Of a stretch of DNA of 64,000 nt, positions 1 to 64,000 are shown in pieces. How positions within the stretch are numbered: position 1 is the first letter of the stretch; each line of letters begins with the position of its first letter. Origin of the DNA: Roseinatronobacter domitianus (lineage in GTDB: Bacteria > Pseudomonadota > Alphaproteobacteria > Rhodobacterales > Rhodobacteraceae); assembly GCF_023336755.1 (NCBI RefSeq), contig NZ_JALZWP010000004.1, positions 1-64,000 on the forward strand, in the 5' to 3' direction. The position numbers and the translations under genes are program-made. The notes under the pieces were generated by a model. It worked only from the letters and a program-made list of their open reading frames with translations. It searched no databases and was not told the origin of the DNA.

Positions 1-89
1 CGAAATGTCCGGGAATGGTTTGCCGCCCGCAACCATTTCGCCATAATGTTCGAGGATCGCTTCAATGCGTAACCGTATCTGAAACCCGC

Positions 90-533
90 ATGGGCCAGAC
101 CAGATACACAAAGTTCATGACACTCCCTTGCGATCCCGACAGCCGAGAGACGTTCCTGAAACAGCTTTCAGACCGTGGCTATGACACTGACCGCCTGAAC
201 GACATTCGCAGACTGGTCGATGCACCCGACAGCGATCTCTTCGACGTGCTGGGTTATGTGATGTTCACAAACGATCCAAAGACACGCCATGACCGCGCGG
301 ATGCAGTCAAACACAGCGGACTGGCAAACTTGCAAGAGGATATGAAGGCGCTTCTGATCATCATCCTCGACGCATACGAGCGGCACGGCGAACACGAGCT
401 AGCTTCAACAAAGCTAGGGCAGTTCTTAACTGCACGATATGGCAGCGTCGGCGAGGCGAAGAATCGACTAGGTGGCCTGCCCGAGATCAAGGACGCGTTT
501 CATAGGATGCAGGCGCAGCTTTACTCAAGATGA
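90..533 (+). pseudogene. C-terminal fragment of type I restriction enzyme subunit R
   Basis: The reading frame is open from the window edge to 533, but only about the last 140 residues look like a known family: the C-terminal region of EcoEI/EcoKI-type HsdR subunits. The recognisable motif is DAPDSDLFDVLGYV around residues 47-60 counted from the ATG at 90, with a family-typical helical tail ending at GLPEIKDAFHRMQ. No helicase or PD-(D/E)XK nuclease part is visible, because it lies outside the window or is lost. The N-terminal 25 codons upstream of 90 do not read as HsdR, and another frame is open over 1-72, so the junction at about 100 may be a recombination scar. It is probably a nonfunctional remnant, but a gene merely cut by the window edge in another frame cannot be excluded. 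Confidence 0.55.
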
Positions 534-901
534 CAGCCCGATATTTCGACATGCAGCTTGCCGGAAGGCTCTGAGAAAGCCATGTTTTGGATCAATTTGG
601 ACAACACAGTATCGCTGCAATATCTTTTCCGGGAAACGTGCCATAGATTGACCTGTCAGCCTGTCTCAGCGTGCATGCCATAGCCTTAGAGATCAAATCG
701 GTGCGCACTGAATAGGTAGATTTTTGCGCCAAGTGCTTTGAGACAATCAATTTGAACCCGGACGTGATGACGATAGGCGCTTTTTTTGACGGCATTCCCA
801 AAGGTAAAAATTCAAGCCCGCCCAAGCGTTTTCAGGATGTGGGGCTTTATGTGGGGCAAGCCCAACAAAACCCAGATTTATCCAATGAAATCAATGGGCA
901 A
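534..901. other. intergenic stretch between HsdR fragment and tRNA-Ser
   Basis: No convincing gene is visible here. A 77-codon minus-strand frame (592-825) has no recognisable domain and no clear ribosome site. The position, between a restriction-gene fragment and the 3' end of a tRNA, fits decayed island DNA. Confidence 0.4.
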
Positions 902-991
902 TGGCGGAGACGAAGGGATTCGAACCCTCGAGACCCTTCCGGGCCTACTCCCTTAGCAGGGGAGCGCCTTCGACCACTCGGCCACATCTCC
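902..991 (-). tRNA. tRNA-Ser(GCU)
   Basis: Read on the minus strand this is a 90-nt class II tRNA. The acceptor stem GGAGATG pairs with CGTCTCC (one T-G pair), followed by discriminator G and an encoded CCA (902-904). The anticodon loop CTGCTAA gives anticodon GCU, which reads AGC/AGU serine codons. The long variable arm and the GGTTCGAATCC T-arm are both present. Its 3' end faces the HsdR fragment, the usual orientation for an island integrated at a tRNA. Confidence 0.97.
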
Positions 992-1054
992 GTCGCTCCG
1001 TTTAAAGATACCGGTGCGGGGCCGCAACCGGAAAATCGGGGTTTTCGGGACTGG

Positions 1055-1936
1055 CTAGAGGCTTTCATCCGCAAGCGCAGCAAATCGTGCCTTCAGGGCG
1101 GTGGTTGCGGCTTGCACCTTGGGGCTGCGGTGCAGGTCCACATGGGTGACAAGCCACAGTTCAGCACTCCAGTCCGGGCGCGGCGGCATGACCTGTACCA
1201 GCGCATCGCTTTGCAGGCTGGCAGGCGCAAAGCCCAACCCCAGCCCGGCCCGCATCGCCGCCAGCAATGTCGTGCGGTCGTTGCTGTGCAGGCCGACATG
1301 GCGGGCATGCTGTTCCATCCAGCGATCGAACGGAGCGCGGGCATGGCCCGGCTCGACCGTGACGACATCATGATCGGCAAGATCAGCTTCGGTGCGTGGC
1401 ATGCCCCGCCGTTCCAGATAGGCGGGCGCGGCAAACAAGGCCACGGGCAGCGCCCCCAGCGGCTGGACGACATTGTCGGGTTCGGTTGGTCGCGCACCAG
1501 CGCGCAAGGCCAGATGGGCCTCGCCATATTCCAGCCGAGCAAGCCGTTCTTCCACGCGCAAACACGGCACCAGTTGCGGGTTATCGGCGCGAAGCTGGCT
1601 AAGCACCGGCAGCACGATGTCGCAGAGTTCGGGCACGGTCGTGACGCATAAGTCACCTTCGATGCCGCTTTGCAGCATGTCCAGCCGCGCCGCGAGCTTG
1701 TCGAAACGGGCTTCGGCCTCTGCTGCACCGTCGGTCAGCATCCGCCCCGCTTCGGTCAGCGCGTAGCCTTTGGCGTGACGCTGGAACAGTTTCACGCCCA
1801 GCCGATCTTCCAGCCCGTCAATATGGCGGATGACCGTGGCGTGATGCACCCCAAGCCGTTGCGCCGCGCCGCTTACGGTGCCCGCGCGGGCGACCTGAAG
1901 AGCCGTGCGCAATTCGTCCCAGGGTTCAAGGCTCAT
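1055..1936 (-). CDS. LysR-family transcriptional regulator
   Basis: This 293-residue protein has the standard LysR layout. An N-terminal winged helix-turn-helix spans residues 6-65 (SGAAQRLGVHHATVIRHID is the recognition region), followed by a linker helix and a periplasmic-binding-protein-like effector domain. The start ATG overlaps the nagZ stop as ATGA, so the gene is translationally coupled to nagZ although no functional link is known. In many Rhodobacterales nagZ is followed by scpA-scpB; here this regulator and a tRNA occupy that place. The effector and targets cannot be told from sequence. Confidence 0.88.
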   Translation of the reverse strand: MSLEPWDELRTALQVARAGTVSGAAQRLGVHHATVIRHIDGLEDRLGVKLFQRHAKGYALTEAGRMLTDGAAEAEARFDKLAARLDMLQSGIEGDLCVTTVPELCDIVLPVLSQLRADNPQLVPCLRVEERLARLEYGEAHLALRAGARPTEPDNVVQPLGALPVALFAAPAYLERRGMPRTEADLADHDVVTVEPGHARAPFDRWMEQHARHVGLHSNDRTTLLAAMRAGLGLGFAPASLQSDALVQVMPPRPDWSAELWLVTHVDLHRSPKVQAATTALKARFAALADESL

Positions 1937-2940
1937 GCCTGTGGCTCCATCAGAAGAGTGTCGTATTCAGCGGCCAGCTCGGAGAGGTCGACCGCCATGG
2001 CAGGGCCGCGTGACGCCAAGGCCCGATCGCAGCGGTCCCGCGCGGGGCCCGCCAGCACCGGGCAAGCCTCTGCGACCTGCTGCATCTGCTCCAGCACCCC
2101 ATTGCAATGCAGAACCAAGTCGCAGCCAGCCGCAAGCGCGGCGCGCGCCCGTGTTGACAGGGTTCCCGATAACGCCTCCATCGAGAGATCGTCCGTCATA
2201 AGCGCACCATCAAAACCAATCTCATCGCGGATTACGCGGATCATTTTGGCCGATGTGGTGGCGGGTTGCGCGGGGTCGAACGCGGTGAACACGATATGCG
2301 CACTCATGGCCAAGGGCAGGTCAGACAGCGCCGCGAAGGCCGCGAAATCCTGCTGGCGCAGTGTTTCTGCGCAGGCTGTCACCATGGGTAGATCCTGATG
2401 GCTGTCCAGCGTCGCGCGTCCATGCCCTGGCATGTGTTTCAAAACCGGCAACACGCCACCATCGCACAGACCATCCGCCATGGCGCGGGCGAGGAGCACG
2501 ACCTGTTCAAGTGTCTCTGCATAGCAGCGGTTTCGCAGGATCGCATGGGTTTCAGGCCGCGCGATATCCGCAAGCGGGGCGCAATTCACGTCAATACCAA
2601 CGGCGCGCAAATCTGCGGCCATCAGCCGTCCGCGCAGATACATCGCGCGCGCCGGATCACGCGCCAACAGACTTTGGTCCAGCGCGGGCAGCCAGTCGCG
2701 CCAGTTCGGCGGCCCCATGCGTTGCACGCGCCCGCCTTCCTGGTCGATCAGGATTGGCAGATCACGCCCAAGGCACTCGCGCCAATCTGTCGTGAGCGCC
2801 CGAAGCTGCGCGGGTGTGTCGATATTGCGGGCAAACAGGATCGCGCCCCAAGGTTGCGCGTCAGACAGGAATCGTTTCTCTGCCGCAGTCAAACGCAGCC
2901 CCGCGCAACCGAAGATCACAGCGCGCGGGGCAGCGGTCAT
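1933..2940 (-). CDS. nagZ: beta-N-acetylhexosaminidase NagZ (GH3)
   Basis: This cytoplasmic glycosidase removes N-acetylglucosamine from anhydro-muropeptides during cell-wall recycling. The 335-residue protein carries the GH3 NagZ signature KHMPGHG (168-174), the DSH of the mobile catalytic loop (179-181) and the nucleophile motif TDDLS (249-253), with no signal peptide. The ATG at 2940 was preferred over one 21 nt upstream because it overlaps the stop of the preceding SPOR gene as ATGA. The argS-SPOR-nagZ order is the usual one in Rhodobacterales, so this is probably one operon. Confidence 0.95.
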   Translation of the reverse strand: MTAAPRAVIFGCAGLRLTAAEKRFLSDAQPWGAILFARNIDTPAQLRALTTDWRECLGRDLPILIDQEGGRVQRMGPPNWRDWLPALDQSLLARDPARAMYLRGRLMAADLRAVGIDVNCAPLADIARPETHAILRNRCYAETLEQVVLLARAMADGLCDGGVLPVLKHMPGHGRATLDSHQDLPMVTACAETLRQQDFAAFAALSDLPLAMSAHIVFTAFDPAQPATTSAKMIRVIRDEIGFDGALMTDDLSMEALSGTLSTRARAALAAGCDLVLHCNGVLEQMQQVAEACPVLAGPARDRCDRALASRGPAMAVDLSELAAEYDTLLMEPQA

Positions 2941-4199
2941 CGGATCATCACCGGAATACAATCCATCCTCTGGTCAATGAGCGCCGCACAGAAATGGCGC
3001 GCGTCACGCTCATCATTGAAGCCATGCGCCCGCAGCCGGTAGAACACGGACCCGCCGCTATGCGCGGCTTCGATCACCCGGCCCCGGTCATCCAGCAAAG
3101 GGTCGAACCTTTGCGACAGACGGTCCCAAGCGCTGCGCGCTTCATCCGCGCTGTCATAGGTGCCAAGCTGGACAAGCCGTGTCCCCGGACCAATGCTGGC
3201 AGGGTCGATATCGACACCGCCCCCTCGCGAGAGATCCGCAGCCACCGAATTCGCGATTACGGCGGCAAGGTCGGTATCTGCCGCCGTGGATGCGGTGGGC
3301 TGGCTTGGACGTTGCGCCGCAAACTGCACGCCACGCGGGTTCGGGCGGGGCGACCGGGTTACGGCCAGCCGGTTCGGACTGACAATTCCCAGCGGGGCCG
3401 CATCTGCCACATCCGGGGTTCCGGCCAGCGGCAGGCCAACCTCTATCAGTCGGTCTTCGCCACCCGATGGCATAGATTGGTTGCGTGCCGGACTGGTCAC
3501 ATCGCGGTCCAGATTAAGCGGTGGCGGCGCCAGAACGATCTCGTCAGGAAGTGTCGACGGCCCATCTGCGGCCAGTTCTGTAACCGACAAGCCCTGATGT
3601 GCCGCTTGTGACCCGCCCGGATTATCCGGGGTTACGCGCAGCGGCCCTTCAAGCGCGCGCACAACCGGCACGCCCGACACATCGCGCTGCATCATCTGAA
3701 AGGCCCAGACACCGCCGCTTACCAGCAATACAAGCGACAGAACCGCGCCCAAGCCTTGCGCCACGCCGGCGGCGGTGACGGGCTGTGCGACGGTGGCAGG
3801 GAATTGCGCATGTCCACCATGCGGGGGCGCAGCTGCAAAGCCAGAATAGTGGGTATCATGCGGTCGGGCCTGTTGGCGCTGGCCTAACCCATAAGGGTCA
3901 GGTTCGGCCAAGCTCTGCGCGCCCCCATACATGTGATGGGCTTCGTTATACGGGTCATGCGCGTCGTTGTGATAGCCAGCAGTCGCTCCAAAAGAAGCCT
4001 GAGCCCCCAGAGCCCCCAGAGCCCCTCGTGGCGCATAGCCTTGATAAGACACATCCCGCTCTTGCGGCCATTGATGTTGCGGCCAAGCGCCTTCCGCATT
4101 CGGTGGCGCCGGCGGATTTTCTCGATGACCCCAAGCATCCGGCGTCGGCCCATCATGGAACCGAGCGCCATGTGCAGGATAATATCTGCTTTCACCCAT
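2937..4199 (-). CDS. SPOR domain membrane protein
   Basis: This 420-residue protein has a cytoplasmic N-terminal part of about 140 residues rich in His, Tyr, Gly and Pro, one transmembrane helix (about 147-167), a long Pro/Ala-rich periplasmic linker and a C-terminal SPOR domain (about 335-420, starting GTRLVQLGTYDSADEA). SPOR domains bind denuded glycan strands at the division septum, so a role at the septum is inferred. It lies between argS and nagZ, 168 bp downstream of argS, and overlaps nagZ by 4 nt. The N-terminal region is low complexity and differs among relatives. Confidence 0.88.
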   Translation of the reverse strand: MGESRYYPAHGARFHDGPTPDAWGHRENPPAPPNAEGAWPQHQWPQERDVSYQGYAPRGALGALGAQASFGATAGYHNDAHDPYNEAHHMYGGAQSLAEPDPYGLGQRQQARPHDTHYSGFAAAPPHGGHAQFPATVAQPVTAAGVAQGLGAVLSLVLLVSGGVWAFQMMQRDVSGVPVVRALEGPLRVTPDNPGGSQAAHQGLSVTELAADGPSTLPDEIVLAPPPLNLDRDVTSPARNQSMPSGGEDRLIEVGLPLAGTPDVADAAPLGIVSPNRLAVTRSPRPNPRGVQFAAQRPSQPTASTAADTDLAAVIANSVAADLSRGGGVDIDPASIGPGTRLVQLGTYDSADEARSAWDRLSQRFDPLLDDRGRVIEAAHSGGSVFYRLRAHGFNDERDARHFCAALIDQRMDCIPVMIR

Positions 4200-4367
4200 A
4201 CCTGCCTCATGCAGGGCAAGGTTTCACCCATGCCCTTCCTGCTAAATCATGTTGGCAAGATGTCTGCTCGACATTGCCGGATTTCGCGCATTTTTGCGCT
4301 TATATGCTTTGCGTCCTTGCACGATACCATGCAAAGGCCGACACGTCCCGCGAAAAATACTGACTTT

Positions 4368-6098
4368 TCAGCGCATCTCATCCATCGCGGCAACCCCAAG
4401 GATAGCCAGACCGTTGGCAATGACAACACCTGTCGCCCGCACCAGTGCGGTTTTCGCGGCGGTTGTGGCCAGATCGCTCTCTTGCACGAAGCGCAGGTCG
4501 GGCGTGTCATTGCCACGATTCCACAAAGAGTGAAATTCAGCAGCCAGTTCCGACAGATAGCCTGCCACACGATGCGGCTCATACACACGGGCGGCCAGTT
4601 CCACGATGCGCGGCCATTCGGCCAGCTTGCGAATCAGGCCCAATTCGGCGTCATGGGTCAGGGTGGACAGGTCTGGCTTGGTCTGTGCCGCGCCCATATC
4701 CGCCGCTTTGCGCAACACCGACTGCACCCGTGCGCTGGCATATTGCACATACCAGACCGGGTTTTCGCGCGATTGCTCCAGAACCTTGGCAAAGTCAAAA
4801 TCAAGGCTGGCGTCGTTTTTGCGGGTCAGCATCACGAAACGGGTCACATCAGCGCCCACTTCATCCACCACATCCCGCAGGGTCACGAAAGTGCCCGCGC
4901 GTTTCGACATCTTGAACGGCTCGCCGTTCTTATACAGTTTCACCAACTGGATCAGCCGAATTTCCAACGGCACGCGGTTATCCGACAGCGCCGCCACGGC
5001 AGCTTTCATGCGCTTCACATAACCGCCATGATCGGCCCCAAAAATGTCGATCAGCAGATCAAACCCGCGATCTACCTTGTTGGAATGATAAGCAATATCG
5101 GGCGCGAAATAGGTCCAGCCGCCATCCGATTTCATAATCGGGCGGTCCACGTCGTCGCCATGCGCGGTGGATTTGAACAGCACCTGCTCGCGCGGCTCCC
5201 AGTCTTCCGGCGTCTTGCCCTTGGGCGGTTCCAGCACGCCGCGATAGATCAGACCCTTCTCGCGCAGCCGGTCAATGGCGCGCTCAATCTCTCCTGTGCC
5301 GTAAAGCGCTTTCTCGGATGAATACACATCCATCCGCACGCCCAGCGCGGCCAGATCCTCGCGGATCATTCCCATCATCCGCTCGGTCGCAAAATTGCGG
5401 ATGGTTTCCAGCCAGACGGATTCGGGCTGGTCCAGAAATTGCGCGCCGAATTCGGCTTTCAGCGCCTCGCCCACCTCGATCAGGTATTCACCGGGGTAAA
5501 GCCCCTCGGCAATCTCGGGCGAGCGGCCATGCGCTTCGCGGTAGCGTTCATAAGCAGATCGCGCCAGCACATCGACCTGCGCGCCACCGTCGTTGATGTA
5601 ATATTCGCGCGTCACGTCATAGCCCGCAAAGGCCAGCAGGTTCGACAGCGCATCGCCCACCACCGCGCCGCGCGTGTGGCCCACATGCATGGGGCCGGTC
5701 GGGTTGGCCGAGACGAATTCCACGTTTACTTTGGTGCCCTGCCCCATGGATGAGCGCCCAAAGGCATCACCTTGGTCCAGCACATCGCCCAGCACGCTCG
5801 CCCAGACGGCATTCGCCAGCCGCAGGTTCAGGAACCCCGGCCCGGCCACCTCGGCGCTGGCAATGCGCGGATCGGTCAGCAGATGTGCGGCCAAACTTTC
5901 GGCAATGTCGCGCGGCTTCAGGCCCGCAGGCTTGGCCAGCACCATAGCGGCATTCGTCGCCATGTCGCCATGCGCGGGGTCGCGCGGGGGCTCTACCGTC
6001 ACATTGGCGAAATCCAAGCCTTCAGGCAGCGTGCCTTGGGCGGTCAGGGCGTGCAAAGCGTCCAGAACACAAGCGCGAAATTCGGTGAACAGGTTCAT
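4368..6098 (-). CDS. argS: arginyl-tRNA synthetase
   Basis: This class I aminoacyl-tRNA synthetase charges tRNA-Arg. The 576-residue protein has the HVGH form of the HIGH motif (138-141) and KMSKR (396-400). An N-terminal additional domain precedes the catalytic core, and the C-terminal DALR anticodon-binding domain covers the last 120 residues. The start MNLFTEF at 6098 is chosen over an ATG 27 nt upstream because it matches the usual N-terminus of alphaproteobacterial ArgS. It is first in the argS-SPOR-nagZ-lysR run. Confidence 0.97.
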
Positions 6099-6219
6099 CT
6101 GGGACCATCCTTCATATTGCGCCATGCCCTAGCCCCCGGCCGCGCAAGCGTCAATGGTCTGCGCCCTTGCACCCCCAAGGATGCCCGATATGGTAGCGCC
6201 AACAGCACGGGAGACACAT

Positions 6220-7182
6220 ATGCGTTGGGGAATACTGGGGGCCGCGAAAATTGCCCGGACCGATCTGGCACCGGCCATGCAACTGGCGCGGGGAACGGAA
6301 CTGGTTGCCATAGCCACGCGCAATGCGGCCAAGGCTGCACCGTTTCAAGCGCTTACACCCGGTCTGCGCGTGCATGAAAACTATGACGCTTTGTTGGCCG
6401 ACCCGGATGTGGACGCGGTTTATATCCCGCTGCCCAATGACCTGCATGTGGAATGGTCAATCCGCGCCGCCCAAGCTGGCAAACATGTGCTGTGCGAAAA
6501 ACCCATTGCGTTGCAGGCAGACCAGATCGACAGCCTGATTGCAGCGCGCGACACGTCCGGGAAACTGATAGCAGAGGCTTTCATGGTCGCGCATCACCCG
6601 CAATGGGCCTTGGTGCGCGACCTGCTGGCGCAAGGTGTCATCGGGCGGCTGGAGCATATCGAGGGATGTTTTACCTACACCAATCGCGACCTTGGCAATA
6701 TCCGCCATGACCCGGCCAAAGGCGGCGGTGGCCTGCGCGATGTCGGCGTTTACCCCTGCATCACTGCGCGCATGGCGACAGGGGCCGAACCCACGCGCCT
6801 GCGCTCGGACATCCGATATCAGAACGGAGTCGATATCTTTGCCCGCGTCTGGGCCGATTTCCCGGACTTCACGATGTCATTTTACTGCGGCATGATGCAA
6901 CAACGCCGCCAGAACATGATTTTTCATGGCCAAGACGGATGGATAGAATTGACCGCTCCGTTCAACGGCCCGGTCTATGGCGATGCGCGCGTGGAATGGT
7001 TAAGCGACGGGCGGCTGCACATGGAGCGGTTCAACAACGTGAACCAATACGCGCTAATGCTTGAAAATTTCGCAGCCAGTGCAGAAACCGGCACCCCTTT
7101 CGCCTGCCCGCTGGAACTGTCGCGCGGCAATCAGGCAATGATTGACGCAATCTTCGCCGCAGCCGGGTCATCGACCTCGTGA
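6220..7182 (+). CDS. Gfo/Idh/MocA family oxidoreductase
   Basis: This 320-residue NAD(P)-dependent dehydrogenase has an N-terminal Rossmann fold (MRWGILGAAKIA, with the dinucleotide loop at residues 5-10) and the family motif CEKPIAL near residue 94. A C-terminal alpha/beta substrate domain follows. The ATG at 6220 has a GGGAG ribosome site about 9 nt upstream; longer forms have no support. Substrates in this family are sugars or polyols and cannot be assigned here. It is divergent from argS. Confidence 0.88.
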   Translation: MRWGILGAAKIARTDLAPAMQLARGTELVAIATRNAAKAAPFQALTPGLRVHENYDALLADPDVDAVYIPLPNDLHVEWSIRAAQAGKHVLCEKPIALQADQIDSLIAARDTSGKLIAEAFMVAHHPQWALVRDLLAQGVIGRLEHIEGCFTYTNRDLGNIRHDPAKGGGGLRDVGVYPCITARMATGAEPTRLRSDIRYQNGVDIFARVWADFPDFTMSFYCGMMQQRRQNMIFHGQDGWIELTAPFNGPVYGDARVEWLSDGRLHMERFNNVNQYALMLENFAASAETGTPFACPLELSRGNQAMIDAIFAAAGSSTS

Positions 7183-7303
7183 CAGGGTCCGGGCGGCAAA
7201 CTTGCCCCCCGCCCCTTGCGGCCCTCCCGGCGCAGCACTAAGATTCAGTCAACCACTCTAGGGTATCACAGACCAAAGCAGGTCACGGATGAAAGCAGGC
7301 AGC

Positions 7304-7927
7304 ATGAACGATCCTATCGAAACCTACATGAACCTCGTTCCCATGGTCGTGGAACAGACCAGCCGCGGCGAACGCGCCTACGACATTTTCTCGCGCCTGC
7401 TGAAAGAGCGGATCATTTTCGTGACCGGCCCGGTGCATGACGGCATGGCCAGCCTGATCGTCGCGCAGCTTCTGCACCTTGAGGCGGAAAACCCGTCCAA
7501 GGAAATTTCCATGTATATCAACAGCCCCGGCGGTGTCGTGACCTCTGGCCTGTCGATCTATGATACCATGCAATATATCAAACCCAAGGTGTCGACCCTT
7601 GTTGTCGGGCAGGCCGCCTCCATGGGGTCTCTGCTGCTTGCAGCGGGCGAAAAGGGGATGCGTTTCTCGCTGCCCAATTCGCGGATCATGGTTCACCAGC
7701 CCTCCGGCGGCTTTCAGGGCCAAGCGACGGATATTTCCATTCACGCGCGCGAAATTCTGGAACTGAAGGAACGTCTGAACAAGATTTATGTCCATCACAC
7801 CGGCCAGACCTTGAAAAAGGTCGAGGATGCGCTGGAACGTGACAACTTCATGACAGCCGAAATGGCCAAGGATTGGGGCCTGATCGACGATATCGTAACC
7901 TCTCGTGCCGACACTGCCGGGGCTTGA
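7304..7927 (+). CDS. clpP: ATP-dependent Clp protease proteolytic subunit
   Basis: This serine peptidase forms the double heptameric chamber that degrades proteins fed by ClpX or ClpA. The 207-residue protein has the complete triad: Ser106 in GQAASMGS, His131 in MVHQPSG and Asp180. The start MNDPIETYM at 7304 matches the family; an ATG 15 nt upstream is less likely. clpX follows 142 bp downstream in the usual alphaproteobacterial arrangement. Confidence 0.97.
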
Positions 7928-7946
7928 TGCAGCCAAGCCCAAACAT

Positions 7947-7976
7947 CAGGGACGGTGCAGTTTTGCATTGTCCCTG
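7947..7976 (+). other. stem-loop between clpP and clpX
   Basis: CAGGGACGGTGCA and TGCATTGTCCCTG form a 13-bp stem, including two G-U pairs, around a GTTT loop. There is no T-tract on either strand, so it is not an ordinary intrinsic terminator. It could be an mRNA stability or processing element that sets the clpP:clpX ratio. This is inference only. Confidence 0.45.
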
Positions 7977-8069
7977 CCGCCCGACTGACCTAGGCTTTGT
8001 CACAAGAAGGTCAGAGAATGGCTCCCCCGACGAGAGACCCTATCGCAGACAAGACCGCAAAGGTGAGTG

Positions 8070-9332
8070 ATGCCGACATCCGACACTGACAGCAAGAACA
8101 CGCTATACTGCTCCTTCTGTGGCAAAAGCCAGCATGAGGTGCGCAAACTGATCGCTGGTCCAACCGTGTTCATTTGCGATGAGTGCGTTGAACTCTGCAT
8201 GGACATCATCCGCGAGGAGACGAAATCGGGCGGTTTGAAAACCACCGATGGCGTGCCAACTCCGCGCGAAATCTGCAATGTGCTGGACGATTATGTCATC
8301 GGACAGGAACAGGCCAAGCGCGTGTTGTCCGTTGCCGTTCACAACCATTACAAGCGCCTGAACCACGCCGGAAAATCGGGTGAGGTGGAACTGTCGAAAT
8401 CCAATATCCTGCTGATCGGCCCGACCGGCTGCGGTAAGACACTGCTGGCGCAGACGCTGGCGCGTATTCTGGATGTGCCCTTCACCATGGCCGATGCGAC
8501 CACGCTGACAGAAGCGGGGTATGTCGGTGAGGATGTCGAGAACATCATCCTCAAGCTGTTGCAGTCCAGCGAATACAATGTGGAGCGCGCGCAACGCGGT
8601 ATCGTCTATATTGACGAGGTCGACAAGATCACCCGCAAGTCTGACAACCCGTCGATTACGCGTGACGTGTCGGGCGAAGGGGTGCAGCAGGCGCTGCTGA
8701 AACTGATGGAAGGCACCGTCGCCTCTGTGCCGCCGCAAGGCGGTCGCAAGCACCCCCAGCAGGAATTCCTGCAAGTGGACACGACGAATATTCTGTTCAT
8801 CTGCGGCGGTGCCTTTGCGGGTCTGGACCGTATCATCGCGCAGCGTGGCAAAGGCTCTGCCATCGGCTTTGGTGCCGATGTGAAGGATGAAAGCCAGACC
8901 ACCATCGGTGAGCGGTTGAAAAGCCTTGAACCGGAAGACCTGCTGAAATTCGGGTTGATCCCGGAATTCGTGGGCCGTCTGCCGGTCACCGCGACCCTGA
9001 CCGATCTGGACGAAGACGCGCTTGTCACCATCCTGACCGAACCCAAGAACGCACTGGTCAAGCAATACCAGAAACTGTTCGACATCGAAGGCTCGGACCT
9101 GACCTTCACCGACGAGGCGCTGCGCGCCATTGCCAAACGTGCCATTGCCCGCAAAACAGGCGCGCGCGGCTTGCGCTCGATCATGGAAGATATCCTTCTG
9201 GATACCATGTTCGACCTTCCGGGGCTGGATAATGTCAGCGAGGTTGTCGTCAATGACGAGGCTGTCACATCAGAGGCGAAACCGCTTCTGATCTACGCCG
9301 AAGCAAAGAAAGGGGCGGCCAGCGCAAGCTGA
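8070..9332 (+). CDS. clpX: ATP-dependent Clp protease ATP-binding subunit ClpX
   Basis: This AAA+ unfoldase recognises substrates and threads them into ClpP. The 420-residue protein has the N-terminal C4 zinc domain (Cys 14, 17, 36 and 39), Walker A GPTGCGKT (117-124), Walker [11 protein letters not shown] and the small AAA lid at the C-terminus. The ATG at 8070 has AAAGGTGAG directly upstream; a GTG one codon earlier is also possible. A strong terminator follows 19 nt after the stop. Confidence 0.98.
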
Positions 9333-9351
9333 TCGCCCTACCCTGCCGCAT

Positions 9352-9386
9352 AAAAAACCCGCCCGATTTGCTCGGGCGGGTTTTTT
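9352..9386 (+). terminator. intrinsic terminator of clpX
   Basis: ACCCGCCCGA and TCGGGCGGGT pair around a short TTTGC loop, with a run of A on the left and six T on the right. Because both flanks are homopolymeric it could also stop transcription coming from the right. Confidence 0.93.
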
Positions 9387-9405
9387 GCATTTAAGGTCGG
9401 ACGGG

Positions 9406-10395
9406 TCAGCCGCGTGCGCGCCGTCCGCCACGCCGCCCGCCAGTGCGCGCGCCCGCATCCATCGCAGCGCGCGAGGCTTCGGCAAAGCTTACCCCGTCTT
9501 TCATCGCATCCATCACCTTGGTCAGCCCGATCCAGGCGCCGCCATTCGCGTCATGGTTCATCAACAGGTTCGCCGCGCGGATGGCTTCCATCTCTTGGGC
9601 GCGCACCGGGTTCATGATGGCACTGGTCATGCCCGCGCCAATCGCCATGGGCAGAAACGCCGCGTTCACGCCATGCCGGTTTGGCAGCCCAAAGCTGATA
9701 TTTGACGCCCCGCAGGTCGTATTCACGCCCAATTCGTCGCGCAGCCGGCGCACCAAGGTAAACACCTGATGCCCTGCCGTCGCCATTGCGCCAATCGGCA
9801 TGACCAGCGGGTCCACCACGATATCATGCGCGGGAATCCCGAAATCCGCCGCGCGCTCGACGATCTTTTTAGCCACAGCAAACCGCACGTCCGGGTCTTC
9901 TGAAATGCCAGTATCGTCGTTCGAAATGGCCACCACCGGCACATTGAATTTCTTGACCAGCGGCAGGATCGCTTCCAGCCGCTCTTCCTCGCCGGTGACA
10001 GAGTTCAGCAGCGGACGCCCGTTGCAAGCTTCCAACCCGGCCAACAGCGCCGCGGGCACGGACGAGTCGATGCATAAAGGCACATCGACCAGTGCCTGCA
10101 CCCGCGCGCAGAGATCGCGCATCAACGGCGGCTCGACAAAGTTATTGTCCGCATAGCGCGGGTCTTCGGCCATTTTGTTGGAAAACACCGCGCCCGAATT
10201 GATATCCAGAACCGTGGCACCGCAGGCGACCTGCTCCAGCGCATCGCGCTCTACAGTGGTGAAGTCGCCTTGCTCCAGCTCTGCCGCCAGCTTCTTGCGG
10301 CCCGTGGGGTTGATGCGTTCACCAATGACGCAGAACGGTTCGTCAAAACCGATGATAACGGTCTTGGTGGCAGATTCGATGACAGTGCGGGTCAT
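9406..10395 (-). CDS. methyltetrahydrofolate:corrinoid methyltransferase-like pterin-binding protein
   Basis: This 329-residue protein has the dihydropteroate-synthase-like TIM barrel of MetH pterin domains and AcsE/MtrH-type methyltransferases. Key segments are GERINPTGR (about 25-33), DINSGAV near residue 64, SNDDTG near 160 and DPLVMPIG near 195. It would bind methyl-THF and pass its methyl group to a corrinoid protein. The C-terminus ends in a short Gly/Arg-rich tail unlike the rest. It neighbours an MTHFR-like gene. By comparison with the split methionine synthase described in Phaeobacter it could be the folate-binding part; a role in methylamine or betaine C1 use is the alternative. No B12-binding partner is in the window. 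Confidence 0.85.
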   Translation of the reverse strand: MTRTVIESATKTVIIGFDEPFCVIGERINPTGRKKLAAELEQGDFTTVERDALEQVACGATVLDINSGAVFSNKMAEDPRYADNNFVEPPLMRDLCARVQALVDVPLCIDSSVPAALLAGLEACNGRPLLNSVTGEEERLEAILPLVKKFNVPVVAISNDDTGISEDPDVRFAVAKKIVERAADFGIPAHDIVVDPLVMPIGAMATAGHQVFTLVRRLRDELGVNTTCGASNISFGLPNRHGVNAAFLPMAIGAGMTSAIMNPVRAQEMEAIRAANLLMNHDANGGAWIGLTKVMDAMKDGVSFAEASRAAMDAGARTGGRRGGRRARG

Positions 10396-10416
10396 GGGCG
10401 TTCCAGATGCTAAAGG

Positions 10417-11331
10417 TTATTGGCCAGGGCGCGCGCTGGCGCCGCCATGCGTTGCGGTCCAGGTGGCATTGGTCTTGATGCCGCCCAAGGGGAAGAAATG
10501 CAGCTTGTCCACCGCGAAATCGGGATGCGCGGCTTTATGCGCGGCCAAAGCCTGCACCAACTCTGTCGGCTCGAACGGCAAAAGCAGCTTGGACACGTCC
10601 TTGGCACGCTTTTGCAGCACTTTCAGTGAAGGGCCGACCCCGCAAGCCACCGCGAATTTTATCAGCGTTTGCAGCTTGGCAGGACCGGCCACACCCAGAT
10701 GCACCGGCAAGGTAATCCCTTCAGCGCGCAGACGGTCGCACCATGCAATGATCGGCGCAGCCTCGAACGCGAATTGCGTAACGATGGACATATCCACCCC
10801 GGTGCTGCGCGCAAAATCCTGCTTCCAGCGCAGGGCATGCATCACAATGCGCTCTTGCCCGGCAGGTTCAATGTCGCGGTTGCCCTCTGGATGCCCGGCG
10901 ACATGCAGACGCTCGAACCCGTCAAACAGGCCGGTTTCCAGCAACTGCATGGAATCGGCATAGAAGCCTGCCGGGGTTGCGACACCGCCCCCCAGCATCA
11001 ACGCTTCGCGAATATCCGCCTCTGACCTGTAGCGATCCACCCAATCAGCGGCTTCTGCCCGGTCACGGATAATGCGCGCCGGAAAATGCGGCATCGGCTC
11101 CATGCCTTGGGCGCGCAGCCGCGCGGCGGTTGCAACCATATCGGCAATCGGCGTGCCTTCGATATGGGCAATATAGACCCGTGTGCCCAAAGGCAGAAGC
11201 GTGCGGAAATCGTCGATCTTCTCGGCTGTGCGCGGCATCACCTCCAGCGAGAAGCCCTGCATCAACGCCTCGACCGCGCCATTTTGCGGCGGGGCCATTT
11301 CGACCGGACGACGAAAATTCAAAAGCGCCAT
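10417..11331 (-). CDS. methylenetetrahydrofolate reductase family protein
   Basis: This 304-residue TIM-barrel protein is related to MetF, which reduces methylene-THF to methyl-THF with a flavin. Visible pieces are SLEVMPRT near the N-terminus, the central PHFPAR and GVATPAGFYAD segments, and FAFEAAPIIAWCDRLR towards the C-terminus. The ATG at 11331 (MALLNFRRP) is preferred over one 30 nt upstream. It sits between the PF13769 gene and the methyl-THF methyltransferase with short gaps, so the three are likely one transcript making and using methyl-THF. It could be a divergent MTHFR rather than the housekeeping MetF. Confidence 0.82.
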   Translation of the reverse strand: MALLNFRRPVEMAPPQNGAVEALMQGFSLEVMPRTAEKIDDFRTLLPLGTRVYIAHIEGTPIADMVATAARLRAQGMEPMPHFPARIIRDRAEAADWVDRYRSEADIREALMLGGGVATPAGFYADSMQLLETGLFDGFERLHVAGHPEGNRDIEPAGQERIVMHALRWKQDFARSTGVDMSIVTQFAFEAAPIIAWCDRLRAEGITLPVHLGVAGPAKLQTLIKFAVACGVGPSLKVLQKRAKDVSKLLLPFEPTELVQALAAHKAAHPDFAVDKLHFFPLGGIKTNATWTATHGGASARPGQ

Positions 11332-11370
11332 TATGCTCTCCCCAAGCCAGAACTTTGCCACGACCTGCGC

Positions 11371-11667
11371 CTATGCCCAGCCGTCATTGCCGATCAGTGC
11401 GCGTAACCTGTCCGCGTCATACGCCGCTTCCAATTCGGCCGCCGTGGCGCTTGCGACCTGTTCATCGCTGCCAGCGACCTCGACAGGCGGCGCTTTGCGC
11501 CAATCGGCCAAGTAGGCATCGGCATCTTTGGCCCCCACTTTCATGGCGCAGCGGTCAATCGCTTGCTCGAAACGTTCGGACAGTTGCACTTTCTGTGCGC
11601 GCCGCCCCTTGCCGACAATGACCTGCGCGGGAATATCGCGCCAATATACGATGACAAGTTGCGCCAT
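11371..11667 (-). CDS. PF13769 'virulence factor' family protein
   Basis: This 98-residue protein begins MAQLVIVYWRDIPAQVIVGKG and carries the RFEQAIDRCAM segment typical of the small family named virulence factor in Pfam (PF13769). Its function is unknown. In Rhodobacterales it is repeatedly found upstream of the MTHFR-like and methyl-THF methyltransferase genes, as here (40 bp gap). That suggests a role in one-carbon metabolism rather than virulence. Confidence 0.75.
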   Translation of the reverse strand: MAQLVIVYWRDIPAQVIVGKGRRAQKVQLSERFEQAIDRCAMKVGAKDADAYLADWRKAPPVEVAGSDEQVASATAAELEAAYDADRLRALIGNDGWA

Positions 11668-11829
11668 GTTCCATCCACCTTGTGCCGCCTTGCCCCGTCT
11701 TACCAAGCACCTGCACGATGCCCGGTGCGAAAACCGACCTTGGCCGCGCCACGCGCGACGCAACGCAAAGCCTTGCGCGGGGGGCAGCGCTGGACTACGT
11801 TACACGCAACATGAATTGGAGGGCGAAAC

Positions 11830-12972
11830 ATGACGCCCCAGCGTCCCGCAGGCGCGGGCACGCCCCTGACACCAGACCAAGGCCCGCCCGATGCGGTGGT
11901 CAGGACATCAGCAAAGGCTCCGCGCCACCCCGGATCCGAGCAGCTGTACGCAGCGCTGGATCTGGGGACGAATAGTTGTCGCATGCTCATTGCGCGCCCC
12001 AAGGGCGGGCAATTCGAAGTCGTGGACAGCTTTTCAAAAGCTGTCGAACTTGGCACCGGGCTGGAAAGCTCTGGCCTGCTATCGCATCGGCCCATGCAGC
12101 GCACGCTTCAGGCGTTGCGCATTTGTCGGTCAAAGCTGGAACGGCACAATGTGCGCAGTATGCGTCTGGTGGCAACCGAAGCCTGCCGCCGTGCCCGCAA
12201 CAGCCGCGAATTCATTCGCCGCGCACAGCGTGAAACCGGGCTGAAGCTGGACATTATCACCGCCGAGGAAGAGGCGCGATTGGCCGTCGTCTCCTGCGCG
12301 TCACTGGTGGCGGCAGATACCGAACAACTGCTGGTCATCGATATTGGCGGCGGGTCTACCGAATTGGTCTGGATCGACATGTCGCGCGTGGCGCCCGAAG
12401 CGCGGCGCAATGCGATTCTGTCCATGTATCAAGGCGCGTTCAATCGCGACCCGTTGCCCGGCAAACCCCGCGTGGTGGACTGGATCAGCGTGCCCTTGGG
12501 CGTTGCAACGCTGAAAGACTATTTCGCCGATGTCGAGGACGATGCCGCCCGATTCGCGCTGATGAGCTGGTATTTCGAGGAACAACTCGAAGCCTTCACC
12601 CCCTATGCGGACCCGACGCAGCACAAGGCATTCCAGATCATTGGCACCTCTGGCACGATCACGACCGTCGCCGCCAGTTACCTGCGGCTCAAGCGCTATG
12701 ATCGCAACAAGGTGGACGGTCTGGTGATGAATTCGACTCAGGTCGATAGCGTGATCCGTGAATATCTGGCGCTTGGCCCCATTGGTCGCCGCCAAGACCC
12801 GCGCATCGGGCGAGAGCGGCATACGCAGATTATGTCCGGCGCGGCCATCCTGACGGCGCTTATGCGCGTTTGGCCAACCGAACGCATGTCAGTTGCTGAT
12901 CGCGGTCTGCGCGAAGGGCTGCTATATGCACAGATGAGCGGCGACGGCGCGCTGGACCTGGCACAGAATTGA
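11830..12972 (+). CDS. Ppx/GppA family phosphatase
   Basis: This 380-residue protein of the actin-like ATPase superfamily has phosphate-1 motif DLGTNSCR (44-51) and the second glycine loop DIGGGSTE (171-178), with the acidic EEEARL helix near 146-151. Family members degrade polyphosphate or pppGpp; which one cannot be told. A Pro/Ala-rich leader of about 35 residues precedes the domain, so the true start may lie further in. rlmE follows after 10 nt and is probably co-transcribed, a common alphaproteobacterial pair. Confidence 0.9.
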
Positions 12973-12982
12973 AAGTTGCACG

Positions 12983-13699
12983 ATGACAGGCAAGAACACA
13001 TCCGGGCGCGGCCAGCGCGACCTTAAGGTGAAGGTCAAGACCGCGCGTGGGCGCAAGCTATCCTCTACGCTCTGGCTGGAACGGCAGTTGAATGACCCCT
13101 ATGTGGCCGCGGCCCGGCGGGACGGCTACAGAGGGCGCGCGGCCTATAAGCTGCTGGAGTTGGACGACAAATATCGCTTCCTTGTGCCCGGCGCACGGGT
13201 GGTCGATCTGGGATGTGCGCCCGGTGGCTGGTTGCAGGTGGCAGTGGTGCGTGTGAACGCCTTGGGCGAGAAGAAGGGCAAACGCGTCGGCACCGTGCTG
13301 GGGGTGGATCTGCAAGAGGTCGAGCCGCTGGCAGGTGCCACCGCACATGTGCTGGATTTTCTGGACGAGGGTGCGGATGGCCAAGTTAAAGACTGGCTGG
13401 GCGGCTCTGCGGATGTGGTCATGTCGGACATGGCCGCATCGGCATCGGGTCACAAACAAACCGACCATATGCGCATCATGGCTTTGTGCGAGGCGGCGGC
13501 GCATTTCGCGTTCGACGTGCTGGACGAAAACGGCACCTTTGTCGCCAAAGTCTTGGCGGGCGGAGCCGAGGCGGAATTGCAGCAGCTTCTGAAACAGAAC
13601 TTCCGCAAGGTCGCCAATGTGAAACCTCCGGCCAGCCGCTCTGACAGTTCGGAGAAATACGTCGTTGCAACCGGGTTCCGGGGGCAGGCCAAAGACTAG
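12983..13699 (+). CDS. rlmE: 23S rRNA (uridine-2'-O)-methyltransferase RlmE (FtsJ)
   Basis: This SAM-dependent enzyme methylates the A-loop uridine (U2552 in E. coli) of 23S rRNA. The 238-residue protein has a basic N-terminus, Lys in AAYKLLE, SAM motif [11 protein letters not shown], catalytic Asp in MSDMAAS, Lys in FVAKVLAGG and Glu in SSEKYV, so the K-D-K-E tetrad is complete. Confidence 0.96.
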
Positions 13700-13783
13700 G
13701 GTTTTTGCAAATTTGCGACAATCTTCTGGCTGTGCTCGTTGTCTTCAATATTTGCCACTTTGGGGGGCACCTTGTCTTTATTG

Positions 13784-14539
13784 GTGAAAACCCTTTTGAC
13801 AGGTGTCACGCTTTACGCCGCACTGGTCGCAGCACTTGCATTTTTTCAACATTCTTTGGTGTTTCCGCGCCACATGGTCAGCGCGCCCCCTAGCCTACCC
13901 GCGCAGGCGGAACGCTTAAGAATTTCAACGCCCGATGGTGCGGAACTTCATGGCGTTCGCATTCCCGGCAGCGACCCGTCCCGACCGATCCTTCTGGGCT
14001 TTCCCGGAAATGCCTGGAACGCCGAAGCCATGGCGCTGTTCCTGCATCAGGTGTCGCCCACGCAAACCGTGGTGGTCTTTCATTACCGAGGCTACGCGCC
14101 ATCCACCGGCACGCCCTCGGCGCAGGCGCTGATGTCGGACGCCATCGCCATTCACGACACGCTGGGCGCGTCCGTTACGGCGTTGGGGTTCAGTATAGGC
14201 AGCGGTGTCGCCGCACATCTGGCGGCTATGCGCGATCTGGAACAGGTTGTCCTTGTCACGCCGTTCGACAGTTTGGCGCAAGTTGCGGCAGACAGCCTGC
14301 CTTATCTGCCGGTGCGTTGGCTGTTTCGGCACGAAATGGCCGCCGCCAAGGCACTGGCGCGCAATGGGTCTCCCGTCACACTCATCATCGCAGACCGGGA
14401 CGAGGTGATCCCGGCAAAACGTTCGGACGCTTTGGCCTTGGCACTGCCGCAGGCACGGGTCATCCACCTGAATGCCGGGCATAACGACATCTACAACCAG
14501 CCGGAATTCGTCCCTGCCCTGCGCCGCGCCCTACGCTGA
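13784..14539 (+). CDS. alpha/beta hydrolase (BEM46-like)
   Basis: This is a membrane-anchored serine hydrolase of about 250 residues. An N-terminal hydrophobic helix (LYAALVAALAFFQ) is followed by a hydrolase fold with nucleophile elbow GFSIGSG, Asp in IADRDEVIP and His in NAGHND, so the triad is present. The start is uncertain: the frame opens with TTG at 13739, and a GGGGGG tract at 13762-13767 could serve TTG 13772, TTG 13781 or GTG 13784. The 3' end overlaps the convergent zapA by 9 bp. The substrate is unknown. Confidence 0.82.
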   Translation: MKTLLTGVTLYAALVAALAFFQHSLVFPRHMVSAPPSLPAQAERLRISTPDGAELHGVRIPGSDPSRPILLGFPGNAWNAEAMALFLHQVSPTQTVVVFHYRGYAPSTGTPSAQALMSDAIAIHDTLGASVTALGFSIGSGVAAHLAAMRDLEQVVLVTPFDSLAQVAADSLPYLPVRWLFRHEMAAAKALARNGSPVTLIIADRDEVIPAKRSDALALALPQARVIHLNAGHNDIYNQPEFVPALRRALR

Positions 14540-14917
14540 GCCGCGGCTTTCCATCTCTTCGGCCACCGCTTCGGCGCGCGCCGCCAATTCGGACAGACCG
14601 TCGGTCAGGTCTTGCGGCACAACCGGCACCTCGACCTTTTGCGCGGGGCGCGCGTGCAGCCGTGAAATTTCTTCACGCATGGATTCGATCTGCGCCTCCG
14701 CCTCTTTCAGCTTGTCCTCGACCGAAGCCGTCTTGTCGGCCAGCATCAGGCCAGACATAAGCAACATCTTCTCGGCAGGGACGCGACCAATCTGGTTGAG
14801 CAGCGTGCGCGCTTCGGCATCCAGCATCTCGGCGGCCGCAAGCAAAAACTTCTCTTCGCCCGGCTGGCAGGCGACTGCGAAGTCTTTATGACCAATGGTA
14901 ATTGTCTGTTCAGGCAT
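14531..14917 (-). CDS. zapA: cell division protein ZapA
   Basis: This 128-residue FtsZ-associated protein has the ZapA domain in its N-terminal 95 residues (ITIGHKDFAVACQPGEE, then an EKMLLMSGLMLADK helix) and a coiled-coil tail. It cross-links FtsZ protofilaments at midcell. It overlaps the preceding coiled-coil gene by 8 nt, and the two are probably translated together. Confidence 0.9.
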   Translation of the reverse strand: MPEQTITIGHKDFAVACQPGEEKFLLAAAEMLDAEARTLLNQIGRVPAEKMLLMSGLMLADKTASVEDKLKEAEAQIESMREEISRLHARPAQKVEVPVVPQDLTDGLSELAARAEAVAEEMESRGSA

Positions 14918-15410
14918 CACGCTCTCCCGTCCCCATAAGCGGCTTCAATTCGCCCAGGACATCTTCCATTTCGGCCAATTCCGACGCGCGCTCGGCGCGC
15001 AAGGCTTCCAGTTCTGCCACCAGCGACCGGTTGATCGCACTGGGTTCGATCACCTGCGCCTCGACCCCTTCGCGCAACTGGCGATTGGCTTCGATAAGTT
15101 TGGAATTGGCTTTCTTAAGGCGCAGCATTTCCAGGCTTTGCAGGTCAAGCTGCTCGGTCATCCGGGCCAACCGCCGCTCCATTGAGGCCACCGAACTGTC
15201 CTGCCGCTGGCGCACGGCATTGACCCGCTCGGTCAGTTGCGCAGTCTTGGCGCGCTCACCTTCCAATTCGGCCCGCAATCGCGCGGTATCGGCCTCCTCG
15301 GCGGGCGGAACGGGCGCAGCTGCTACCGGGGCCGCTAATTTGCCCGCCGCCGTCGAAATACGATCCAGCGCGCGCGACAGGCGCGTTTCCATTTCTTTTA
15401 TATCCGTCAT
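14910..15410 (-). CDS. coiled-coil protein encoded with zapA
   Basis: This 166-residue protein of unknown function is mostly predicted coiled coil: residues 5-30 and about 45-160 show heptad-like Leu/Ala/Glu spacing. An Ala/Pro linker around 25-40 separates the two stretches. The ATG at 15410 (MTDIKEMETR) is preferred because upstream codons in the frame are Cys/Gly-rich and unlike coding sequence. It is cotranscribed with zapA and divergent from tkt. A role in divisome assembly is inferred only from that neighbour. Confidence 0.72.
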   Translation of the reverse strand: MTDIKEMETRLSRALDRISTAAGKLAAPVAAAPVPPAEEADTARLRAELEGERAKTAQLTERVNAVRQRQDSSVASMERRLARMTEQLDLQSLEMLRLKKANSKLIEANRQLREGVEAQVIEPSAINRSLVAELEALRAERASELAEMEDVLGELKPLMGTGERDA

Positions 15411-15638
15411 GCCTGCTCTTTCCAAATTGGCGCTTTCACATGGCCGAATCATTCCATGCAGGGTATGGCAACCCACGCCATAGCAGCCTACCCCCAATTT
15501 TTCGGCTTTCCAACCTTGGGGCGCGGCAGTGCATGGTACATGGACCAAGTTGCTTGCAGCACAGGCCCAAAGCCTTATGATCCCGGCGCGTTGCGCTACC
15601 GCTAACACCGCCTGTTCCCAGCCCAAGGAAGACCCGAC

Positions 15639-17657
15639 GTGGATATTGCCGCTTTAAAGACCGCAAACCCCGACCACTGGATGAAAGCCACAGCCATTCG
15701 TGCCTTGGCCATGGATGCCGTGCAAGCTGCCAATTCTGGCCATCCGGGCATGCCAATGGGCATGGCAGATGTTGCGACCGTGTTGTTTGAGCGGCACCTG
15801 AAATTCGATGCCAGCGCGCCCAACTGGGCCGACCGTGACCGCTTCATCCTGTCGGCAGGGCATGGGTCCATGCTGATCTATGCACTGCTGTATCTGACCG
15901 GCTACAAGCAAATGACGCTGGAGCAGATCAAGAATTTCCGCCAATGGGGTGCGATCACGGCGGGCCATCCGGAATATGGCCATGTCGAGGGTGTGGAAAC
16001 CACGACTGGCCCCTTGGGTCAGGGCATTTCCAACGCCGTCGGCTTTGCGATGGCCGAAGAAAAACTGCGCGCCGAATTCGGGGCCAAGGTGGTCGACCAT
16101 CACACCTATGTCATCGCGGGCGACGGCTGCCTGATGGAAGGCATCAGCCACGAGGCGATCGGGCTGGCCGGCCATCAGAAACTGGGTCGCCTGATCGTGC
16201 TGTGGGACAATAACGACATTACCATTGACGGGTCGGTCAGTTTGTCGGACCGCACCGACCAGCGCGCGCGCTTTGCCGCGGCTGGCTGGAAAGTGCTGGC
16301 CTGCGACGGGCATGACGCCGCCGATATCGACCGCGCCCTGACAGAGGCGAAAGGGTCGGACCAGCCCGTGCTGATCGACTGCAAGACGGTCATCGGCTTT
16401 GGTAGCCCGGCCAAGGCGGGCACGTCTGGCGCGCATGGCTCGCCCTTGGGCGACGCCGAAATCGCGACAACCAAGGCCATTTATGGCTGGGAGTATGGCC
16501 CGTTCGAAATACCGGCGGATGTGCTGGACGCTTGGCGCGCGATCGGCGCGCGCGGGGCCACGGCGCATGAAGAGTGGAAAACTCGCTTTGAGGCATTGTC
16601 GGGCACCAAACAGGCCGAATTCACCCGCCGCATGGCAGGCGAAGCACCCAAGAAACTGGAAAGCGCCATCCGCGCCTTCAAAAAGCAGATCGCGGAAAGC
16701 GCCCCCAAAGTCGCAACGCGCAAATCTTCTGAAATGGTGCTTGAGGTGGTGAATACCGTCTGCCCCGAAACCATCGGCGGCTCTGCCGACCTGACCGGGT
16801 CAAACAATACCAAAACCGCCGGTCTGGGCGTGTTCAACGCCGAGGACCGCAAGGGCCGCTACGTCTATTACGGCATCCGCGAGCATGGCATGGCTGCCGC
16901 GATGAACGGTCTGGCGCTGCATGGGGGGCTGAAACCCTATGGCGGCACGTTCATGTGCTTTACCGATTATGCACGGGGCGCAATGCGGCTTTCGTCACTC
17001 ATGGGCGTGCCGGTGACTTACGTCATGACGCATGATTCCATCGGTCTGGGCGAAGACGGGCCGACCCACCAGCCGGTCGAACATCTGGCCATGCTGCGAG
17101 CGACGCCAAATGTAAACGTGTTCCGCCCCTGTGACACCGTGGAAACCGCCGAGGCTTGGGAGCTCGCGCTGACGGCCAAGCGCACGCCCTCTGTGCTGGC
17201 GCTGACGCGGCAAGGGCTGCCCACCTACCGGACCGAGCATAAGGCCAAGAACCTGACTGCCCAAGGCGCTTATGTGCTGGCAGATGCGGACGGCAAGCGT
17301 CAGGCGATCCTGATGGCCACCGGGTCAGAAGTGGAAATAGCAATGGAAGCGCGCGACCTGTTGCAGGCCGAAGGAATCGGCACACGCGTTGTGTCTTTCC
17401 CCTGCTGGGAGCTCTTTGAAGACCAGCCCGAAGCCTATCGCCGCAAAGTTCTGCCCGCAGGCCCGGTGCGCGTGGCGGTTGAGGCCGCGATCCGCTTTGG
17501 CTGGGACCGCTGGCTGTTTGGTGAACGCGGCCGACGCGAAAAGTCGGGCTTTGTTGGCATGCATGATTTCGGCGCATCCGCACCCGCGCCAACGCTCTAC
17601 AAGGAATTGGGCATCACGGCAGAAGCCGTCGCGGAAAAGGTTAAATCCCTTCTCTGA
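15639..17657 (+). CDS. tkt: transketolase
   Basis: This thiamine-diphosphate enzyme of the pentose phosphate and Calvin pathways transfers two-carbon ketol units. The 672-residue protein is full length: SGHPGMPMG near 31-38, the ThDP motif GDGCLMEG through [10 protein letters not shown] (about 162-200), the pyrimidine domain with [13 protein letters not shown], and a C-terminal transketolase domain. The start is GTG at 15639, supported by AAGGAAG 8 nt upstream. A bidirectional terminator follows. Confidence 0.97.
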
Positions 17658-17705
17658 TCCCTGCGGGGGCCGCGCGCCAGCGCGCCCCGCCTGAAGCATA
17701 GACTT

Positions 17706-17735
17706 AAAAGGGCGGCCCACAGGGCCGCCCTTTTT
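17706..17735. terminator. bidirectional terminator between tkt and ispG
   Basis: AAGGGCGGCCC and GGGCCGCCCTT pair around ACA, with A residues on the left and TTTTT on the right. It serves tkt on plus and ispG on minus, which converge here. Confidence 0.9.
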
Positions 17736-17758
17736 CAATTAGGTCAAACACGGTCAAG

Positions 17759-18886
17759 CTACTCTGCCGCCTCTGCCGCGCTCCGCGCTTCAATCTCGGC
17801 GGCCTTTTTCTCAACTTGCTCGACAATATGTTCGACCATCTGCTCATTGCTCAGCTTATGGCTTTGCTTGCCCGCCAGATACACCATACCGGACCCGGCC
17901 CCGCCGCCGGTAAAGCCAACGTCGGTCATCAGCGCCTCGCCCGGCCCGTTCACGACGCAGCCAATTATCGACAGGCTCATCGGGGTCTTGATATGCGCCA
18001 ACCGTTCTTCAAGCACAGTCACGGTCTTGATCACGTCGAACCCCTGCCGCGCGCAGGACGGGCAAGAGATGATATTGACACCGCGATGCCGTAGACCCAG
18101 CGATTTCAGAATCTCATAGCCGATCTTGACCTCTTCTACCGGGTCGGCGGACAATGACACCCGGATCGTGTCGCCAATCCCCATCCACAGCAGGTTGCCC
18201 AGCCCGATGGCGGATTTCACCGTGCCAGAGATCATGCCTCCGGCTTCGGTGATCCCCAAGTGGATCGGCGCATCAGTCGCTTCTGCCAGCCCCATATAGG
18301 CCGCAGAGGCCAGGAACACGTCGGACGCTTTCACGCTGATCTTGAACTCGTGAAAATCATTGTCCTGCAAAATACGGATATGGTCGAGGCCGCTCTCGAT
18401 CATCGCATCGGGGCAAGGCTCGCCGTATTTCTCCAGCAGATGCCGTTCCAGCGACCCGGCATTCACCCCGATGCGGATGGAACAGCCATGGTCGCGCGCG
18501 GCCTTTATCACCTCGCGGACGCGAGTGGCGTCGCCTATGTTGCCGGGGTTGATGCGCAGACAGGCCGCGCCCGCCTCTGCCGCCTCTATCGCGCGTTTGT
18601 AGTGAAAATGAATATCTGCCACGATGGGCACCGGGCTTTCGCGGCACACCTCGCGCAGCGCCGCGCTGGCATCGGTGTCGGGCACCGAAACGCGGACAAT
18701 ATCCGCCCCGGCCTCTGCACAAGCAACGACCTGTTTGATCGTCGCGGCAGCATCGCCAGAATCGGTGTTGGTCATGGTCTGCACCGAGATCGGCGCATCC
18801 CCCCCCACCGGCACGTTACCCACCATGATCTGGCGGGATTTGCGGCGCTCTATATTGCGCCACGGGCGGATATGGTTGTGGTCCAT
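17759..18886 (-). CDS. ispG: 4-hydroxy-3-methylbut-2-enyl diphosphate synthase (flavodoxin) IspG
   Basis: This penultimate enzyme of the MEP isoprenoid pathway converts MEcPP to HMBPP with a [4Fe-4S] cluster. The 375-residue protein has the TIM barrel ([10 protein letters not shown] near 35, then [10 protein letters not shown]) and the C-terminal cluster ligands in CPSCARQG and [11 protein letters not shown]. The start MDHNHIRPW at 18886 fits the family better than one 66 nt upstream. A hairpin at 18931-18961 separates it from the RodZ-like gene. Confidence 0.96.
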
Positions 18887-18930
18887 TGTGCAAGCCTTGT
18901 GCCGTGCGGATTTGCCTAAGACATAAACCA

Positions 18931-18961
18931 AGAGGGGCGCTGCGACAAGCAACGCCCCTCT
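18931..18961 (-). terminator. hairpin after the RodZ-like gene
   Basis: AGAGGGGCG pairs with CGCCCCTCT around a 13-nt loop. On the minus strand it is followed by TTGGTTT, a weak T-tract, so it is a probable but not strong terminator ahead of ispG. Confidence 0.65.
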
Positions 18962-18988
18962 CGTGAGTCATACGGTCAGCGAGGGCCC

Positions 18989-20200
18989 TTACGGCTGAAC
19001 CTCTGCCACGTTGACAAAGCTGCGCAAATCCTGATCGCCTGACAGATCGGCAGTCGCAAAGCTCTCCACAACCGCACTTGGCGTCAACGCAATACTATCC
19101 ACGACCTGCGCGCCCGGCGCAGTTGGGCCGAATGGCTGCCCGTCAACCAGCAAGTACACAGAGCCAGAGTTCCCCGCACGCAGCGTCGCAGCCTGCTCTG
19201 CCTGCGGCACCGCATAGCGTTCGCCCGCATCGAGCACTTTTTCGAACAGCACAGTGCCGTCCGCAGCTCTCACGCGAATCCAGCTTGGACGCACTGCCAA
19301 GACTTCAACTTGCGGCAGGCCCGTGCTGCGGACCTGCACCTCGGGCGCAGGCAATGTCGCTTCGTTCAGCGCCATCTGGATCGCAGAGCCGATATCGTCA
19401 GCTTCTGGCTCAGCTACAGGTTCGGGCCGGATCGCGCCGATGGGGCCGTCACGCGCCACCATAATCGGAGCTTCAAGTGCTTCAGGCCTATACGTGCGCA
19501 CAACGCCCTGCGCAGTGTCGCGCTCGGTCGCCAGGATGTTGCTGTCATCACGCCCTTCCATCGCGGATAACGACACATCGCCCGCAGCACGTTGCGCGGC
19601 ACCGGTTGCAATCGGGTCCAGATCGGCCATGACCTCTGGCGGTTGGTCAGCAGGGGCCAGTTGGACGCGCTGCACTTCTTTCAGGACAGTCCAGCCACCA
19701 TACCCCAGACCGACGACCAGCGCCAAGACAACTGCCACAGAGCCGACGGCGCCAATGTCCAAACGGCGCCAGAATGGGTCGGGATCGTCAGCCAAGCGGG
19801 TGCGCGACAGCAATCCCTGCGACAACTCTCCCGCCATGACGGGTTCCGGGCGCGCCTTGTTTGGCTGGCTGCGGTCCAGGTCAGAATTGATTGCGAAATT
19901 CGTTTCCGCGCAGAACTGGCGATAGCACCAATCCGGGTCCAGCCCCAGATACCGCGCGTAAGAACGCACATACCCCGCCACGAAACTTGGCGCTTCAAAG
20001 GCAGACAGGTCGCCCGCCTCTATCGCCGCAATATAGGTTGCGCGAATGTGCAATTCGCGTTGCACATCCAGAAGCGACTTGCCCATCGTCGCCCGTTCGC
20101 CGCGGATGATGTCACCAAGACGCACCTCGAAATCATCGAAGCCCGTTGGCTGCACGTCATCTACCGGCGCTGCTTTGGGTTTACTGCCAAACCAATTCAT
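18989..20200 (-). CDS. RodZ-like helix-turn-helix membrane protein
   Basis: This 403-residue protein has an N-terminal HTH_25/Xre-like domain (about 27-92, GKSLLDVQRELHI) and a single membrane helix (about 149-173). A periplasmic region with a DUF4115-type domain follows near the C-terminus (PSWIRVRAADGTVLFEKVLDAGE). This is the architecture of RodZ, which links MreB to the cell-wall elongation machinery. The ATG at 20200 follows GGGCGGG; a GTG 30 nt upstream is possible. It sits just upstream of ispG, the common rodZ-ispG order. Confidence 0.82.
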   Translation of the reverse strand: MNWFGSKPKAAPVDDVQPTGFDDFEVRLGDIIRGERATMGKSLLDVQRELHIRATYIAAIEAGDLSAFEAPSFVAGYVRSYARYLGLDPDWCYRQFCAETNFAINSDLDRSQPNKARPEPVMAGELSQGLLSRTRLADDPDPFWRRLDIGAVGSVAVVLALVVGLGYGGWTVLKEVQRVQLAPADQPPEVMADLDPIATGAAQRAAGDVSLSAMEGRDDSNILATERDTAQGVVRTYRPEALEAPIMVARDGPIGAIRPEPVAEPEADDIGSAIQMALNEATLPAPEVQVRSTGLPQVEVLAVRPSWIRVRAADGTVLFEKVLDAGERYAVPQAEQAATLRAGNSGSVYLLVDGQPFGPTAPGAQVVDSIALTPSAVVESFATADLSGDQDLRSFVNVAEVQP

Positions 20201-20324
20201 TGCCCGCCCTTTGACCGCTTTCTTGCTCACCTGAGCCCCCACTCGAACACAAACTCGGCATCTGTGCACCGTTTCATGTGATCATTATACGGGAATTCAT
20301 TGCGAATTGAAGCGTTATCAGTCG

Positions 20325-21548
20325 TTAGGCGGACATTTCGGCACGATTCAGCGCACAATGCGACCAAAGCCCATCCATAGCGCGCACCAAACGGTCAATC
20401 ATCTTGGGATCATGCACCGGCGAGGGCGTAAAGCGCAGCCGTTCGGTTCCGCGTGGCACGGTCGGGAAGTTGATCGGTTGCACATAAATGCCGTGTTCGG
20501 TCAGCAACATATCCGAAATCGCCTTGCAATGCTTGGGATCACCGACATGCACCGGAACAATATGGCTGCCATGGTCAATGATCGGCAAACCCAGCCCGCG
20601 CAGCCGCATTTTCAGGATACTAGCGTTTTCCTGCTGCTTGTCACGCAGATATTGCGCCGTTTTGACATATTCGACAGAGGCCGCAGCGCCAGCCGCCACA
20701 GCTGGCGGCAGCGACGTGGTAAAGATGAAGCCCGGCGCGTAAGAGCGTATCGCGTCACACATTTTGGCCGATGCAGCAATATAGCCGCCCATCACGCCAT
20801 AGGCTTTTGCCAGCGTGCCGTTGATAATGTCGATGCGGTGCATCAACCCGTCACGTTCAGCCACCCCAGCGCCACGCGGGCCATACATGCCAACCGCATG
20901 AACTTCGTCAATATAGGTCAGCGCGCCGAATTCATCGGCCACGTCGCAGATTTCCTTGATCGGGCCGAAATCCCCATCCATGGAGTAGATCGACTCGAAC
21001 GCGATCAGCTTGGGCGCGGCGGGGTCATCTGCGGCCATCAATTCACGCAAATGCGCGACATCATTGTGCCGGAAAATCCGCTTGGCACCACCATTGCGCC
21101 GCACACCTTCGATCATGGAGGCGTGGTTCAGCGCATCAGAGTAGATAATCAAGCCCGGAAACAACTTTGGCAGCGTCGATAGGGTCGCATCATTAGCGAT
21201 GTAGGCAGACGTAAAGAGAAGCGCGGCCTCTTTCCCGTGCAGATCGGCGAGCGACACTTCCAACCGTTTATGATACGCGGTGGTCCCCGAAATGTTGCGC
21301 GTCCCGCCAGACCCGGCACCGGTTGCGTCAAGCGCCTCGTGCATCGCCGCCAGCACGGCCGGGTTTTGCCCCATGCCAAGGTAGTCATTGCCGCACCACA
21401 CCACGATGTCTTGCGTCTGACCGTCGGGGCGGTTCCACACAGCTTTGGGAAAATGATCCTTTTGCCGCTCGATATCGATGAAGGTTCGATAACGCCCTTC
21501 GATATGCAATTGGTTAAGGGCGGCATCGATTGCGGCGCTATAGTTCAC
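20325..21548 (-). CDS. hemA: 5-aminolevulinate synthase
   Basis: This PLP enzyme of the Shemin pathway condenses glycine and succinyl-CoA to ALA, the first step to haem, corrinoids and bacteriochlorophyll. The 407-residue protein has the glycine-rich [10 protein letters not shown] (80-88), IDEVHAVG (213-220) and the PLP lysine in TLAKAYG (Lys248). Its 172-bp upstream region carries a perfect FNR-type palindrome at 21657-21670, consistent with oxygen-responsive control as known for hemA in R. sphaeroides. Confidence 0.97.
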
Positions 21549-21656
21549 TACCCACTCCCTGGCATCAGCTCGGTATATTCGCTTTTATAGATATTCTTGA
21601 TTCTTGCAAACCAAATTACCCAAGTGCCTGTTTCTCACGCACATTGCGAATGCTCC

Positions 21657-21670
21657 TTGATCTAGATCAA
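21657..21670 (-). promoter_or_regulatory. FnrL box upstream of hemA
   Basis: TTGAT-CTAG-ATCAA is an exact match to the FNR consensus TTGAT-N4-ATCAA and is fully palindromic. It lies about 110 bp upstream of the hemA start, between hemA and the end of the next minus-strand gene, so hemA is the natural target. Confidence 0.85.
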
Positions 21671-21719
21671 TTCCAACCGAAGGTGCAATAGCATCGGGCG
21701 CGCCCAAACGTCGCGCAGT

Positions 21720-22112
21720 TTATTCTGGCTGTATTTCCAAGGCTATAACACAGTCCGGGCCGGGACCTCGCGCCGCGTTGCAGCCCTCTAATGCGGCGCT
21801 GCGTGCGGTTTCAAGGTCGGGCAGGTCTGCCACGGCGACCGCCGATTCCGCCAATAACCCGTCTTTGACCAAACCCTCATCCGGGGACAAAGCCATCGCC
21901 GCAAAACGCGCGCCATCGGGCACGAAAAGCGACAGCGCGTCCTGATTCTGACCAACCAGACGCAGCATCGCGATGCCTTCTTCCGAAAGAAACTCGTGCA
22001 GGTGCAACGTCAGACGCACGCCGCCCAGATTATAGGTTTCAGTTTCGACTTGCTGCGCTTGTGCAGGCAGGACGGCCAGTGCAGCCCCAAAGGCCATACT
22101 CAGTTTCAACAT
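21720..22112 (-). CDS. small secreted protein, DUF6497-like
   Basis: This 130-residue protein has a signal peptide (MLKLSMAFGAALAVLPAQA, cleavage about residue 19) and a mature domain with two cysteines (in GCNAARGPGPDCV). It resembles a small Rhodobacterales-restricted family of unknown function (DUF6497, from memory). The ATG at 22112 starts the signal peptide; upstream codons do not look coding. It is divergent from the M20 peptidase. Confidence 0.7.
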   Translation of the reverse strand: MLKLSMAFGAALAVLPAQAQQVETETYNLGGVRLTLHLHEFLSEEGIAMLRLVGQNQDALSLFVPDGARFAAMALSPDEGLVKDGLLAESAVAVADLPDLETARSAALEGCNAARGPGPDCVIALEIQPE

Positions 22113-22230
22113 GTGACACTCTCCACAATCACGATTCTTGGCTCGAGGCTGGTTATAGTCTTTGCGGCGGGTCTGGACACCCCCAAGGCAGGTGTTACCC
22201 TTCGTCAAATCCTTGCCAGCGGAGCTTAGC

Positions 22231-23613
22231 ATGACCGATACGATCACCCCTGTCCTGTCCCGGATAGACGCCGATTTGCCGCAAGCCCTGGACCGGCTTG
22301 TGGACCTGCTGCGCATCCCGTCAATCTCGACAGATCCCGCGCACAAGGCAGATGTCGAATATGCCGCCGATTGGCTGGTCAAGGACCTGAGCGATATGGG
22401 CTTTTCCGCCCGCAAAGACCCCACAACAGGCCACCCGATGGTGGTTGCGACAGGCGGTGCCGATAATGGCCCGCACCTGTTGTTCTACGGCCATTATGAC
22501 GTGCAGCCGGTGGACCCGCTGCACCTGTGGGACCGCGACCCGTTCGACCCGCAAGTGCAGGACACGCCGCGCGGAAAAGTGATCCGCGCGCGCGGTGCTT
22601 CCGACGACAAGGGCCAGTTGATGACCTTTCTGGAAGCCTGCCGCGCGTGGCTGGCGGTGCATGGCAGCCTGCCGGTGAAATTGACCTTCTTTCTGGAAGG
22701 CGAAGAGGAAAGCGGCTCGCCTTCACTTGTGCCCTATATGAAGGCGCATGCCGACGCGCTGAAAGCCGATATCGCGCTGATCTGCGACACCGGGATGTAT
22801 GACGCGCAAACCCCCGCCATTACCACCATGCTGCGCGGCTTGCTGGGCGAGGAAGTGACAATCCACGCCGCCGACCGCGACCTGCATTCAGGCATGTTCG
22901 GAGGGGCGGCGATGAACCCCGCGCGGGTGCTGGCGCGCATTCTGGCCGACCTGCATGACGATCAGGGCCGCGTGACCGTGCCGGGCTTTTACGATGACGT
23001 GCCGGACCTGCCCGCCGATATTCGTGCGCAATGGGCGGGCTTGGGTTTTAATGCCGAAGCATTTTTGGGACAAGTTGGGTTGCGCCTGCCTGCGGGCGAG
23101 CAGGACCGCAGCGCGCTGGAGATGATCTGGGCACGCCCGACCTGCGAGATTAACGGCATGATTTCGGGCTATACCGGCGCGGGGTTCAAGACCGTGCTGC
23201 CCGCACAAGCCAGCGCCAAGATCAGCTTCCGGCTGGTCGGCGCGCAAGACCCGCACAAGATCCGGGCCGCGTTCCGTGATTTCGTGCAGGCCCGCCTGCC
23301 GGATGATTGCCGCGTGGAATTTGCCGATCACGGGGCCTCGCCCGCCTCGACCATGTCCACCGACCACCCAGCCTTTGAGGCCGCACGCCAAGCCCTAAGC
23401 GCGGAGTGGCCCAAACCCGCAGCCTTCGTGGGGTCTGGCGGGTCGATCCCGATCGCCGGGTATTTCAAGACCATCCTTGAAATGGATTCGATGCTGGTAG
23501 GCTTCGCCAAGGAGGATGACGCGATACACTCGCCAAATGAAAAGTATGACCTGGACAGCTTCCATCGCGGCATTCGCTCTTGGGCGCGCATTATCGACGC
23601 GGTGTCAAAGGCT
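22231..23613 (+). CDS. M20 family metallopeptidase (dipeptidase-like)
   Basis: This zinc-dependent peptidase of 460 residues has the M20 metal and catalytic motifs in order: YGHYDVQPVD, RGASDDKGQ, and EGEEESGS with the catalytic Glu pair. A dimerisation insert follows, with the final metal His in the segment near DDAIHSPNE at the C-terminus. This subgroup (M20 dipeptidases) cleaves dipeptides; the exact substrate is not evident. The start at 22231 is favoured by GGAG 7 nt upstream. The P450 gene begins inside its stop codon. Confidence 0.92.
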
Positions 23614-24812
23614 TGAGCAGTTTTCCGGACAGCTTGCCAAAGTTTGCCCAAAACCCGACGGATGTTCGATTTGTGCAAGACCCCTACCCAGCCTATGACC
23701 GGATGCGCGCGCTTGGGCCACTGGTGTATTGGCAGGATTACGCCCTGCCCTGCACCACCAGCTTCGCGGCAACAAACGCGGTTCTGCGTGACCGGCGCTT
23801 TGGGCGGGTGCCGCTGGAACCGCCCACCATACCGCCGCATCTGGCCCCGTTCTATGCAATCGAAGCGCATTCCATGCTGGAACTGGAACCGCCGCGCCAT
23901 ACCCGCCTGCGCGGGTTGGTGCTGCGGGCTTTCACCTCGCGCCGGATCGCGGCGCTTGCACCGGAAATCGACGCGCTGGCGCATGGTCTGATCGACACGC
24001 TGCCGGGGGACGAATTTGATCTGCTGGAACATTTCGCACGACCGCTGCCCGTCATCATCATTGCCCGGCTTTTGGGTGTGCCAGAATCAATGACCGCCGA
24101 CCTGTTGCGCTGGTCCAACGCCATGGTCGGAATGTATCAGGCCGGACGCAGCCGCGCGATGGAAGACGCGGCCGCTGTTGCCGCCACCGAATTCAGCGCC
24201 TTTCTGCGCGACTATATCGACGCAAGGCGCGCGCGCCCGGCGGATGACCTGGTAACCCATCTGATTGCGGCAGAAGAGGACGGGCAGACGCTATCTACCG
24301 AGGAAATGATCGCCACCTGCATCCTGCTGTTGAACGCCGGGCACGAGGCGACGGTGCACAGCTTGGGGTTGGCCGTGAAAACCTTGCTGCAGCATGGCCT
24401 GTGGCCTGCCCCGATCACAGACGCGCTGGTCGAGGAATGTCTGCGCTATGATCCGGCGCTGCACCTGTTCACCCGCTGGGCCTATGACGACATAGATGTG
24501 ATGGGCGTGACAATTCCGCGCGGCGCGCAACTTGCCTGCCTGCTGGGTGCTGCGAACCGCTGCCCGCGCCAGTGGGACCAGCCCAATAAGTTTGACCCCA
24601 CGCGCCCCGCCAAACCACATACCGGTTTCGGCGCGGGGCTGCATTTTTGCCTTGGTGCGCCACTGGCGCGGCTGGAATTGCAGCGGGCCTTGTCGGTGCT
24701 TGGCGCCCGCCTGCCCCGGCTGACACTTGCCGCGCCCCCACAACTTGCGGATATTTACCATTTCCACGGGCTAGAGCGGTTGATCGTCGCGCAAGGCACG
24801 CCTTCCCCTTGA
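23613..24812 (+). CDS. cytochrome P450
   Basis: This is a 399-residue class I-type soluble P450. It has the I-helix oxygen-binding segment NAGHEATVHS, the ExxR pair in EECLRYDP and the haem-thiolate loop FGAGLHFCLG with the ligand cysteine near residue 346. The start is taken as TTG at 23613, overlapping the upstream stop as TTGA; an in-frame TTG at 23580 is the alternative. No ferredoxin or ferredoxin reductase gene is nearby, so the electron donor must be encoded elsewhere. The substrate is unknown. Confidence 0.88.
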   Translation: MSSFPDSLPKFAQNPTDVRFVQDPYPAYDRMRALGPLVYWQDYALPCTTSFAATNAVLRDRRFGRVPLEPPTIPPHLAPFYAIEAHSMLELEPPRHTRLRGLVLRAFTSRRIAALAPEIDALAHGLIDTLPGDEFDLLEHFARPLPVIIIARLLGVPESMTADLLRWSNAMVGMYQAGRSRAMEDAAAVAATEFSAFLRDYIDARRARPADDLVTHLIAAEEDGQTLSTEEMIATCILLLNAGHEATVHSLGLAVKTLLQHGLWPAPITDALVEECLRYDPALHLFTRWAYDDIDVMGVTIPRGAQLACLLGAANRCPRQWDQPNKFDPTRPAKPHTGFGAGLHFCLGAPLARLELQRALSVLGARLPRLTLAAPPQLADIYHFHGLERLIVAQGTPSP

Positions 24813-24884
24813 ACCTTTGCGGCATATGTTTCAAACACAAGCCAAACACGATGGCCCGGCCATTCCAAAGCAGGACGATACGGC

Positions 24885-25856
24885 ATGACAGACCTCAACA
24901 GGCCCACCGAAGATATCTCTGTCCGCGATGTGTTCGGGATAGACAGCGACATGACCGTGAAGGGGTTTGCAGAGGCCGGCGACCGTGTGCCCGCGCTGGA
25001 CCCGACCTACAAGTTCGACCCCGACACGACCTTGGCCATTCTGGCAGGCTTTGCCTATAATCGTCGCGTCATGATCCAAGGCTATCACGGCACCGGCAAA
25101 TCCACCCATATCGAGCAGGTGGCAGCGCGGTTGAACTGGCCTTCGGTGCGGGTGAACCTGGACAGCCATATCAGCCGGATCGACCTCATCGGCAAAGATG
25201 CGATCAAACTGCGCGACGGCGTGCAGGTCACGGAATTCCAGGACGGCATTCTGCCTTGGGCCCTGCGCAACCCCGTGGCGATTGTGTTTGACGAATATGA
25301 CGCTGGCCGTCCCGATGTGATGTTCGTCATCCAGCGTGTTCTGGAACATGACGGCAAGCTGACATTGTTGGACCAGAACGAAATCATTACGCCGCACCCC
25401 TCCTTCCGGCTGTTCGCGACTGCCAACACGGTGGGCTTGGGCGACACCACGGGTCTGTATCACGGCACACAGCAGATCAACCAGGCACAGATGGACCGCT
25501 GGTCGCTGGTCGCCACGTTGAACTACCTGAGCCATGATGCCGAAGTCGCCATCGTGCTGTCGAAGAACCCGACCTATAATACCGCCGCGGGCCGTAAAGA
25601 AATCAGCCAGATGGTCACGGTTGCGGATATGACGCGCACCGCCTTCATGAATGGCGACCTGTCGACTGTCATGAGCCCGCGAACGGTCATTAACTGGGCC
25701 GAGAATGCGCGGATTTTCCGGTCGGTCGGCTATGCGTTCCGGTTGTCCTTCATGAACAAATGCGACGAGTTGGAGCGCCAGACCGTGGCAGAGTTCTACC
25801 AACGCTGCTTTGACGAAGAACTGCCCGAATCGGCGGCCAGCATGAGCCTGGGATGA
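24885..25856 (+). CDS. cobS: aerobic cobaltochelatase subunit CobS
   Basis: This AAA+ ATPase of the CobNST complex inserts cobalt into hydrogenobyrinic acid a,c-diamide in aerobic B12 synthesis. The 323-residue protein has Walker [10 protein letters not shown] (66-74), Walker [10 protein letters not shown] near 143 and FRLFATANT (sensor 1). The cognate cobT starts only 2.8 kb downstream, after five unrelated genes. The SNase gene overlaps the cobS stop by 4 nt. Confidence 0.96.
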
Positions 25857-26290
25857 GGCTTTTCGCGGCGCTGGCAACCAGTGTTGTTGTGGCTTGCACA
25901 GCGCCCGAAACCCCGTCTGCCCCCGCAACCGGGAGGAGCACGTTTGAACAATCCGGCTGTCGTATAAGCCGGGTTGTGGATGGCGATACGATTACGATCA
26001 CCTGCCCGGACACCGCGCGCCGAAATGTTCGCCTGACCGGTTTCGATACCCCGGAAACCTACAAACCGCAATGCGCAGGCGAAGAAAGGCTTGGGCAGGC
26101 CGCGACGCTGCACCTGAGACGCTTGATCGCACAAGCGAGCATGGTGGACCTGCGCACAAGTGGCACCGACCGATATGGGCGGTTGTTGGGACGATTGGCG
26201 CTGGATGGCGTGGATGTCGCGCGCGCGATGATCGCAGAGGGGCTGGCCGTGCCCTATTCCGGGGGCAAACGGCGCAACTGGTGTGTCTAG
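25853..26290 (+). CDS. thermonuclease-family lipoprotein (SNase fold)
   Basis: This 145-residue protein has a lipoprotein signal peptide (lipobox VVAC, Cys15) and a staphylococcal-nuclease-like OB fold. The catalytic elements are present: DGDTI, Arg in [11 protein letters not shown] with the Glu, and Arg in [10 protein letters not shown]. It is predicted to be a membrane-anchored periplasmic nuclease. Its ATGA overlap with cobS means translational coupling, but no functional link to cobalt insertion is known. Confidence 0.85.
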
Positions 26291-26318
26291 GGCTGGGTTC
26301 ATCATCATATGTCGAGTT

Positions 26319-26366
26319 TAAACGGAAAATGTAAACGAACCGTTTATGTTGAGGTCACTCAACATA
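26319..26366. promoter_or_regulatory. nested inverted repeats, operator candidate
   Basis: Two palindromes lie side by side. TAAACG-AAC-CGTTTA spans 26332-26346, with a further TAAACGG at 26319. A perfect 9-bp repeat, TATGTTGAG-GTCA-CTCAACATA, spans 26345-26366. They lie 56 bp before the secreted protein gene at 26422. No T-tract follows, so a regulator site is more likely than a terminator. The binding protein is unknown. Confidence 0.5.
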
Positions 26367-26421
26367 GTTATTCACAATAAGCTGACCCCCGACCCCGGGC
26401 GCATCGTGTTATCCAACTTCC

Positions 26422-26778
26422 ATGAAAACGTATTTTGCTACAATTTTCTGGCTTCTTGCCATCATGCTACCTGTTCAGGGCGCGGATGTTGAGGCCGTGA
26501 CGATCGCGCGGAATGCGGATGGCAGTTTTCATATTGCTGTCACCGTGTCCTCTGACGAGACAGGCTGGGACAAATACGCCGACAAATGGGAAGTTCTTGG
26601 CCCGGATGGCACGGTGCTGGGCACGCGCATTTTGCACCATCCGCATGTCCATGAACAACCTTTCACCCGCAGCCTGCCAGCTTTGGGTCTGCCGCCACAG
26701 ATCACCACAATTCGGGTTCGGGCGCATGACAGCGTCGAAGGCTTTGTTGGGGCAGAGCAGGTCGTTCCAGTTCCGTAG
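26422..26778 (+). CDS. small exported protein of unknown function
   Basis: This 118-residue protein has a clear signal peptide (FWLLAIMLPVQGA, cleavage about residue 20). The mature part, about 98 residues, is predicted beta-rich with a conserved-looking HHPHVHEQPF segment that could bind a metal. I do not recognise a characterised family. It lies alone between the SNase gene and a surface-type lipoprotein gene, behind a palindromic region. Confidence 0.7.
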   Translation: MKTYFATIFWLLAIMLPVQGADVEAVTIARNADGSFHIAVTVSSDETGWDKYADKWEVLGPDGTVLGTRILHHPHVHEQPFTRSLPALGLPPQITTIRVRAHDSVEGFVGAEQVVPVP

Positions 26779-26887
26779 ATTGTAGCGTGAGCGCAGATAA
26801 TTCCCCGGTTCAGCCTTAATTCCCCCCCAGCTTGGCCACAAAGACAGACAATACAGGGGGCAATCAGATCTTTCAGGATTGCCCACC

Positions 26888-27802
26888 ATGCTTATTCGTG
26901 TCGCCTCTGCTCTTTCTGTCGTAACGTTGCTCTCGGCTTGTAGCGGTGGTGCGCTGTCACCGACCTCTGGCAGCGTATCCACCACTAGCGGCAATATGCC
27001 AAATGTTCTGGCGCAATCGGGGCAGGGCAATTCCGGCGGCGTGGTCGCAAACGGCCCACCGGCTTCGGGCATAGAGGCGACCATGCGCTACAATGGTGTT
27101 TCTGGACGGGGCAGCGGTGCGCGGATCGATTTTCATAATGGCGACCTTACGGGCGTGGCAATCACTTGCACGCGTGCCGGAGGCGGCGCGACGGTCCCGG
27201 AATGCGATGTTGTCAATGCGGACAGCGCATGGTTGGTGAATGAGTTGAGCGGGCGTTATGCCTATGCCGGGGGCTTCGCCGTTAACGGGCATGGACCTGA
27301 CGCAGATCAAGACAGTTTCGTCACCATCCATTCCGGTCCGGGTCAGCAAGCGGATGAAAGCGTGGTGCTCCCCGGCGAAAGCGTGGAATATCGCGGCAGG
27401 TTTCAGGCCGGGGCTTCGCTCATCCAAGGAGGTGTGCAATATGACGGTCGCGCCACCGGGTCGGTCGATCTGACAGCGGATTTCACATCTGGCACCCTGT
27501 CGGCAGAGTTTCAGGGGCTATTGCGCGACGACACCGACAATTCTTACGCCGATCTGGCCGCAGGATTCGAGGGCGCGTTGATCGGACCGGACGGTCGATT
27601 CTACAATTCCGACGGCACGGTGCTGTCTTACAATGGTACGCAGGCTTGGGGGGAATTGGATGGTGCTTTTTACGGTCCTAATGCCGAGGAAGTCGCCGGC
27701 ACCTTCGGCTTTGGCAACGCATCGGGCGGGATGACCGGCATTCTTCTGGGCTGTTCCGAATATACGCTGACGAATTGCGTTGCGCCCAGCCCCGGATTTT
27801 AA
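26888..27802 (+). CDS. lipoprotein with transferrin-binding-protein-like beta-barrel
   Basis: This 304-residue lipoprotein (lipobox LSAC, Cys18) has a Gly/Ser-rich linker to about residue 60. The C-terminal half resembles the TbpB-type beta-barrel: repeated short strands, TGSVDLTADFTSGTLSAEF, then GAFYGPNAEEVAGTFGFG, the segment most typical of this fold. Proteins of this kind sit on the outer membrane, often after export by a Slam protein; no Slam gene is in the window. The ATG at 26888 follows AGGA; a TTG 9 nt earlier is unlikely. The ligand is unknown. Confidence 0.72.
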   Translation: MLIRVASALSVVTLLSACSGGALSPTSGSVSTTSGNMPNVLAQSGQGNSGGVVANGPPASGIEATMRYNGVSGRGSGARIDFHNGDLTGVAITCTRAGGGATVPECDVVNADSAWLVNELSGRYAYAGGFAVNGHGPDADQDSFVTIHSGPGQQADESVVLPGESVEYRGRFQAGASLIQGGVQYDGRATGSVDLTADFTSGTLSAEFQGLLRDDTDNSYADLAAGFEGALIGPDGRFYNSDGTVLSYNGTQAWGELDGAFYGPNAEEVAGTFGFGNASGGMTGILLGCSEYTLTNCVAPSPGF

Positions 27803-27859
27803 CGGCAGCGCCGGTTGACCCGCGCCCGGTTGGGGGCGCGGGGTATCATATCTGAAGGT

Positions 27860-28468
27860 TCAGGCAGCTTTTGCCGCGTTTTCCCGGCGGGCGGCCATGG
27901 TAGCACGGGTCCACCAGTCCAGTTCGGACAGCATGGCATCGGCAGAGCCACCGATGCTGGCTTCAAGCGACTCGATCGGCTTGGGGTCGCCGCCCATCGG
28001 GTGCACACTAAAGAAATCGCCGCCGCCGATATGAACCGCAGACCGGGTGGACGCCATTTGCAGCTCTATCCCGATGGCGCGCAAATGTTCCGCCGCGCGC
28101 GCAGCCCCCACGCCGCCATAGCCGACAATACCAAACGCTTTGTGGTTCCATTCCAGATAGGCTTGGTCCAGGGCGTTTTTCAGCACCGCCGTGATCGAGT
28201 GGTTGTATTCTGGCGTCACGAAAATGAACCCGTCATACTGTGCGAGAGTCTGTTGCCATTTCACGGCGGCGGGGTCTTCGCTGGGCATCCACAGGTTGGA
28301 CGCCATTTCGTTGAACAAGGGCAGCGGATGGTCTTTCAGGTCGATCAGGTCAACATCCCAATCGCCACGCGCCTTTGCGCGGGCCACGATCCATTCGGCC
28401 GGGGCCAGCCCGAAACGGCTGTCGCGGGTGCTGCCAAGGATTACGCCGATGCGGGGGGTCTGGGTCAT
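27860..28468 (-). CDS. NADPH-dependent FMN reductase
   Basis: This 202-residue flavodoxin-fold oxidoreductase has the FMN phosphate loop GSTRDSRFG near residue 12 and the family motif TPEYNHSITAVLKNALD near residue 85. It reduces FMN or quinones with NAD(P)H. It is transcribed against cobS and cobT, which shows that those two genes are no longer a single operon here. Confidence 0.9.
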   Translation of the reverse strand: MTQTPRIGVILGSTRDSRFGLAPAEWIVARAKARGDWDVDLIDLKDHPLPLFNEMASNLWMPSEDPAAVKWQQTLAQYDGFIFVTPEYNHSITAVLKNALDQAYLEWNHKAFGIVGYGGVGAARAAEHLRAIGIELQMASTRSAVHIGGGDFFSVHPMGGDPKPIESLEASIGGSADAMLSELDWWTRATMAARRENAAKAA

Positions 28469-28638
28469 TCTGAGTCTCCGGTGTGATAAGTTTCTGTGTC
28501 ACATATCTGCGCGGATCAGCCGCTGCGAAAGCTTCGTTTCTGCACAGGCCCTGTGCGAAGCAGCAGAGTGTTTCCTTTTCTTTCGCAAGGCGCTGGTCTA
28601 TCTGTGACGCAGACCCAAAGCACAGGCCCCGGTGACGC

Positions 28639-30513
28639 ATGAGCAAGCCTTCCGACAACCCGGCAGACCCGTTCAAAAAGGCGCTGTCTGACACAGCCCG
28701 CACAATGGCAGACGCGCGTGACATGACCGTAACTTATTCGGTCGATCCCCCCGGCCTGTCGAATGATGCGATGCGTTTGCCGCAGGTCACGCGCCGCATG
28801 ACCCGCGACGAGGTCTTGCTGGCACGCGGCACCGCTGACAGCCTTGCCCTGCGCCACCGCTATCACGACACAGGCACCCATGCGCGCTACATGCCGCAAG
28901 GAGAGATGGCGCGCGAATTGTATCAGGCCATGGAGGATGCGCGCTGCGAGGCCGTGGGCGCACGCCACATGCCCGGCACGGCAGGCAATATCGACGCGCG
29001 CATCGCGCATGACGCCAGCCGTAAAGGTTATGCTCAAATCCGTGACCGCAAGGATGCCCCCCTGCCCGTCGCCGCCAGTTACATGATCCGCGAAATGGCG
29101 ACAGGGCGCGATCTGCCCAGTGGGGCCGATCATGTTCTGGACCTGTGGCGCGGCTTCATAGAGGAACGCGCGGGCGGCACGCTGGAAGGGCTTGAAAATG
29201 TGCTGGCCGATCAGAGCGCCTTTGCCCGCTTCACCCGCCGCATGATCGAGGATCTGGGCTTTGGCGACCAATTGGGCGACGACCCAGACGATACCGGAGA
29301 CGAGGACGAAGGCACCGAGGACGACCAAGAAGACCAGTCCGAAGACCCCGACAACCCCGACAGCCAAGGCGAAGAAGACAGCGCCGACGATGACAGCTCG
29401 GACGAGGACGGCCAGTCGCAAGACGCAGCCCAAGCTGATCTGGCCATGGACGAAGACGCCGAGGACGAAATGTCCGACGAGGCCGAACTGCCTGAGGGCG
29501 AGGCTCCGATGGACCCGCCGCCACCGCCGCCCCATTCCGAGGCAAGCGCGGATTACAAAGTGTTTACCACCGCCAATGACGAAGAAATCCGCGCCGAGGA
29601 CTTGGCCGAACCTGCCGAGTTGGAACGTCTGCGCGCCTATCTGGACCAGCAGTTGGAACCCTTGAAAGGGGCTGTGTCGCGGCTGGCCAACAAGTTGCAA
29701 CGTCGTTTGCAGGCACAACAAAACCGGTCGTGGTTGTTCGATCTGGAAGAAGGCACGCTCGATGCCGGACGGCTGGCGCGCGTGGTCGCAAACCCCACAA
29801 CCCCGCTATCCTTCAAGCAAGAAAAAGACACAGAGTTCCGCGATACGGTTGTCACGCTTCTGTTGGACAATTCCGGGTCCATGCGCGGGCGCCCCATCTC
29901 CATTGCCGCAATTTGCGCCGATGTGTTGGCCCGCACGCTGGAGCGGTGCAATGTTAAGGTGGAAATTCTTGGTTTCACCACCCGCGCCTGGAAGGGCGGG
30001 CTCTCGCGCGAGGCATGGCTGAATGATGGCCGCAGCCTGCAACCGGGCCGCCTGAACGATCTGCGCCACATCATCTACAAGCAGGCCGATGCGCCGTGGC
30101 GGCGTGTGCGCCCCAATTTGGGCCTGATGATGAAAGAGGGGCTGCTGAAGGAAAACATCGACGGCGAGGCGCTCGAATGGGCGCACCGGCGCATGTTGGC
30201 CAGGCCAGAGGCGCGCAAGATCCTCATGGTCATCTCTGATGGCGCGCCCGTCGATGACAGCACCCTGTCTGTGAACCCCGCCAACTACCTTGAACGCCAC
30301 CTGCGCGACGTGATCGCCATGGTCGAAAAGCGCCGCGCGGTGGAATTGCTGGCCATCGGCATCGGGCATGACGTAACCCGTTATTACGACCGTGCCGTGA
30401 CCATTACCGATGTGGAACAACTGGCCGGGGCCATGACCGAACAGCTTGCCGCGTTGTTCGACAAAGACCCGCGCGCCCGCGCCCGCTTTGTGGGCATCCG
30501 ACGCGCCAGTTAA
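28639..30513 (+). CDS. cobT: aerobic cobaltochelatase subunit CobT
   Basis: This is the second chaperone-like subunit of the CobNST cobaltochelatase. The 624-residue protein has the N-terminal CobT domain, a strongly acidic Asp/Glu/Ser region (about 209-290), and a C-terminal von Willebrand A domain with MIDAS sequence DNSGSMRG near 409. The length is normal for the family. It has its own 170-bp upstream region, since the preceding gene points the other way. Confidence 0.96.
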
Positions 30514-30548
30514 ACCCCCTGCCCTGCACCAAGCCCGGAGAAGGCGCC

Positions 30549-31082
30549 ATGTTCGCATATTTCATTGCCGAGGGGCGCGGGGCGGGCGACCGCGTGTTGC
30601 TGGATCTTGCACAGACCCTGATGGCGCGGGGGATGCGCCTGTGTGGCGCGGTGCAGGACAACATCGAAAACGACCCAAGCCGCCGGTGTCATATGGACCT
30701 GCAACTGCTTGGCAGCGACCGGATCGTGCGCATTTCGCAGGATCGCGGCCGCCATGCCACCGGGTGCCGACTGGACAGCCATGGTTTGGCAGAGGCCGTG
30801 TTTCTGGTTGAGTCCGCGTTGGAACACGGCAGACCTGACCTGCTGATCGTCAACAAGTTCGGCAAGCAGGAATGCGAAGGCGCGGGGTTTCGGCAGGCGA
30901 TCGGGCAGGCACTTGCCGCAGAGATTCCGGTCCTGACCGGCTGCGCACCGGGCCACAGGGCCGGGCTGCTGGCATTCTCTGACGGGCTGGCCACCCAAGT
31001 GCCGCCCACGCCCCAAGCGCTGCTGGACTGGTGCCTTGCGACATGCGCCAACAAGGCGCCCCTTGCCGAGCGCGAGGCATGA
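30549..31082 (+). CDS. DUF2478 domain protein
   Basis: This 177-residue protein of the PF10649 family was named from genes near molybdate transporters. It has a P-loop-like fold, with GRGAGDRVLLDLAQ at the start, CRLDSHGLAEAV in the middle and NKFGKQECEGAGFR. The last motif resembles a nucleotide-binding Lys/Asp region. It overlaps mobA as ATGA, so a role in molybdenum cofactor supply is inferred from context. Confidence 0.8.
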   Translation: MFAYFIAEGRGAGDRVLLDLAQTLMARGMRLCGAVQDNIENDPSRRCHMDLQLLGSDRIVRISQDRGRHATGCRLDSHGLAEAVFLVESALEHGRPDLLIVNKFGKQECEGAGFRQAIGQALAAEIPVLTGCAPGHRAGLLAFSDGLATQVPPTPQALLDWCLATCANKAPLAEREA

Positions 31083-31702
31083 CCAGACCGCTGGGGATTA
31101 TCCTTGCCGGGGGCCGCGCGACCCGTATGGGCGGCGGCGACAAGGGGCTGCGCAGCCTTGGTTCGGCGCGGATCCTTGACCATGTCATCGCGCGGTTGGA
31201 ACCGCAATGCGCGGCGCTGGCGCTGAATGCAAATGGCGACCCCGCGCGCTTTGCGGAATTCGGCCTGCCGGTGCTGCCCGATAGCATCGGCGGGTATCAA
31301 GGCCCGCTGGTGGGTGTTCTGGCGGGGCTGGATTGGGCGGCGCAGCGCGGGGCGGATACCATCGTCACCGCCGCTGCGGATACGCCCTTCCTGCCGCTCG
31401 ATCTTGTCGCAAGGCTGACGGCCTGCGCCGCGCCGAATGGCCTGTGCATTGCCGCCAGCCCCGATGAAACCGGCACCCTACGCCGCCACCCGACCTTTGG
31501 TCTGTGGCCGGTCGCATTACGCGACGACTTGCGCGCGGCGCTCGCGGACGGGCTGCGCAAAGTCTCGCTTTGGGCCGACCGCCACGGGGCCGGAACCGCC
31601 CGGTTCAGCAACGATCAAGGCGATCCGTTCTTCAACATCAACCGGCCTGAAGATATCGACACGGCCCTGCGCCAGATGGCCGACCCTGACGCTGCCCCCT
31701 GA
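31079..31702 (+). CDS. mobA: molybdenum cofactor guanylyltransferase
   Basis: This enzyme attaches GMP to molybdopterin to make the bis-MGD cofactor of DMSO-reductase-family enzymes. The 207-residue protein has the nucleotidyltransferase signature LAGGRATRMGGGDKGL (residues 9-24), the metal-binding TAAADTPFLP near 97-106 and NINRPEDI near the C-terminus. It is translationally coupled to the DUF2478 gene and converges with xth. Confidence 0.94.
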   Translation: MTRPLGIILAGGRATRMGGGDKGLRSLGSARILDHVIARLEPQCAALALNANGDPARFAEFGLPVLPDSIGGYQGPLVGVLAGLDWAAQRGADTIVTAAADTPFLPLDLVARLTACAAPNGLCIAASPDETGTLRRHPTFGLWPVALRDDLRAALADGLRKVSLWADRHGAGTARFSNDQGDPFFNINRPEDIDTALRQMADPDAAP

Positions 31703-31714
31703 CCACGCCTGTTC

Positions 31715-32524
31715 TTACAGCGCCATCTCTGCCCAGATCGGCACATGGTCCGAGGGTTTCTCTTCGCCGCGCACCGCGCGGTCGATGCCGCAATCTTGCA
31801 ACCAGTCAGCGGCATAGGGGCACAGCAAAATGTGGTCGATGCGGATACCATCATTGCGGTCCCACGCGCCGGCTTGGTAATCCCAGAACGTGTAGCTTTC
31901 CGGCGCTTGGGTCCGGGCGCGTAACGCATCCGTCAAGCCCAGATTGACGATCCGCCGGAACGCCGCCCGCGACGGCAGGCGAAACAGCGCGTCGTTTTCC
32001 CACGCTTTGGGGCGCGCGGCGTCCTCTGGCTGAGGAATAATGTTGTAATCGCCCAGCATGACGAACGGCGTCTCGGCGGCCAGAAGCTCTGCGGCGCGCG
32101 CGCGCAATCGGTCCATCCATGCCAGCTTATAGGCGTATTTCCCCCCCGGCAAAGGCGCGCCCGCCCCGTCCAGTTCCACCGGGTTGCCATTGGGCAGATA
32201 CAATCCGCAAACACGCAAGGAATGCGTGGCGCCCTGCACGGTCGCCTCAATATAGCGCGACTGTGCGTCGTCATCATCGCCCGGCAAGCCGCGCGTTACA
32301 TCCGACAGCGGCAAGACGCTGGCAATCGCGACCCCGTTGAAACCCTTTTGGCCGTGGGTTTCCAGATGATAGCCGCGTTCGGTGAATATCTCGCGCGGGA
32401 AGCCGTCATCGACCGATTTGATTTCCTGCATCACCAGCACATCGGGCTGGAACGCGTCCAGCCAGCGGGTCAGCGCAGGGCCGCGCGCCTTGATGCCATT
32501 GATGTTAAAGCTGACCAGTTTCAT
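31715..32524 (-). CDS. xthA: exodeoxyribonuclease III
   Basis: This AP endonuclease and 3'-5' exonuclease acts in base-excision repair. The 269-residue protein of the EEP family has Asn in SFNINGIKA, Glu in MQEIKS, GDYNIIP and the C-terminal RIDHILL and SDHVPIW motifs, so the metal and catalytic residues are present. The ATG at 32524 opens the conserved N-terminus MKLVSFNING; the upstream ATG is not needed. Confidence 0.95.
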   Translation of the reverse strand: MKLVSFNINGIKARGPALTRWLDAFQPDVLVMQEIKSVDDGFPREIFTERGYHLETHGQKGFNGVAIASVLPLSDVTRGLPGDDDDAQSRYIEATVQGATHSLRVCGLYLPNGNPVELDGAGAPLPGGKYAYKLAWMDRLRARAAELLAAETPFVMLGDYNIIPQPEDAARPKAWENDALFRLPSRAAFRRIVNLGLTDALRARTQAPESYTFWDYQAGAWDRNDGIRIDHILLCPYAADWLQDCGIDRAVRGEEKPSDHVPIWAEMAL

Positions 32525-32583
32525 GCGGACCCCCTGAGTGTTGCGGCGCATGATTGCCCCGCCCTGACGGGCAGGGCAAGGGG

Positions 32584-34563
32584 TTACTCTGCTGCAACCG
32601 GGGTCTGGTCCACCAGTGCGACGATATCCATCATGATCTGGTTCAGGCGGAAATCCTTGGGCGTGTAGACCTGCGCCACGCCCATCGCGCGCAGGCGAAC
32701 GGCGTCATCCTCGGGGATGATCCCGCCGACGATGACCGGCACATGCCCCAACCCTTCGGCGCGCATCAGCTCCATCAGGTCGCCCATCAGCGGAATATGG
32801 CTGCCCGACAGGATGGACAGACCCACCACATGCGCATCCTCGTCGCGCACAGCGGCGACAATCTCGGCGGGTGTGAGGCGAATGCCCTCATAGGCAATTT
32901 CCATCCCGCAATCGCGGGCACGGGCGGCGATCTGTTCCGCACCGTTGGAATGGCCGTCCAGCCCCGGCTTGCCGACCACGAATTTCAGCTTTCGGCCCAG
33001 CTTGGCACTGACAGCATCGACCGCTTCGCGCACATCCTCCAGCCCCTCGGTGCGGTTGGACGGCGCGCGCGCGACCCCGGTCGGGCCGCGATACTGCCCG
33101 AACGCCGCGCGGACGGTTTCGCCCCATTCGCCGGTCGTAGCACCGGCCTTGGCCGCGGCGATGGAAGGCGCCATGACATTGCGCCCGTCGCGCGCGGCGG
33201 CGCGCAGATCAGCCAACGCCGCTTGCACCGCAGCCTCATCGCGGGAGGCGCGCCATTCAGTCAGGCGACCGATCTGGTCGGCCTCTGCCTCTGGGTCCGA
33301 CACCATGATCGCATCTTCGCCCGTGGTCAGCGGCGAGGGTTCGGTTGTGGTGAACTTGTTAACCCCGACCACAACAGTATTGCCGGTTTCAATACCCGAA
33401 ATCCGCTCTGCATTCGCCTCTACCAGCCGCGATTTCATGTATTCGATGGCTTTGACAGCGCCGCCCATCTCGTCAATGCGGGCAAGTTCTTCGCGCGCGC
33501 CCTCGCTCAGCTCGGCCACCTTGCGGTCAATCGCGGGGTTATTGTCGAACAGGTCGTCATATTCCAAAAGGTCGGTTTCATAGGCCAGAACCTGTTGCAG
33601 GCGCAGCGACCATTGCTGGTCCCACGGGCGCGGCAGGCCCAGCGCCTCGTTCCACGCGGGCAATTGCAGCGCGCGGCAGCGGGCTTTTTTCGAGAGCGTG
33701 ACCGCAAGCGCTTCGATCAGAATGCGGTAGACGTTGTTTTCGGGCTGCGGTTCGGTCAGGCCAAGCGAGTTCACCTGCACCCCATACCGGAACCGGCGGT
33801 ATTTCGGGTCGTCAATGCCGTAGCGGTCGCGGCAGATTTCGTCCCACAGGTCCACGAAGGCGCGCATTTTGCACATCTCTGTCACGAAGCGGATACCCGC
33901 ATTCACGAAGAACGAAATCCGCCCCACCATCTGCGGGAAATGTTCGGCCGGAACCTTGGATTTCAGGTCGTCCAGCACCGCGCAGGCGGTTGCCAGCGCG
34001 AAGGCCAGTTCCTGTTGCGGCGTCGCGCCGGCTTCTTGCAGGTGGTAGGAACACACATTCATCGGGTTCCATTTGGGCAGATGTTCGCGCGTGTAGGCGG
34101 CAACATCGGTAATCATCCGCATCGACGGCTCTGGCGGGCAAATATACGTCCCCCGCGACAGATATTCCTTGATAAGGTCGTTCTGCACGGTCCCGTTCAA
34201 CTGAGACACATCCGCGCCCTGCTCTTCCGCCACCGCGATATAGAGCGCCAGCAACCACGGCGCGGTTGCGTTGATGGTCATCGAGGTGTTCATCTGCTCC
34301 AGCGGGATCTGGTCGAACAGTAGGCGCATATCGCCCAGGTGGCAAACCGGCACGCCGACCTTACCGACCTCGCCCTTAGATAGCTCATGGTCGCTGTCAT
34401 AGCCCGTTTGCGTGGGCAGATCGAAGGCCACCGACAAGCCCGTCTGCCCCTTGGACAGGTTGTTGCGATAAAGCGCGTTCGACGCCCGCGCGGTCGAATG
34501 CCCGGCATAGGTGCGAAACAGCCAGGGCTTGTCCTTTTGCGGCGTGGCTTGGGGGTCGGTCAT
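32584..34563 (-). CDS. ecm: ethylmalonyl-CoA mutase
   Basis: This adenosylcobalamin enzyme of the ethylmalonyl-CoA pathway converts (2R)-ethylmalonyl-CoA to methylsuccinyl-CoA, letting acetyl-CoA be assimilated without the glyoxylate cycle. The 659-residue single-chain protein starts with RTYAGHSTARASN, has the mutase TIM barrel with NTSMTINATAPW and GTYICPPEPSMRM, and ends in a B12-binding domain with GLDGHSNGAEQ, SILSGSH and VGGIIP. The length and N-terminus match Ecm/MeaA rather than two-subunit methylmalonyl-CoA mutase. Confidence 0.93.
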   Translation of the reverse strand: MTDPQATPQKDKPWLFRTYAGHSTARASNALYRNNLSKGQTGLSVAFDLPTQTGYDSDHELSKGEVGKVGVPVCHLGDMRLLFDQIPLEQMNTSMTINATAPWLLALYIAVAEEQGADVSQLNGTVQNDLIKEYLSRGTYICPPEPSMRMITDVAAYTREHLPKWNPMNVCSYHLQEAGATPQQELAFALATACAVLDDLKSKVPAEHFPQMVGRISFFVNAGIRFVTEMCKMRAFVDLWDEICRDRYGIDDPKYRRFRYGVQVNSLGLTEPQPENNVYRILIEALAVTLSKKARCRALQLPAWNEALGLPRPWDQQWSLRLQQVLAYETDLLEYDDLFDNNPAIDRKVAELSEGAREELARIDEMGGAVKAIEYMKSRLVEANAERISGIETGNTVVVGVNKFTTTEPSPLTTGEDAIMVSDPEAEADQIGRLTEWRASRDEAAVQAALADLRAAARDGRNVMAPSIAAAKAGATTGEWGETVRAAFGQYRGPTGVARAPSNRTEGLEDVREAVDAVSAKLGRKLKFVVGKPGLDGHSNGAEQIAARARDCGMEIAYEGIRLTPAEIVAAVRDEDAHVVGLSILSGSHIPLMGDLMELMRAEGLGHVPVIVGGIIPEDDAVRLRAMGVAQVYTPKDFRLNQIMMDIVALVDQTPVAAE

Positions 34564-34670
34564 GCGGGCCTCCGGCAATACGTGCGAAACTTTGTTGCCT
34601 AAACACCTGCAAAAGGCGCAAGATAATGTCAAGCAATAATCGCTGCGTTGCGGCAATGCGCGCAGGCGCG

Positions 34671-35405
34671 CTACCGCCCGAAGACCCGGTAATACAGCCA
34701 GTCGGGCAGGAAGTTGCCGCCCCGGAACACCAGCGAGAACAGCTTGGGGAAGGCGCGGTGGAATTTGTCAGAGCGCATGAGCGTCATCATTTCATCCGCC
34801 GCTGCCTCTGGTTCCATAATGAATGGCATGGCGAAGTCGTTTTTCTCGGTCAGCCGCGTGCGGATGAAGCCCGGCACCGCCAATTGCACATCCACGCCTT
34901 TGCCCCGCAGATCGCAATGCATGGATTCCGCCAGATGCATCAGCCCCGCCTTGGAAGACGCATAGCCAATGGCACCCGGCAGGCCGCGATAGCCAGACAG
35001 CGACCCGGTGATGACCACATGCCCCGCGCCGCGCGCGACCATGGCAGGCACCACCTGCCCCAGCACGCGGGCCGCCCCGGTCAGGTTTACGTCGAACATG
35101 GCCTCGACCTGTTCGGCATCCCAGTCTTGCGCGGGCTGCGGCCAGTAGACGCCCGCCAGGAACACCGCTCCGTCCACCGCGCCGACCTGTTCCGCCGCTG
35201 CCACAACAGACGCGCGGTCCGACACATCGCAGGTCACAACACGGGCCGGGCCGGGCAGGCTGTCGGCCAAGGCTTGCAGCGCATCGGCACTGCGCGCGCT
35301 CAATACCAGCGACACCCCGGCTTTCGACAATTTCTCTGCCAGCGCGCGCCCCAACCCTTCAGAGGCCCCGACCAGCCAATAGGTTTTCCCGCTTAGCTTT
35401 CTCAT
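34671..35405 (-). CDS. short-chain dehydrogenase/reductase, sigma-E operon
   Basis: This 244-residue classical SDR has cofactor loop GASEGLGRA (13-21), the NAG-equivalent FLAGVY, catalytic Ser in TGSLSGYRG and the YASSK dyad. It is last of five overlapping genes running from the flavin oxidase at 39.3 kb. The set matches the R. sphaeroides RSP_1087-1091 operon controlled by RpoE, as I recall it. The substrate may be a modified fatty acid or lipid, by context only. Confidence 0.85.
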   Translation of the reverse strand: MRKLSGKTYWLVGASEGLGRALAEKLSKAGVSLVLSARSADALQALADSLPGPARVVTCDVSDRASVVAAAEQVGAVDGAVFLAGVYWPQPAQDWDAEQVEAMFDVNLTGAARVLGQVVPAMVARGAGHVVITGSLSGYRGLPGAIGYASSKAGLMHLAESMHCDLRGKGVDVQLAVPGFIRTRLTEKNDFAMPFIMEPEAAADEMMTLMRSDKFHRAFPKLFSLVFRGGNFLPDWLYYRVFGR

Positions 35406-35962
35406 GCGTCCACCTTTCGCATTGTGGCGACCAGTTCCGCGACCTTTATGCCATATTTGCGAAACTGGCTGCGGTTCACGATCGTCTTGTCATCTATCAG
35501 ATACAGCCAATCGGTCACATCCAGCGCATGGCCGCCCGCACTTTCGGGCAAGCGGATGGTATAGCGCAACTGCAATGCCGCGCCCTTCTGATTGCCCTCG
35601 CCCCGGCCCACAAGGTCATCGGCTTCGGCCCGGATGCGCCCACCGCTTTGCAGCGTCAGCCGCCATTCGCGGTCTTGCGTGGTGCCGCTGTCATAGCGGA
35701 AATATTCGGCCAGCGTGCCGCTGTCGCCGTCCCATGTGCCGTGCATATCCGCGGTGAAACGCGAGGTGACACGCCCCATCGGCCCATAGATCACGCCCTC
35801 ACAGGTCATCGGCCCCGACAGGTGCTTGCGGATATCGAAGGCGGGTTCCATCTTGGCATAATCTGCCGGGGTCTGGGCGGGAAAGCGCGCGAAACGCTGC
35901 ACCGCCACGACCAGCGCCAGCATCAGCGCCATACCGGCCAGCAGGGTCAGAAACGTGGTCAT
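35402..35962 (-). CDS. DUF3833 domain protein
   Basis: This 186-residue protein has an N-terminal membrane anchor or signal segment (FLTLLAGMALMLALVVAV) and a beta-rich domain starting near FDIRKHLSGPMTCEGVIY, typical of DUF3833. The function is unknown; the fold resembles lipid-binding calycins. It overlaps the SDR by 4 nt and follows the transporter by 3 nt, so it is cotranscribed in the sigma-E operon. Confidence 0.82.
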   Translation of the reverse strand: MTTFLTLLAGMALMLALVVAVQRFARFPAQTPADYAKMEPAFDIRKHLSGPMTCEGVIYGPMGRVTSRFTADMHGTWDGDSGTLAEYFRYDSGTTQDREWRLTLQSGGRIRAEADDLVGRGEGNQKGAALQLRYTIRLPESAGGHALDVTDWLYLIDDKTIVNRSQFRKYGIKVAELVATMRKVDA

Positions 35963-35965
35963 CGG

Positions 35966-37219
35966 TCAACTCTCCTTCAAAGGGGTCAGCGCCAACAGGG
36001 CAAAGGCCCCCGCTTTCAACGCGGTTGGAAGGGCTGCATAAAGCAGCACCAGCGTGGACAGGGCTGTGTCGGAATTGTCGGTCCCCTGTTCGAACCCCGC
36101 CATGTCCAGCGTCGGGAACACGATCAGCGCGGCCAGTGCCAGGGTTGCTTTGGTGACAAAGGCCCAGAGGCCAAAACCCTGCGCGGCCTCTGGTGACAGA
36201 TCCGCCATGCGGCGCGAGAAAATTGCAGGCAAAAGCGTCAGATCTGCGCCCATGCCAAAGCCCGACAGCACACAGATAACTGCGAAGGCGGTCAGGTCGC
36301 CCGGCCCCAATGTCAGCACGAAAGCGAAACTGGCCATGGCCAGCGCCATGCCAACCAGAAGCGCGGATTTAGCGCCAAAGCGTTTGGCAACCTGTGCCCA
36401 GACCGGCGCGCTTGCGGCAGCGGCAAGGAACAGCAAAATCAGCAGCGGCCCCTCTGCCCCATCGGTGCGCAGCACGGATTCGGCGTAGAACAGAAACAGG
36501 GTCGAGGTGATGGCGACCGGTGTGGCATTGACCAGCGCAATCGTCAGCAGGCGGCGCGCGGTCGGGTCGGCCAAGACCTCTCGGAAGGACGGGCCAACGA
36601 CCGACAGATCGGGCCTGAAGCGCGGCCATTCCAGGCGCATGGCCCATGCGGCCACCAAAGCGACCAACACGAAGCCCAGCGCGAAACCGGTGAAGGGCGC
36701 AGGCATTACGGCTTCCAAGGCAACGGGTGCGGCGGCGGCGATACACACGCCCACCAGCGCCCCGCTTTCGCGCCATGCGGCAAGGCGCACATGCCCGCCC
36801 TGTCCCAGTGTTGCCCCGCGCGCAGCCCCCGTCGCGTAAAAGCAGATGGTCAGGAAGGAATAAGCTGTAAACAGCACCGTGATGGCGATAGCAAACCACG
36901 CAAGCGGCCAGAACATGGGGTCCACCGCAAACAGCATGACCATGGCCCCGGCCAGCGCAATCACCGCCAAGGCCGTCGCTTGCCCGCGCCACGCGCCTAA
37001 ACGCGCGGCCAGCCAGCCAAGCGCCGGGTCTTGCACGAAATCTAGGCCGCGTAGCACAAACAGAACCGTGCCCAGCGCCGCAAGGGACACCGCGTATTCC
37101 TCGACATAAAAGAATGGCGCGTGGATGTAGATGGGCAACCCCGCCATGGCCAGCAACCCGCCATAAAGCGAGTAGCCCCAGAAGCGGGGCGCAGGCGCTA
37201 TGCCCGCAGCGGTGGTCAC
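35966..37219 (-). CDS. MFS transporter of the GPH/sugar:cation symporter type
   Basis: This 417-residue membrane protein has about 12 transmembrane helices and the MelB-like segment FVQDPALGWLAARLG after helix 2. The start is GTG at 37219, which overlaps the DUF1365 stop as GTGA. The R. sphaeroides equivalent is annotated as a sugar/cation symporter, but its place among lipid-modifying genes makes a lipid or precursor cargo possible. No substrate can be read from sequence. Confidence 0.85.
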   Translation of the reverse strand: MTTAAGIAPAPRFWGYSLYGGLLAMAGLPIYIHAPFFYVEEYAVSLAALGTVLFVLRGLDFVQDPALGWLAARLGAWRGQATALAVIALAGAMVMLFAVDPMFWPLAWFAIAITVLFTAYSFLTICFYATGAARGATLGQGGHVRLAAWRESGALVGVCIAAAAPVALEAVMPAPFTGFALGFVLVALVAAWAMRLEWPRFRPDLSVVGPSFREVLADPTARRLLTIALVNATPVAITSTLFLFYAESVLRTDGAEGPLLILLFLAAAASAPVWAQVAKRFGAKSALLVGMALAMASFAFVLTLGPGDLTAFAVICVLSGFGMGADLTLLPAIFSRRMADLSPEAAQGFGLWAFVTKATLALAALIVFPTLDMAGFEQGTDNSDTALSTLVLLYAALPTALKAGAFALLALTPLKES

Positions 37220-37986
37220 TGGCTGATCTCTTCGACGGGAGGTGTTGGCCGACTGCGGAAGCGCGCGCCCTTCCACCACAATTTCAGCGCCTGCCAATGG
37301 ATCAGCGCCAGCACGCGGCGCGACCCCATGCGCCGCACCATGGCCCACAGGACTGCACCATTGCCAAGCGGTTTGCGCGCACCCGTCAGCGTGGCCACCA
37401 ACCCGGCATTTTCAGCCTCGGCATCCTGCCGGTAGCCGATGCGGATATTCACCTTCTCTGGCGTCATCTCGACATGAAAGCTGTAGTCGCCCTCGACCGG
37501 CTGAAACGGCGAGACATAGAAAATCTTGCGCGCCTGCAACTCGTCGCTGGGCAGAATGGCAGAGCGGTCGGGCTTGACGCATAGATAAGAATGCCGGTCG
37601 CCATAGGTGTTGTTCACCTCTGCGATCATGGCGCGCATGTCGCCCGCTTTATCATGACACAGCCAGAAACTGACCGGGTTGAACAAATGGCCCAGCACGC
37701 GCGGTTGGGTCAGCAGCATCAACTTGCCGTCGGTCACGCTCCCTAGCTGATGCGCCGCCAGCACCTCGCGCACCCAAGCGGCCCCGCGCCCCTGCCCGGG
37801 CATACCGCCATGGTCACGGTCCGACAGGCTGGCCACGTTGCTCCGGTTGCGCGACAACAGGGTCGGCGCTTGCAGCTCTGCTTCGGCATCGAACAGCACA
37901 TAATCCACCGTGTAGGTAAACCGGTTAGATACCGGCCCGCGCCGCCCGTGAAAGGTCTGGCCTGCGATATGTTCAACCTTGCTCAT
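37216..37986 (-). CDS. DUF1365 family protein
   Basis: This 256-residue protein of PF07103 starts MSKVEHIAGQTFHGRRGPVSN with the family's NPVSFW core (LFNPVSFWLCHD near 120). Genes of this family sit beside flavin oxidases and cyclopropane or furan fatty acid genes and are often annotated as cyclopropane fatty acid related. It overlaps the flavin oxidase by 4 nt and the transporter by 4 nt. Confidence 0.88.
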   Translation of the reverse strand: MSKVEHIAGQTFHGRRGPVSNRFTYTVDYVLFDAEAELQAPTLLSRNRSNVASLSDRDHGGMPGQGRGAAWVREVLAAHQLGSVTDGKLMLLTQPRVLGHLFNPVSFWLCHDKAGDMRAMIAEVNNTYGDRHSYLCVKPDRSAILPSDELQARKIFYVSPFQPVEGDYSFHVEMTPEKVNIRIGYRQDAEAENAGLVATLTGARKPLGNGAVLWAMVRRMGSRRVLALIHWQALKLWWKGARFRSRPTPPVEEISQ

Positions 37987-39284
37987 GCAACCGCCGCTAG
38001 TTTCCGCGTGCGTTCTTCCATGGCGCGAGCGACATCGACCGCGCTCTTGAACCCGTCCTCGTGAAAGCCGCTATGCAGCCACGCGCCACTGAACCATGTG
38101 CGGTTCATGCCGTTCATGGCCCGCACCGCGCCCTGCGCGTCCAGCGCAGCTGCGTCATAGACCGGGTGGTCAAAGCTGTAAGTGTCGTAAATACAGTCTT
38201 CGCGCACCGGATGATTGGCATTCAACGTCACGAAAATCGGGTCATCCTGCGGGATGGGCTGAAGCGAATTCATCCAGTAGCTAAGCGATATGCGCGCACG
38301 ATCTTCCGGCCCGCGCTCGGTATAGGCCCAGCTGGACCATGTCTTGCGCCGCTTTGGCATGAAATCTGCATCGCAATGCAACACGGCGTCATTGGTCTGG
38401 TACTTCACAGCCCCAAGCGCGCGGCGCTCGGCTTCGGTCGGGTCGGCCAGCAGACGCAACGTGATGTCGGAATGGGTTGCAAAGATCACCTCGTCAAAAC
38501 GCTCGGCCTCTGCCCCGTGCGCCTTGATCTGCACACCATCGACCGCGCGCGTTACGCTTTCCACCGGGGTGCCGCTGCGCAGATTGACGCCCGCGCGCTC
38601 CAGATAGGCCGTCAGACGGTGCACATATTCAATAGAGCCGCCGCGGACCGTATGCCACTGGTGCTGCCCATTCGCACTCAGCAGTGCATGGTTGCGAAAG
38701 AATTCCATCATCGCCACGGCGGGAAAATCAAGGATTTTTGCGGTCGGCGTTGACCAGATCGCCCCGGAGAATGGCAAGATATACCGCTCACGAAACCAGG
38801 TGCCGGTGCCCAGTTGCTCTAGAAGCCCGCAGATGCTTAGTCCGGGATTGTCCAGCGCGACCCTGTGGCCATTCTTGTTAAAGTGCAGAATGTCACGCAG
38901 CATCCGCAGATGCCTTGGGTCCAGCGCCGCCCTGCGGGTCGCAAACACCTGATCGAGCGACCCTAACCCATATTCATAACGTCCGGCATCGAACGACGCA
39001 CAAAAGCTCATATTCGAAGGCGCCGTCGGCACATCGAGCTTTTCAAACAGCGCGGTCAGGTTGGGATAGTTTACATGGTTGAACACGATAAAGCCTGTAT
39101 CCACCGGCTGATCGCCACGCTTGCCCGCAAGCACGGTGCGCGCATGGCCGCCAAGGCGGGGTTCGGCTTCAAACAGCGTAACACGATGGCGCTGCGACAT
39201 CAGGTAGGCGCCCGCCAGCCCCGAAATGCCGCCGCCGATTATCGCAATCCGCCGCGCGGGCATGTCAATCATTTCAAAGGGCAT
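37983..39284 (-). CDS. FAD-dependent amine-oxidase-type oxidoreductase, sigma-E operon
   Basis: This 433-residue flavoprotein has a dinucleotide loop GGGISGLAGAYL (about 16-27) with GGHARTV following, and a C-terminal FAD-closing segment NRTWFSGAWLHSGFHEDG. It is the first gene of the five-gene operon and has a candidate RpoE promoter 50-80 bp upstream. Homologues act on unsaturated or methylated fatty acyl chains, so lipid modification during singlet-oxygen stress is the likely role. A start at 39272 is an alternative. Confidence 0.88.
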   Translation of the reverse strand: MPFEMIDMPARRIAIIGGGISGLAGAYLMSQRHRVTLFEAEPRLGGHARTVLAGKRGDQPVDTGFIVFNHVNYPNLTALFEKLDVPTAPSNMSFCASFDAGRYEYGLGSLDQVFATRRAALDPRHLRMLRDILHFNKNGHRVALDNPGLSICGLLEQLGTGTWFRERYILPFSGAIWSTPTAKILDFPAVAMMEFFRNHALLSANGQHQWHTVRGGSIEYVHRLTAYLERAGVNLRSGTPVESVTRAVDGVQIKAHGAEAERFDEVIFATHSDITLRLLADPTEAERRALGAVKYQTNDAVLHCDADFMPKRRKTWSSWAYTERGPEDRARISLSYWMNSLQPIPQDDPIFVTLNANHPVREDCIYDTYSFDHPVYDAAALDAQGAVRAMNGMNRTWFSGAWLHSGFHEDGFKSAVDVARAMEERTRKLAAVA

Positions 39285-39333
39285 GGTGTCTCCGTTACTT
39301 GACAGTCTGGCAAGCCACTGGCCGCCGTTGAAG

Positions 39334-39363
39334 ATGATACGCGGCGTAGGAAAACCCGGATCA
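39334..39363 (-). promoter_or_regulatory. RpoE (sigma-E) promoter of the flavin oxidase operon
   Basis: On the minus strand TGATCC (39363-39358) is followed after 18 nt by TATCAT (39339-39334). TGATCC is the known -35 element of ChrR-controlled sigma-E in Rhodobacter. The start codon lies 50 nt further on. The opposite-facing rpoE promoter has the same spacing. Confidence 0.78.
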
Positions 39364-39397
39364 AAGGTAATAACATCTCATCTCTGTGCATATTTTT

Positions 39398-39427
39398 TGA
39401 TCCGACTGTGCGCATATAGCGTATGTC
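39398..39427 (+). promoter_or_regulatory. autoregulatory RpoE promoter of rpoE-chrR
   Basis: TGATCC (39398-39403), 18 nt, then TATGTC (39422-39427). The ATG at 39423 lies inside this -10 element, so it cannot be the rpoE start if this promoter is used; GTG at 39540 is the better start. Confidence 0.75.
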
Positions 39428-39539
39428 AGGTATGTTTGACAGTTTCCAGCCTGCGATGGCGTCTCGACACGCCCCTGCCTTGGCCGATATGGTGCGGCAA
39501 ACGTGGCTGTTTTCGGCCACGGGAAAAGGGTTGAACCGT

Positions 39540-40082
39540 GTGAGCAGGGACACGACTCCAGATTGGGCGGCGCTGTTGCGCCGCGTGGCCGAGACGCAGG
39601 ACAATGACGCTTTCGCGGCACTCTTTGCGCATTTTGGGCCTCGCGTGAAAGCTTACCTGATGAAATCGGGGGCGGATGCCGCCAGTGCCGAAGAATGCGC
39701 GCAAGATGTAATGGTGACTGTCTGGCGCAAGGCCGGGCAATTCGACCAAGGGCGTGCGTCTGCCGCAACATGGATTTTCACGATCGCGCGGAACCGACGC
39801 ATCGACATGCTGCGGCGCGACAAGCGCCCCGACCCCGAAGACCTGCCCTGGGGGCCTGAAGCCGAACCCGACCAAGAGGATGCGCTGGCCCTGCAACAGG
39901 AAACCGCACAACTGACCAAGGCGCTGCGCGCCCTGCCCGAAGCCCAACGCAGCATGATCGAACGCGCCTATTTCGCGGACCTGTCGCATAGCGAAATTGC
40001 CGATGTGACCGGATTACCCCTTGGCACGATCAAATCGCGCATCAGATTGGCGTTGGAAAGGCTGCGCCACAGCTTGAACTAG
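39540..40082 (+). CDS. rpoE: ECF sigma factor RpoE (group ECF11)
   Basis: This 180-residue sigma factor has region 2 (FAALFAHFGPRVKAYL through TWIFTIARNRRIDMLRR) and region 4 (LPEAQRSMIERAYF, then the HTH HSEIADVTGLPLGTIKSR). It drives the singlet-oxygen response when released by ChrR. The GTG at 39540 has AAAGGG 9 nt upstream and yields a normal length. The longer open frame from 39423 adds 39 atypical residues and begins within the promoter. chrR follows 6 nt after the stop. Confidence 0.93.
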   Translation: MSRDTTPDWAALLRRVAETQDNDAFAALFAHFGPRVKAYLMKSGADAASAEECAQDVMVTVWRKAGQFDQGRASAATWIFTIARNRRIDMLRRDKRPDPEDLPWGPEAEPDQEDALALQQETAQLTKALRALPEAQRSMIERAYFADLSHSEIADVTGLPLGTIKSRIRLALERLRHSLN

Positions 40083-40088
40083 AGAGAC

Positions 40089-40733
40089 ATGAGCATGATC
40101 ACCCACCATTTAAGCGACAAATTGTTGATGGCCTATTCGGCAGGAACCCTGCCCGAAGCCTTCAACCTTGTGGTCGCGACACATATTTCCGTTTGCGACG
40201 CGTGCCGCGCGACCCTCGCCGGCTTTGATGCCGTGGGTGGCGCGCTGCTGGACGATGACTGCGCCACGATGGGCGCGGACTGTTTGGCCAATGTAATGGC
40301 GCGCATAAAGTCAGGCGCAGCAACGACAAAACCAGAGGCACGCCCAAGCGACGCCGTGTTGCCTGCACCGCTGGTCGATGCAATCGGCGGTGGGTTGGAC
40401 CGCGTGCAATGGCGCGCTGTCGGTGGTGGTGTGCGTCAGGCGATCCTGAAAACCTCTGACAAGGCCAGTGCGCGCCTGTTGCACATTCCGGCAGGGGCCG
40501 CAGTGCCCGACCACGGCCATCACGGGTTGGAACTGACACTTGTGCTGCAAGGCGCGTTCCACGACGAAGACGCGCGTTTCGCGCGCGGCGATGTCGAGAT
40601 TGCCACCCAAGACACACAGCACACGCCCATCGCAGAACCGGGGCAAGATTGCATCTGCCTTGCGGCAACCGATGCGCCCCTGAAATTCCGCGCGATCCTG
40701 CCAAGATTGGCACAGCCTTTCCTGCGCATTTGA
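40089..40733 (+). CDS. chrR: zinc-dependent anti-sigma factor ChrR
   Basis: This 214-residue protein binds and silences RpoE until singlet oxygen or organic peroxide triggers its turnover. The N-terminal anti-sigma domain has the zinc ligands His7 plus HISVCDACR (HxxxCxxC). The C-terminal cupin domain carries DHGHHGLELTLVLQGAFHD, with the His/His/Glu metal set, and a later His in DTQHTP. Both ChrR metal sites are intact, so the switch is probably functional. Confidence 0.95.
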   Translation: MSMITHHLSDKLLMAYSAGTLPEAFNLVVATHISVCDACRATLAGFDAVGGALLDDDCATMGADCLANVMARIKSGAATTKPEARPSDAVLPAPLVDAIGGGLDRVQWRAVGGGVRQAILKTSDKASARLLHIPAGAAVPDHGHHGLELTLVLQGAFHDEDARFARGDVEIATQDTQHTPIAEPGQDCICLAATDAPLKFRAILPRLAQPFLRI

Positions 40734-40802
40734 CGTAGGTCAAGGCCGCATGCGGAGGGCGGGGTTACGAACACGGGCACCCTGAAACACAAGGACAGCC
40801 CC

Positions 40803-41141
40803 ATGAATTACCCCGATTTCATCAACGCGACCCGCGACCAAAGCCGGACGCTGTTCAAGACCATTCCTGACACGATGAAGGGGTTTGGTGCGCTGTCGAA
40901 AGCGGCCAAGGACAGCCCTGCCATTGGCGTGAAGGAAAAGGAATTTGTCGCACTTGGAATTGCCGTTGCGGTGCGCTGCGAACCCTGCATCGCGTTTCAT
41001 GTCGAGGCGCTGATGAAAGCGGGGGCCACGCGCGAAGAACTGGGCGATGTGCTGGCCATGTGCATCCAGATGGGCGGTGGACCCGCCGTTATGTATGCTG
41101 GCAAGGCTTTGGATTGCTGGGACCAGTTGTCCGCCGCTTAA
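40803..41141 (+). CDS. carboxymuconolactone decarboxylase / AhpD-like protein
   Basis: This 112-residue protein has the all-helical CMD fold with redox motif RCEPCIAFHV (CxxCxxxH near residues 59-66), as in AhpD-type peroxidase partners. It lies 69 bp after chrR in the same direction, so a link to oxidative stress is plausible. No separate TGATCC promoter is visible in the gap. A hairpin terminator follows. Confidence 0.88.
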   Translation: MNYPDFINATRDQSRTLFKTIPDTMKGFGALSKAAKDSPAIGVKEKEFVALGIAVAVRCEPCIAFHVEALMKAGATREELGDVLAMCIQMGGGPAVMYAGKALDCWDQLSAA

Positions 41142-41191
41142 TCTGTCCGCCCCTTAATCTGATTGTGCGGCTGCGCCGCAAGTCTATATGT

Positions 41192-41226
41192 CAGCCCCGG
41201 CCCTTTGGGCCGGGGCTTCCGGTTTT
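41192..41226 (+). terminator. hairpin after the AhpD-like gene
   Basis: AGCCCCGGCCC and GGGCCGGGGCT pair around TTT, followed by TCCGGTTTT. It is a plausible terminator and is joined to a segment (TTTTGAGTATTTGGGGCAAG, 41223-41242) that resembles the intergenic repeat found at 58.3 and 63.8 kb in the opposite orientation. Confidence 0.7.
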
Positions 41227-41248
41227 GAGTATTTGGGGCAAGATGAAA

Positions 41249-42823
41249 TCAGCACCCCAGCGCGCAGCCATCCTTGCGCGGGTCTGATGCCCCTTCCAGC
41301 ACGCCGTCAGCATGAATTCTGATCGCCTGCGCGCCGCCGCGCGGACCGGGCGACAATATGACCTGATGCCCCAAATCAGTCAGCGCCTGAGCCGTCGCGA
41401 TCGGATAGCCGGTTTCCAGCGCCAGCGTGCCGTTTTCCACAAAAGCGCGCGGAGCGTCGATTGCCGATTGCAGCTCCATCCCATGATCGCGCAGGTTGGT
41501 GACAAGGCGCGCATGGCCCACAGGCTGATACGCCCCACCCATAACGCCGAAAGGCATGGTGATGCGCCCGTTTTCACCCAACATCGCGGGGATAATGGTG
41601 TGCATGGGCCGTTTGCCGCCCGCCATCTCGTTGGGGTGGCCCTTGGTCAGGGTGAAGCCCGCGCCCCGGTTCTGGAACAGGATGCCGAACTTGTCCGAGG
41701 CCAGCCCCGACCCGAAGCTGTGAAAGATGGAGTAGATCAGCGATACCGCCATGCGGTCGCGGTCCACCACGGTTATGTAGACCGTGTCGCGATGGATCGC
41801 CTCTGTCAGCGGTGCGACATCGGGAAGCACGCGCGTGGGATCGATCAGGCTGGCCAGTTGCGCCGCCGTTTCGGGCGCGAGCAGATGCGCAAGGCGCGTG
41901 GTATGGTCCGGGTCCGCGATGAAGCGGTTGCGGGCGTCATAGGCCAGCTTCGTGGCCTCTGCTTCCAGATGTGCGCGTTCAGGGCCAAGCGGGTCCAGAC
42001 TGGCCATATCAAAATGTTGCAAAATGTTCAGGATCAGGCTTGCAACCGCGCCGGTTCCATTGGGCGCATGTTCGAAAAGATCAAGGTTGCGATAAGCGCT
42101 GTGGATCGGATCACCATAGGTACAGGTGGTTGCGGCAAGGTCATCAAGGGTGTGGCACCCGCCCATCTCTCGCAAGCTGTCGATGAGGTCTTGGGCAACC
42201 TCGCCTTCGTAGAAACCTGCGCGTCCCTCTCGGGCAATTCGGCGCAAGACCTCTGCCTGAGAGGGCGCGCGGAAGATTTGCCCGCTGCGCAAAGGCACGT
42301 TGCCGTTCAGGTAATGGCGACGCGCTGCCCCTTGCAGATGGGTGGGCTCTGCCCAGTCATACGCGACACGCGGGGCCACTGGGACCCCAATTTCGGCGTA
42401 GCGGATGGCGGGCGCAAGCGTATCGGCCAAACCAAGGCGTCCCCAATCGGCACTGACCTGGCAGAACGCATCCACGGCACCGGGCAAGGTGACGGACTCG
42501 ACCCCGTAAACCGGCACAGCATCCAGCCCGCGGGCGCGCAATGCGCCTGCATCGGCCCCGGCGGGCGCGCAACCAGAGCCATTGACCGTGACGATCCGCT
42601 CGGAACCCGCCGGTTTCAGCAGCATGAAGCAATCGCCGCCCAAGCCAGTCATCTGCGGCTCGCACAGGCCCAGTAGCACGCCCGCGCCGATGGCGGCATC
42701 GACCGCGTTGCCGCCCTGTTGAAGCAAGTCCAACGCGACCTTGGCGGCCAATGGATGCGACGTGGCGCACATGCCTTCGGTTGCGAACACGGCCGAACGG
42801 CCGGGTGCTTGAAAATCGCGCAT
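41249..42823 (-). CDS. ggt: gamma-glutamyltransferase family protein
   Basis: This 524-residue Ntn-hydrolase hydrolyses or transfers gamma-glutamyl groups, or acts on related amides. The protein has the N-terminal MCATSHPLAAKVAL, GLGGDCFMLL, and the autoprocessing region with the nucleophile Thr of RDTVYITVVDRD near residue 345. The small subunit ends GASDPRKDGCALG, with a conserved GASDPR. No signal peptide is visible, so it may be cytoplasmic. This branch is less certain to use glutathione. Confidence 0.85.
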   Translation of the reverse strand: MRDFQAPGRSAVFATEGMCATSHPLAAKVALDLLQQGGNAVDAAIGAGVLLGLCEPQMTGLGGDCFMLLKPAGSERIVTVNGSGCAPAGADAGALRARGLDAVPVYGVESVTLPGAVDAFCQVSADWGRLGLADTLAPAIRYAEIGVPVAPRVAYDWAEPTHLQGAARRHYLNGNVPLRSGQIFRAPSQAEVLRRIAREGRAGFYEGEVAQDLIDSLREMGGCHTLDDLAATTCTYGDPIHSAYRNLDLFEHAPNGTGAVASLILNILQHFDMASLDPLGPERAHLEAEATKLAYDARNRFIADPDHTTRLAHLLAPETAAQLASLIDPTRVLPDVAPLTEAIHRDTVYITVVDRDRMAVSLIYSIFHSFGSGLASDKFGILFQNRGAGFTLTKGHPNEMAGGKRPMHTIIPAMLGENGRITMPFGVMGGAYQPVGHARLVTNLRDHGMELQSAIDAPRAFVENGTLALETGYPIATAQALTDLGHQVILSPGPRGGAQAIRIHADGVLEGASDPRKDGCALGC

Positions 42824-42867
42824 GGTTCCTCCGATAGTTTTTCCGGATGTAGCGTGTGACATCGCAC

Positions 42868-42894
42868 AAAAAAACCCCGCCATTGCTGGCGGGG
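42868..42894 (-). terminator. intrinsic terminator of ccrM
   Basis: On the minus strand CCCCGCC pairs with GGCGGGG around AGCAAT and is followed by seven T. It lies 50 nt after the ccrM stop and ahead of ggt. Confidence 0.9.
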
Positions 42895-42943
42895 TAAAGT
42901 GGGCGCCCCGGCGGGTAACACAGGGCACCGGCGGTAACTGGGG

Positions 42944-44153
<1,210 letters not shown>

Positions 44154-44165
<12 letters not shown>

Positions 44166-44789
44166 TGGACACAAGATTTTGCGTATCGGCTTGAACGAGC
44201 GTCTATGTTCTGCGGTTGGACCAAGCTGCGCTATGGCATTTAAGTGACACTTGGTCGGATATCCCGCGTTTCGCTCCCAGCCATAGCCGGGGTAACGTTT
44301 CGCCAAATCGGCCATGATCGCGTCGCGTGCGGTCTTGGCGATGATGGATGCCGCGGCAATGGACATGCTGCGCCCATCCCCTTTCACGATCGCCTCTGCC
44401 GGGCAGGAAAGACCCTTGGGCAACCGATTTCCGTCGATCAATAAATGGCAGGGCGGCACGGCCAAAGCGGCAATGGCGCGCTGCATGGCCAGAAAGGTTG
44501 CTTGCAATATGTTGAGCTCGTCAATCTCGGCCGGGCTGCAATGTCCGATCCCGATATCGGCATGGGTGCGGATCTGGTCGCACAGGGCAAGCCGTGCCTT
44601 GGCACTCAATCGCTTGGAATCGTTCAGGCCCTGCGGCAGATATGTCGGGTCAAGCCAGACGGCAGCCGCGGTTACCGGCCCGCAAAGCGGTCCCCGGCCC
44701 ACCTCGTCTACGCCGACAACGCGACAAGCGCCTTGCGACATGGCAAGGCGCTCATGGCTGAAATCTGGGATTTGTTGGACGAGCGACAT
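44154..44789 (-). CDS. rnhB: ribonuclease HII
   Basis: This enzyme removes ribonucleotides and RNA primers from DNA hybrids. The 211-residue protein has the active-site DEVGRGPL (Asp28, Glu29), LNDSKRLS, LLIDGN and the C-terminal HRRSFKPIRK. It is upstream of ccrM in the usual Rhodobacterales pair. Confidence 0.96.
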
Positions 44790-44827
44790 AACTCCTTATG
44801 CCAATGCCATCCCCAAAAAGGCAAGCA

Positions 44828-45226
44828 TCAGCCCGCGATATAGCCGTTCCGGCGCAGGCAGCGCGCGCCATAGACCGCGCCGCGCCATTCCCCAACCACA
44901 CAACGGTTCGGCAACCCCCGCAGGCCCGCTTGGTGCAAACAGTGTCCGCTATAGGCGTGATGCCGTTTGCCCTGCATGCGCACGGTAATCTCGCAGCGCT
45001 GGGGCAGAATATACGCACGATGAGACCGCTTGGGACGCGGGTCGTAATGGCGGCGATTGTCTCGCTCGGCATGAACGGCACCGGCGATGATCGCAAGGGC
45101 TGCGGCCCCAAAAAGCAGTTTCGCCGCGTCATCAGAGGCGCGGGCAGGCGCTGCACTACTGGCGAAAAGCCCAAGGGCAAGGGCGACAGCCGCAAGGGCA
45201 GAGGTCAACCGGGGTGGCAGGGTCAT
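44828..45226 (-). CDS. small secreted cysteine-rich protein
   Basis: This 132-residue protein has a signal peptide (LAAVALALGLFASSAAPARA, cleavage about 30) and a hydrophobic segment LLFGAAALAIIAG. A basic mature domain follows with cysteines in RCEITVRM, SGHCLHQAG, NRCVVG and GARCLRRNGYIAG. The cysteine spacing suggests two disulfides in the periplasm. The family is common in Rhodobacterales but uncharacterised as far as I know. Confidence 0.7.
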   Translation of the reverse strand: MTLPPRLTSALAAVALALGLFASSAAPARASDDAAKLLFGAAALAIIAGAVHAERDNRRHYDPRPKRSHRAYILPQRCEITVRMQGKRHHAYSGHCLHQAGLRGLPNRCVVGEWRGAVYGARCLRRNGYIAG

Positions 45227-45371
45227 GGCAGTGCTCCGTGTTGGAAATCATGCCGCAACCCTGCTCCTTCCCTGCCCGGACAGGCAATAACCGCGCAATG
45301 TTATCCAATGACAGCCACACCCCGCGCCACGGATATTGCATATCAGGGGGCTTGGTGTCAGCGTTTCAGCC

Positions 45372-45665
45372 ATGAGACATATCCTTGCACAGGGCGCGTT
45401 CCTGATTGCGATGGCGCTTGCAACGCAAGCCTCGGCGCAGTGTTACGCGGATTACAAAGCCAAGCAGGACAACCCGTTGCGCTTGCAATACGGGTTGATC
45501 GAATTGCCGGCCTCTGCCTGCGGGTCGGTGGCCGAAGCAACGCGATACGCCGCCCCCGTCATCGCACGGTCGGGCTGGACCTTGTTGCAGATCGAATCCA
45601 TCCTGACCCAAGCTCAGTTCGATGCAAGGAGAGCCAATGCAGGCGCCATCCATCTCCGCCGCTGA
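45372..45665 (+). CDS. small secreted protein of unknown function
   Basis: This 97-residue protein has a signal peptide ending in QASA (about residue 22) and a mature part starting QCYADYKAKQDNPLRLQYG, with one further Cys in ASACG. I do not know a function. Its 3' end overlaps the start of the membrane winged-helix gene by 29 nt, so the two are likely cotranscribed. Confidence 0.7.
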   Translation: MRHILAQGAFLIAMALATQASAQCYADYKAKQDNPLRLQYGLIELPASACGSVAEATRYAAPVIARSGWTLLQIESILTQAQFDARRANAGAIHLRR

Positions 45666-46341
45666 TTTGACGCGGCATGGCAGCCGCGCGCTGGTGCTGG
45701 GCATTGGCGGGATTGTGGGCGTTTTGGCCCTGACCGCTGTGCTGTTATTCCTGAACCTTCCCGACGCCAACGCCTTCAATGCGCGGGTGGAACGGGTATT
45801 CGTGGAAAACGCCGACCTGACCACGGGCGCGGAAATCAAGCTGTTGGAAATTCTGGCGCAATCCGGCACGGCATTCTCCGAAACGCTAGTCAGCTACCGA
45901 ATCGTGATTTTCGTGCTGCTGGTCTTTGCCACGGGTCTGCTGGTCACGTCGCTTTTCATGGTGGTCACGCTTGTTGTCTTGAACCGGCGTTTGGCAATGG
46001 TCGAGAAACAGGGATTGCAGGTGTCATCGCTGTTGATTGACCGCGCGACGAATACCGTGGGCATCAACGATATGGAGTTTCGCCTGACCCCTGCGGCCGT
46101 CGAAACGCTGGCAGTGCTGGCCGAGGCGCGGCTGGATGATGACATGTTGACGGGTGCCGCAATCGAGGCCGTTATCTCTGGCCGTGCAGAAGCCGATTGT
46201 GACGAAGCGGCAGGGGCCACGCGCATCAAACGCCTGCGTGACAGTCTTGGCAACCAGTTGGTCAGCGAAGTTCTGGTCAAGAATGTCGCGCGCCAAGGCT
46301 ATATGCTGGCCATTGACGCGCGGGTGATTGATCTGCGTTAA
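45637..46341 (+). CDS. membrane-anchored winged-helix protein
   Basis: This 234-residue protein has two transmembrane helices (about 20-42 and 90-115) separated by a periplasmic loop of about 45 residues. The C-terminal cytoplasmic domain of about 95 residues resembles the OmpR/PhoB winged helix: MEFRLTPAAVETLAVL, then ATRIKRLRDSLG and VKNVARQGYML, the last being the usual wing. The ATG at 45637 has GGAG 7 nt upstream. This looks like a ToxR-like membrane regulator with the DNA-binding domain at the C-terminus, but binding is inferred. Confidence 0.7.
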   Translation: MQAPSISAADLTRHGSRALVLGIGGIVGVLALTAVLLFLNLPDANAFNARVERVFVENADLTTGAEIKLLEILAQSGTAFSETLVSYRIVIFVLLVFATGLLVTSLFMVVTLVVLNRRLAMVEKQGLQVSSLLIDRATNTVGINDMEFRLTPAAVETLAVLAEARLDDDMLTGAAIEAVISGRAEADCDEAAGATRIKRLRDSLGNQLVSEVLVKNVARQGYMLAIDARVIDLR

Positions 46342-46511
46342 GCGACGGGTGCCTTGACCTTGCGCTGATAGGGTAGAACAGTCTCGACCTCGCCGAATTT
46401 TGCGCGCGCGGCGTCGGTGGCCAGCGCAAGCCCCACGATCATGTTGTCACCGGCTTCCCAGTTGGCAGGCGTTGCCAGCGGCTGGCCTTTGGTGGCAATG
46501 ATCCCAAACAT
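46338..46511 (-). pseudogene. 3' remnant of a 1-Cys peroxiredoxin
   Basis: About 57 codons read as the end of a Prx6-type peroxiredoxin: PLATPANWEAGD, then FGEVETVLPYQRK to the stop. The catalytic N-terminal domain is missing, and the frame runs into the upstream region of the aldehyde dehydrogenase. The gene was apparently truncated by a rearrangement. Confidence 0.62.
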
Positions 46512-46592
46512 CGCATTTTGCGTTCCGCATTTCGACCTGCCTTGCAGCGGGTTAGCCCCAATGCGACACTGCACCAAATACAGGAGGATCAC

Positions 46593-48038
46593 ATGCTGGA
46601 CAAACGGCAATTCTACATCGATGGCGCTTGGACCGCCCCCATAGCAGGCACAGAGATGGACGTGATTGACCCTTCGACCGAAGAGGTCTGCGCCGCTATC
46701 ACGCTGGGTGGGCAAGCCGATACCGATGCAGCCGTGGCCGCGGCGAAAGCCGCCCTGCCCGGCTGGATGCACTGCGCGCCCGACACCCGGCTGGCAGCGG
46801 TAAAGCGTATCCTTGCGCTTTACAAAGACCATGCCGAGGAGCTTGCTCAAGCCATGAGCCTTGAGATGGGCGCGCCGATTGATCTGGCCCGCAGTTCGCA
46901 ATATGGCGCGGGCGAGTTCCATATCCGCAACTTCATCCGCGCGTATGAGCAGGTGGAATTCGACGCCCCCTTGGGCAACCACGCCCCCGACACCCGCATC
47001 ATCCGCGAGGCCGTGGGCGTCTGCGCATTGATTACGCCTTGGAACTGGCCGATGAACCAGATCACGCTGAAGGTCATTCCAGCGCTTCTGGCAGGCTGCA
47101 CAATGGTTCTGAAACCGTCGGAAATCGCACCCCTCTCCGCGCATATCTGGGCCGAGATCATGCACCAAGCCGAGTTGCCGCCGGGCGTGTTCAATATGGT
47201 GCATGGCGATGGGCCGGGCGTGGGCACGCAGCTTTCCGGCCACAAAGATGTGGACATGGTCAGCTTTACCGGGTCCACCCGCGCCGGGATCGCCATTTCC
47301 AAGAATGCCGCCGAAACATTGAAGCGCGTGCATCTGGAACTGGGTGGCAAAGGCGCGAATATCATCTTTGCCGATGCCGATGAAAAAGCGGTTAAGCGTG
47401 GCGTGCTGCATTGCTTCCAGAACACAGGCCAATCCTGCAACGCGCCGACGCGAATGCTGGTCGAGCGCAGCATTTACGACCAAACCGTCGAACAGGCAGC
47501 CATGATCGCGACTACCACGCAGGTTGGTGCCGCGCGCGACCCGGGCCGTCATATCGGCCCATTGGTAAGTGCCGCGCAATTCGACAAGGTGCAGGGGTTG
47601 ATCGAAACCGGGATCAAAGAGGGCGCGCGGCTGGTCGCAGGCGGGCTGGGCCGCCCCGAGGGTGTGAACCGTGGCTATTTCGTGCGCCCCACGGTCTTTG
47701 CCGATGTCACCCCCGACATGACCATCGCGCAAGAGGAAATCTTCGGGCCGGTCCTGTCGATCATGCCATTCGACAGCGAGGATGACGCGATCACCATCGC
47801 CAATGACACCCCCTACGGGTTGACCAATTACGTCCAAAGCACCGACGGCGCGCGGCGCAACCGTATGGCGCGGCATCTGCGGTCGGGCATGGTCGAAATG
47901 AATGGCAAATCGCGCGGCGCGGGCGCACCGTTTGGCGGCATGAAGCAGTCGGGCAACGGGCGCGAGGGCGGCATTTGGGGGATAGAGGATTTCCTGGAGG
48001 TCAAGGCCGTGTCGGGCTGGGATGTCGAGGCCAGTTAA
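46593..48038 (+). CDS. aldehyde dehydrogenase family protein
   Basis: This 481-residue NAD(P)-dependent aldehyde dehydrogenase has the conserved TPWNWPMNQ, FTGSTRAG, active-site Glu in LELGGKGAN, catalytic Cys in TGQSCNAPTR and EEIFGPVLS. AGGAGG lies 6 nt before the ATG at 46593. The substrate is not predictable. It adjoins the truncated peroxiredoxin, so it may have arrived with the rearrangement. Confidence 0.94.
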   Translation: MLDKRQFYIDGAWTAPIAGTEMDVIDPSTEEVCAAITLGGQADTDAAVAAAKAALPGWMHCAPDTRLAAVKRILALYKDHAEELAQAMSLEMGAPIDLARSSQYGAGEFHIRNFIRAYEQVEFDAPLGNHAPDTRIIREAVGVCALITPWNWPMNQITLKVIPALLAGCTMVLKPSEIAPLSAHIWAEIMHQAELPPGVFNMVHGDGPGVGTQLSGHKDVDMVSFTGSTRAGIAISKNAAETLKRVHLELGGKGANIIFADADEKAVKRGVLHCFQNTGQSCNAPTRMLVERSIYDQTVEQAAMIATTTQVGAARDPGRHIGPLVSAAQFDKVQGLIETGIKEGARLVAGGLGRPEGVNRGYFVRPTVFADVTPDMTIAQEEIFGPVLSIMPFDSEDDAITIANDTPYGLTNYVQSTDGARRNRMARHLRSGMVEMNGKSRGAGAPFGGMKQSGNGREGGIWGIEDFLEVKAVSGWDVEAS

Positions 48039-48120
48039 ACCGCGTCCTTGACCACCCGCTGAACCGGCGCATATGCCAAACAAGGCCGCGATCTCGCCGC
48101 CCAATCCGATTGGACACAAC

Positions 48121-49506
48121 ATGAGCACGCCGCGCACGCGCAACTTGCGGCAGGGGTCTATCCCCGGCCATTTCCGCGCGCTGGCAGTGCCTGCGGCTAT
48201 CGGAATGGTGTTCTCCACGCTCTATAACGTGGTGGACCTGTGGTATGCGGGGCTGCTTGGCACAGACGCGCAAGCTGGGCTGGCGATTACATTTCAGGTT
48301 TTCATGCTGCTGATCGCCTTTGGGGTTGGCCTTGGCAGTGCCATGTCGGCGCTGGTGGGCAATGCGCTGGGGGAAGATGACACAGCCGGGGCGAAACAGA
48401 TCGCAACACAAGGCCTTGTCTTTGGCTTACTGACGGCGCTTGCGCTTGGCGTGTCGGGGATATGGGGCTCTCCTGCGCTATTGGCGCTGGTGTCGGAACC
48501 GGGCGCTTATCGCGACGCCGCCAATGCCTATATGAACGTGATCCTGCTGGCCACCGCGCCCTTCCTGCTGGCCTTTGGGGGCAATGGAATTCTGACTGCG
48601 CAAGGCGACACGGATTCGATGAAACGGGCGCAGATCGCGGCATTTTTTGCCAATCTGGGGCTGAACCCGCTGTTCATATTCGGGGTGCCCGGGCTGATCG
48701 CGGAGATCGGGTTCAACGGCATCGCCCTGGCCACGCTGGTCAGCCAAACCGGGGTAATGGCCTATATCCTGTGGCGCGTCATGCAGTCAGAGGTGATGGA
48801 CGGCGCGCGGTCATGGCGCCCCGACCCGGTTCGTGCCAAAGAGATCGCGGCCCAAGCCCTGCCGTCGACCTTTGCCATGATGATCTTGCTGGTTGCGGGC
48901 TTTTTCGTGCAGATGTTCCTCAAAAGCTTTGGCCCGGAAGCCTTGGCCGCCTATGGCATCGGGCTGCGGATAGAGCAGTTGATCCTGCTGCCGGGGTTTG
49001 GCTTGACCGGCGCACTTTTGCCCATCGTCGCGCAGAATTTCGGCGCGGGGCAGCATGACCGCGTGCGCGACGCATGGTGGTTCTGCCTGAAGGTTGGCAC
49101 CGGGGTCATGCTTGTCGGGTCTGCGTTGCTATGGTTCGCGGCGGCACCCATGGTCGCGCTATTCAACGACGACCCGAATGTGATCCGCCTTGGCACCGAT
49201 TACCTGCATGTCGATGGGTTCATCTTGCCGCTTTACCTGGCGCTCTTCGCGGTCAACGCCATGTTGCAGGCGTTCAAGCGCCCCATGGCCACCGTCTGGA
49301 TCGGCATCTGGCGTCAGGGAATCGCAGTCGGCCTGTTTTGTTGGCTGTATGTGACAGTGTTCGACTGGGGCACATGGGGCGTGTGGTTCGGGATCGCAAC
49401 CGCAGTCATCAGCGGCCTTGCCCTGTCGCTTTGGGTCTTGGAACACATCGCACGCACCAAGATCGGCGGTCTGCTTGCCACCTCACAGCGATTGCCGGCC
49501 GCGTGA
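48121..49506 (+). CDS. MATE family efflux transporter
   Basis: This 461-residue protein has 12 predicted membrane helices in two similar halves typical of MATE antiporters, with the NorM-like N-terminal segment NVVDLWYAGLLG. It would export cationic compounds using a Na+ or H+ gradient. The ATG at 48121 is preferred; an in-frame ATG at 48073 would add 16 residues, and neither has a strong ribosome site. It is the last gene before the island. Confidence 0.92.
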   Translation: MSTPRTRNLRQGSIPGHFRALAVPAAIGMVFSTLYNVVDLWYAGLLGTDAQAGLAITFQVFMLLIAFGVGLGSAMSALVGNALGEDDTAGAKQIATQGLVFGLLTALALGVSGIWGSPALLALVSEPGAYRDAANAYMNVILLATAPFLLAFGGNGILTAQGDTDSMKRAQIAAFFANLGLNPLFIFGVPGLIAEIGFNGIALATLVSQTGVMAYILWRVMQSEVMDGARSWRPDPVRAKEIAAQALPSTFAMMILLVAGFFVQMFLKSFGPEALAAYGIGLRIEQLILLPGFGLTGALLPIVAQNFGAGQHDRVRDAWWFCLKVGTGVMLVGSALLWFAAAPMVALFNDDPNVIRLGTDYLHVDGFILPLYLALFAVNAMLQAFKRPMATVWIGIWRQGIAVGLFCWLYVTVFDWGTWGVWFGIATAVISGLALSLWVLEHIARTKIGGLLATSQRLPAA

Positions 49507-50044
49507 CACGTCCTTGGTGCGGGGCCAGTGTTGCACCGATGCAATTCGCTGTCACGGCGTTTGTCCAGACGATCAGCCTGACGCAGCAGCGCTCTGTTGC
49601 CGCTGAAGAAAAACGGCGCACCCAAGAGGATGCAGGATTAACCTGCTGCCCGTTCGTCCCCCAGTCTTAACGCAAGCCCTTGGGGTTAATGATCTTCGCT
49701 TTGGGCTCGGCGCGCTTCAGCGGATATTTTGTTGCCAAGCGATGAGTGCGGCCTGCCATTGTTGTCCATCAGAACACCCTACGTTATCGATCGGCACAAG
49801 GTTATGGATCGATGGCACCCATGGTTCGGCCAATTGGCTTATCTTCATGAGCTGATCGGCAAACCTGATGTGTCGGAGTTTCGCTGCAACCTCACAGGCG
49901 GTCGGTCTAACCGGTCTTTGAAACCGCCTGTCTGGATGTTTGATCGCGTCGTATCTGCCATCTGTCGCGCTGTCGATACGGCACATGTTGGTCTGGACAC
50001 CCTGACGGCGCTTCCGGAGTTGCTCCGCGAAGCGCAATCCATCG
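49507..50044. other. left end of the tRNA-Arg island, no gene
   Basis: This stretch holds the left copy of the direct repeat (49616-49632). A 131-codon plus-strand frame at 49729-50124 has no recognisable domain and runs antisense into a transposase remnant. No intact gene is supported. Confidence 0.5.
49616..49632 (+). repeat. left attachment-site repeat (att) of the tRNA-Arg island
   Basis: GGCGCACCCAAGAGGAT is an exact 17-bp copy of the 3' end of tRNA-Arg(CCG) at 55856-55872, in the same orientation. A direct repeat of a tRNA 3' end is the standard scar of tyrosine-recombinase integration. Confidence 0.8.
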
Positions 50045-50545
50045 ACCGGGTCACATTGGGCGCATCCGGCACCGCCAGAACATCAGGTTTCAGCCGCATG
50101 CGCAGCGTGCGTCATTGGACTTGAGCCAATGACCTCTCAATGGCGCACTGCACAGGTTGAGTTCCAGCGGGCAGTAGATCCGATAGACCCGTTTGTGGTT
50201 CCGCGGGTGCGCCTTCACATTGAACAGGGCAAGAAACACAGGCCAAACCGCCAAGTCTTGCGCGCATCCGTCCGCCCTGTCAGCAGAGCGGCGATCACTT
50301 CGTTCGCGGCGTTGGGATAGTTCCGTCACTTTTTTCCAAGGGCTTCCTTCAGCACGTCATTCTGCATGCTCAGGTCGGCATACATGCGCTTGAGGTGGCA
50401 CCGCGATAGTTCCAGACGGCGCGTGGCTGGACCACAAAAGCGCGCCATACCAGATCGGGCATCCAAAGACAGGGCAGCATCGCTGGCGAAACCGGTTGCA
50501 GAGGCGGCACTTGGCACAGGTGGAGGCCAACTGCGGCACCGCATT
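50045..50545 (-). mobile_element. degraded IS3-family insertion sequence
   Basis: On the minus strand the end of an OrfA is readable (LKRMYADLSMQNDVLKEALGKK split over 50326-50395), typical of IS3-family transposases. After a frame change, parts of OrfB follow: NHKRVYRIYCPLELNL (about 50165-50215) and LAVPDAPNVTRSMD (about 50050-50090), where an intact enzyme has a Trp before SMDF. The DDE core beyond this point is gone, and several frameshifts are present. Terminal repeats were not found. Confidence 0.75.
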
Positions 50546-50572
50546 TACTACATTGCCGTGTGATCCTGTTCA
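50480..50572. repeat. diverged repeat, copy 1
   Basis: The segment starting GCAGCATCGCTGGCGAAACC resembles 51477-51567 (ACAGCATCACTGGCAAACCC), with a similar end (CATTGCCGTGTGATCC against CATTGCCGCCTGATCC). Similarity is roughly two thirds by eye. It adjoins the IS3 remnant and may be part of the same element. Confidence 0.4.
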
Positions 50573-50755
50573 CAGCGGAGGTCTCTCAAATCAGCTAGCG
50601 TCAAGCAATCGCTTACATCAGGTGACGCGTGTGACCTGAAAAACAGGAAAAGATTACGCCATGACCTACCGCGGCATAATGCAGACTATCGAAGCCGCAA
50701 CGAAGCTCCGCGTTGCAAGGACCTCATCTGTCGAGGGAAAAATAGACACGATCCG

Positions 50756-51397
50756 ATGCACAGTAGCGTAATGCAAGATCGTCCCGTAGATATCTATGCA
50801 CTGCGCGCGCTGTTGGCCCTTGCGATTGGGGGGCTGTCCATTGTGGGTGTCGGCATTGCGCGCACCGAGGCACTTCCAGAAACGTATCATTTACCACCCC
50901 CACCCCCGCCACAATACGATCTGACAATCAGTGATGATGGGCAGGCTTTCGAATTCAGCGGTCGGGTAGATTTCGGCTTGACCGAAGCGTTGCGCGGGCT
51001 GGTCGCCTCAAATCCAAAGATCAAAAGGATAACACTGGAGAGCAAGGGCGGATACATTGCCGAAGCGCGTGGCGTCGTCACCGTTTTGCGTTCGAATGAG
51101 ATTGCGACGCATGTCCATGGGTATTGCGCATCGGCCTGTGCGTTGATTTGTGCTGGCGGAGCTATGCGTTCGCTGTCGTCCGAAGGACAGATCGGGTTCC
51201 ACCGCTATGCACTGGGGCATGGGCAAAATTTCGGCATGATCGATCCTGAAGTTGAAATGCAGCGCGATCTGGCGATTTACCGCGCACAATCGGTTGACGA
51301 GCAGTTTGTCCAGCGGCTGGCGACGCTGCCCAAAACGCCGATGTGGTATCCCGATCATGCAAAACTTCGGGCCGTCGGGTTGGTGACACTCCCTTGA
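50756..51397 (+). CDS. exported ClpP-like protein (COG3904 type)
   Basis: This 213-residue protein has an N-terminal membrane anchor (ALRALLALAIGGLSIVGVGIA), a proline-rich linker and a ClpP/crotonase-like fold. The latter has ESKGGYIAEARGV, HGYCASACALICAGG with a Ser in the position of the ClpP nucleophile between two Cys, and IGFHRYALG. These features match COG3904 predicted periplasmic proteins of unknown function. It is the only full-length GC-rich gene in the left half of the island. The start could also be the ATG at 50771. Confidence 0.75.
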   Translation: MHSSVMQDRPVDIYALRALLALAIGGLSIVGVGIARTEALPETYHLPPPPPPQYDLTISDDGQAFEFSGRVDFGLTEALRGLVASNPKIKRITLESKGGYIAEARGVVTVLRSNEIATHVHGYCASACALICAGGAMRSLSSEGQIGFHRYALGHGQNFGMIDPEVEMQRDLAIYRAQSVDEQFVQRLATLPKTPMWYPDHAKLRAVGLVTLP

Positions 51398-52055
51398 GCA
51401 CTCGACCTCGATGTCCCGCTGCTCAAGCATGATCGTCAAGAGCGCATCACACAGGATCGGGCCTCCAGAGAAATAACAGCATCACTGGCAAACCCGATTG
51501 CAGATCAGACATCTGGCCGAAATGAGCGCAAGCGCTTTATCGGCGCATTGCCGCCTGATCCACTCCAAACACCTTCCAACAGTCGGTGTCATGGTCGCCA
51601 ATGTCAAACAGCCGCCAGATCATGCCTCACCAATTTCAGCACATATCTCATCAATCGCGCCCCAATTGCTCCAACCGACCGCCGAACCGCCGAAATGCAG
51701 ATCGGCGTCGCCCTGATGAACCGCGTCTCAACCCTTGGCGCAGCCGCGATCATCCGCGTGGCATGACGTCAGCGCGGTAAGGGGCAGTCACGCCTCAGGC
51801 GTGGGTAATGCAACAACGCCATGCTGCGCGCCAAAATGGGCCAATTGCTTTTCGCAAGAGCCTAACTTTGGGCCAGCCAGTGCTGTTCACTTGCTTGGCA
51901 TTCCAAGTGCTTTATCGTCTTGAAAGACTGCACGATGACACATGATTAGGGGCTCGAATTCAAAACGTTCGACTTTCAGTCTGCTTGATCGCATCATCCG
52001 GTCACCAAGATTAGGTAAAGTGTAAGGCACGAAACACGCAATCTCAAATGCCACC
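51398..52055. other. gene-poor island segment
   Basis: No gene is supported. It contains the second copy of a diverged repeat (51477-51567). From about 51,900 onward the sequence turns visibly AT-rich. Confidence 0.5.
51477..51567. repeat. diverged repeat, copy 2
   Basis: It pairs with 50480-50572 in the same orientation, about 1 kb apart and flanking the ClpP-like gene. The match is imperfect and was judged by eye. Confidence 0.4.
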
Positions 52056-52262
52056 TTATGTCCCGCAGTTGCGCATTATGACGTTTCGTGCTGTTTTCAA
52101 AACCAGGTCTACTTGTTCATTTGTTCCTTGCACCCCCTCTAGCGCATCCACAAGATCTGGTACAAGAAGCGCCAAATCTGCCAATGTCTCCGGGTCTTCA
52201 ACAAGAATTCCCTCATCAATTTGCTGCTTGAGAAACATGAAGTCGAAACCGGTCTGTTCCAT
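52056..52262 (-). CDS. small acidic protein, unknown
   Basis: This 68-residue acidic, helical protein contains DEGILVEDPETLADLALLVPDLVDALEG. The composition is protein-like and an AAGGA lies just before the ATG, but spacing is tight and no family is recognised. It could be a real small gene of the island or chance. Confidence 0.4.
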   Translation of the reverse strand: MEQTGFDFMFLKQQIDEGILVEDPETLADLALLVPDLVDALEGVQGTNEQVDLVLKTARNVIMRNCGT

Positions 52263-52626
52263 TCCTTAATCCCTATTGCGACTTGTAAACGTCTCTTCGA
52301 TTCGAGAAAGCCCGCACAGGGGATTGCCCAAAGTGTGGTTCGCGTCAAAAGACGTAGCGCTGCTGCAACTCCGTAGCGTGATCACATTCTGATCCTCTTT
52401 GTTCATGCCTACGATACGGCATAAGAGCCTCGGACCATATGGGTCGGCAGAATGATGCGGCCACATCGGATACCCAGTGTCTGTAAGCGTCCTTGCAGCT
52501 TTATTACAAAAGCATTCTCCGTAGAAAAGTTGACAAGTTTGAACATGTTCACTTTGAACATGGCGCACATTGTCATCTTGGGAATTTCCCGATAAGAGTT
52601 CCGTGTTAAAAAACTGGGTACTCTCC
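52263..52626. other. intergenic region upstream of the island regulator
   Basis: This region holds the promoter and palindrome listed at 52530-52562 and otherwise shows no gene. Confidence 0.5.
52530..52562 (+). promoter_or_regulatory. promoter with overlapping palindromic operator
   Basis: TTGACA (52530-52535) is followed after 17 nt by TTTGAA (52553). Within it lie the 12-bp palindrome TGAACATGTTCA (52540-52551) and a direct repeat of TTTGAACATG (52538 and 52553). The overlap of promoter and repeats suggests repression, perhaps by the winged-helix protein encoded 65 bp downstream. Confidence 0.55.
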
Positions 52627-53196
52627 ATGATTACAACCGATCCACGAACGATGAACCTTGTGGCTCTTGGCATGGCCAAAGTAACGTATGGAGCGCTCCA
52701 GATACTTAGGCGGCATCTGGGAAATGACTTAGAGTTAGCACTAATCGGTTTTGCAGTCGTGATGCGTACAAGGCGTGACTTGTTTCAGATTGTGGAAAAG
52801 CACGGACTGAACGATGACACAATTGCCGAGATTAGTAGCGAGCAGGGCTTTTACACCTCAATCAATGAAATTCACAGATACACTGGCATCAACCGTGCAA
52901 CAGTGCGACGCAAGCTGGACAGGCTTCAGACCCTAAATATCGTCGAAAAAATTGAAGGCGACAAATGGCATTTGGTGGACTTCTCGCATGGCGAGAAGGC
53001 TCGCCCAGCAATAATGCTGCGCGATCTTCTACAAAACTACATGGCAATTACTAACAAGCTTGAATCTTTGTTACCGGAGGAAATGCATCCAATAATGGGG
53101 ACGACATTGGAAGAGCTAGGGTCACTCGAAGCCAAAGCACTCCTGGATGACGAAGTAGCAAGCAAAATTACGCGCAAGCTAGAGGTCAAACACTGA
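52627..53196 (+). CDS. winged-helix transcriptional regulator
   Basis: This 189-residue protein has a helical N-terminal part (MAKVTYGALQILRRHLG) and a central winged helix (SINEIHRYTGINRATVRRKLDRLQ, then NIVEKIEGDKWHLVD). A helical C-terminus that may dimerise follows. The HTH resembles IclR/MarR-type domains. It is AT-rich relative to flanking core genes, consistent with transfer. The palindrome upstream makes autoregulation plausible; targets are unknown. Confidence 0.72.
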   Translation: MITTDPRTMNLVALGMAKVTYGALQILRRHLGNDLELALIGFAVVMRTRRDLFQIVEKHGLNDDTIAEISSEQGFYTSINEIHRYTGINRATVRRKLDRLQTLNIVEKIEGDKWHLVDFSHGEKARPAIMLRDLLQNYMAITNKLESLLPEEMHPIMGTTLEELGSLEAKALLDDEVASKITRKLEVKH

Positions 53197-53722
53197 GGCT
53201 GGAACGCCTGATAAACCATGTATGCCTTGTCCGACCCTTGGTCTTACCTATTTAACACTGCGAAGTGAGATTAGGCGCTACCGAGGCATTTGCTAGATGC
53301 AGACGCCATCTGCAAAGAAGATCGCGCCCTTTTTGAAGCACAGAGGCAGCAACTCAAACGGTCAAGCTCTCGTTCGAGGTGGTGTAGAGGTATCTTCAAA
53401 GCAAGAGGTTTAATGCGCGGTAGTGTAGGCAAAAAAATTGACGGTCACAATCCGCGCCAACACTTAATTTGGATATTGCCGATCTTAACATCCAGTTAAC
53501 ATTATTAACCAACCGCCACTCGCAACATAGCGGCCTTCATCTGAATTAACACAACAAGACACGCAGTTGCTACAGCGCAGTTGAAACGCAGAGATCAAAG
53601 GCATGGGAACGCCCGAAAATTTACTGCGCCTATAGGCGTTTAATTTTTTTACACAGTCATAATGATTGCAACGAAGCAATATGATGCTCTCTCAAGACAT
53701 CGCCCCCAATCAACAAAGAATC
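53197..53722. other. AT-rich intergenic segment of the island
   Basis: No coding frame is supported. Short frames at 53290-53499 and 53485-53679 have no recognisable sequence. A T-rich stretch near 53640 could end transcription from either side but has no clear hairpin. Confidence 0.4.
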
Positions 53723-54334
53723 TTAGATCAACATGCGTTCTCGAGAGACAACGCAGGCATGGGCACGATTGCGTGCTCCAAGCTTTTGGCATACTTGGCG
53801 CATAATCATCTTTACCTGTGCCTCACTGATCCCGAGGTCACGCGCTATTTCTTTGTTGATCATGCCGTCGGCAGCCAAGCGTAAAACAAAGAGCTCGCGC
53901 TCTACAAGCGGCTCCGAAGTTAGGTTGCTTGCGTTTAATTGGCTTTCCTGAGGCTGATGATGTGGGATAAACGTTTGCCCCGAATAAATAAGCCTTAGGG
54001 AGACATCTAAAGATTTCAGAGGCATGGATTTTGGGATATAGCCCTTCACACCCAACTTCACCGCATCGTCTAGAAATCTTCTGTCTATCTGCCCGCTAAA
54101 CAAAACAACATTGACGCCGGGCGCGCGCTTGAGGACACTATCCACACTCGACAAACCCATCATCCCAGGCATCCGGAGATCCAGTAAAACAATATCATAC
54201 TCGTTAGATGAAAGTTCATCCATGGTGCCGGCCAACGAAGTTGCAACAACAGCAGAGAGCCCCTCATTTCTTGAAAGCGACTGCGCAACTGCCTCTGCAA
54301 GCAACTCATGGTCGTCAGCTATCAGAACGTTCAT
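53723..54334 (-). CDS. NarL/FixJ-type response regulator (orphan)
   Basis: This 203-residue two-domain regulator has a receiver with acidic pair ADDHE (7-8), phospho-acceptor Asp in IVLLDLRMPG near 52 and Lys in YIPKSM near 103. A LuxR-type HTH follows (LAADGMINKEIARDLGISEAQVKMIMRQV in two halves). GAGG lies 6 nt before the ATG. No histidine kinase is in the island, so its kinase is elsewhere or lost. Codon use is AT-richer than core genes. Confidence 0.9.
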   Translation of the reverse strand: MNVLIADDHELLAEAVAQSLSRNEGLSAVVATSLAGTMDELSSNEYDIVLLDLRMPGMMGLSSVDSVLKRAPGVNVVLFSGQIDRRFLDDAVKLGVKGYIPKSMPLKSLDVSLRLIYSGQTFIPHHQPQESQLNASNLTSEPLVERELFVLRLAADGMINKEIARDLGISEAQVKMIMRQVCQKLGARNRAHACVVSRERMLI

Positions 54335-54829
54335 AGGTGGCCTCTATAACAAAAGTTCGCAGGTATTTTATCGAACGATTCGATAGTAGCTCTTCTGCTG
54401 AAGAAAGCGAGCCCTTCCATCACGAAAGAACTTTATATCTATAATTTAAACTAAAGTTAAAAATTTTTCACCTATCCAGCACTCATCTTTTTCAAACATG
54501 GCGCATTAATGTAAAGAAATCTGCGTATTCGTCAGATTTAGGGTCTATTTATTTCCACTTTGAGGGATATTGCATGCCTCTGCAAGGAAATCAATCAGTT
54601 AGCAATCGTTCCTGACTGATTGACTGATGCGTAGATGGGGCGGCTAAGCCACGTCCTTCCAAAAAGCCATGGCATGCCGCGTGATCGATTGGCGAGGACG
54701 CCACGCTGCCGCTCGATGAAGGGTGTGGAGCCTGCGCGAAACAAAGATAGATTCGCGGTCTGATCAGTCGCGGCATCATCTCATTCAACTGGGAGTTAAG
54801 TCAGCAACTACACAGGCGCGGCCGTTTTT
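54335..54829. other. AT-rich segment upstream of the response regulator
   Basis: 54,335-54,610 is strongly AT-rich and should contain the regulator's promoter. 54,618-54,830 is GC-rich and probably belongs to the IS5 remnant that follows, though it could not be read as transposase. Confidence 0.45.
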
Positions 54830-55098
54830 CCCACGGAGCAGGCATTGGCTTGTTTCAGCTCGCGGTTACGACGCCGACTGGTTCAGAGGCACATTATGAG
54901 ACAAGCAGATGAAGCTCTGCTTATCCGGTTGCAGCACGCGAAAGACCTTGGTGAAAGGCGCAAAAAATTTCGCAACCGGATGAAAATCATGCGAGGTTGG
55001 CTAAAGTGGTGGCGAAGGATTACAACGCGCTACGGCCGGTGCAGGATAGTGTTCCCTTTCGCAATTATACTTGCATCAACCGTCCGTTCACGGTTCGA
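54830..55098 (+). mobile_element. degraded IS5-family (IS427-like) transposase
   Basis: One frame reads ARGYDADWFRG (about 54,862-54,894), the typical ADRGYDADWFR block around the second catalytic Asp of IS5-family transposases. After a frame change the next frame gives RNRMKIMRGWLK, WWRRITTRYGRC and FAIILAS, matching the C-terminal RNRIE..FGRLKDWRRIATRYDRC region. Stops and frameshifts show it is dead. Confidence 0.72.
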
Positions 55099-55183
55099 AT
55101 AACTACAGGTCTTGCACTTGGGATAAAGTGAGCAACAAGCAGGATATAACAATCATTCAACCTTGCTTTATGCATCACAGCCA

Positions 55184-55417
55184 CTAAACAGAGTAAAGGT
55201 CTTCTACGGCGTTTAACACACAATAGAGCACCAAGATAAAAGCAACCCAAGCATAATAAACCAATATGGCCGCAACAAAGTTTTTTGATATTATAAAAGA
55301 GATGATTGCCAAAAATGCGCCCATAAGAGCGGCTATCACAATAACACCAAGGAAATTTGTCCCATTGCCACTACAATGATAATCAGGACTACTTTGTTGA
55401 TATTTGCTTTCCATCAT
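55184..55417 (-). CDS. small two-helix membrane protein
   Basis: This 77-residue protein has two hydrophobic stretches (FLGVIVIAALMGAFLAIISF and FVAAILVYYAWVAFILVLY) after a short polar N-terminus. It is AT-rich like the surrounding island. There is no known family; it may be a chance frame, but the membrane pattern supports a real gene. Confidence 0.45.
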   Translation of the reverse strand: MMESKYQQSSPDYHCSGNGTNFLGVIVIAALMGAFLAIISFIISKNFVAAILVYYAWVAFILVLYCVLNAVEDLYSV

Positions 55418-55854
55418 GCGTCCAACGAATAAATACAGCTGCGCGGGCTTCTTTGGCGATGTAAATTGAGAACATGTTGTATGATAATTTCATAGCTATC
55501 TTTAGACGCGAACAGCCAATCAAAGGTGATACACGGTGTTTGTGGGATAGCCGCCTGCGTCGAGACTGTGCAGAGTTTTGTGGCCTGGCGCATTTTGTCA
55601 CGCCACAGGGAAGCGGCGTTTGAACATTATTGCGAACTGGTTTTTGAAACCGCCTGCCATTCGCGCATTGAGCACTTCCACAGGCGACGCGTTACTTTTT
55701 CAAACGCGCAGGCGCGGGAGGCATGAAGCGAAACCAGCTTAGCTTACGCCAATCTATCGCCTAAGTTAACCGATAGTATAAAGGCAACCGGAGCTATATC
55801 CGCTTCTGATCCCAGAAAGCGAAAACACGTAAAAACAAACACTAAGGAAAAATA
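55418..55854. other. right end of the island, no gene
   Basis: No gene is supported. A 66-codon plus frame (55526-55726) lacks features. The segment AACTGGTTTTTGAAACCGCC (about 55,625) resembles ACCGGTCTTTGAAACCGCC at 49,910, possibly ends of related lost elements. Confidence 0.4.
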
Positions 55855-55931
55855 TGGCGCACCCAAGAGGATTCGAACCTCTGACCTCTGCCTTCGGAGG
55901 GCAGCGCTCTATCCAGCTGAGCTATGGGTGC
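55855..55931 (-). tRNA. tRNA-Arg(CCG)
   Basis: On the minus strand this is a 77-nt cloverleaf: acceptor GCACCCA with TGGGTGC, discriminator G and an encoded CCA. The anticodon loop CTCCGAA gives anticodon CCG, which reads the CGG codon. The T-arm contains GGTTCGAATCC. Its 3' end faces the island and supplies the right attachment site, so the tRNA stayed intact after integration. Confidence 0.97.
55856..55872 (+). repeat. right attachment-site repeat (att) inside tRNA-Arg
   Basis: The 17-bp GGCGCACCCAAGAGGAT within the tRNA 3' end is repeated exactly at 49616-49632, 6.24 kb away in direct orientation. Confidence 0.8.
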
Positions 55932-55977
55932 CGCATTTGGTCGTATAAGCGCGCCGCTTCCGCGATGCAACAAGGTT

Positions 55978-57198
55978 TCACGCGAAAAGATCATGACACA
56001 GTTCCAGCCCGTCGATCAGCGCATCCACTTCCTCGTGGGTGTTGTACATGGCAAAGGACGCGCGGCAGGTCGCGGTCAGGTCCAGATGCTCCATCAACGG
56101 GCCGCAGCAATGTTGCCCGGCGCGCACGGCGATGCCTTTCTGGTCCAGCACGGTAGAGATGTCATGCGCATGGGCCGCGCCGTCCAGCACAAAGCTGAAA
56201 ATAGCGCCCTTGCCCGGCGCGTGGCCCTGCACACTGATCCAGTTCAGCCCCGCCAGCCGGGTTTGCGCATAATCGCGCAACGCGGCTTCATGCGCTGCAA
56301 TATTATCCAGCCCGATGCCCATCATATAGTCGATCGCCACGCCCAGCCCGATCTGCTGGACAATGCCAGGAGTGCCGGCCTCGAACTTGTGGGGCGGGTC
56401 GTTATAGACAACGCCCTCGCGCGTGACCTCACGGATCATGTCACCGCCGCCCATGAAGGGGCGCATCTCGGCCTGTCGGTCGCGGCTGATATAGATTGCC
56501 CCCGATGCCGACGGTCCATACAGCTTATGCCCCGTCACAGCGTAGAAATCGCAGCCTATCGCCTGAACATCGACCGGCATATGCACGGCGGCTTGTGAGC
56601 CATCCACAAGCACCGGCACGCCCTTGGCGCGCGCGCCTGTGCAGATAGCAGACACATCTACCACGGTGCCCAACACGTTCGACATATGGGTGACCGCAAC
56701 CAGTTTGGTGCGCGGGCCGATTGCGTCGATCACCGCTTGCGGGTCCAGGCTGCCATCGGCCTCGGTGTCGACCCATTTGATGACCACGCCCTGCCGCTCG
56801 CGCAGGAAATGCCACGGCACGATATTGGCGTGATGCTCCATGATCGACAGCACGATCTCATCGCCCGACTCTAGCTGCGGCATGCCCCAGCCATAGGCCA
56901 CAAGGTTAATCCCCATGGTCGTGCCGGTGGTATAAAGGATCTCATCCTCATGCGCCGCATTCAGGAACCGTTGCAGCTTGCCGCGCACGCCCTCGTATTT
57001 GTCGGTCGCAAGGTTCGACAGATAATGCAGCCCACGGTGCACATTGGCGTATTCTTCGGCATAGCCACGCGTGACCGCGTCAATTACCGCACGCGGTTTC
57101 TGTGCCGACGCACCATTGTCCAGATAGACCAACGGCTTGCCGTTCACCTCGCGCGACAGGATCGGGAAATCGGCGCGTATCTTGCCTACGTCCAGCAT
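55978..57198 (-). CDS. sufS: cysteine desulfurase SufS
   Basis: This PLP enzyme of the SUF system (406 residues) takes sulfur from cysteine as a persulfide. It has the PLP lysine in TGHKLYGP near 228, the active-site Cys in [11 protein letters not shown] near 365 and the class V aminotransferase N-terminus [11 protein letters not shown]. The ATG at 57198 lies 7 nt after AAGGAG and is preferred over the GTG 6 nt upstream. It is last in the suf operon. Confidence 0.95.
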
Positions 57199-57200
57199 TG

Positions 57201-57773
57201 TCACACTCCTTGCGGGCCAAGGCCCAAGATAGCCAGCACGATAGCCAACACCACGGCCAGGCCAAAAAACGCGAACACAATCCCCACCGTGACCTTCAAC
57301 GCCGACGTAAACCCGTGCAGCGCCATGGTAAAGTTAACCAGCAACCACATGAAAATCGCCAGCGACGCCATGGTGACAAAACCGAATAGCGGCGGAACCA
57401 GAAGCAGAACCAGAATCTGCACGATCTGGACCGCGATCATCACGAATTGCAACCACGCCAGCAGCAGCAGCGTGTCAGGAAAGGTGCCACTGCCTCCGGC
57501 AAGCCGGCCTATGCCCTGCACCGCCACGACCAAGCCCAACAAGACCATGGTCTGGAACACAGCCATAAAGATCAGGCTGCCACCGAAAGCACTTTCGCCC
57601 AGCACCAGAATAGAGGCCTGCCCCACCAGCACCGACAGAACCACAACAATGACAAAGCCAAGCCAGCGCGCATCATCGGGCGGGTCCAACGCCAGCAACC
57701 GTGCCGCAGTTTCGCGCGGTGCAGTTAGTGTGGAGCGCAGCAGAGCCGCGACAGTCGCAAGTGTCAAATCCAT
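57201..57773 (-). CDS. Yip1-family membrane protein A
   Basis: This 190-residue protein has about five membrane helices (for example WLGFVIVVVLSVLVGQASILVL in two parts) and the Yip1/YIPF-type layout. Its end abuts the sufS start. It sits between sufD and sufS with a second similar protein next to it. The function is unknown; the pair is conserved with suf genes in Rhodobacterales, from memory, so a link to cluster assembly is possible but untested. Confidence 0.78.
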   Translation of the reverse strand: MDLTLATVAALLRSTLTAPRETAARLLALDPPDDARWLGFVIVVVLSVLVGQASILVLGESAFGGSLIFMAVFQTMVLLGLVVAVQGIGRLAGGSGTFPDTLLLLAWLQFVMIAVQIVQILVLLLVPPLFGFVTMASLAIFMWLLVNFTMALHGFTSALKVTVGIVFAFFGLAVVLAIVLAILGLGPQGV

Positions 57774-57782
57774 ACTCGTCTC

Positions 57783-58280
57783 CTAGCCCGGCGCCTGCGC
57801 GACCGCGCGCACCGCAGATACGCTTTTGACCAATATGTAAAGGAACACCAGCAACACCACAAACCCCAAGCCCTGCGACACCGGTCCTGACCCAAGAAAT
57901 GCAGACACTCCGCCCTGAAACAACATCAGCGGCGTGACCACCAACAGCGACCAGAACAGCGCCAGCCGCGTCAAGATGCCGGGCACCACATGGCCTGCCA
58001 CCCGCAAACCCAGTTTCAACAGCGCCGCGCAGCCATACAAGATCAAGGGTAGCAGGAACATGATCCCAAACATTGCGCCGCCCATGCGTTGCTCGAACGT
58101 GACCGATGGGTCAATGGTTGCCGCCCGCGACAGTCCGGGCCATTGCGCCACAAAAATCAGCGCGCAGGCCAAAAGCGCAAAAAACATCACTTGCGGTTCG
58201 CGCAAGTCGCCTTGCGCCAACCCCCGGACAACCCGGTCCGGCTCGCGGTAGCTGCGCAATATGTTCAGCGTCAAGGACAT
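57783..58280 (-). CDS. Yip1-family membrane protein B
   Basis: This 165-residue membrane protein has four or five helices (FFALLACALIFVAQW, GGAMFGIMFLLPLILYG, LTRLALFWSLLVVTPLMLF, GFVVLLVFLYILV). A basic N-terminus, MSLTLNILRSYREPDRVVRG, is typical of Yip1-family proteins. The preceding gap contains an intergenic repeat with hairpins, which may lower expression relative to sufD. Confidence 0.78.
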   Translation of the reverse strand: MSLTLNILRSYREPDRVVRGLAQGDLREPQVMFFALLACALIFVAQWPGLSRAATIDPSVTFEQRMGGAMFGIMFLLPLILYGCAALLKLGLRVAGHVVPGILTRLALFWSLLVVTPLMLFQGGVSAFLGSGPVSQGLGFVVLLVFLYILVKSVSAVRAVAQAPG

Positions 58281-58300
58281 TGCGCCGCGCACTCCTGCTT

Positions 58301-58360
58301 CATCTTGCCAAAAATACTCCGGGGGAGTCCGGCCATAGGCCGGGCGGGGCAGCGCCCCCC
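58301..58360. repeat. intergenic palindromic repeat, copy 1
   Basis: The segment CATCTTGCCAAAAATACTCC, then GGGGGAGTCC, a short variable hairpin (GGCCATAGGCC) and GGGGCAGCGCCCC recurs at 63826-63884. This class of extragenic hairpin element is common in Rhodobacterales genomes, so it is probably a REP-like family. Confidence 0.75.
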
Positions 58361-58370
58361 TTTCCCTGTG

Positions 58371-59663
58371 TCACTTATGGCGCTGAAGCCACGCTTCAAG
58401 ACGGTCGCGAAGATCGCCTGCAAGTTCGGTATCTGCAATCTCGTCCAATGCTTCCGCCAGAAACGCCAGAACCAGCAACATCTTGGCTTCGGCGTCCGGG
58501 ATACCCCGCGCGCGCAGATAGTAAAGCTGCGTCGAGTCAATCTCGCCAGAGGTTGACCCGTGACTGCATTTCACGTCATCGGCATAGATTTCCAGTTCCG
58601 GCTTGGCCAGAAACTGCGCATCTTCGTCCAGCAAAAGCGCCTGACTGATCTGGTAGCCATCGGTTTTCTGGGCCAGCCGATCGACCAGAATTTTCCCCTG
58701 GAACACCCCGACCGCGCCGTGGCGCAGCACTTTCTTATAGACCTGACGGCTTTCGCAACCCGGCGCGTTATGCGCGACAAACACCGTGTCATCCGCATGG
58801 AAGGCACCATCGCCCACGCTGGCCCCGGCCAGATGCGCCGAGCCATCGGCCCCGTCCAGCCAAACCTGCGCCTCGTTACGGGTCAATGCACCGTTCACCG
58901 TCAGTGTAAAGCTTTTCAACTGCGCGCCTGCGCTCAGCCGCACGAAAATATGGGCCGCACTCAACCGTGCGTGATCGCGCCCCTGGCTGCGAATATGGTG
59001 CAGCGTCGCGCCCTCGCCGATCTCGGCTTCGATCACCGTATTAGAGCGTGCGGCCAGCGGGCCGTTTTCCAACAGCGTCACCTCTGCCCCGGCTTCGACC
59101 CGGATGACATGGTGCAACATCGCATCCGCATCTTCGGCGCTGCGGCGGTAGATCAGCGAGATGGGCTTGGCGGGCGTGCCCGTGACCCGGATCAACACAC
59201 CTTGCGTGGCATAAGCGGTGTTGAAGCTGGCAAGTGGCCGCTCCACCGGGCTTTGCGCCCGCGCTTCCAATGTGCCGAACACCTCGCGCGCCCAGTGCAG
59301 GTCGGCCTTGGTGGCGTCAGCCAACAGTTCAAGCTCTACCCCGTCCAGCGCCAGCGCGTCAGAGGCCGCTGCGTCGAACACGCCATCGACAAAGACCAGC
59401 TTCACCCGGTCGAACGCGTCGAACACAGGGGCTTCGCTGCCGGTATCCAGCAGGTCCGCTTGCAGGCTCTCCTCTGCGATCAAGGCGCGCGGATCGGTGT
59501 ATTTCCAGTATTCATCGCGCTTCAACGGCGCGCCCATATCGGACCAGCGCGCCAAGGCGGCGTCCCGCGCGCGTGTGACCCACGCCCCACCCTCTGGCAG
59601 TGGCTGGACAAGCTCTGCCGCGCGCGTCTGTTTTTGCGCTTTCAGCTTCGCTTTGGGCATCAT
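58371..59663 (-). CDS. sufD: Fe-S assembly scaffold protein SufD
   Basis: This 430-residue beta-helix subunit works with SufB and SufC in the scaffold complex. It has a Lys-rich N-terminus, the W..YTDPRALI region and a C-terminal SufBD core with VKCSHGSTSGEIDSTQLYYL, the most conserved block, carrying the His used at the SufB-SufD interface. It overlaps sufC by 4 nt. Confidence 0.94.
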   Translation of the reverse strand: MMPKAKLKAQKQTRAAELVQPLPEGGAWVTRARDAALARWSDMGAPLKRDEYWKYTDPRALIAEESLQADLLDTGSEAPVFDAFDRVKLVFVDGVFDAAASDALALDGVELELLADATKADLHWAREVFGTLEARAQSPVERPLASFNTAYATQGVLIRVTGTPAKPISLIYRRSAEDADAMLHHVIRVEAGAEVTLLENGPLAARSNTVIEAEIGEGATLHHIRSQGRDHARLSAAHIFVRLSAGAQLKSFTLTVNGALTRNEAQVWLDGADGSAHLAGASVGDGAFHADDTVFVAHNAPGCESRQVYKKVLRHGAVGVFQGKILVDRLAQKTDGYQISQALLLDEDAQFLAKPELEIYADDVKCSHGSTSGEIDSTQLYYLRARGIPDAEAKMLLVLAFLAEALDEIADTELAGDLRDRLEAWLQRHK

Positions 59664-60421
59664 GCGTTTGCCTCCGCCAGCAGGTCGGCATAGCCGTTAT
59701 GTTCGACTTCCAGCGCCAGTTCGGGGCCGCCCGTCTTGATGATCCGGCCTTCGGACATGATATGCACGACATCGGGTTTGATATGGTCCAGCAAGCGTTG
59801 GTAATGCGTGATGACCAAGAAAGACCGGCCCGCATCGCGCAGCGCGTTCACACCGTCGCTCACCAGTTTCATCGCATCCACGTCCAGACCAGAGTCGGTT
59901 TCGTCCAAGATGCACATCTTTGGTTCCAGCATCGCCATTTGCAGGATCTCGTTGCGCTTCTTCTCACCGCCCGAAAAGCCCACATTGACCGGGCGTTTCA
60001 GCATGTCGGCGTCAATCTGCAAGTCCTTGGCCTTGGCGCGAATGATCTTCAGGAACTCACCTGCCGACAATTCCTCTTCGCCACGCGCCTTGCGCTGTGC
60101 GTTCACCGCGGTGCGCAGGAAGGTCATATTGCCCACGCCCGGAATTTCGACCGGATACTGGAATGCCAGAAACAGGCCCGCCGCCGCGCGCTCTTCGGGG
60201 TCCATGTCCAGCAGGTCCGCACCTTCCAGCGTCGCGCTGCCTTCGGTCACCTCATACCCATCGCGGCCCGACAGCACATAAGACAGGGTGGATTTGCCCG
60301 ACCCGTTCGGCCCCATGATGGCATGCACCTCGCCGGGGTTGATGGTCAGCGAAAGACCCTTGAGGATTTTCACCTCTGAGTCGTCTTCAAGTTCGGCGTG
60401 CAGGTTTTCGATCTTCAGCAT
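59660..60421 (-). CDS. sufC: Fe-S assembly ATPase SufC
   Basis: This 253-residue ABC-type ATPase drives conformational change of SufB-SufD. It has Walker A GPNGSGKST (36-44), the signature FSGGEKKRNE near 150 and Walker B CILDETDSGLD, which has a Thr-Asp after the Glu as in SufC. The gap to the preceding GIY-YIG gene is 34 bp. Confidence 0.96.
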   Translation of the reverse strand: MLKIENLHAELEDDSEVKILKGLSLTINPGEVHAIMGPNGSGKSTLSYVLSGRDGYEVTEGSATLEGADLLDMDPEERAAAGLFLAFQYPVEIPGVGNMTFLRTAVNAQRKARGEEELSAGEFLKIIRAKAKDLQIDADMLKRPVNVGFSGGEKKRNEILQMAMLEPKMCILDETDSGLDVDAMKLVSDGVNALRDAGRSFLVITHYQRLLDHIKPDVVHIMSEGRIIKTGGPELALEVEHNGYADLLAEANA

Positions 60422-60455
60422 GTTTGTTCCTCGTTCTTATATCGGCGTTTTGGGA

Positions 60456-61226
60456 CTAAACAGACGCTTTAGGATAATACCAACGCACCGGCGCTTGGGC
60501 GCCCCGTTGGTAAACGTCATTTACATGAGTCCCTTTATAATGGCTCAATTCATCAGCAACTGCGCCAGTAAATGCCACTCTCTTGTTCTTGTCAGGCTCA
60601 CTCCAGCTTTCGATCCTGTAAACTTCGCGTATCAATCCAAAAGCTACAGCGGCGATATATTTCACCCGAGTGTGCCGTTTTGGGTTAACGACCCAATGAC
60701 CACGAACCATTTCGTACATTTGGTCAAGGCTGGGCTGTTTCCCATTATTAGTTTCGTTTTTATGATGCTCGACCCACTTCCGGTTTATCTTAATCAAGGC
60801 TATCGGGCGATCCAGTTCAGCAGCCAGAGCAGCATACTGATGATTAATTGCTTCAACAGACTTTTTACCGAGTTCGCGTGCTTTATATCCTTTGATCTTA
60901 TTTGTTTTTTCTTCTGCATCGACTTTTGCGTCATCATTGATGAAGTCAATAAGCGACGACTCTACCAATGATGCCTCAGCCTCAGTCAGCCCATGCCTAT
61001 GGACTATCAACGAAACATCATTTCCACTCGCCCAGATTGCACGAATTTTGTTTGTTTTCCTGGATTCCGTACTGGTTTCAGCCTCGCTCAAATGCTCGAA
61101 GATTCTGTTGCCTACACCCCTGCCCACATAAAATGTATTACCTGAAACAGGATCAACCAAGCGATAGACATAACAACCTAACTCACCATGGACGCCTGCT
61201 CGAAAAGCACGTGTCAGATTTCGCAT
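60456..61226 (-). CDS. GIY-YIG nuclease-domain protein inserted in the suf operon
   Basis: This 256-residue protein has an N-terminal LEM-3-like GIY-YIG domain (about 16-110: GCYVYRLVDPVSG, then FYVGRGVGNRIFEHL with the Arg, and TEAEASLVESSLIDFIND with the acidic metal ligand). A second domain (about 140-256) has EMVRGHWVVNPKR, AFGLIREVYRIESW and GAQAPVRWYYP, a pattern seen in phage- or defence-associated proteins but without assigned function. The ATG is 2 nt after the sufB stop and uses the end of sufB as its ribosome site. The gene is more AT-rich than its neighbours and is probably acquired. Confidence 0.78.
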   Translation of the reverse strand: MRNLTRAFRAGVHGELGCYVYRLVDPVSGNTFYVGRGVGNRIFEHLSEAETSTESRKTNKIRAIWASGNDVSLIVHRHGLTEAEASLVESSLIDFINDDAKVDAEEKTNKIKGYKARELGKKSVEAINHQYAALAAELDRPIALIKINRKWVEHHKNETNNGKQPSLDQMYEMVRGHWVVNPKRHTRVKYIAAVAFGLIREVYRIESWSEPDKNKRVAFTGAVADELSHYKGTHVNDVYQRGAQAPVRWYYPKASV

Positions 61227-61228
61227 AA

Positions 61229-62737
61229 CTACCCCACCGACCCCTCAAGCGAAATCGCCACCAGTGCCTGCGCTTCCATGGCGAATTCCATCGGCAGTTC
61301 TTGCAGCACTTCCTTGCAGAACCCGTTTACCACAAGCGCAACCGCCTCTTCCTCGTCCATACCGCGCTGGCGGCAGTAGAAAAGTTGGTCGTCATCCACC
61401 TTGGACGTGGTCGCCTCATGCTCCACGCGGGATGAGGCATTCTTCACCTCGATATACGGCACCGTATGCGCGCCGCACAAATCGCCGATCAGCAAGCTGT
61501 CGCATTGCGTATAGTTGCGGCTGTCGCGCGCCTTGGGGTGCATCGACACCAGCCCGCGATAGGTGTTCTGTGCGTGCCCTGCCGAAATGCCCTTGGACAC
61601 AATGCGCGACTTCGTGCGCTTGCCCAGATGCACCATCTTGGTGCCCGTGTCGGCCTGCTGCCAATTGTTGGCGATAGCGATGGAGTAGAACTCGCCCTGC
61701 GTGTCGTCGCCGCGCAGAATGCAGGACGGGTATTTCCATGTAATCGCGGACCCGGTTTCAACCTGTGTCCACATCACCTTGGCGCGGTCCTCGCGACAAT
61801 CGGCGCGCTTGGTCACGAAGTTGTAAATGCCGCCCTTGCCGTCCTCATCACCGGGGAACCAGTTCTGCACGGTGGAATATTTCACCTCGGCATCTTCCAG
61901 CACGACAATTTCCACCACCGCCGCATGCAACTGCGCGGTGTCACGCTTGGGCGCGGTGCAGCCTTCCAGATAGCTGACATGGCTGCCCTTTTCGGCCACG
62001 ATCAACGTGCGCTCGAACTGGCCGGTGTTTTCGGCATTGATGCGGAAATAGGTCGAAAGCTCCATCGGGCATTTCACGCCTGCGGGGATGTAGACGAAGC
62101 TGCCATCGCTGAACACGGCGGAATTGAGTGCTGCGAAATAGTTGTCATTCTGCGGCACAACGCTTCCCAGATATTTCTTCACCAGTTCGGGATGGTCCTG
62201 CACCGCTTCCGAGATCGAGCAAAAGATCACGCCCGCCGCCGCCAGTTCCTTCTTGAAAGTCGTCCCGACGCTGACGGAATCAAACACCGCATCCACGGCC
62301 ACCTTGCGCGGCTCATCCGCACCTTCGACGCCGGCCAGAAGCATCTGTTCTTTCAGCGGGATACCCAGCTTGGCGTAGGTTTCCAACAGCTTGGGGTCCA
62401 CCTCGTCCAAGGATTTCGGCTTGTCGATCATCGACTTGGGCTTGGCGTAATAATACTGCTCCTGGTAGTCGATCCCCGGCACATTCAGCATCGCCCAATC
62501 GGGGCTTTCCATGGTCAGCCAGCGGCGATACGCCTCCAGCCGCCAGTCCAGCAGCCATTCGGGCTCACCGTTCTTCTCGGAAATCAGCCGCACGATGTCT
62601 TCATTCAGACCCTTCGGCGCGAATTCCATCTCAATATCGGTATTCCAGCCGTGCTTATAGGTGCCGGCCATGGATTGCACAGTCTCGACCGTCTCGCGGT
62701 CCACGCCATCACGCACTTCGGTATCCAATGCAGCCAT
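61229..62737 (-). CDS. sufB: Fe-S assembly scaffold protein SufB
   Basis: This is the main scaffold subunit on which SUF clusters are built. The 502-residue protein has an N-terminal segment [15 protein letters not shown] and the core beta-helix with [21 protein letters not shown] near 405-425. That stretch contains the conserved Cys and His/Glu region, and [12 protein letters not shown]-like sequence lies earlier ([17 protein letters not shown]). The ATG at 62737 follows the desulfurase gene by 26 bp. Confidence 0.96.
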
Positions 62738-62763
62738 GTCTTTCCCCTTTTCCTTTCGCGCTG

Positions 62764-63828
62764 TCAGGCCGCGCGCGCCTTGAACCGCCGATAATCTTTC
62801 AGCCACGCCTCGGCAAAACGCAGCACATGGTCTTCTGTTACACCCGGCCCAAGCGAGACGCGGATCGCGCCCTGTGCCGTGGCGATGTCGAACCCCATCG
62901 CGCCCAATACGTCCGACCGCTTGGCCTTGCCCGACGAGCAGGCCGAGCCGGCCGAAATCGCAAAGCCTGCAAGGTCCATCTGCATGACCTGCGTCTCGCC
63001 CTTCCAGCCCGGCGTTGCCAAGCACAGCGTGTTGGGCAGGCGCGCAACACCTTTCCCGACAGAAATAGTCATATCAGCGGCAGCGTCCAGAGTTTTTTCT
63101 AGAATATTTCTAATTTCAGAAACCTGCTCCCAGACACCAGCGGTCAAATCGCGCTGCGCGGCCTCTGCCGCAGCACCGAATCCGGCAATCCCGATCAGGT
63201 TTTCGGTGCCGGCACGGCGACCCATTTCCTGCCCGCCACCCCGAATTTGAGCGGCAAGCTCGGTGCCGCGCCGCAGGATCAGCGCCCCGATGCCCTTCGG
63301 CCCGCCCAGCTTATGGGCAGACACAAACCCCATCTCGACCCCCAACCAGTTAAACGCGAAGGGGATCTTGCCGAAACCCTGCGTCAGATCGCTGACCGCC
63401 AGCCCCTCTGGCAAATCCTGCACAATGCCGGTTTCGGAATTGGCCAGTTGCAGCGTGCTCTGGCCCGGGTCCGGGACCATCACGCGGCCCGCGCCGTCCA
63501 CCGCCAACGCCCCGTCAGTCCAGGCACGCACGGCGTCATGCTCCACCAGCGCACCCGACAACCCGCGCCCTGCCAATGCCAGCGCGGCCGCTTCGGTCGC
63601 CCCAGAGGTAAAGACAATATCTGCGCCTTCGGCCCCCAAAGCCGCGGCCAGTTGCGCGCGCGCCCGCTCCACCAGCGCCCGCGCCGCGCGCCCCTCGGCA
63701 TGCACCGAAGACGGGTTGCCAACCACATCCATCGCCGCGGCCATCGCCGCCCGCGCCTCGGCGCGTAAGGGAGTCGTCGCATTCCAATCCAGATAGACGC
63801 GTTCTCTCAAACCCTCGTCTCCATTCAT
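62764..63828 (-). CDS. cysteine desulfurase, NifS/IscS type
   Basis: This 354-residue PLP enzyme has the N-terminal [14 protein letters not shown] lysine in [10 protein letters not shown] near 193 and catalytic Cys in [15 protein letters not shown] near 295. It differs from SufS in lacking the CCG-type loop. It is the first complete gene of the suf operon here, as in other Rhodobacterales where an Rrf2 regulator usually precedes it. Which of the two desulfurases feeds SufB is not evident. Confidence 0.93.
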
Positions 63829-63884
63829 CCTTGCCCAAATATCCCGGGGGAGTCGCGCGTCAGCGCGGCGGGGGCAGCGCCCCC
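63826..63884. repeat. intergenic palindromic repeat, copy 2
   Basis: CATCCTTGCCCAAATATCCC, GGGGGAGTCGCGC, a variable hairpin and GGGGGCAGCGCCCCC match the copy at 58301-58360 in orientation and order. It overlaps the desulfurase start codon, so it forms that gene's leader. Confidence 0.75.
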
Positions 63885-64000
63885 TATTCGTCCACCACCT
63901 GGAACAGGTTGGGCACCGCCGGGCATGGCGTCATCGCGTTGCCTGCCACATCCGACAGCCGCGCCTGATGCAGGAACACATAGACATGCGCCGACAACCC
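63884..64000 (-). CDS. C-terminal end of an unidentified protein (cut by window edge)
   Basis: The last 38 codons before a TAG stop read through the window edge and end AMTPCPAVPNLFQVVDE. The sequence is protein-like (HVYVFLHQARLSDVAGN) but too short for a family call. It lies upstream of the desulfurase, separated by the hairpin repeat. Confidence 0.5.
   Translation of the reverse strand, partial: GLSAHVYVFLHQARLSDVAGNAMTPCPAVPNLFQVVDE

Follow-up and report, generated by a model that had tools for sequence, protein, structure and literature searches.

A 6.2-kb island of low GC content (49632..55854), found in the 64,000-nucleotide stretch of Roseinatronobacter domitianus DNA analysed here (the window), is rather probably a decayed insertion at the 3' end of the tRNA-Arg(CCG) gene, located on a junction where a rearrangement fused a tRNA-Thr and a tRNA-Arg locus. 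Taken by itself, the decayed insertion at a tRNA site is well supported, because the geometry is right, the flanking repeat occurs nowhere else in the assembly, the composition is foreign, no collinear match was found in congeners and other elements occupy the tRNA-Arg of congeners. The rearrangement junction, which is invisible from the window alone, is probable from comparison of sequences, since the MATE gene at the left of the island has no adjoining tRNA-Arg in four congeners and tRNA-Thr, or a piece of it, lies behind it in three.

Boundaries and composition of the island

The proximal boundary is the 3' end of an intact tRNA-Arg(CCG) gene (55855..55931, minus strand), identified by ARAGORN and with 70.7 bits in Rfam, where the search showed nothing besides tRNA. 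Its 5' neighbour, a sufS-like cysteine desulfurase gene named by reading (55978..57204, minus strand), is kept in the genus. The sequence GGCGCACCCAAGAGGAT is an exact 17-bp direct repeat with copies at 49615-49631 and 55856-55872. The right copy corresponds to the final 17 bp of tRNA-Arg ahead of the terminal A of the CCA end, and the left copy (minus strand), which is the distal boundary, is a displaced 3' fragment that shows the tRNA from the end of the T loop onward. This fragment is located downstream of tRNA-Arg on the same contig, in the same orientation as the tRNA, at a distance within 2-200 kb and outside any conserved coding domain. The preliminary description gave the right copy at these positions, but its left copy (49616-49632) is corrected here.

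At one mismatch or less, the repeat is present in the whole 3.36-Mb assembly in these two places alone. With up to three mismatches, a loose threshold for a 17-bp repeat, the window contains the two copies and no others, and shuffled sequences show a mean of 0.31 matches, with at least two in 4 of 100 shuffles. A degenerate longer tRNA copy around the repeat was rejected: the score of the inner 28 bp was reached by 2246 of 5000 shuffles and by 1716 of 7000 window positions, and the outer 24 bp were at chance level (870 of 7000 window positions reach their score). We infer that the 17 bp represent an attachment-site duplication.

The tRNA-Arg of several congeners is also associated with integrases. 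In G010, an element with a tyrosine integrase lies between tRNA-Arg and a further copy, 7.7 kb downstream, of the 3' part of this tRNA, and G003 and G030 show integrases beside tRNA-Arg copies of 46 and 45 bp, respectively. Furthermore, G060, G027 and G034 contain a recombinase-like fragment which reaches up to tRNA-Arg; the one of G060 has no confirmed relative on viral contigs. The island shares with the elements of G010, G003 and G030 the target, tRNA-Arg(CCG), and the copying of the same 3' part; however, these elements keep their integrase and their copies have 45-46 bp beginning at the anticodon loop, in relation to 17 bp here. The previous description of the repeats as intact therefore holds only in part.

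The partial AT-richness noted in the preliminary description was confirmed: GC is 0.50 between the copies (0.47 from 51750 on), in comparison with a window value of 0.60, and each of 232 sliding windows of that length had a higher GC content. Tetranucleotide use deviates most in seven 2-kb windows starting from 51001 to 54001, using as reference the window minus 49-56 kb, and GC3 is 0.36-0.58 in five island frames versus 0.75-0.76 in three neighbouring genes. The composition of the island is foreign. No collinear match was found among 36 congeners (up to eight candidates scored per genome), in which the matches are pieces of insertion sequences (IS) and single genes, none longer than about 640 bp. 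Plasmids likewise showed no collinear copy.

Gene order behind the MATE gene and the tRNA-Thr(CGT) match

The left neighbour of the island is a gene encoding a MATE-family transporter (48073..49506, plus strand; Pfam MatE, 5e-53), which forms an uninterrupted block with the dehydrogenase-like gene before it in G060, G034, G028 and G015. Four congeners match MATE at the DNA level; in none of them does tRNA-Arg adjoin this gene, and in three it is followed by tRNA-Thr or a piece of it: G015 shows tRNA-Thr(CGT) 45 bp after MATE, G034 shows it about 6.8 kb behind, and G028 shows a 47-bp exact piece 2.9 kb behind. The empty site proposed in the preliminary description, in which MATE joins tRNA-Arg, was not found in these four congeners by DNA or in seven loci by protein, three of which belong to the same congeners.

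In the window, a 14-bp stretch (49595..49608, minus strand) matches the 3' end of tRNA-Thr(CGT) in 13 of 14 positions and is the only match within two mismatches on both strands. It lies 6 bp from the left copy of the tRNA-Arg repeat, in the place and orientation of the tRNA-Thr behind the MATE gene of congeners. This match, which includes one mismatch, is short and was recognized post hoc; a scan with the 3'-end 14-mers of 24 tRNAs over both strands of the 64 kb gave one other match, at 24070, that belongs neither to a tRNA gene nor to the tRNA-Arg fragment. These 14 bp are probably a scar of the tRNA-Thr locus behind MATE. The full tRNA-Thr of the genome is found on contig C31, where an intact tyrosine integrase adjoins the 3' end of the tRNA, and this contig starts within an IS3-type frame identified by reading. 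The order MATE then tRNA-Thr in G015, the 14-bp match and the full tRNA-Thr elsewhere suggest that the island probably lies where a rearrangement fused the tRNA-Thr locus and the tRNA-Arg locus.

G060, the sole congener in which a single contig contains both MATE and tRNA-Arg, shows them in the same direction and 939 kb apart; therefore, one inversion would give the junction of the window. As tRNA-Thr is missing beside its MATE gene, G060 does not represent a clean ancestral state. When about 10 kb of G060 DNA 3' of tRNA-Arg and 6.7 kb behind MATE were compared with the genome under study, the partner junction of the exchange was not found and the matches were short and weak, so the exchange is not closed. 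In a separate comparison, the island was compared with the ends analysed for the tRNA-Thr loci of G000 and G028, and an origin from a tRNA-Thr element was unsupported, with no similarity at E 0.01 (DNA) or 0.001 (translated).

An ordinary decayed tRNA-Arg island, in which MATE and tRNA-Arg were already neighbours in the lineage and the tRNA-Thr 14-mer is due to chance, seems unlikely. G024 has a cobT-like gene about 260 bp from tRNA-Arg and two Defluviimonas records have MATE 6.5 kb from it, and with these still other neighbours gene order is fluid here in general; this fluidity, and a tRNA-Thr match no better than 13/14, speak for such an island. However, tRNA-Thr or a piece of it stands behind MATE in three of four congeners, in the place and orientation of the 14-mer, and the scan of 24 tRNA ends yielded a single other match of the chance type in 64 kb on both strands.

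Gene content and the search for an integrase

The IS3 and IS5 remnants, the regulator and the orphan response regulator recognized previously are all present, and the island also contains remnants of IS256 and of a second IS5-type transposase. Transposase genes of the IS3 family survive as broken pieces in 49654..50399 (minus strand): the part at 49654-49765 matches an IS3-type frame, named by reading, at its C-terminal end (contig C22 of G000), 49770-50033 matches plasmid DNA which is unannotated at that place, and 50038-50399 matches annotated plasmid IS3 transposases. The IS5-family remnant (51671..51828) is 83% identical to an annotated IS5 family transposase and 74.5% to one of ISPpa4 type, and similar pieces are present in several congeners. 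The second IS5-type remnant (54800..55101, plus strand), whose family was named by reading, has five matching 304-bp pieces in G060, of which the one inspected overlies a transposase-like frame. An IS256-family (mutator) transposase remnant is found at 55559..55682 (minus strand).

Such IS activity, or a rearrangement, could in principle have left the 17-bp copy as a by-product in a low-GC patchwork of IS debris. The missing integrase, the several IS remnants, one with similarity beginning about 20 bp inside the left copy, and the location on a synteny breakpoint are in line with this origin. We nevertheless regard it as quite improbable: a direct downstream copy in the same orientation, ending one base before the 3' end of the tRNA, would be the mark of site-specific insertion, an inversion alone would yield no direct copy, and several congeners have elements at tRNA-Arg.

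The following open frames lie among the remnants. The first (50756..51397, plus strand) encodes 213 amino acids distantly similar to ClpP-type proteases (PF00574, E 0.029, and NF045542, E 0.0006, both below the cut-off; PHROG, 7e-5). It is a second copy, as the genome has another on contig C6 (tree of 26 rows), and its six plasmid matches have each less than 60% identity. The second (52627..53196, plus strand) is an intact frame encoding an HTH regulator (Pfam HTH_IclR, E 2e-4, below the cut-off), with a palindromic GAACATGTTC-type motif upstream (52541..52562) as candidate operator. Among 294 other genomes of the family, this regulator shows one relative of 72% identity, in G071, and one weak match, in G122, and no matches were found in plasmids and viral contigs. 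Motifs resembling the palindrome are also present upstream of the G071 relative, which is on contig C1 of that genome and not at tRNA-Arg, located on C13. The third (53723..54334, minus strand) is an intact response regulator with a receiver and a LuxR-type DNA-binding domain (Pfam Response_reg, 2e-20; GerE, 3e-14) and no adjoining kinase gene; its relative on contig C22 of G000 is near a hybrid histidine kinase, and the 1444 plasmid records matched are all below 60% identity. Finally, an AT-rich frame of 77 amino acids (55184..55417, minus strand; GC 0.37), with no family above the cut-off, possibly encodes a small membrane protein.

No trace of an integrase was detected in the island with five recombinase queries (from G010, G003, G030, G060 and C31), as anticipated in the preliminary description: the matches were at chance level, the best (E 0.024) being the tRNA end itself and the others at E of at least 0.14. 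Likewise, no integrase family was found among nine island frames scanned with Pfam. A minimal island still mobile through an integrase acting in trans, as proposed earlier, would fit two identical 17-bp copies and the 12 matches to the tyrosine-recombinase family in the genome, but is hardly probable at all, since nine of these 12 were compared with the congener integrases linked to tRNA-Arg and in long stretches reach no more than about 30% identity (44% in one stretch of 57 residues), the region is broken up, and a collinear copy is absent from the congeners and plasmids searched. Mobilisation in trans has no support, and the description of the island as stranded fits.

Proposed history and comparison with known tRNA islands

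According to the favoured explanation, a decayed insertion on a fused tRNA-Thr/tRNA-Arg junction, a foreign element would have entered the 3' end of tRNA-Arg(CCG) site-specifically, regenerating the tRNA and pushing its 3' fragment, now of 17 bp, to the far side. Loss of its integrase, acquisition of several insertion sequences and decay may have followed, so that two regulators which look intact and one additional protease-like gene remain. In place of the usual neighbour of tRNA-Arg, the far side would be the part of a tRNA-Thr(CGT) integration locus that adjoins MATE, marked by the 14-bp remnant, and a rearrangement between two occupied tRNA sites, probably an inversion or a deletion, would have fused both loci either earlier or later than the insertion. 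What happened, and in which sequence, is deduced, and several points weigh against this explanation: the repeat is shorter than those of congeners, the integrase has left no trace, the junction as it was before insertion was found in no genome, G060 lacks the tRNA-Thr beside MATE, the partner junction was not found, the HTH relative of G071 lies away from tRNA-Arg, and gene order is fluid.

According to PMC4383910, Islander tRNA islands of 2-200 kb lie between a tRNA gene and a displaced fragment of its 3' end and pass an integrase filter. The 6.2-kb island agrees in size and in being bracketed by a tRNA and a downstream 3' fragment in the same orientation; however, it fails the integrase filter because the region has no integrase, its fragment has 17 bp, and a probable second tRNA fragment lies just outside. 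The same source names T and J subsites of the tRNA, and the fragment described here starts at the end of the T loop. In the alphaproteobacterium Sinorhizobium meliloti, some tRNA genes are repeatedly used by elements whose direct repeats come from the 3' end of the tRNA (PMC11476347); these are prophages and islands with integrases, and the fusion of two sites is not described in the parts of that work covered.

A parallel for the junction comes from Thermococcales, in which, according to the sections of PMC5495485 considered, inversions have synteny breakpoints at pairs of different, oppositely oriented tRNA genes, one of them Leu/Thr, which are also integration sites. Here too, a synteny break is probably tied to two different tRNA genes that serve as integration sites, although those organisms are archaea and the present case is made by sequence evidence alone, with no known catalyst. 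That a tRNA-specific tyrosine integrase itself fused the tRNA-Thr and tRNA-Arg sites, the island at 49.6-55.9 kb being the scar, is very doubtful; if true, an integrase would have rearranged a bacterial chromosome by acting on two non-identical tRNA attachment sites, a process first suspected in Thermococcales.

A decayed tRNA island is of a known kind and, taken alone, this one adds one more to a large class; the double-tRNA boundary is unusual, with remnants of two tRNA genes 6 bp apart and an island on a synteny breakpoint. tRNA integration sites retain scars after the death of the mobile element and, if the tRNA-Thr scar is real, two of these sites were involved in a rearrangement, which would link element insertion to gene-order change in a genus with fluid gene order.

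The tRNA-Arg(CCG) repeat and the interval it bounds

The 17-bp sequence GGCGCACCCAAGAGGAT is present twice in the window, at 49615-49631 and 55856-55872, and a scan of the 3.36-Mb assembly found no third place within one mismatch. The right copy forms the 3' terminus of tRNA-Arg(CCG) (55855-55931, minus strand) except for its last base; the left copy lies downstream of this tRNA, in the same orientation. The direct repeat of the preliminary description therefore exists and is not multicopy, although its left coordinates (49616-49632) were one base too high. Extension of the repeat past 17 bp gave a match no better than chance. According to the definition in the relevant passage of PMC4383910, an element that inserts site-specifically into the 3' end of a tRNA gene leaves a downstream fragment of the tRNA in the same orientation and, judged from sequence, the order and orientation of the two copies are this arrangement.

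The 6.2-kb interval between them (49632-55854) has a GC content of 0.50, the window as a whole 0.60. No sliding window of island length, out of 232, reached so low a value, and each of the eight lowest listed overlaps the island. Tetranucleotide composition, taken in 2-kb windows with the window minus 49-56 kb as reference, deviates most in seven windows that start at 51001-54001. The island contains two broken IS3 pieces (49654-49765, family by reading, and 50038-50399), two IS5 pieces (51671-51828 and 54800-55101, the latter by reading) and an IS256 piece (55559-55682). Its open frames encode a 213-aa protein weakly similar to ClpP-type proteases, an HTH regulator and a response regulator, and two small frames matched no family. 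Some match to the island was found in 36 of the 37 genomes of the genus, the window's own included; with at most eight candidates scored per genome, the matches in other genomes consist of IS fragments and individual genes and reach at most about 640 bp, so the island is not conserved core. Neither of the two refuting conditions given in the preliminary description was thus observed.

The response regulator has a similar counterpart on contig C22 of the same genome, near a hybrid histidine kinase. For the HTH gene, 294 other family genomes, which sample a larger group, yielded one relative with 72% identity, in G071 (another genus), and one weak match, in G122; the G071 gene is not at tRNA-Arg, and both it and the island gene have palindromic GAACATGTTC-type motifs upstream. 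The genome has the protease-like gene twice, in the island and on contig C6; the C6 gene shares upstream DNA with the genes of G010, G019 and G021. In the tree, the C6 gene clusters with those of G015, G060, G028, G034 and G024 (100/100) and the island copy with that of G021 (94/78, not starred). By its sequence, the island copy probably came from another lineage, but this falls short of proof, because both own copies fall within one poorly resolved group of 11 of the 26 tree rows.

Elsewhere in the window, a LEM-3-like GIY-YIG protein (PF22945) is encoded at 60456-61226 (minus strand, GC about 0.45) and has a suf-type gene on either side; congener G060 has 0.67 kb in the corresponding position, with no DNA match to it. 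An open frame of G060 (L182:1472-2029), with repeated VHPRVGGEQ and SSPRGRGT peptides, looks like a translated CRISPR array.

tRNA-Arg(CCG) as a target in congeners

In congener G010, the 3' part of its own tRNA-Arg(CCG) recurs 7.7 kb downstream of the tRNA as a second copy (45 bp by reading) that adjoins a 438-aa tyrosine integrase, with a primase-like gene in between (L080:1035-8782). A 459-aa tyrosine integrase stands beside a copy of 46 or 45 bp in G003 and G030, and such copies are at contig ends in G004 and G032. The fragments start at the anticodon loop in the integrase-linked congener copies and at the end of the T loop in the window, so the lost enzyme of the island probably had another specificity than the congener integrases. 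The first DNA 3' of tRNA-Arg is common to a few small groups and differs in most of 24 congeners and one Defluviimonas, six of the 24 having under 1.6 kb available. In G024, a cobT-like gene (28639-30513 in the window) ends about 260 bp from tRNA-Arg(CCG), which is another neighbour change (L070:16259-16596).

A recombinase-like protein fragment reaches tRNA-Arg in G060, with its last codons inside the tRNA (L094:2793-3377); its C terminus, WRTQEDSNL, is read from the antisense strand of the tRNA 3' end. By similarity, related sequence extends up to tRNA-Arg in G027 and G034 (L019, L069). The fragment matched no Pfam family; it matches phrog_95 (1.5e-7) and, at 26-34% among the matches listed, proteins from plasmids with the annotation 'recombinase family protein', and we read it as of serine type. 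If so, it conflicts with the passage of PMC4383910 that limits the recombinases known to target tRNA genes to the tyrosine type.

The MATE flank and tRNA-Thr(CGT)

The MATE transporter gene (48073-49506, plus strand) borders the island on the left, and the preliminary description anticipated an empty site joining it to tRNA-Arg. The gene has a DNA match in four of 36 other genomes of the genus, and adjoins tRNA-Arg in none of the four. Both are on contig C4 of G060, about 939 kb apart, and on different contigs in G028 and G034; in G015, tRNA-Thr is the sole tRNA in 13.3 kb around MATE. Searching a further genome collection at the protein level gave seven loci: three are the same congeners, two in Defluviimonas place tRNA-Arg(CCG) 6.5 kb from MATE with a different relative orientation (L120, L121), and the remaining two show no tRNA.

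tRNA-Thr(CGT) begins 45 bp past the MATE stop in G015 and lies about 6.8 kb after MATE in G034. G028 has an identical 47-bp piece of it 2.9 kb after MATE, the full tRNA being on another contig. Frames beside this piece read like nuclease subunits (SbcC/SbcD) and a large protein of helicase type (L177:513-9282), possibly defence cargo. In the window's genome, tRNA-Thr(CGT) is on contig C31, which begins in an IS3-type frame (by reading), and an intact 436-aa tyrosine integrase frame lies directly at its 3' end (L145:927-2369).

Between MATE and the tRNA-Arg fragment, TGTTGCCGCTGAAG (49595-49608) is identical in 13 of 14 positions to the tRNA-Thr 3' end, is oriented as in G015, and is the sole match in the window within two mismatches of this 14-mer. 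We read it, from sequence, as a probable remnant of a tRNA-Thr locus. The order is MATE, 88 bp, the Thr remnant, AAAAAC, the Arg remnant, the island and tRNA-Arg. Scanning with 24 tRNA 3'-end 14-mers, taken from the available loci and covering 11 kinds of tRNA, gave one other match that lies neither in a tRNA gene nor in the tRNA-Arg fragment. It is at 24070, has a single mismatch to a variant tRNA-Arg 3' end, and was taken as chance.

Proposed origin

Occupation of the tRNA-Thr locus by an element of the C31 type would leave a tRNA-Thr fragment at the distal end, beside MATE. A rearrangement would then have fused this end to tRNA-Arg on its downstream side, the tRNA-Arg element having inserted before or after it. 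MATE and tRNA-Arg run in the same direction in G060, therefore a single inversion whose breakpoints lie behind the two would produce the tail-to-tail junction seen in the window. G060 itself cannot be the ancestor, since no tRNA lies behind MATE in the stretches scanned and its tRNA-Thr(CGT), elsewhere, has a different acceptor sequence. The partner junction was looked for in the window's genome and not found.

Mobilisation in trans, as previously suggested, is not supported. The island is most likely a decayed insertion at a tRNA site, which is of a known kind, although the Islander definition, as worded in the passage of PMC4383910, requires an integrase and the island has no recognisable one. 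What is new is the probable double tRNA scar and its probable location on a rearrangement junction.
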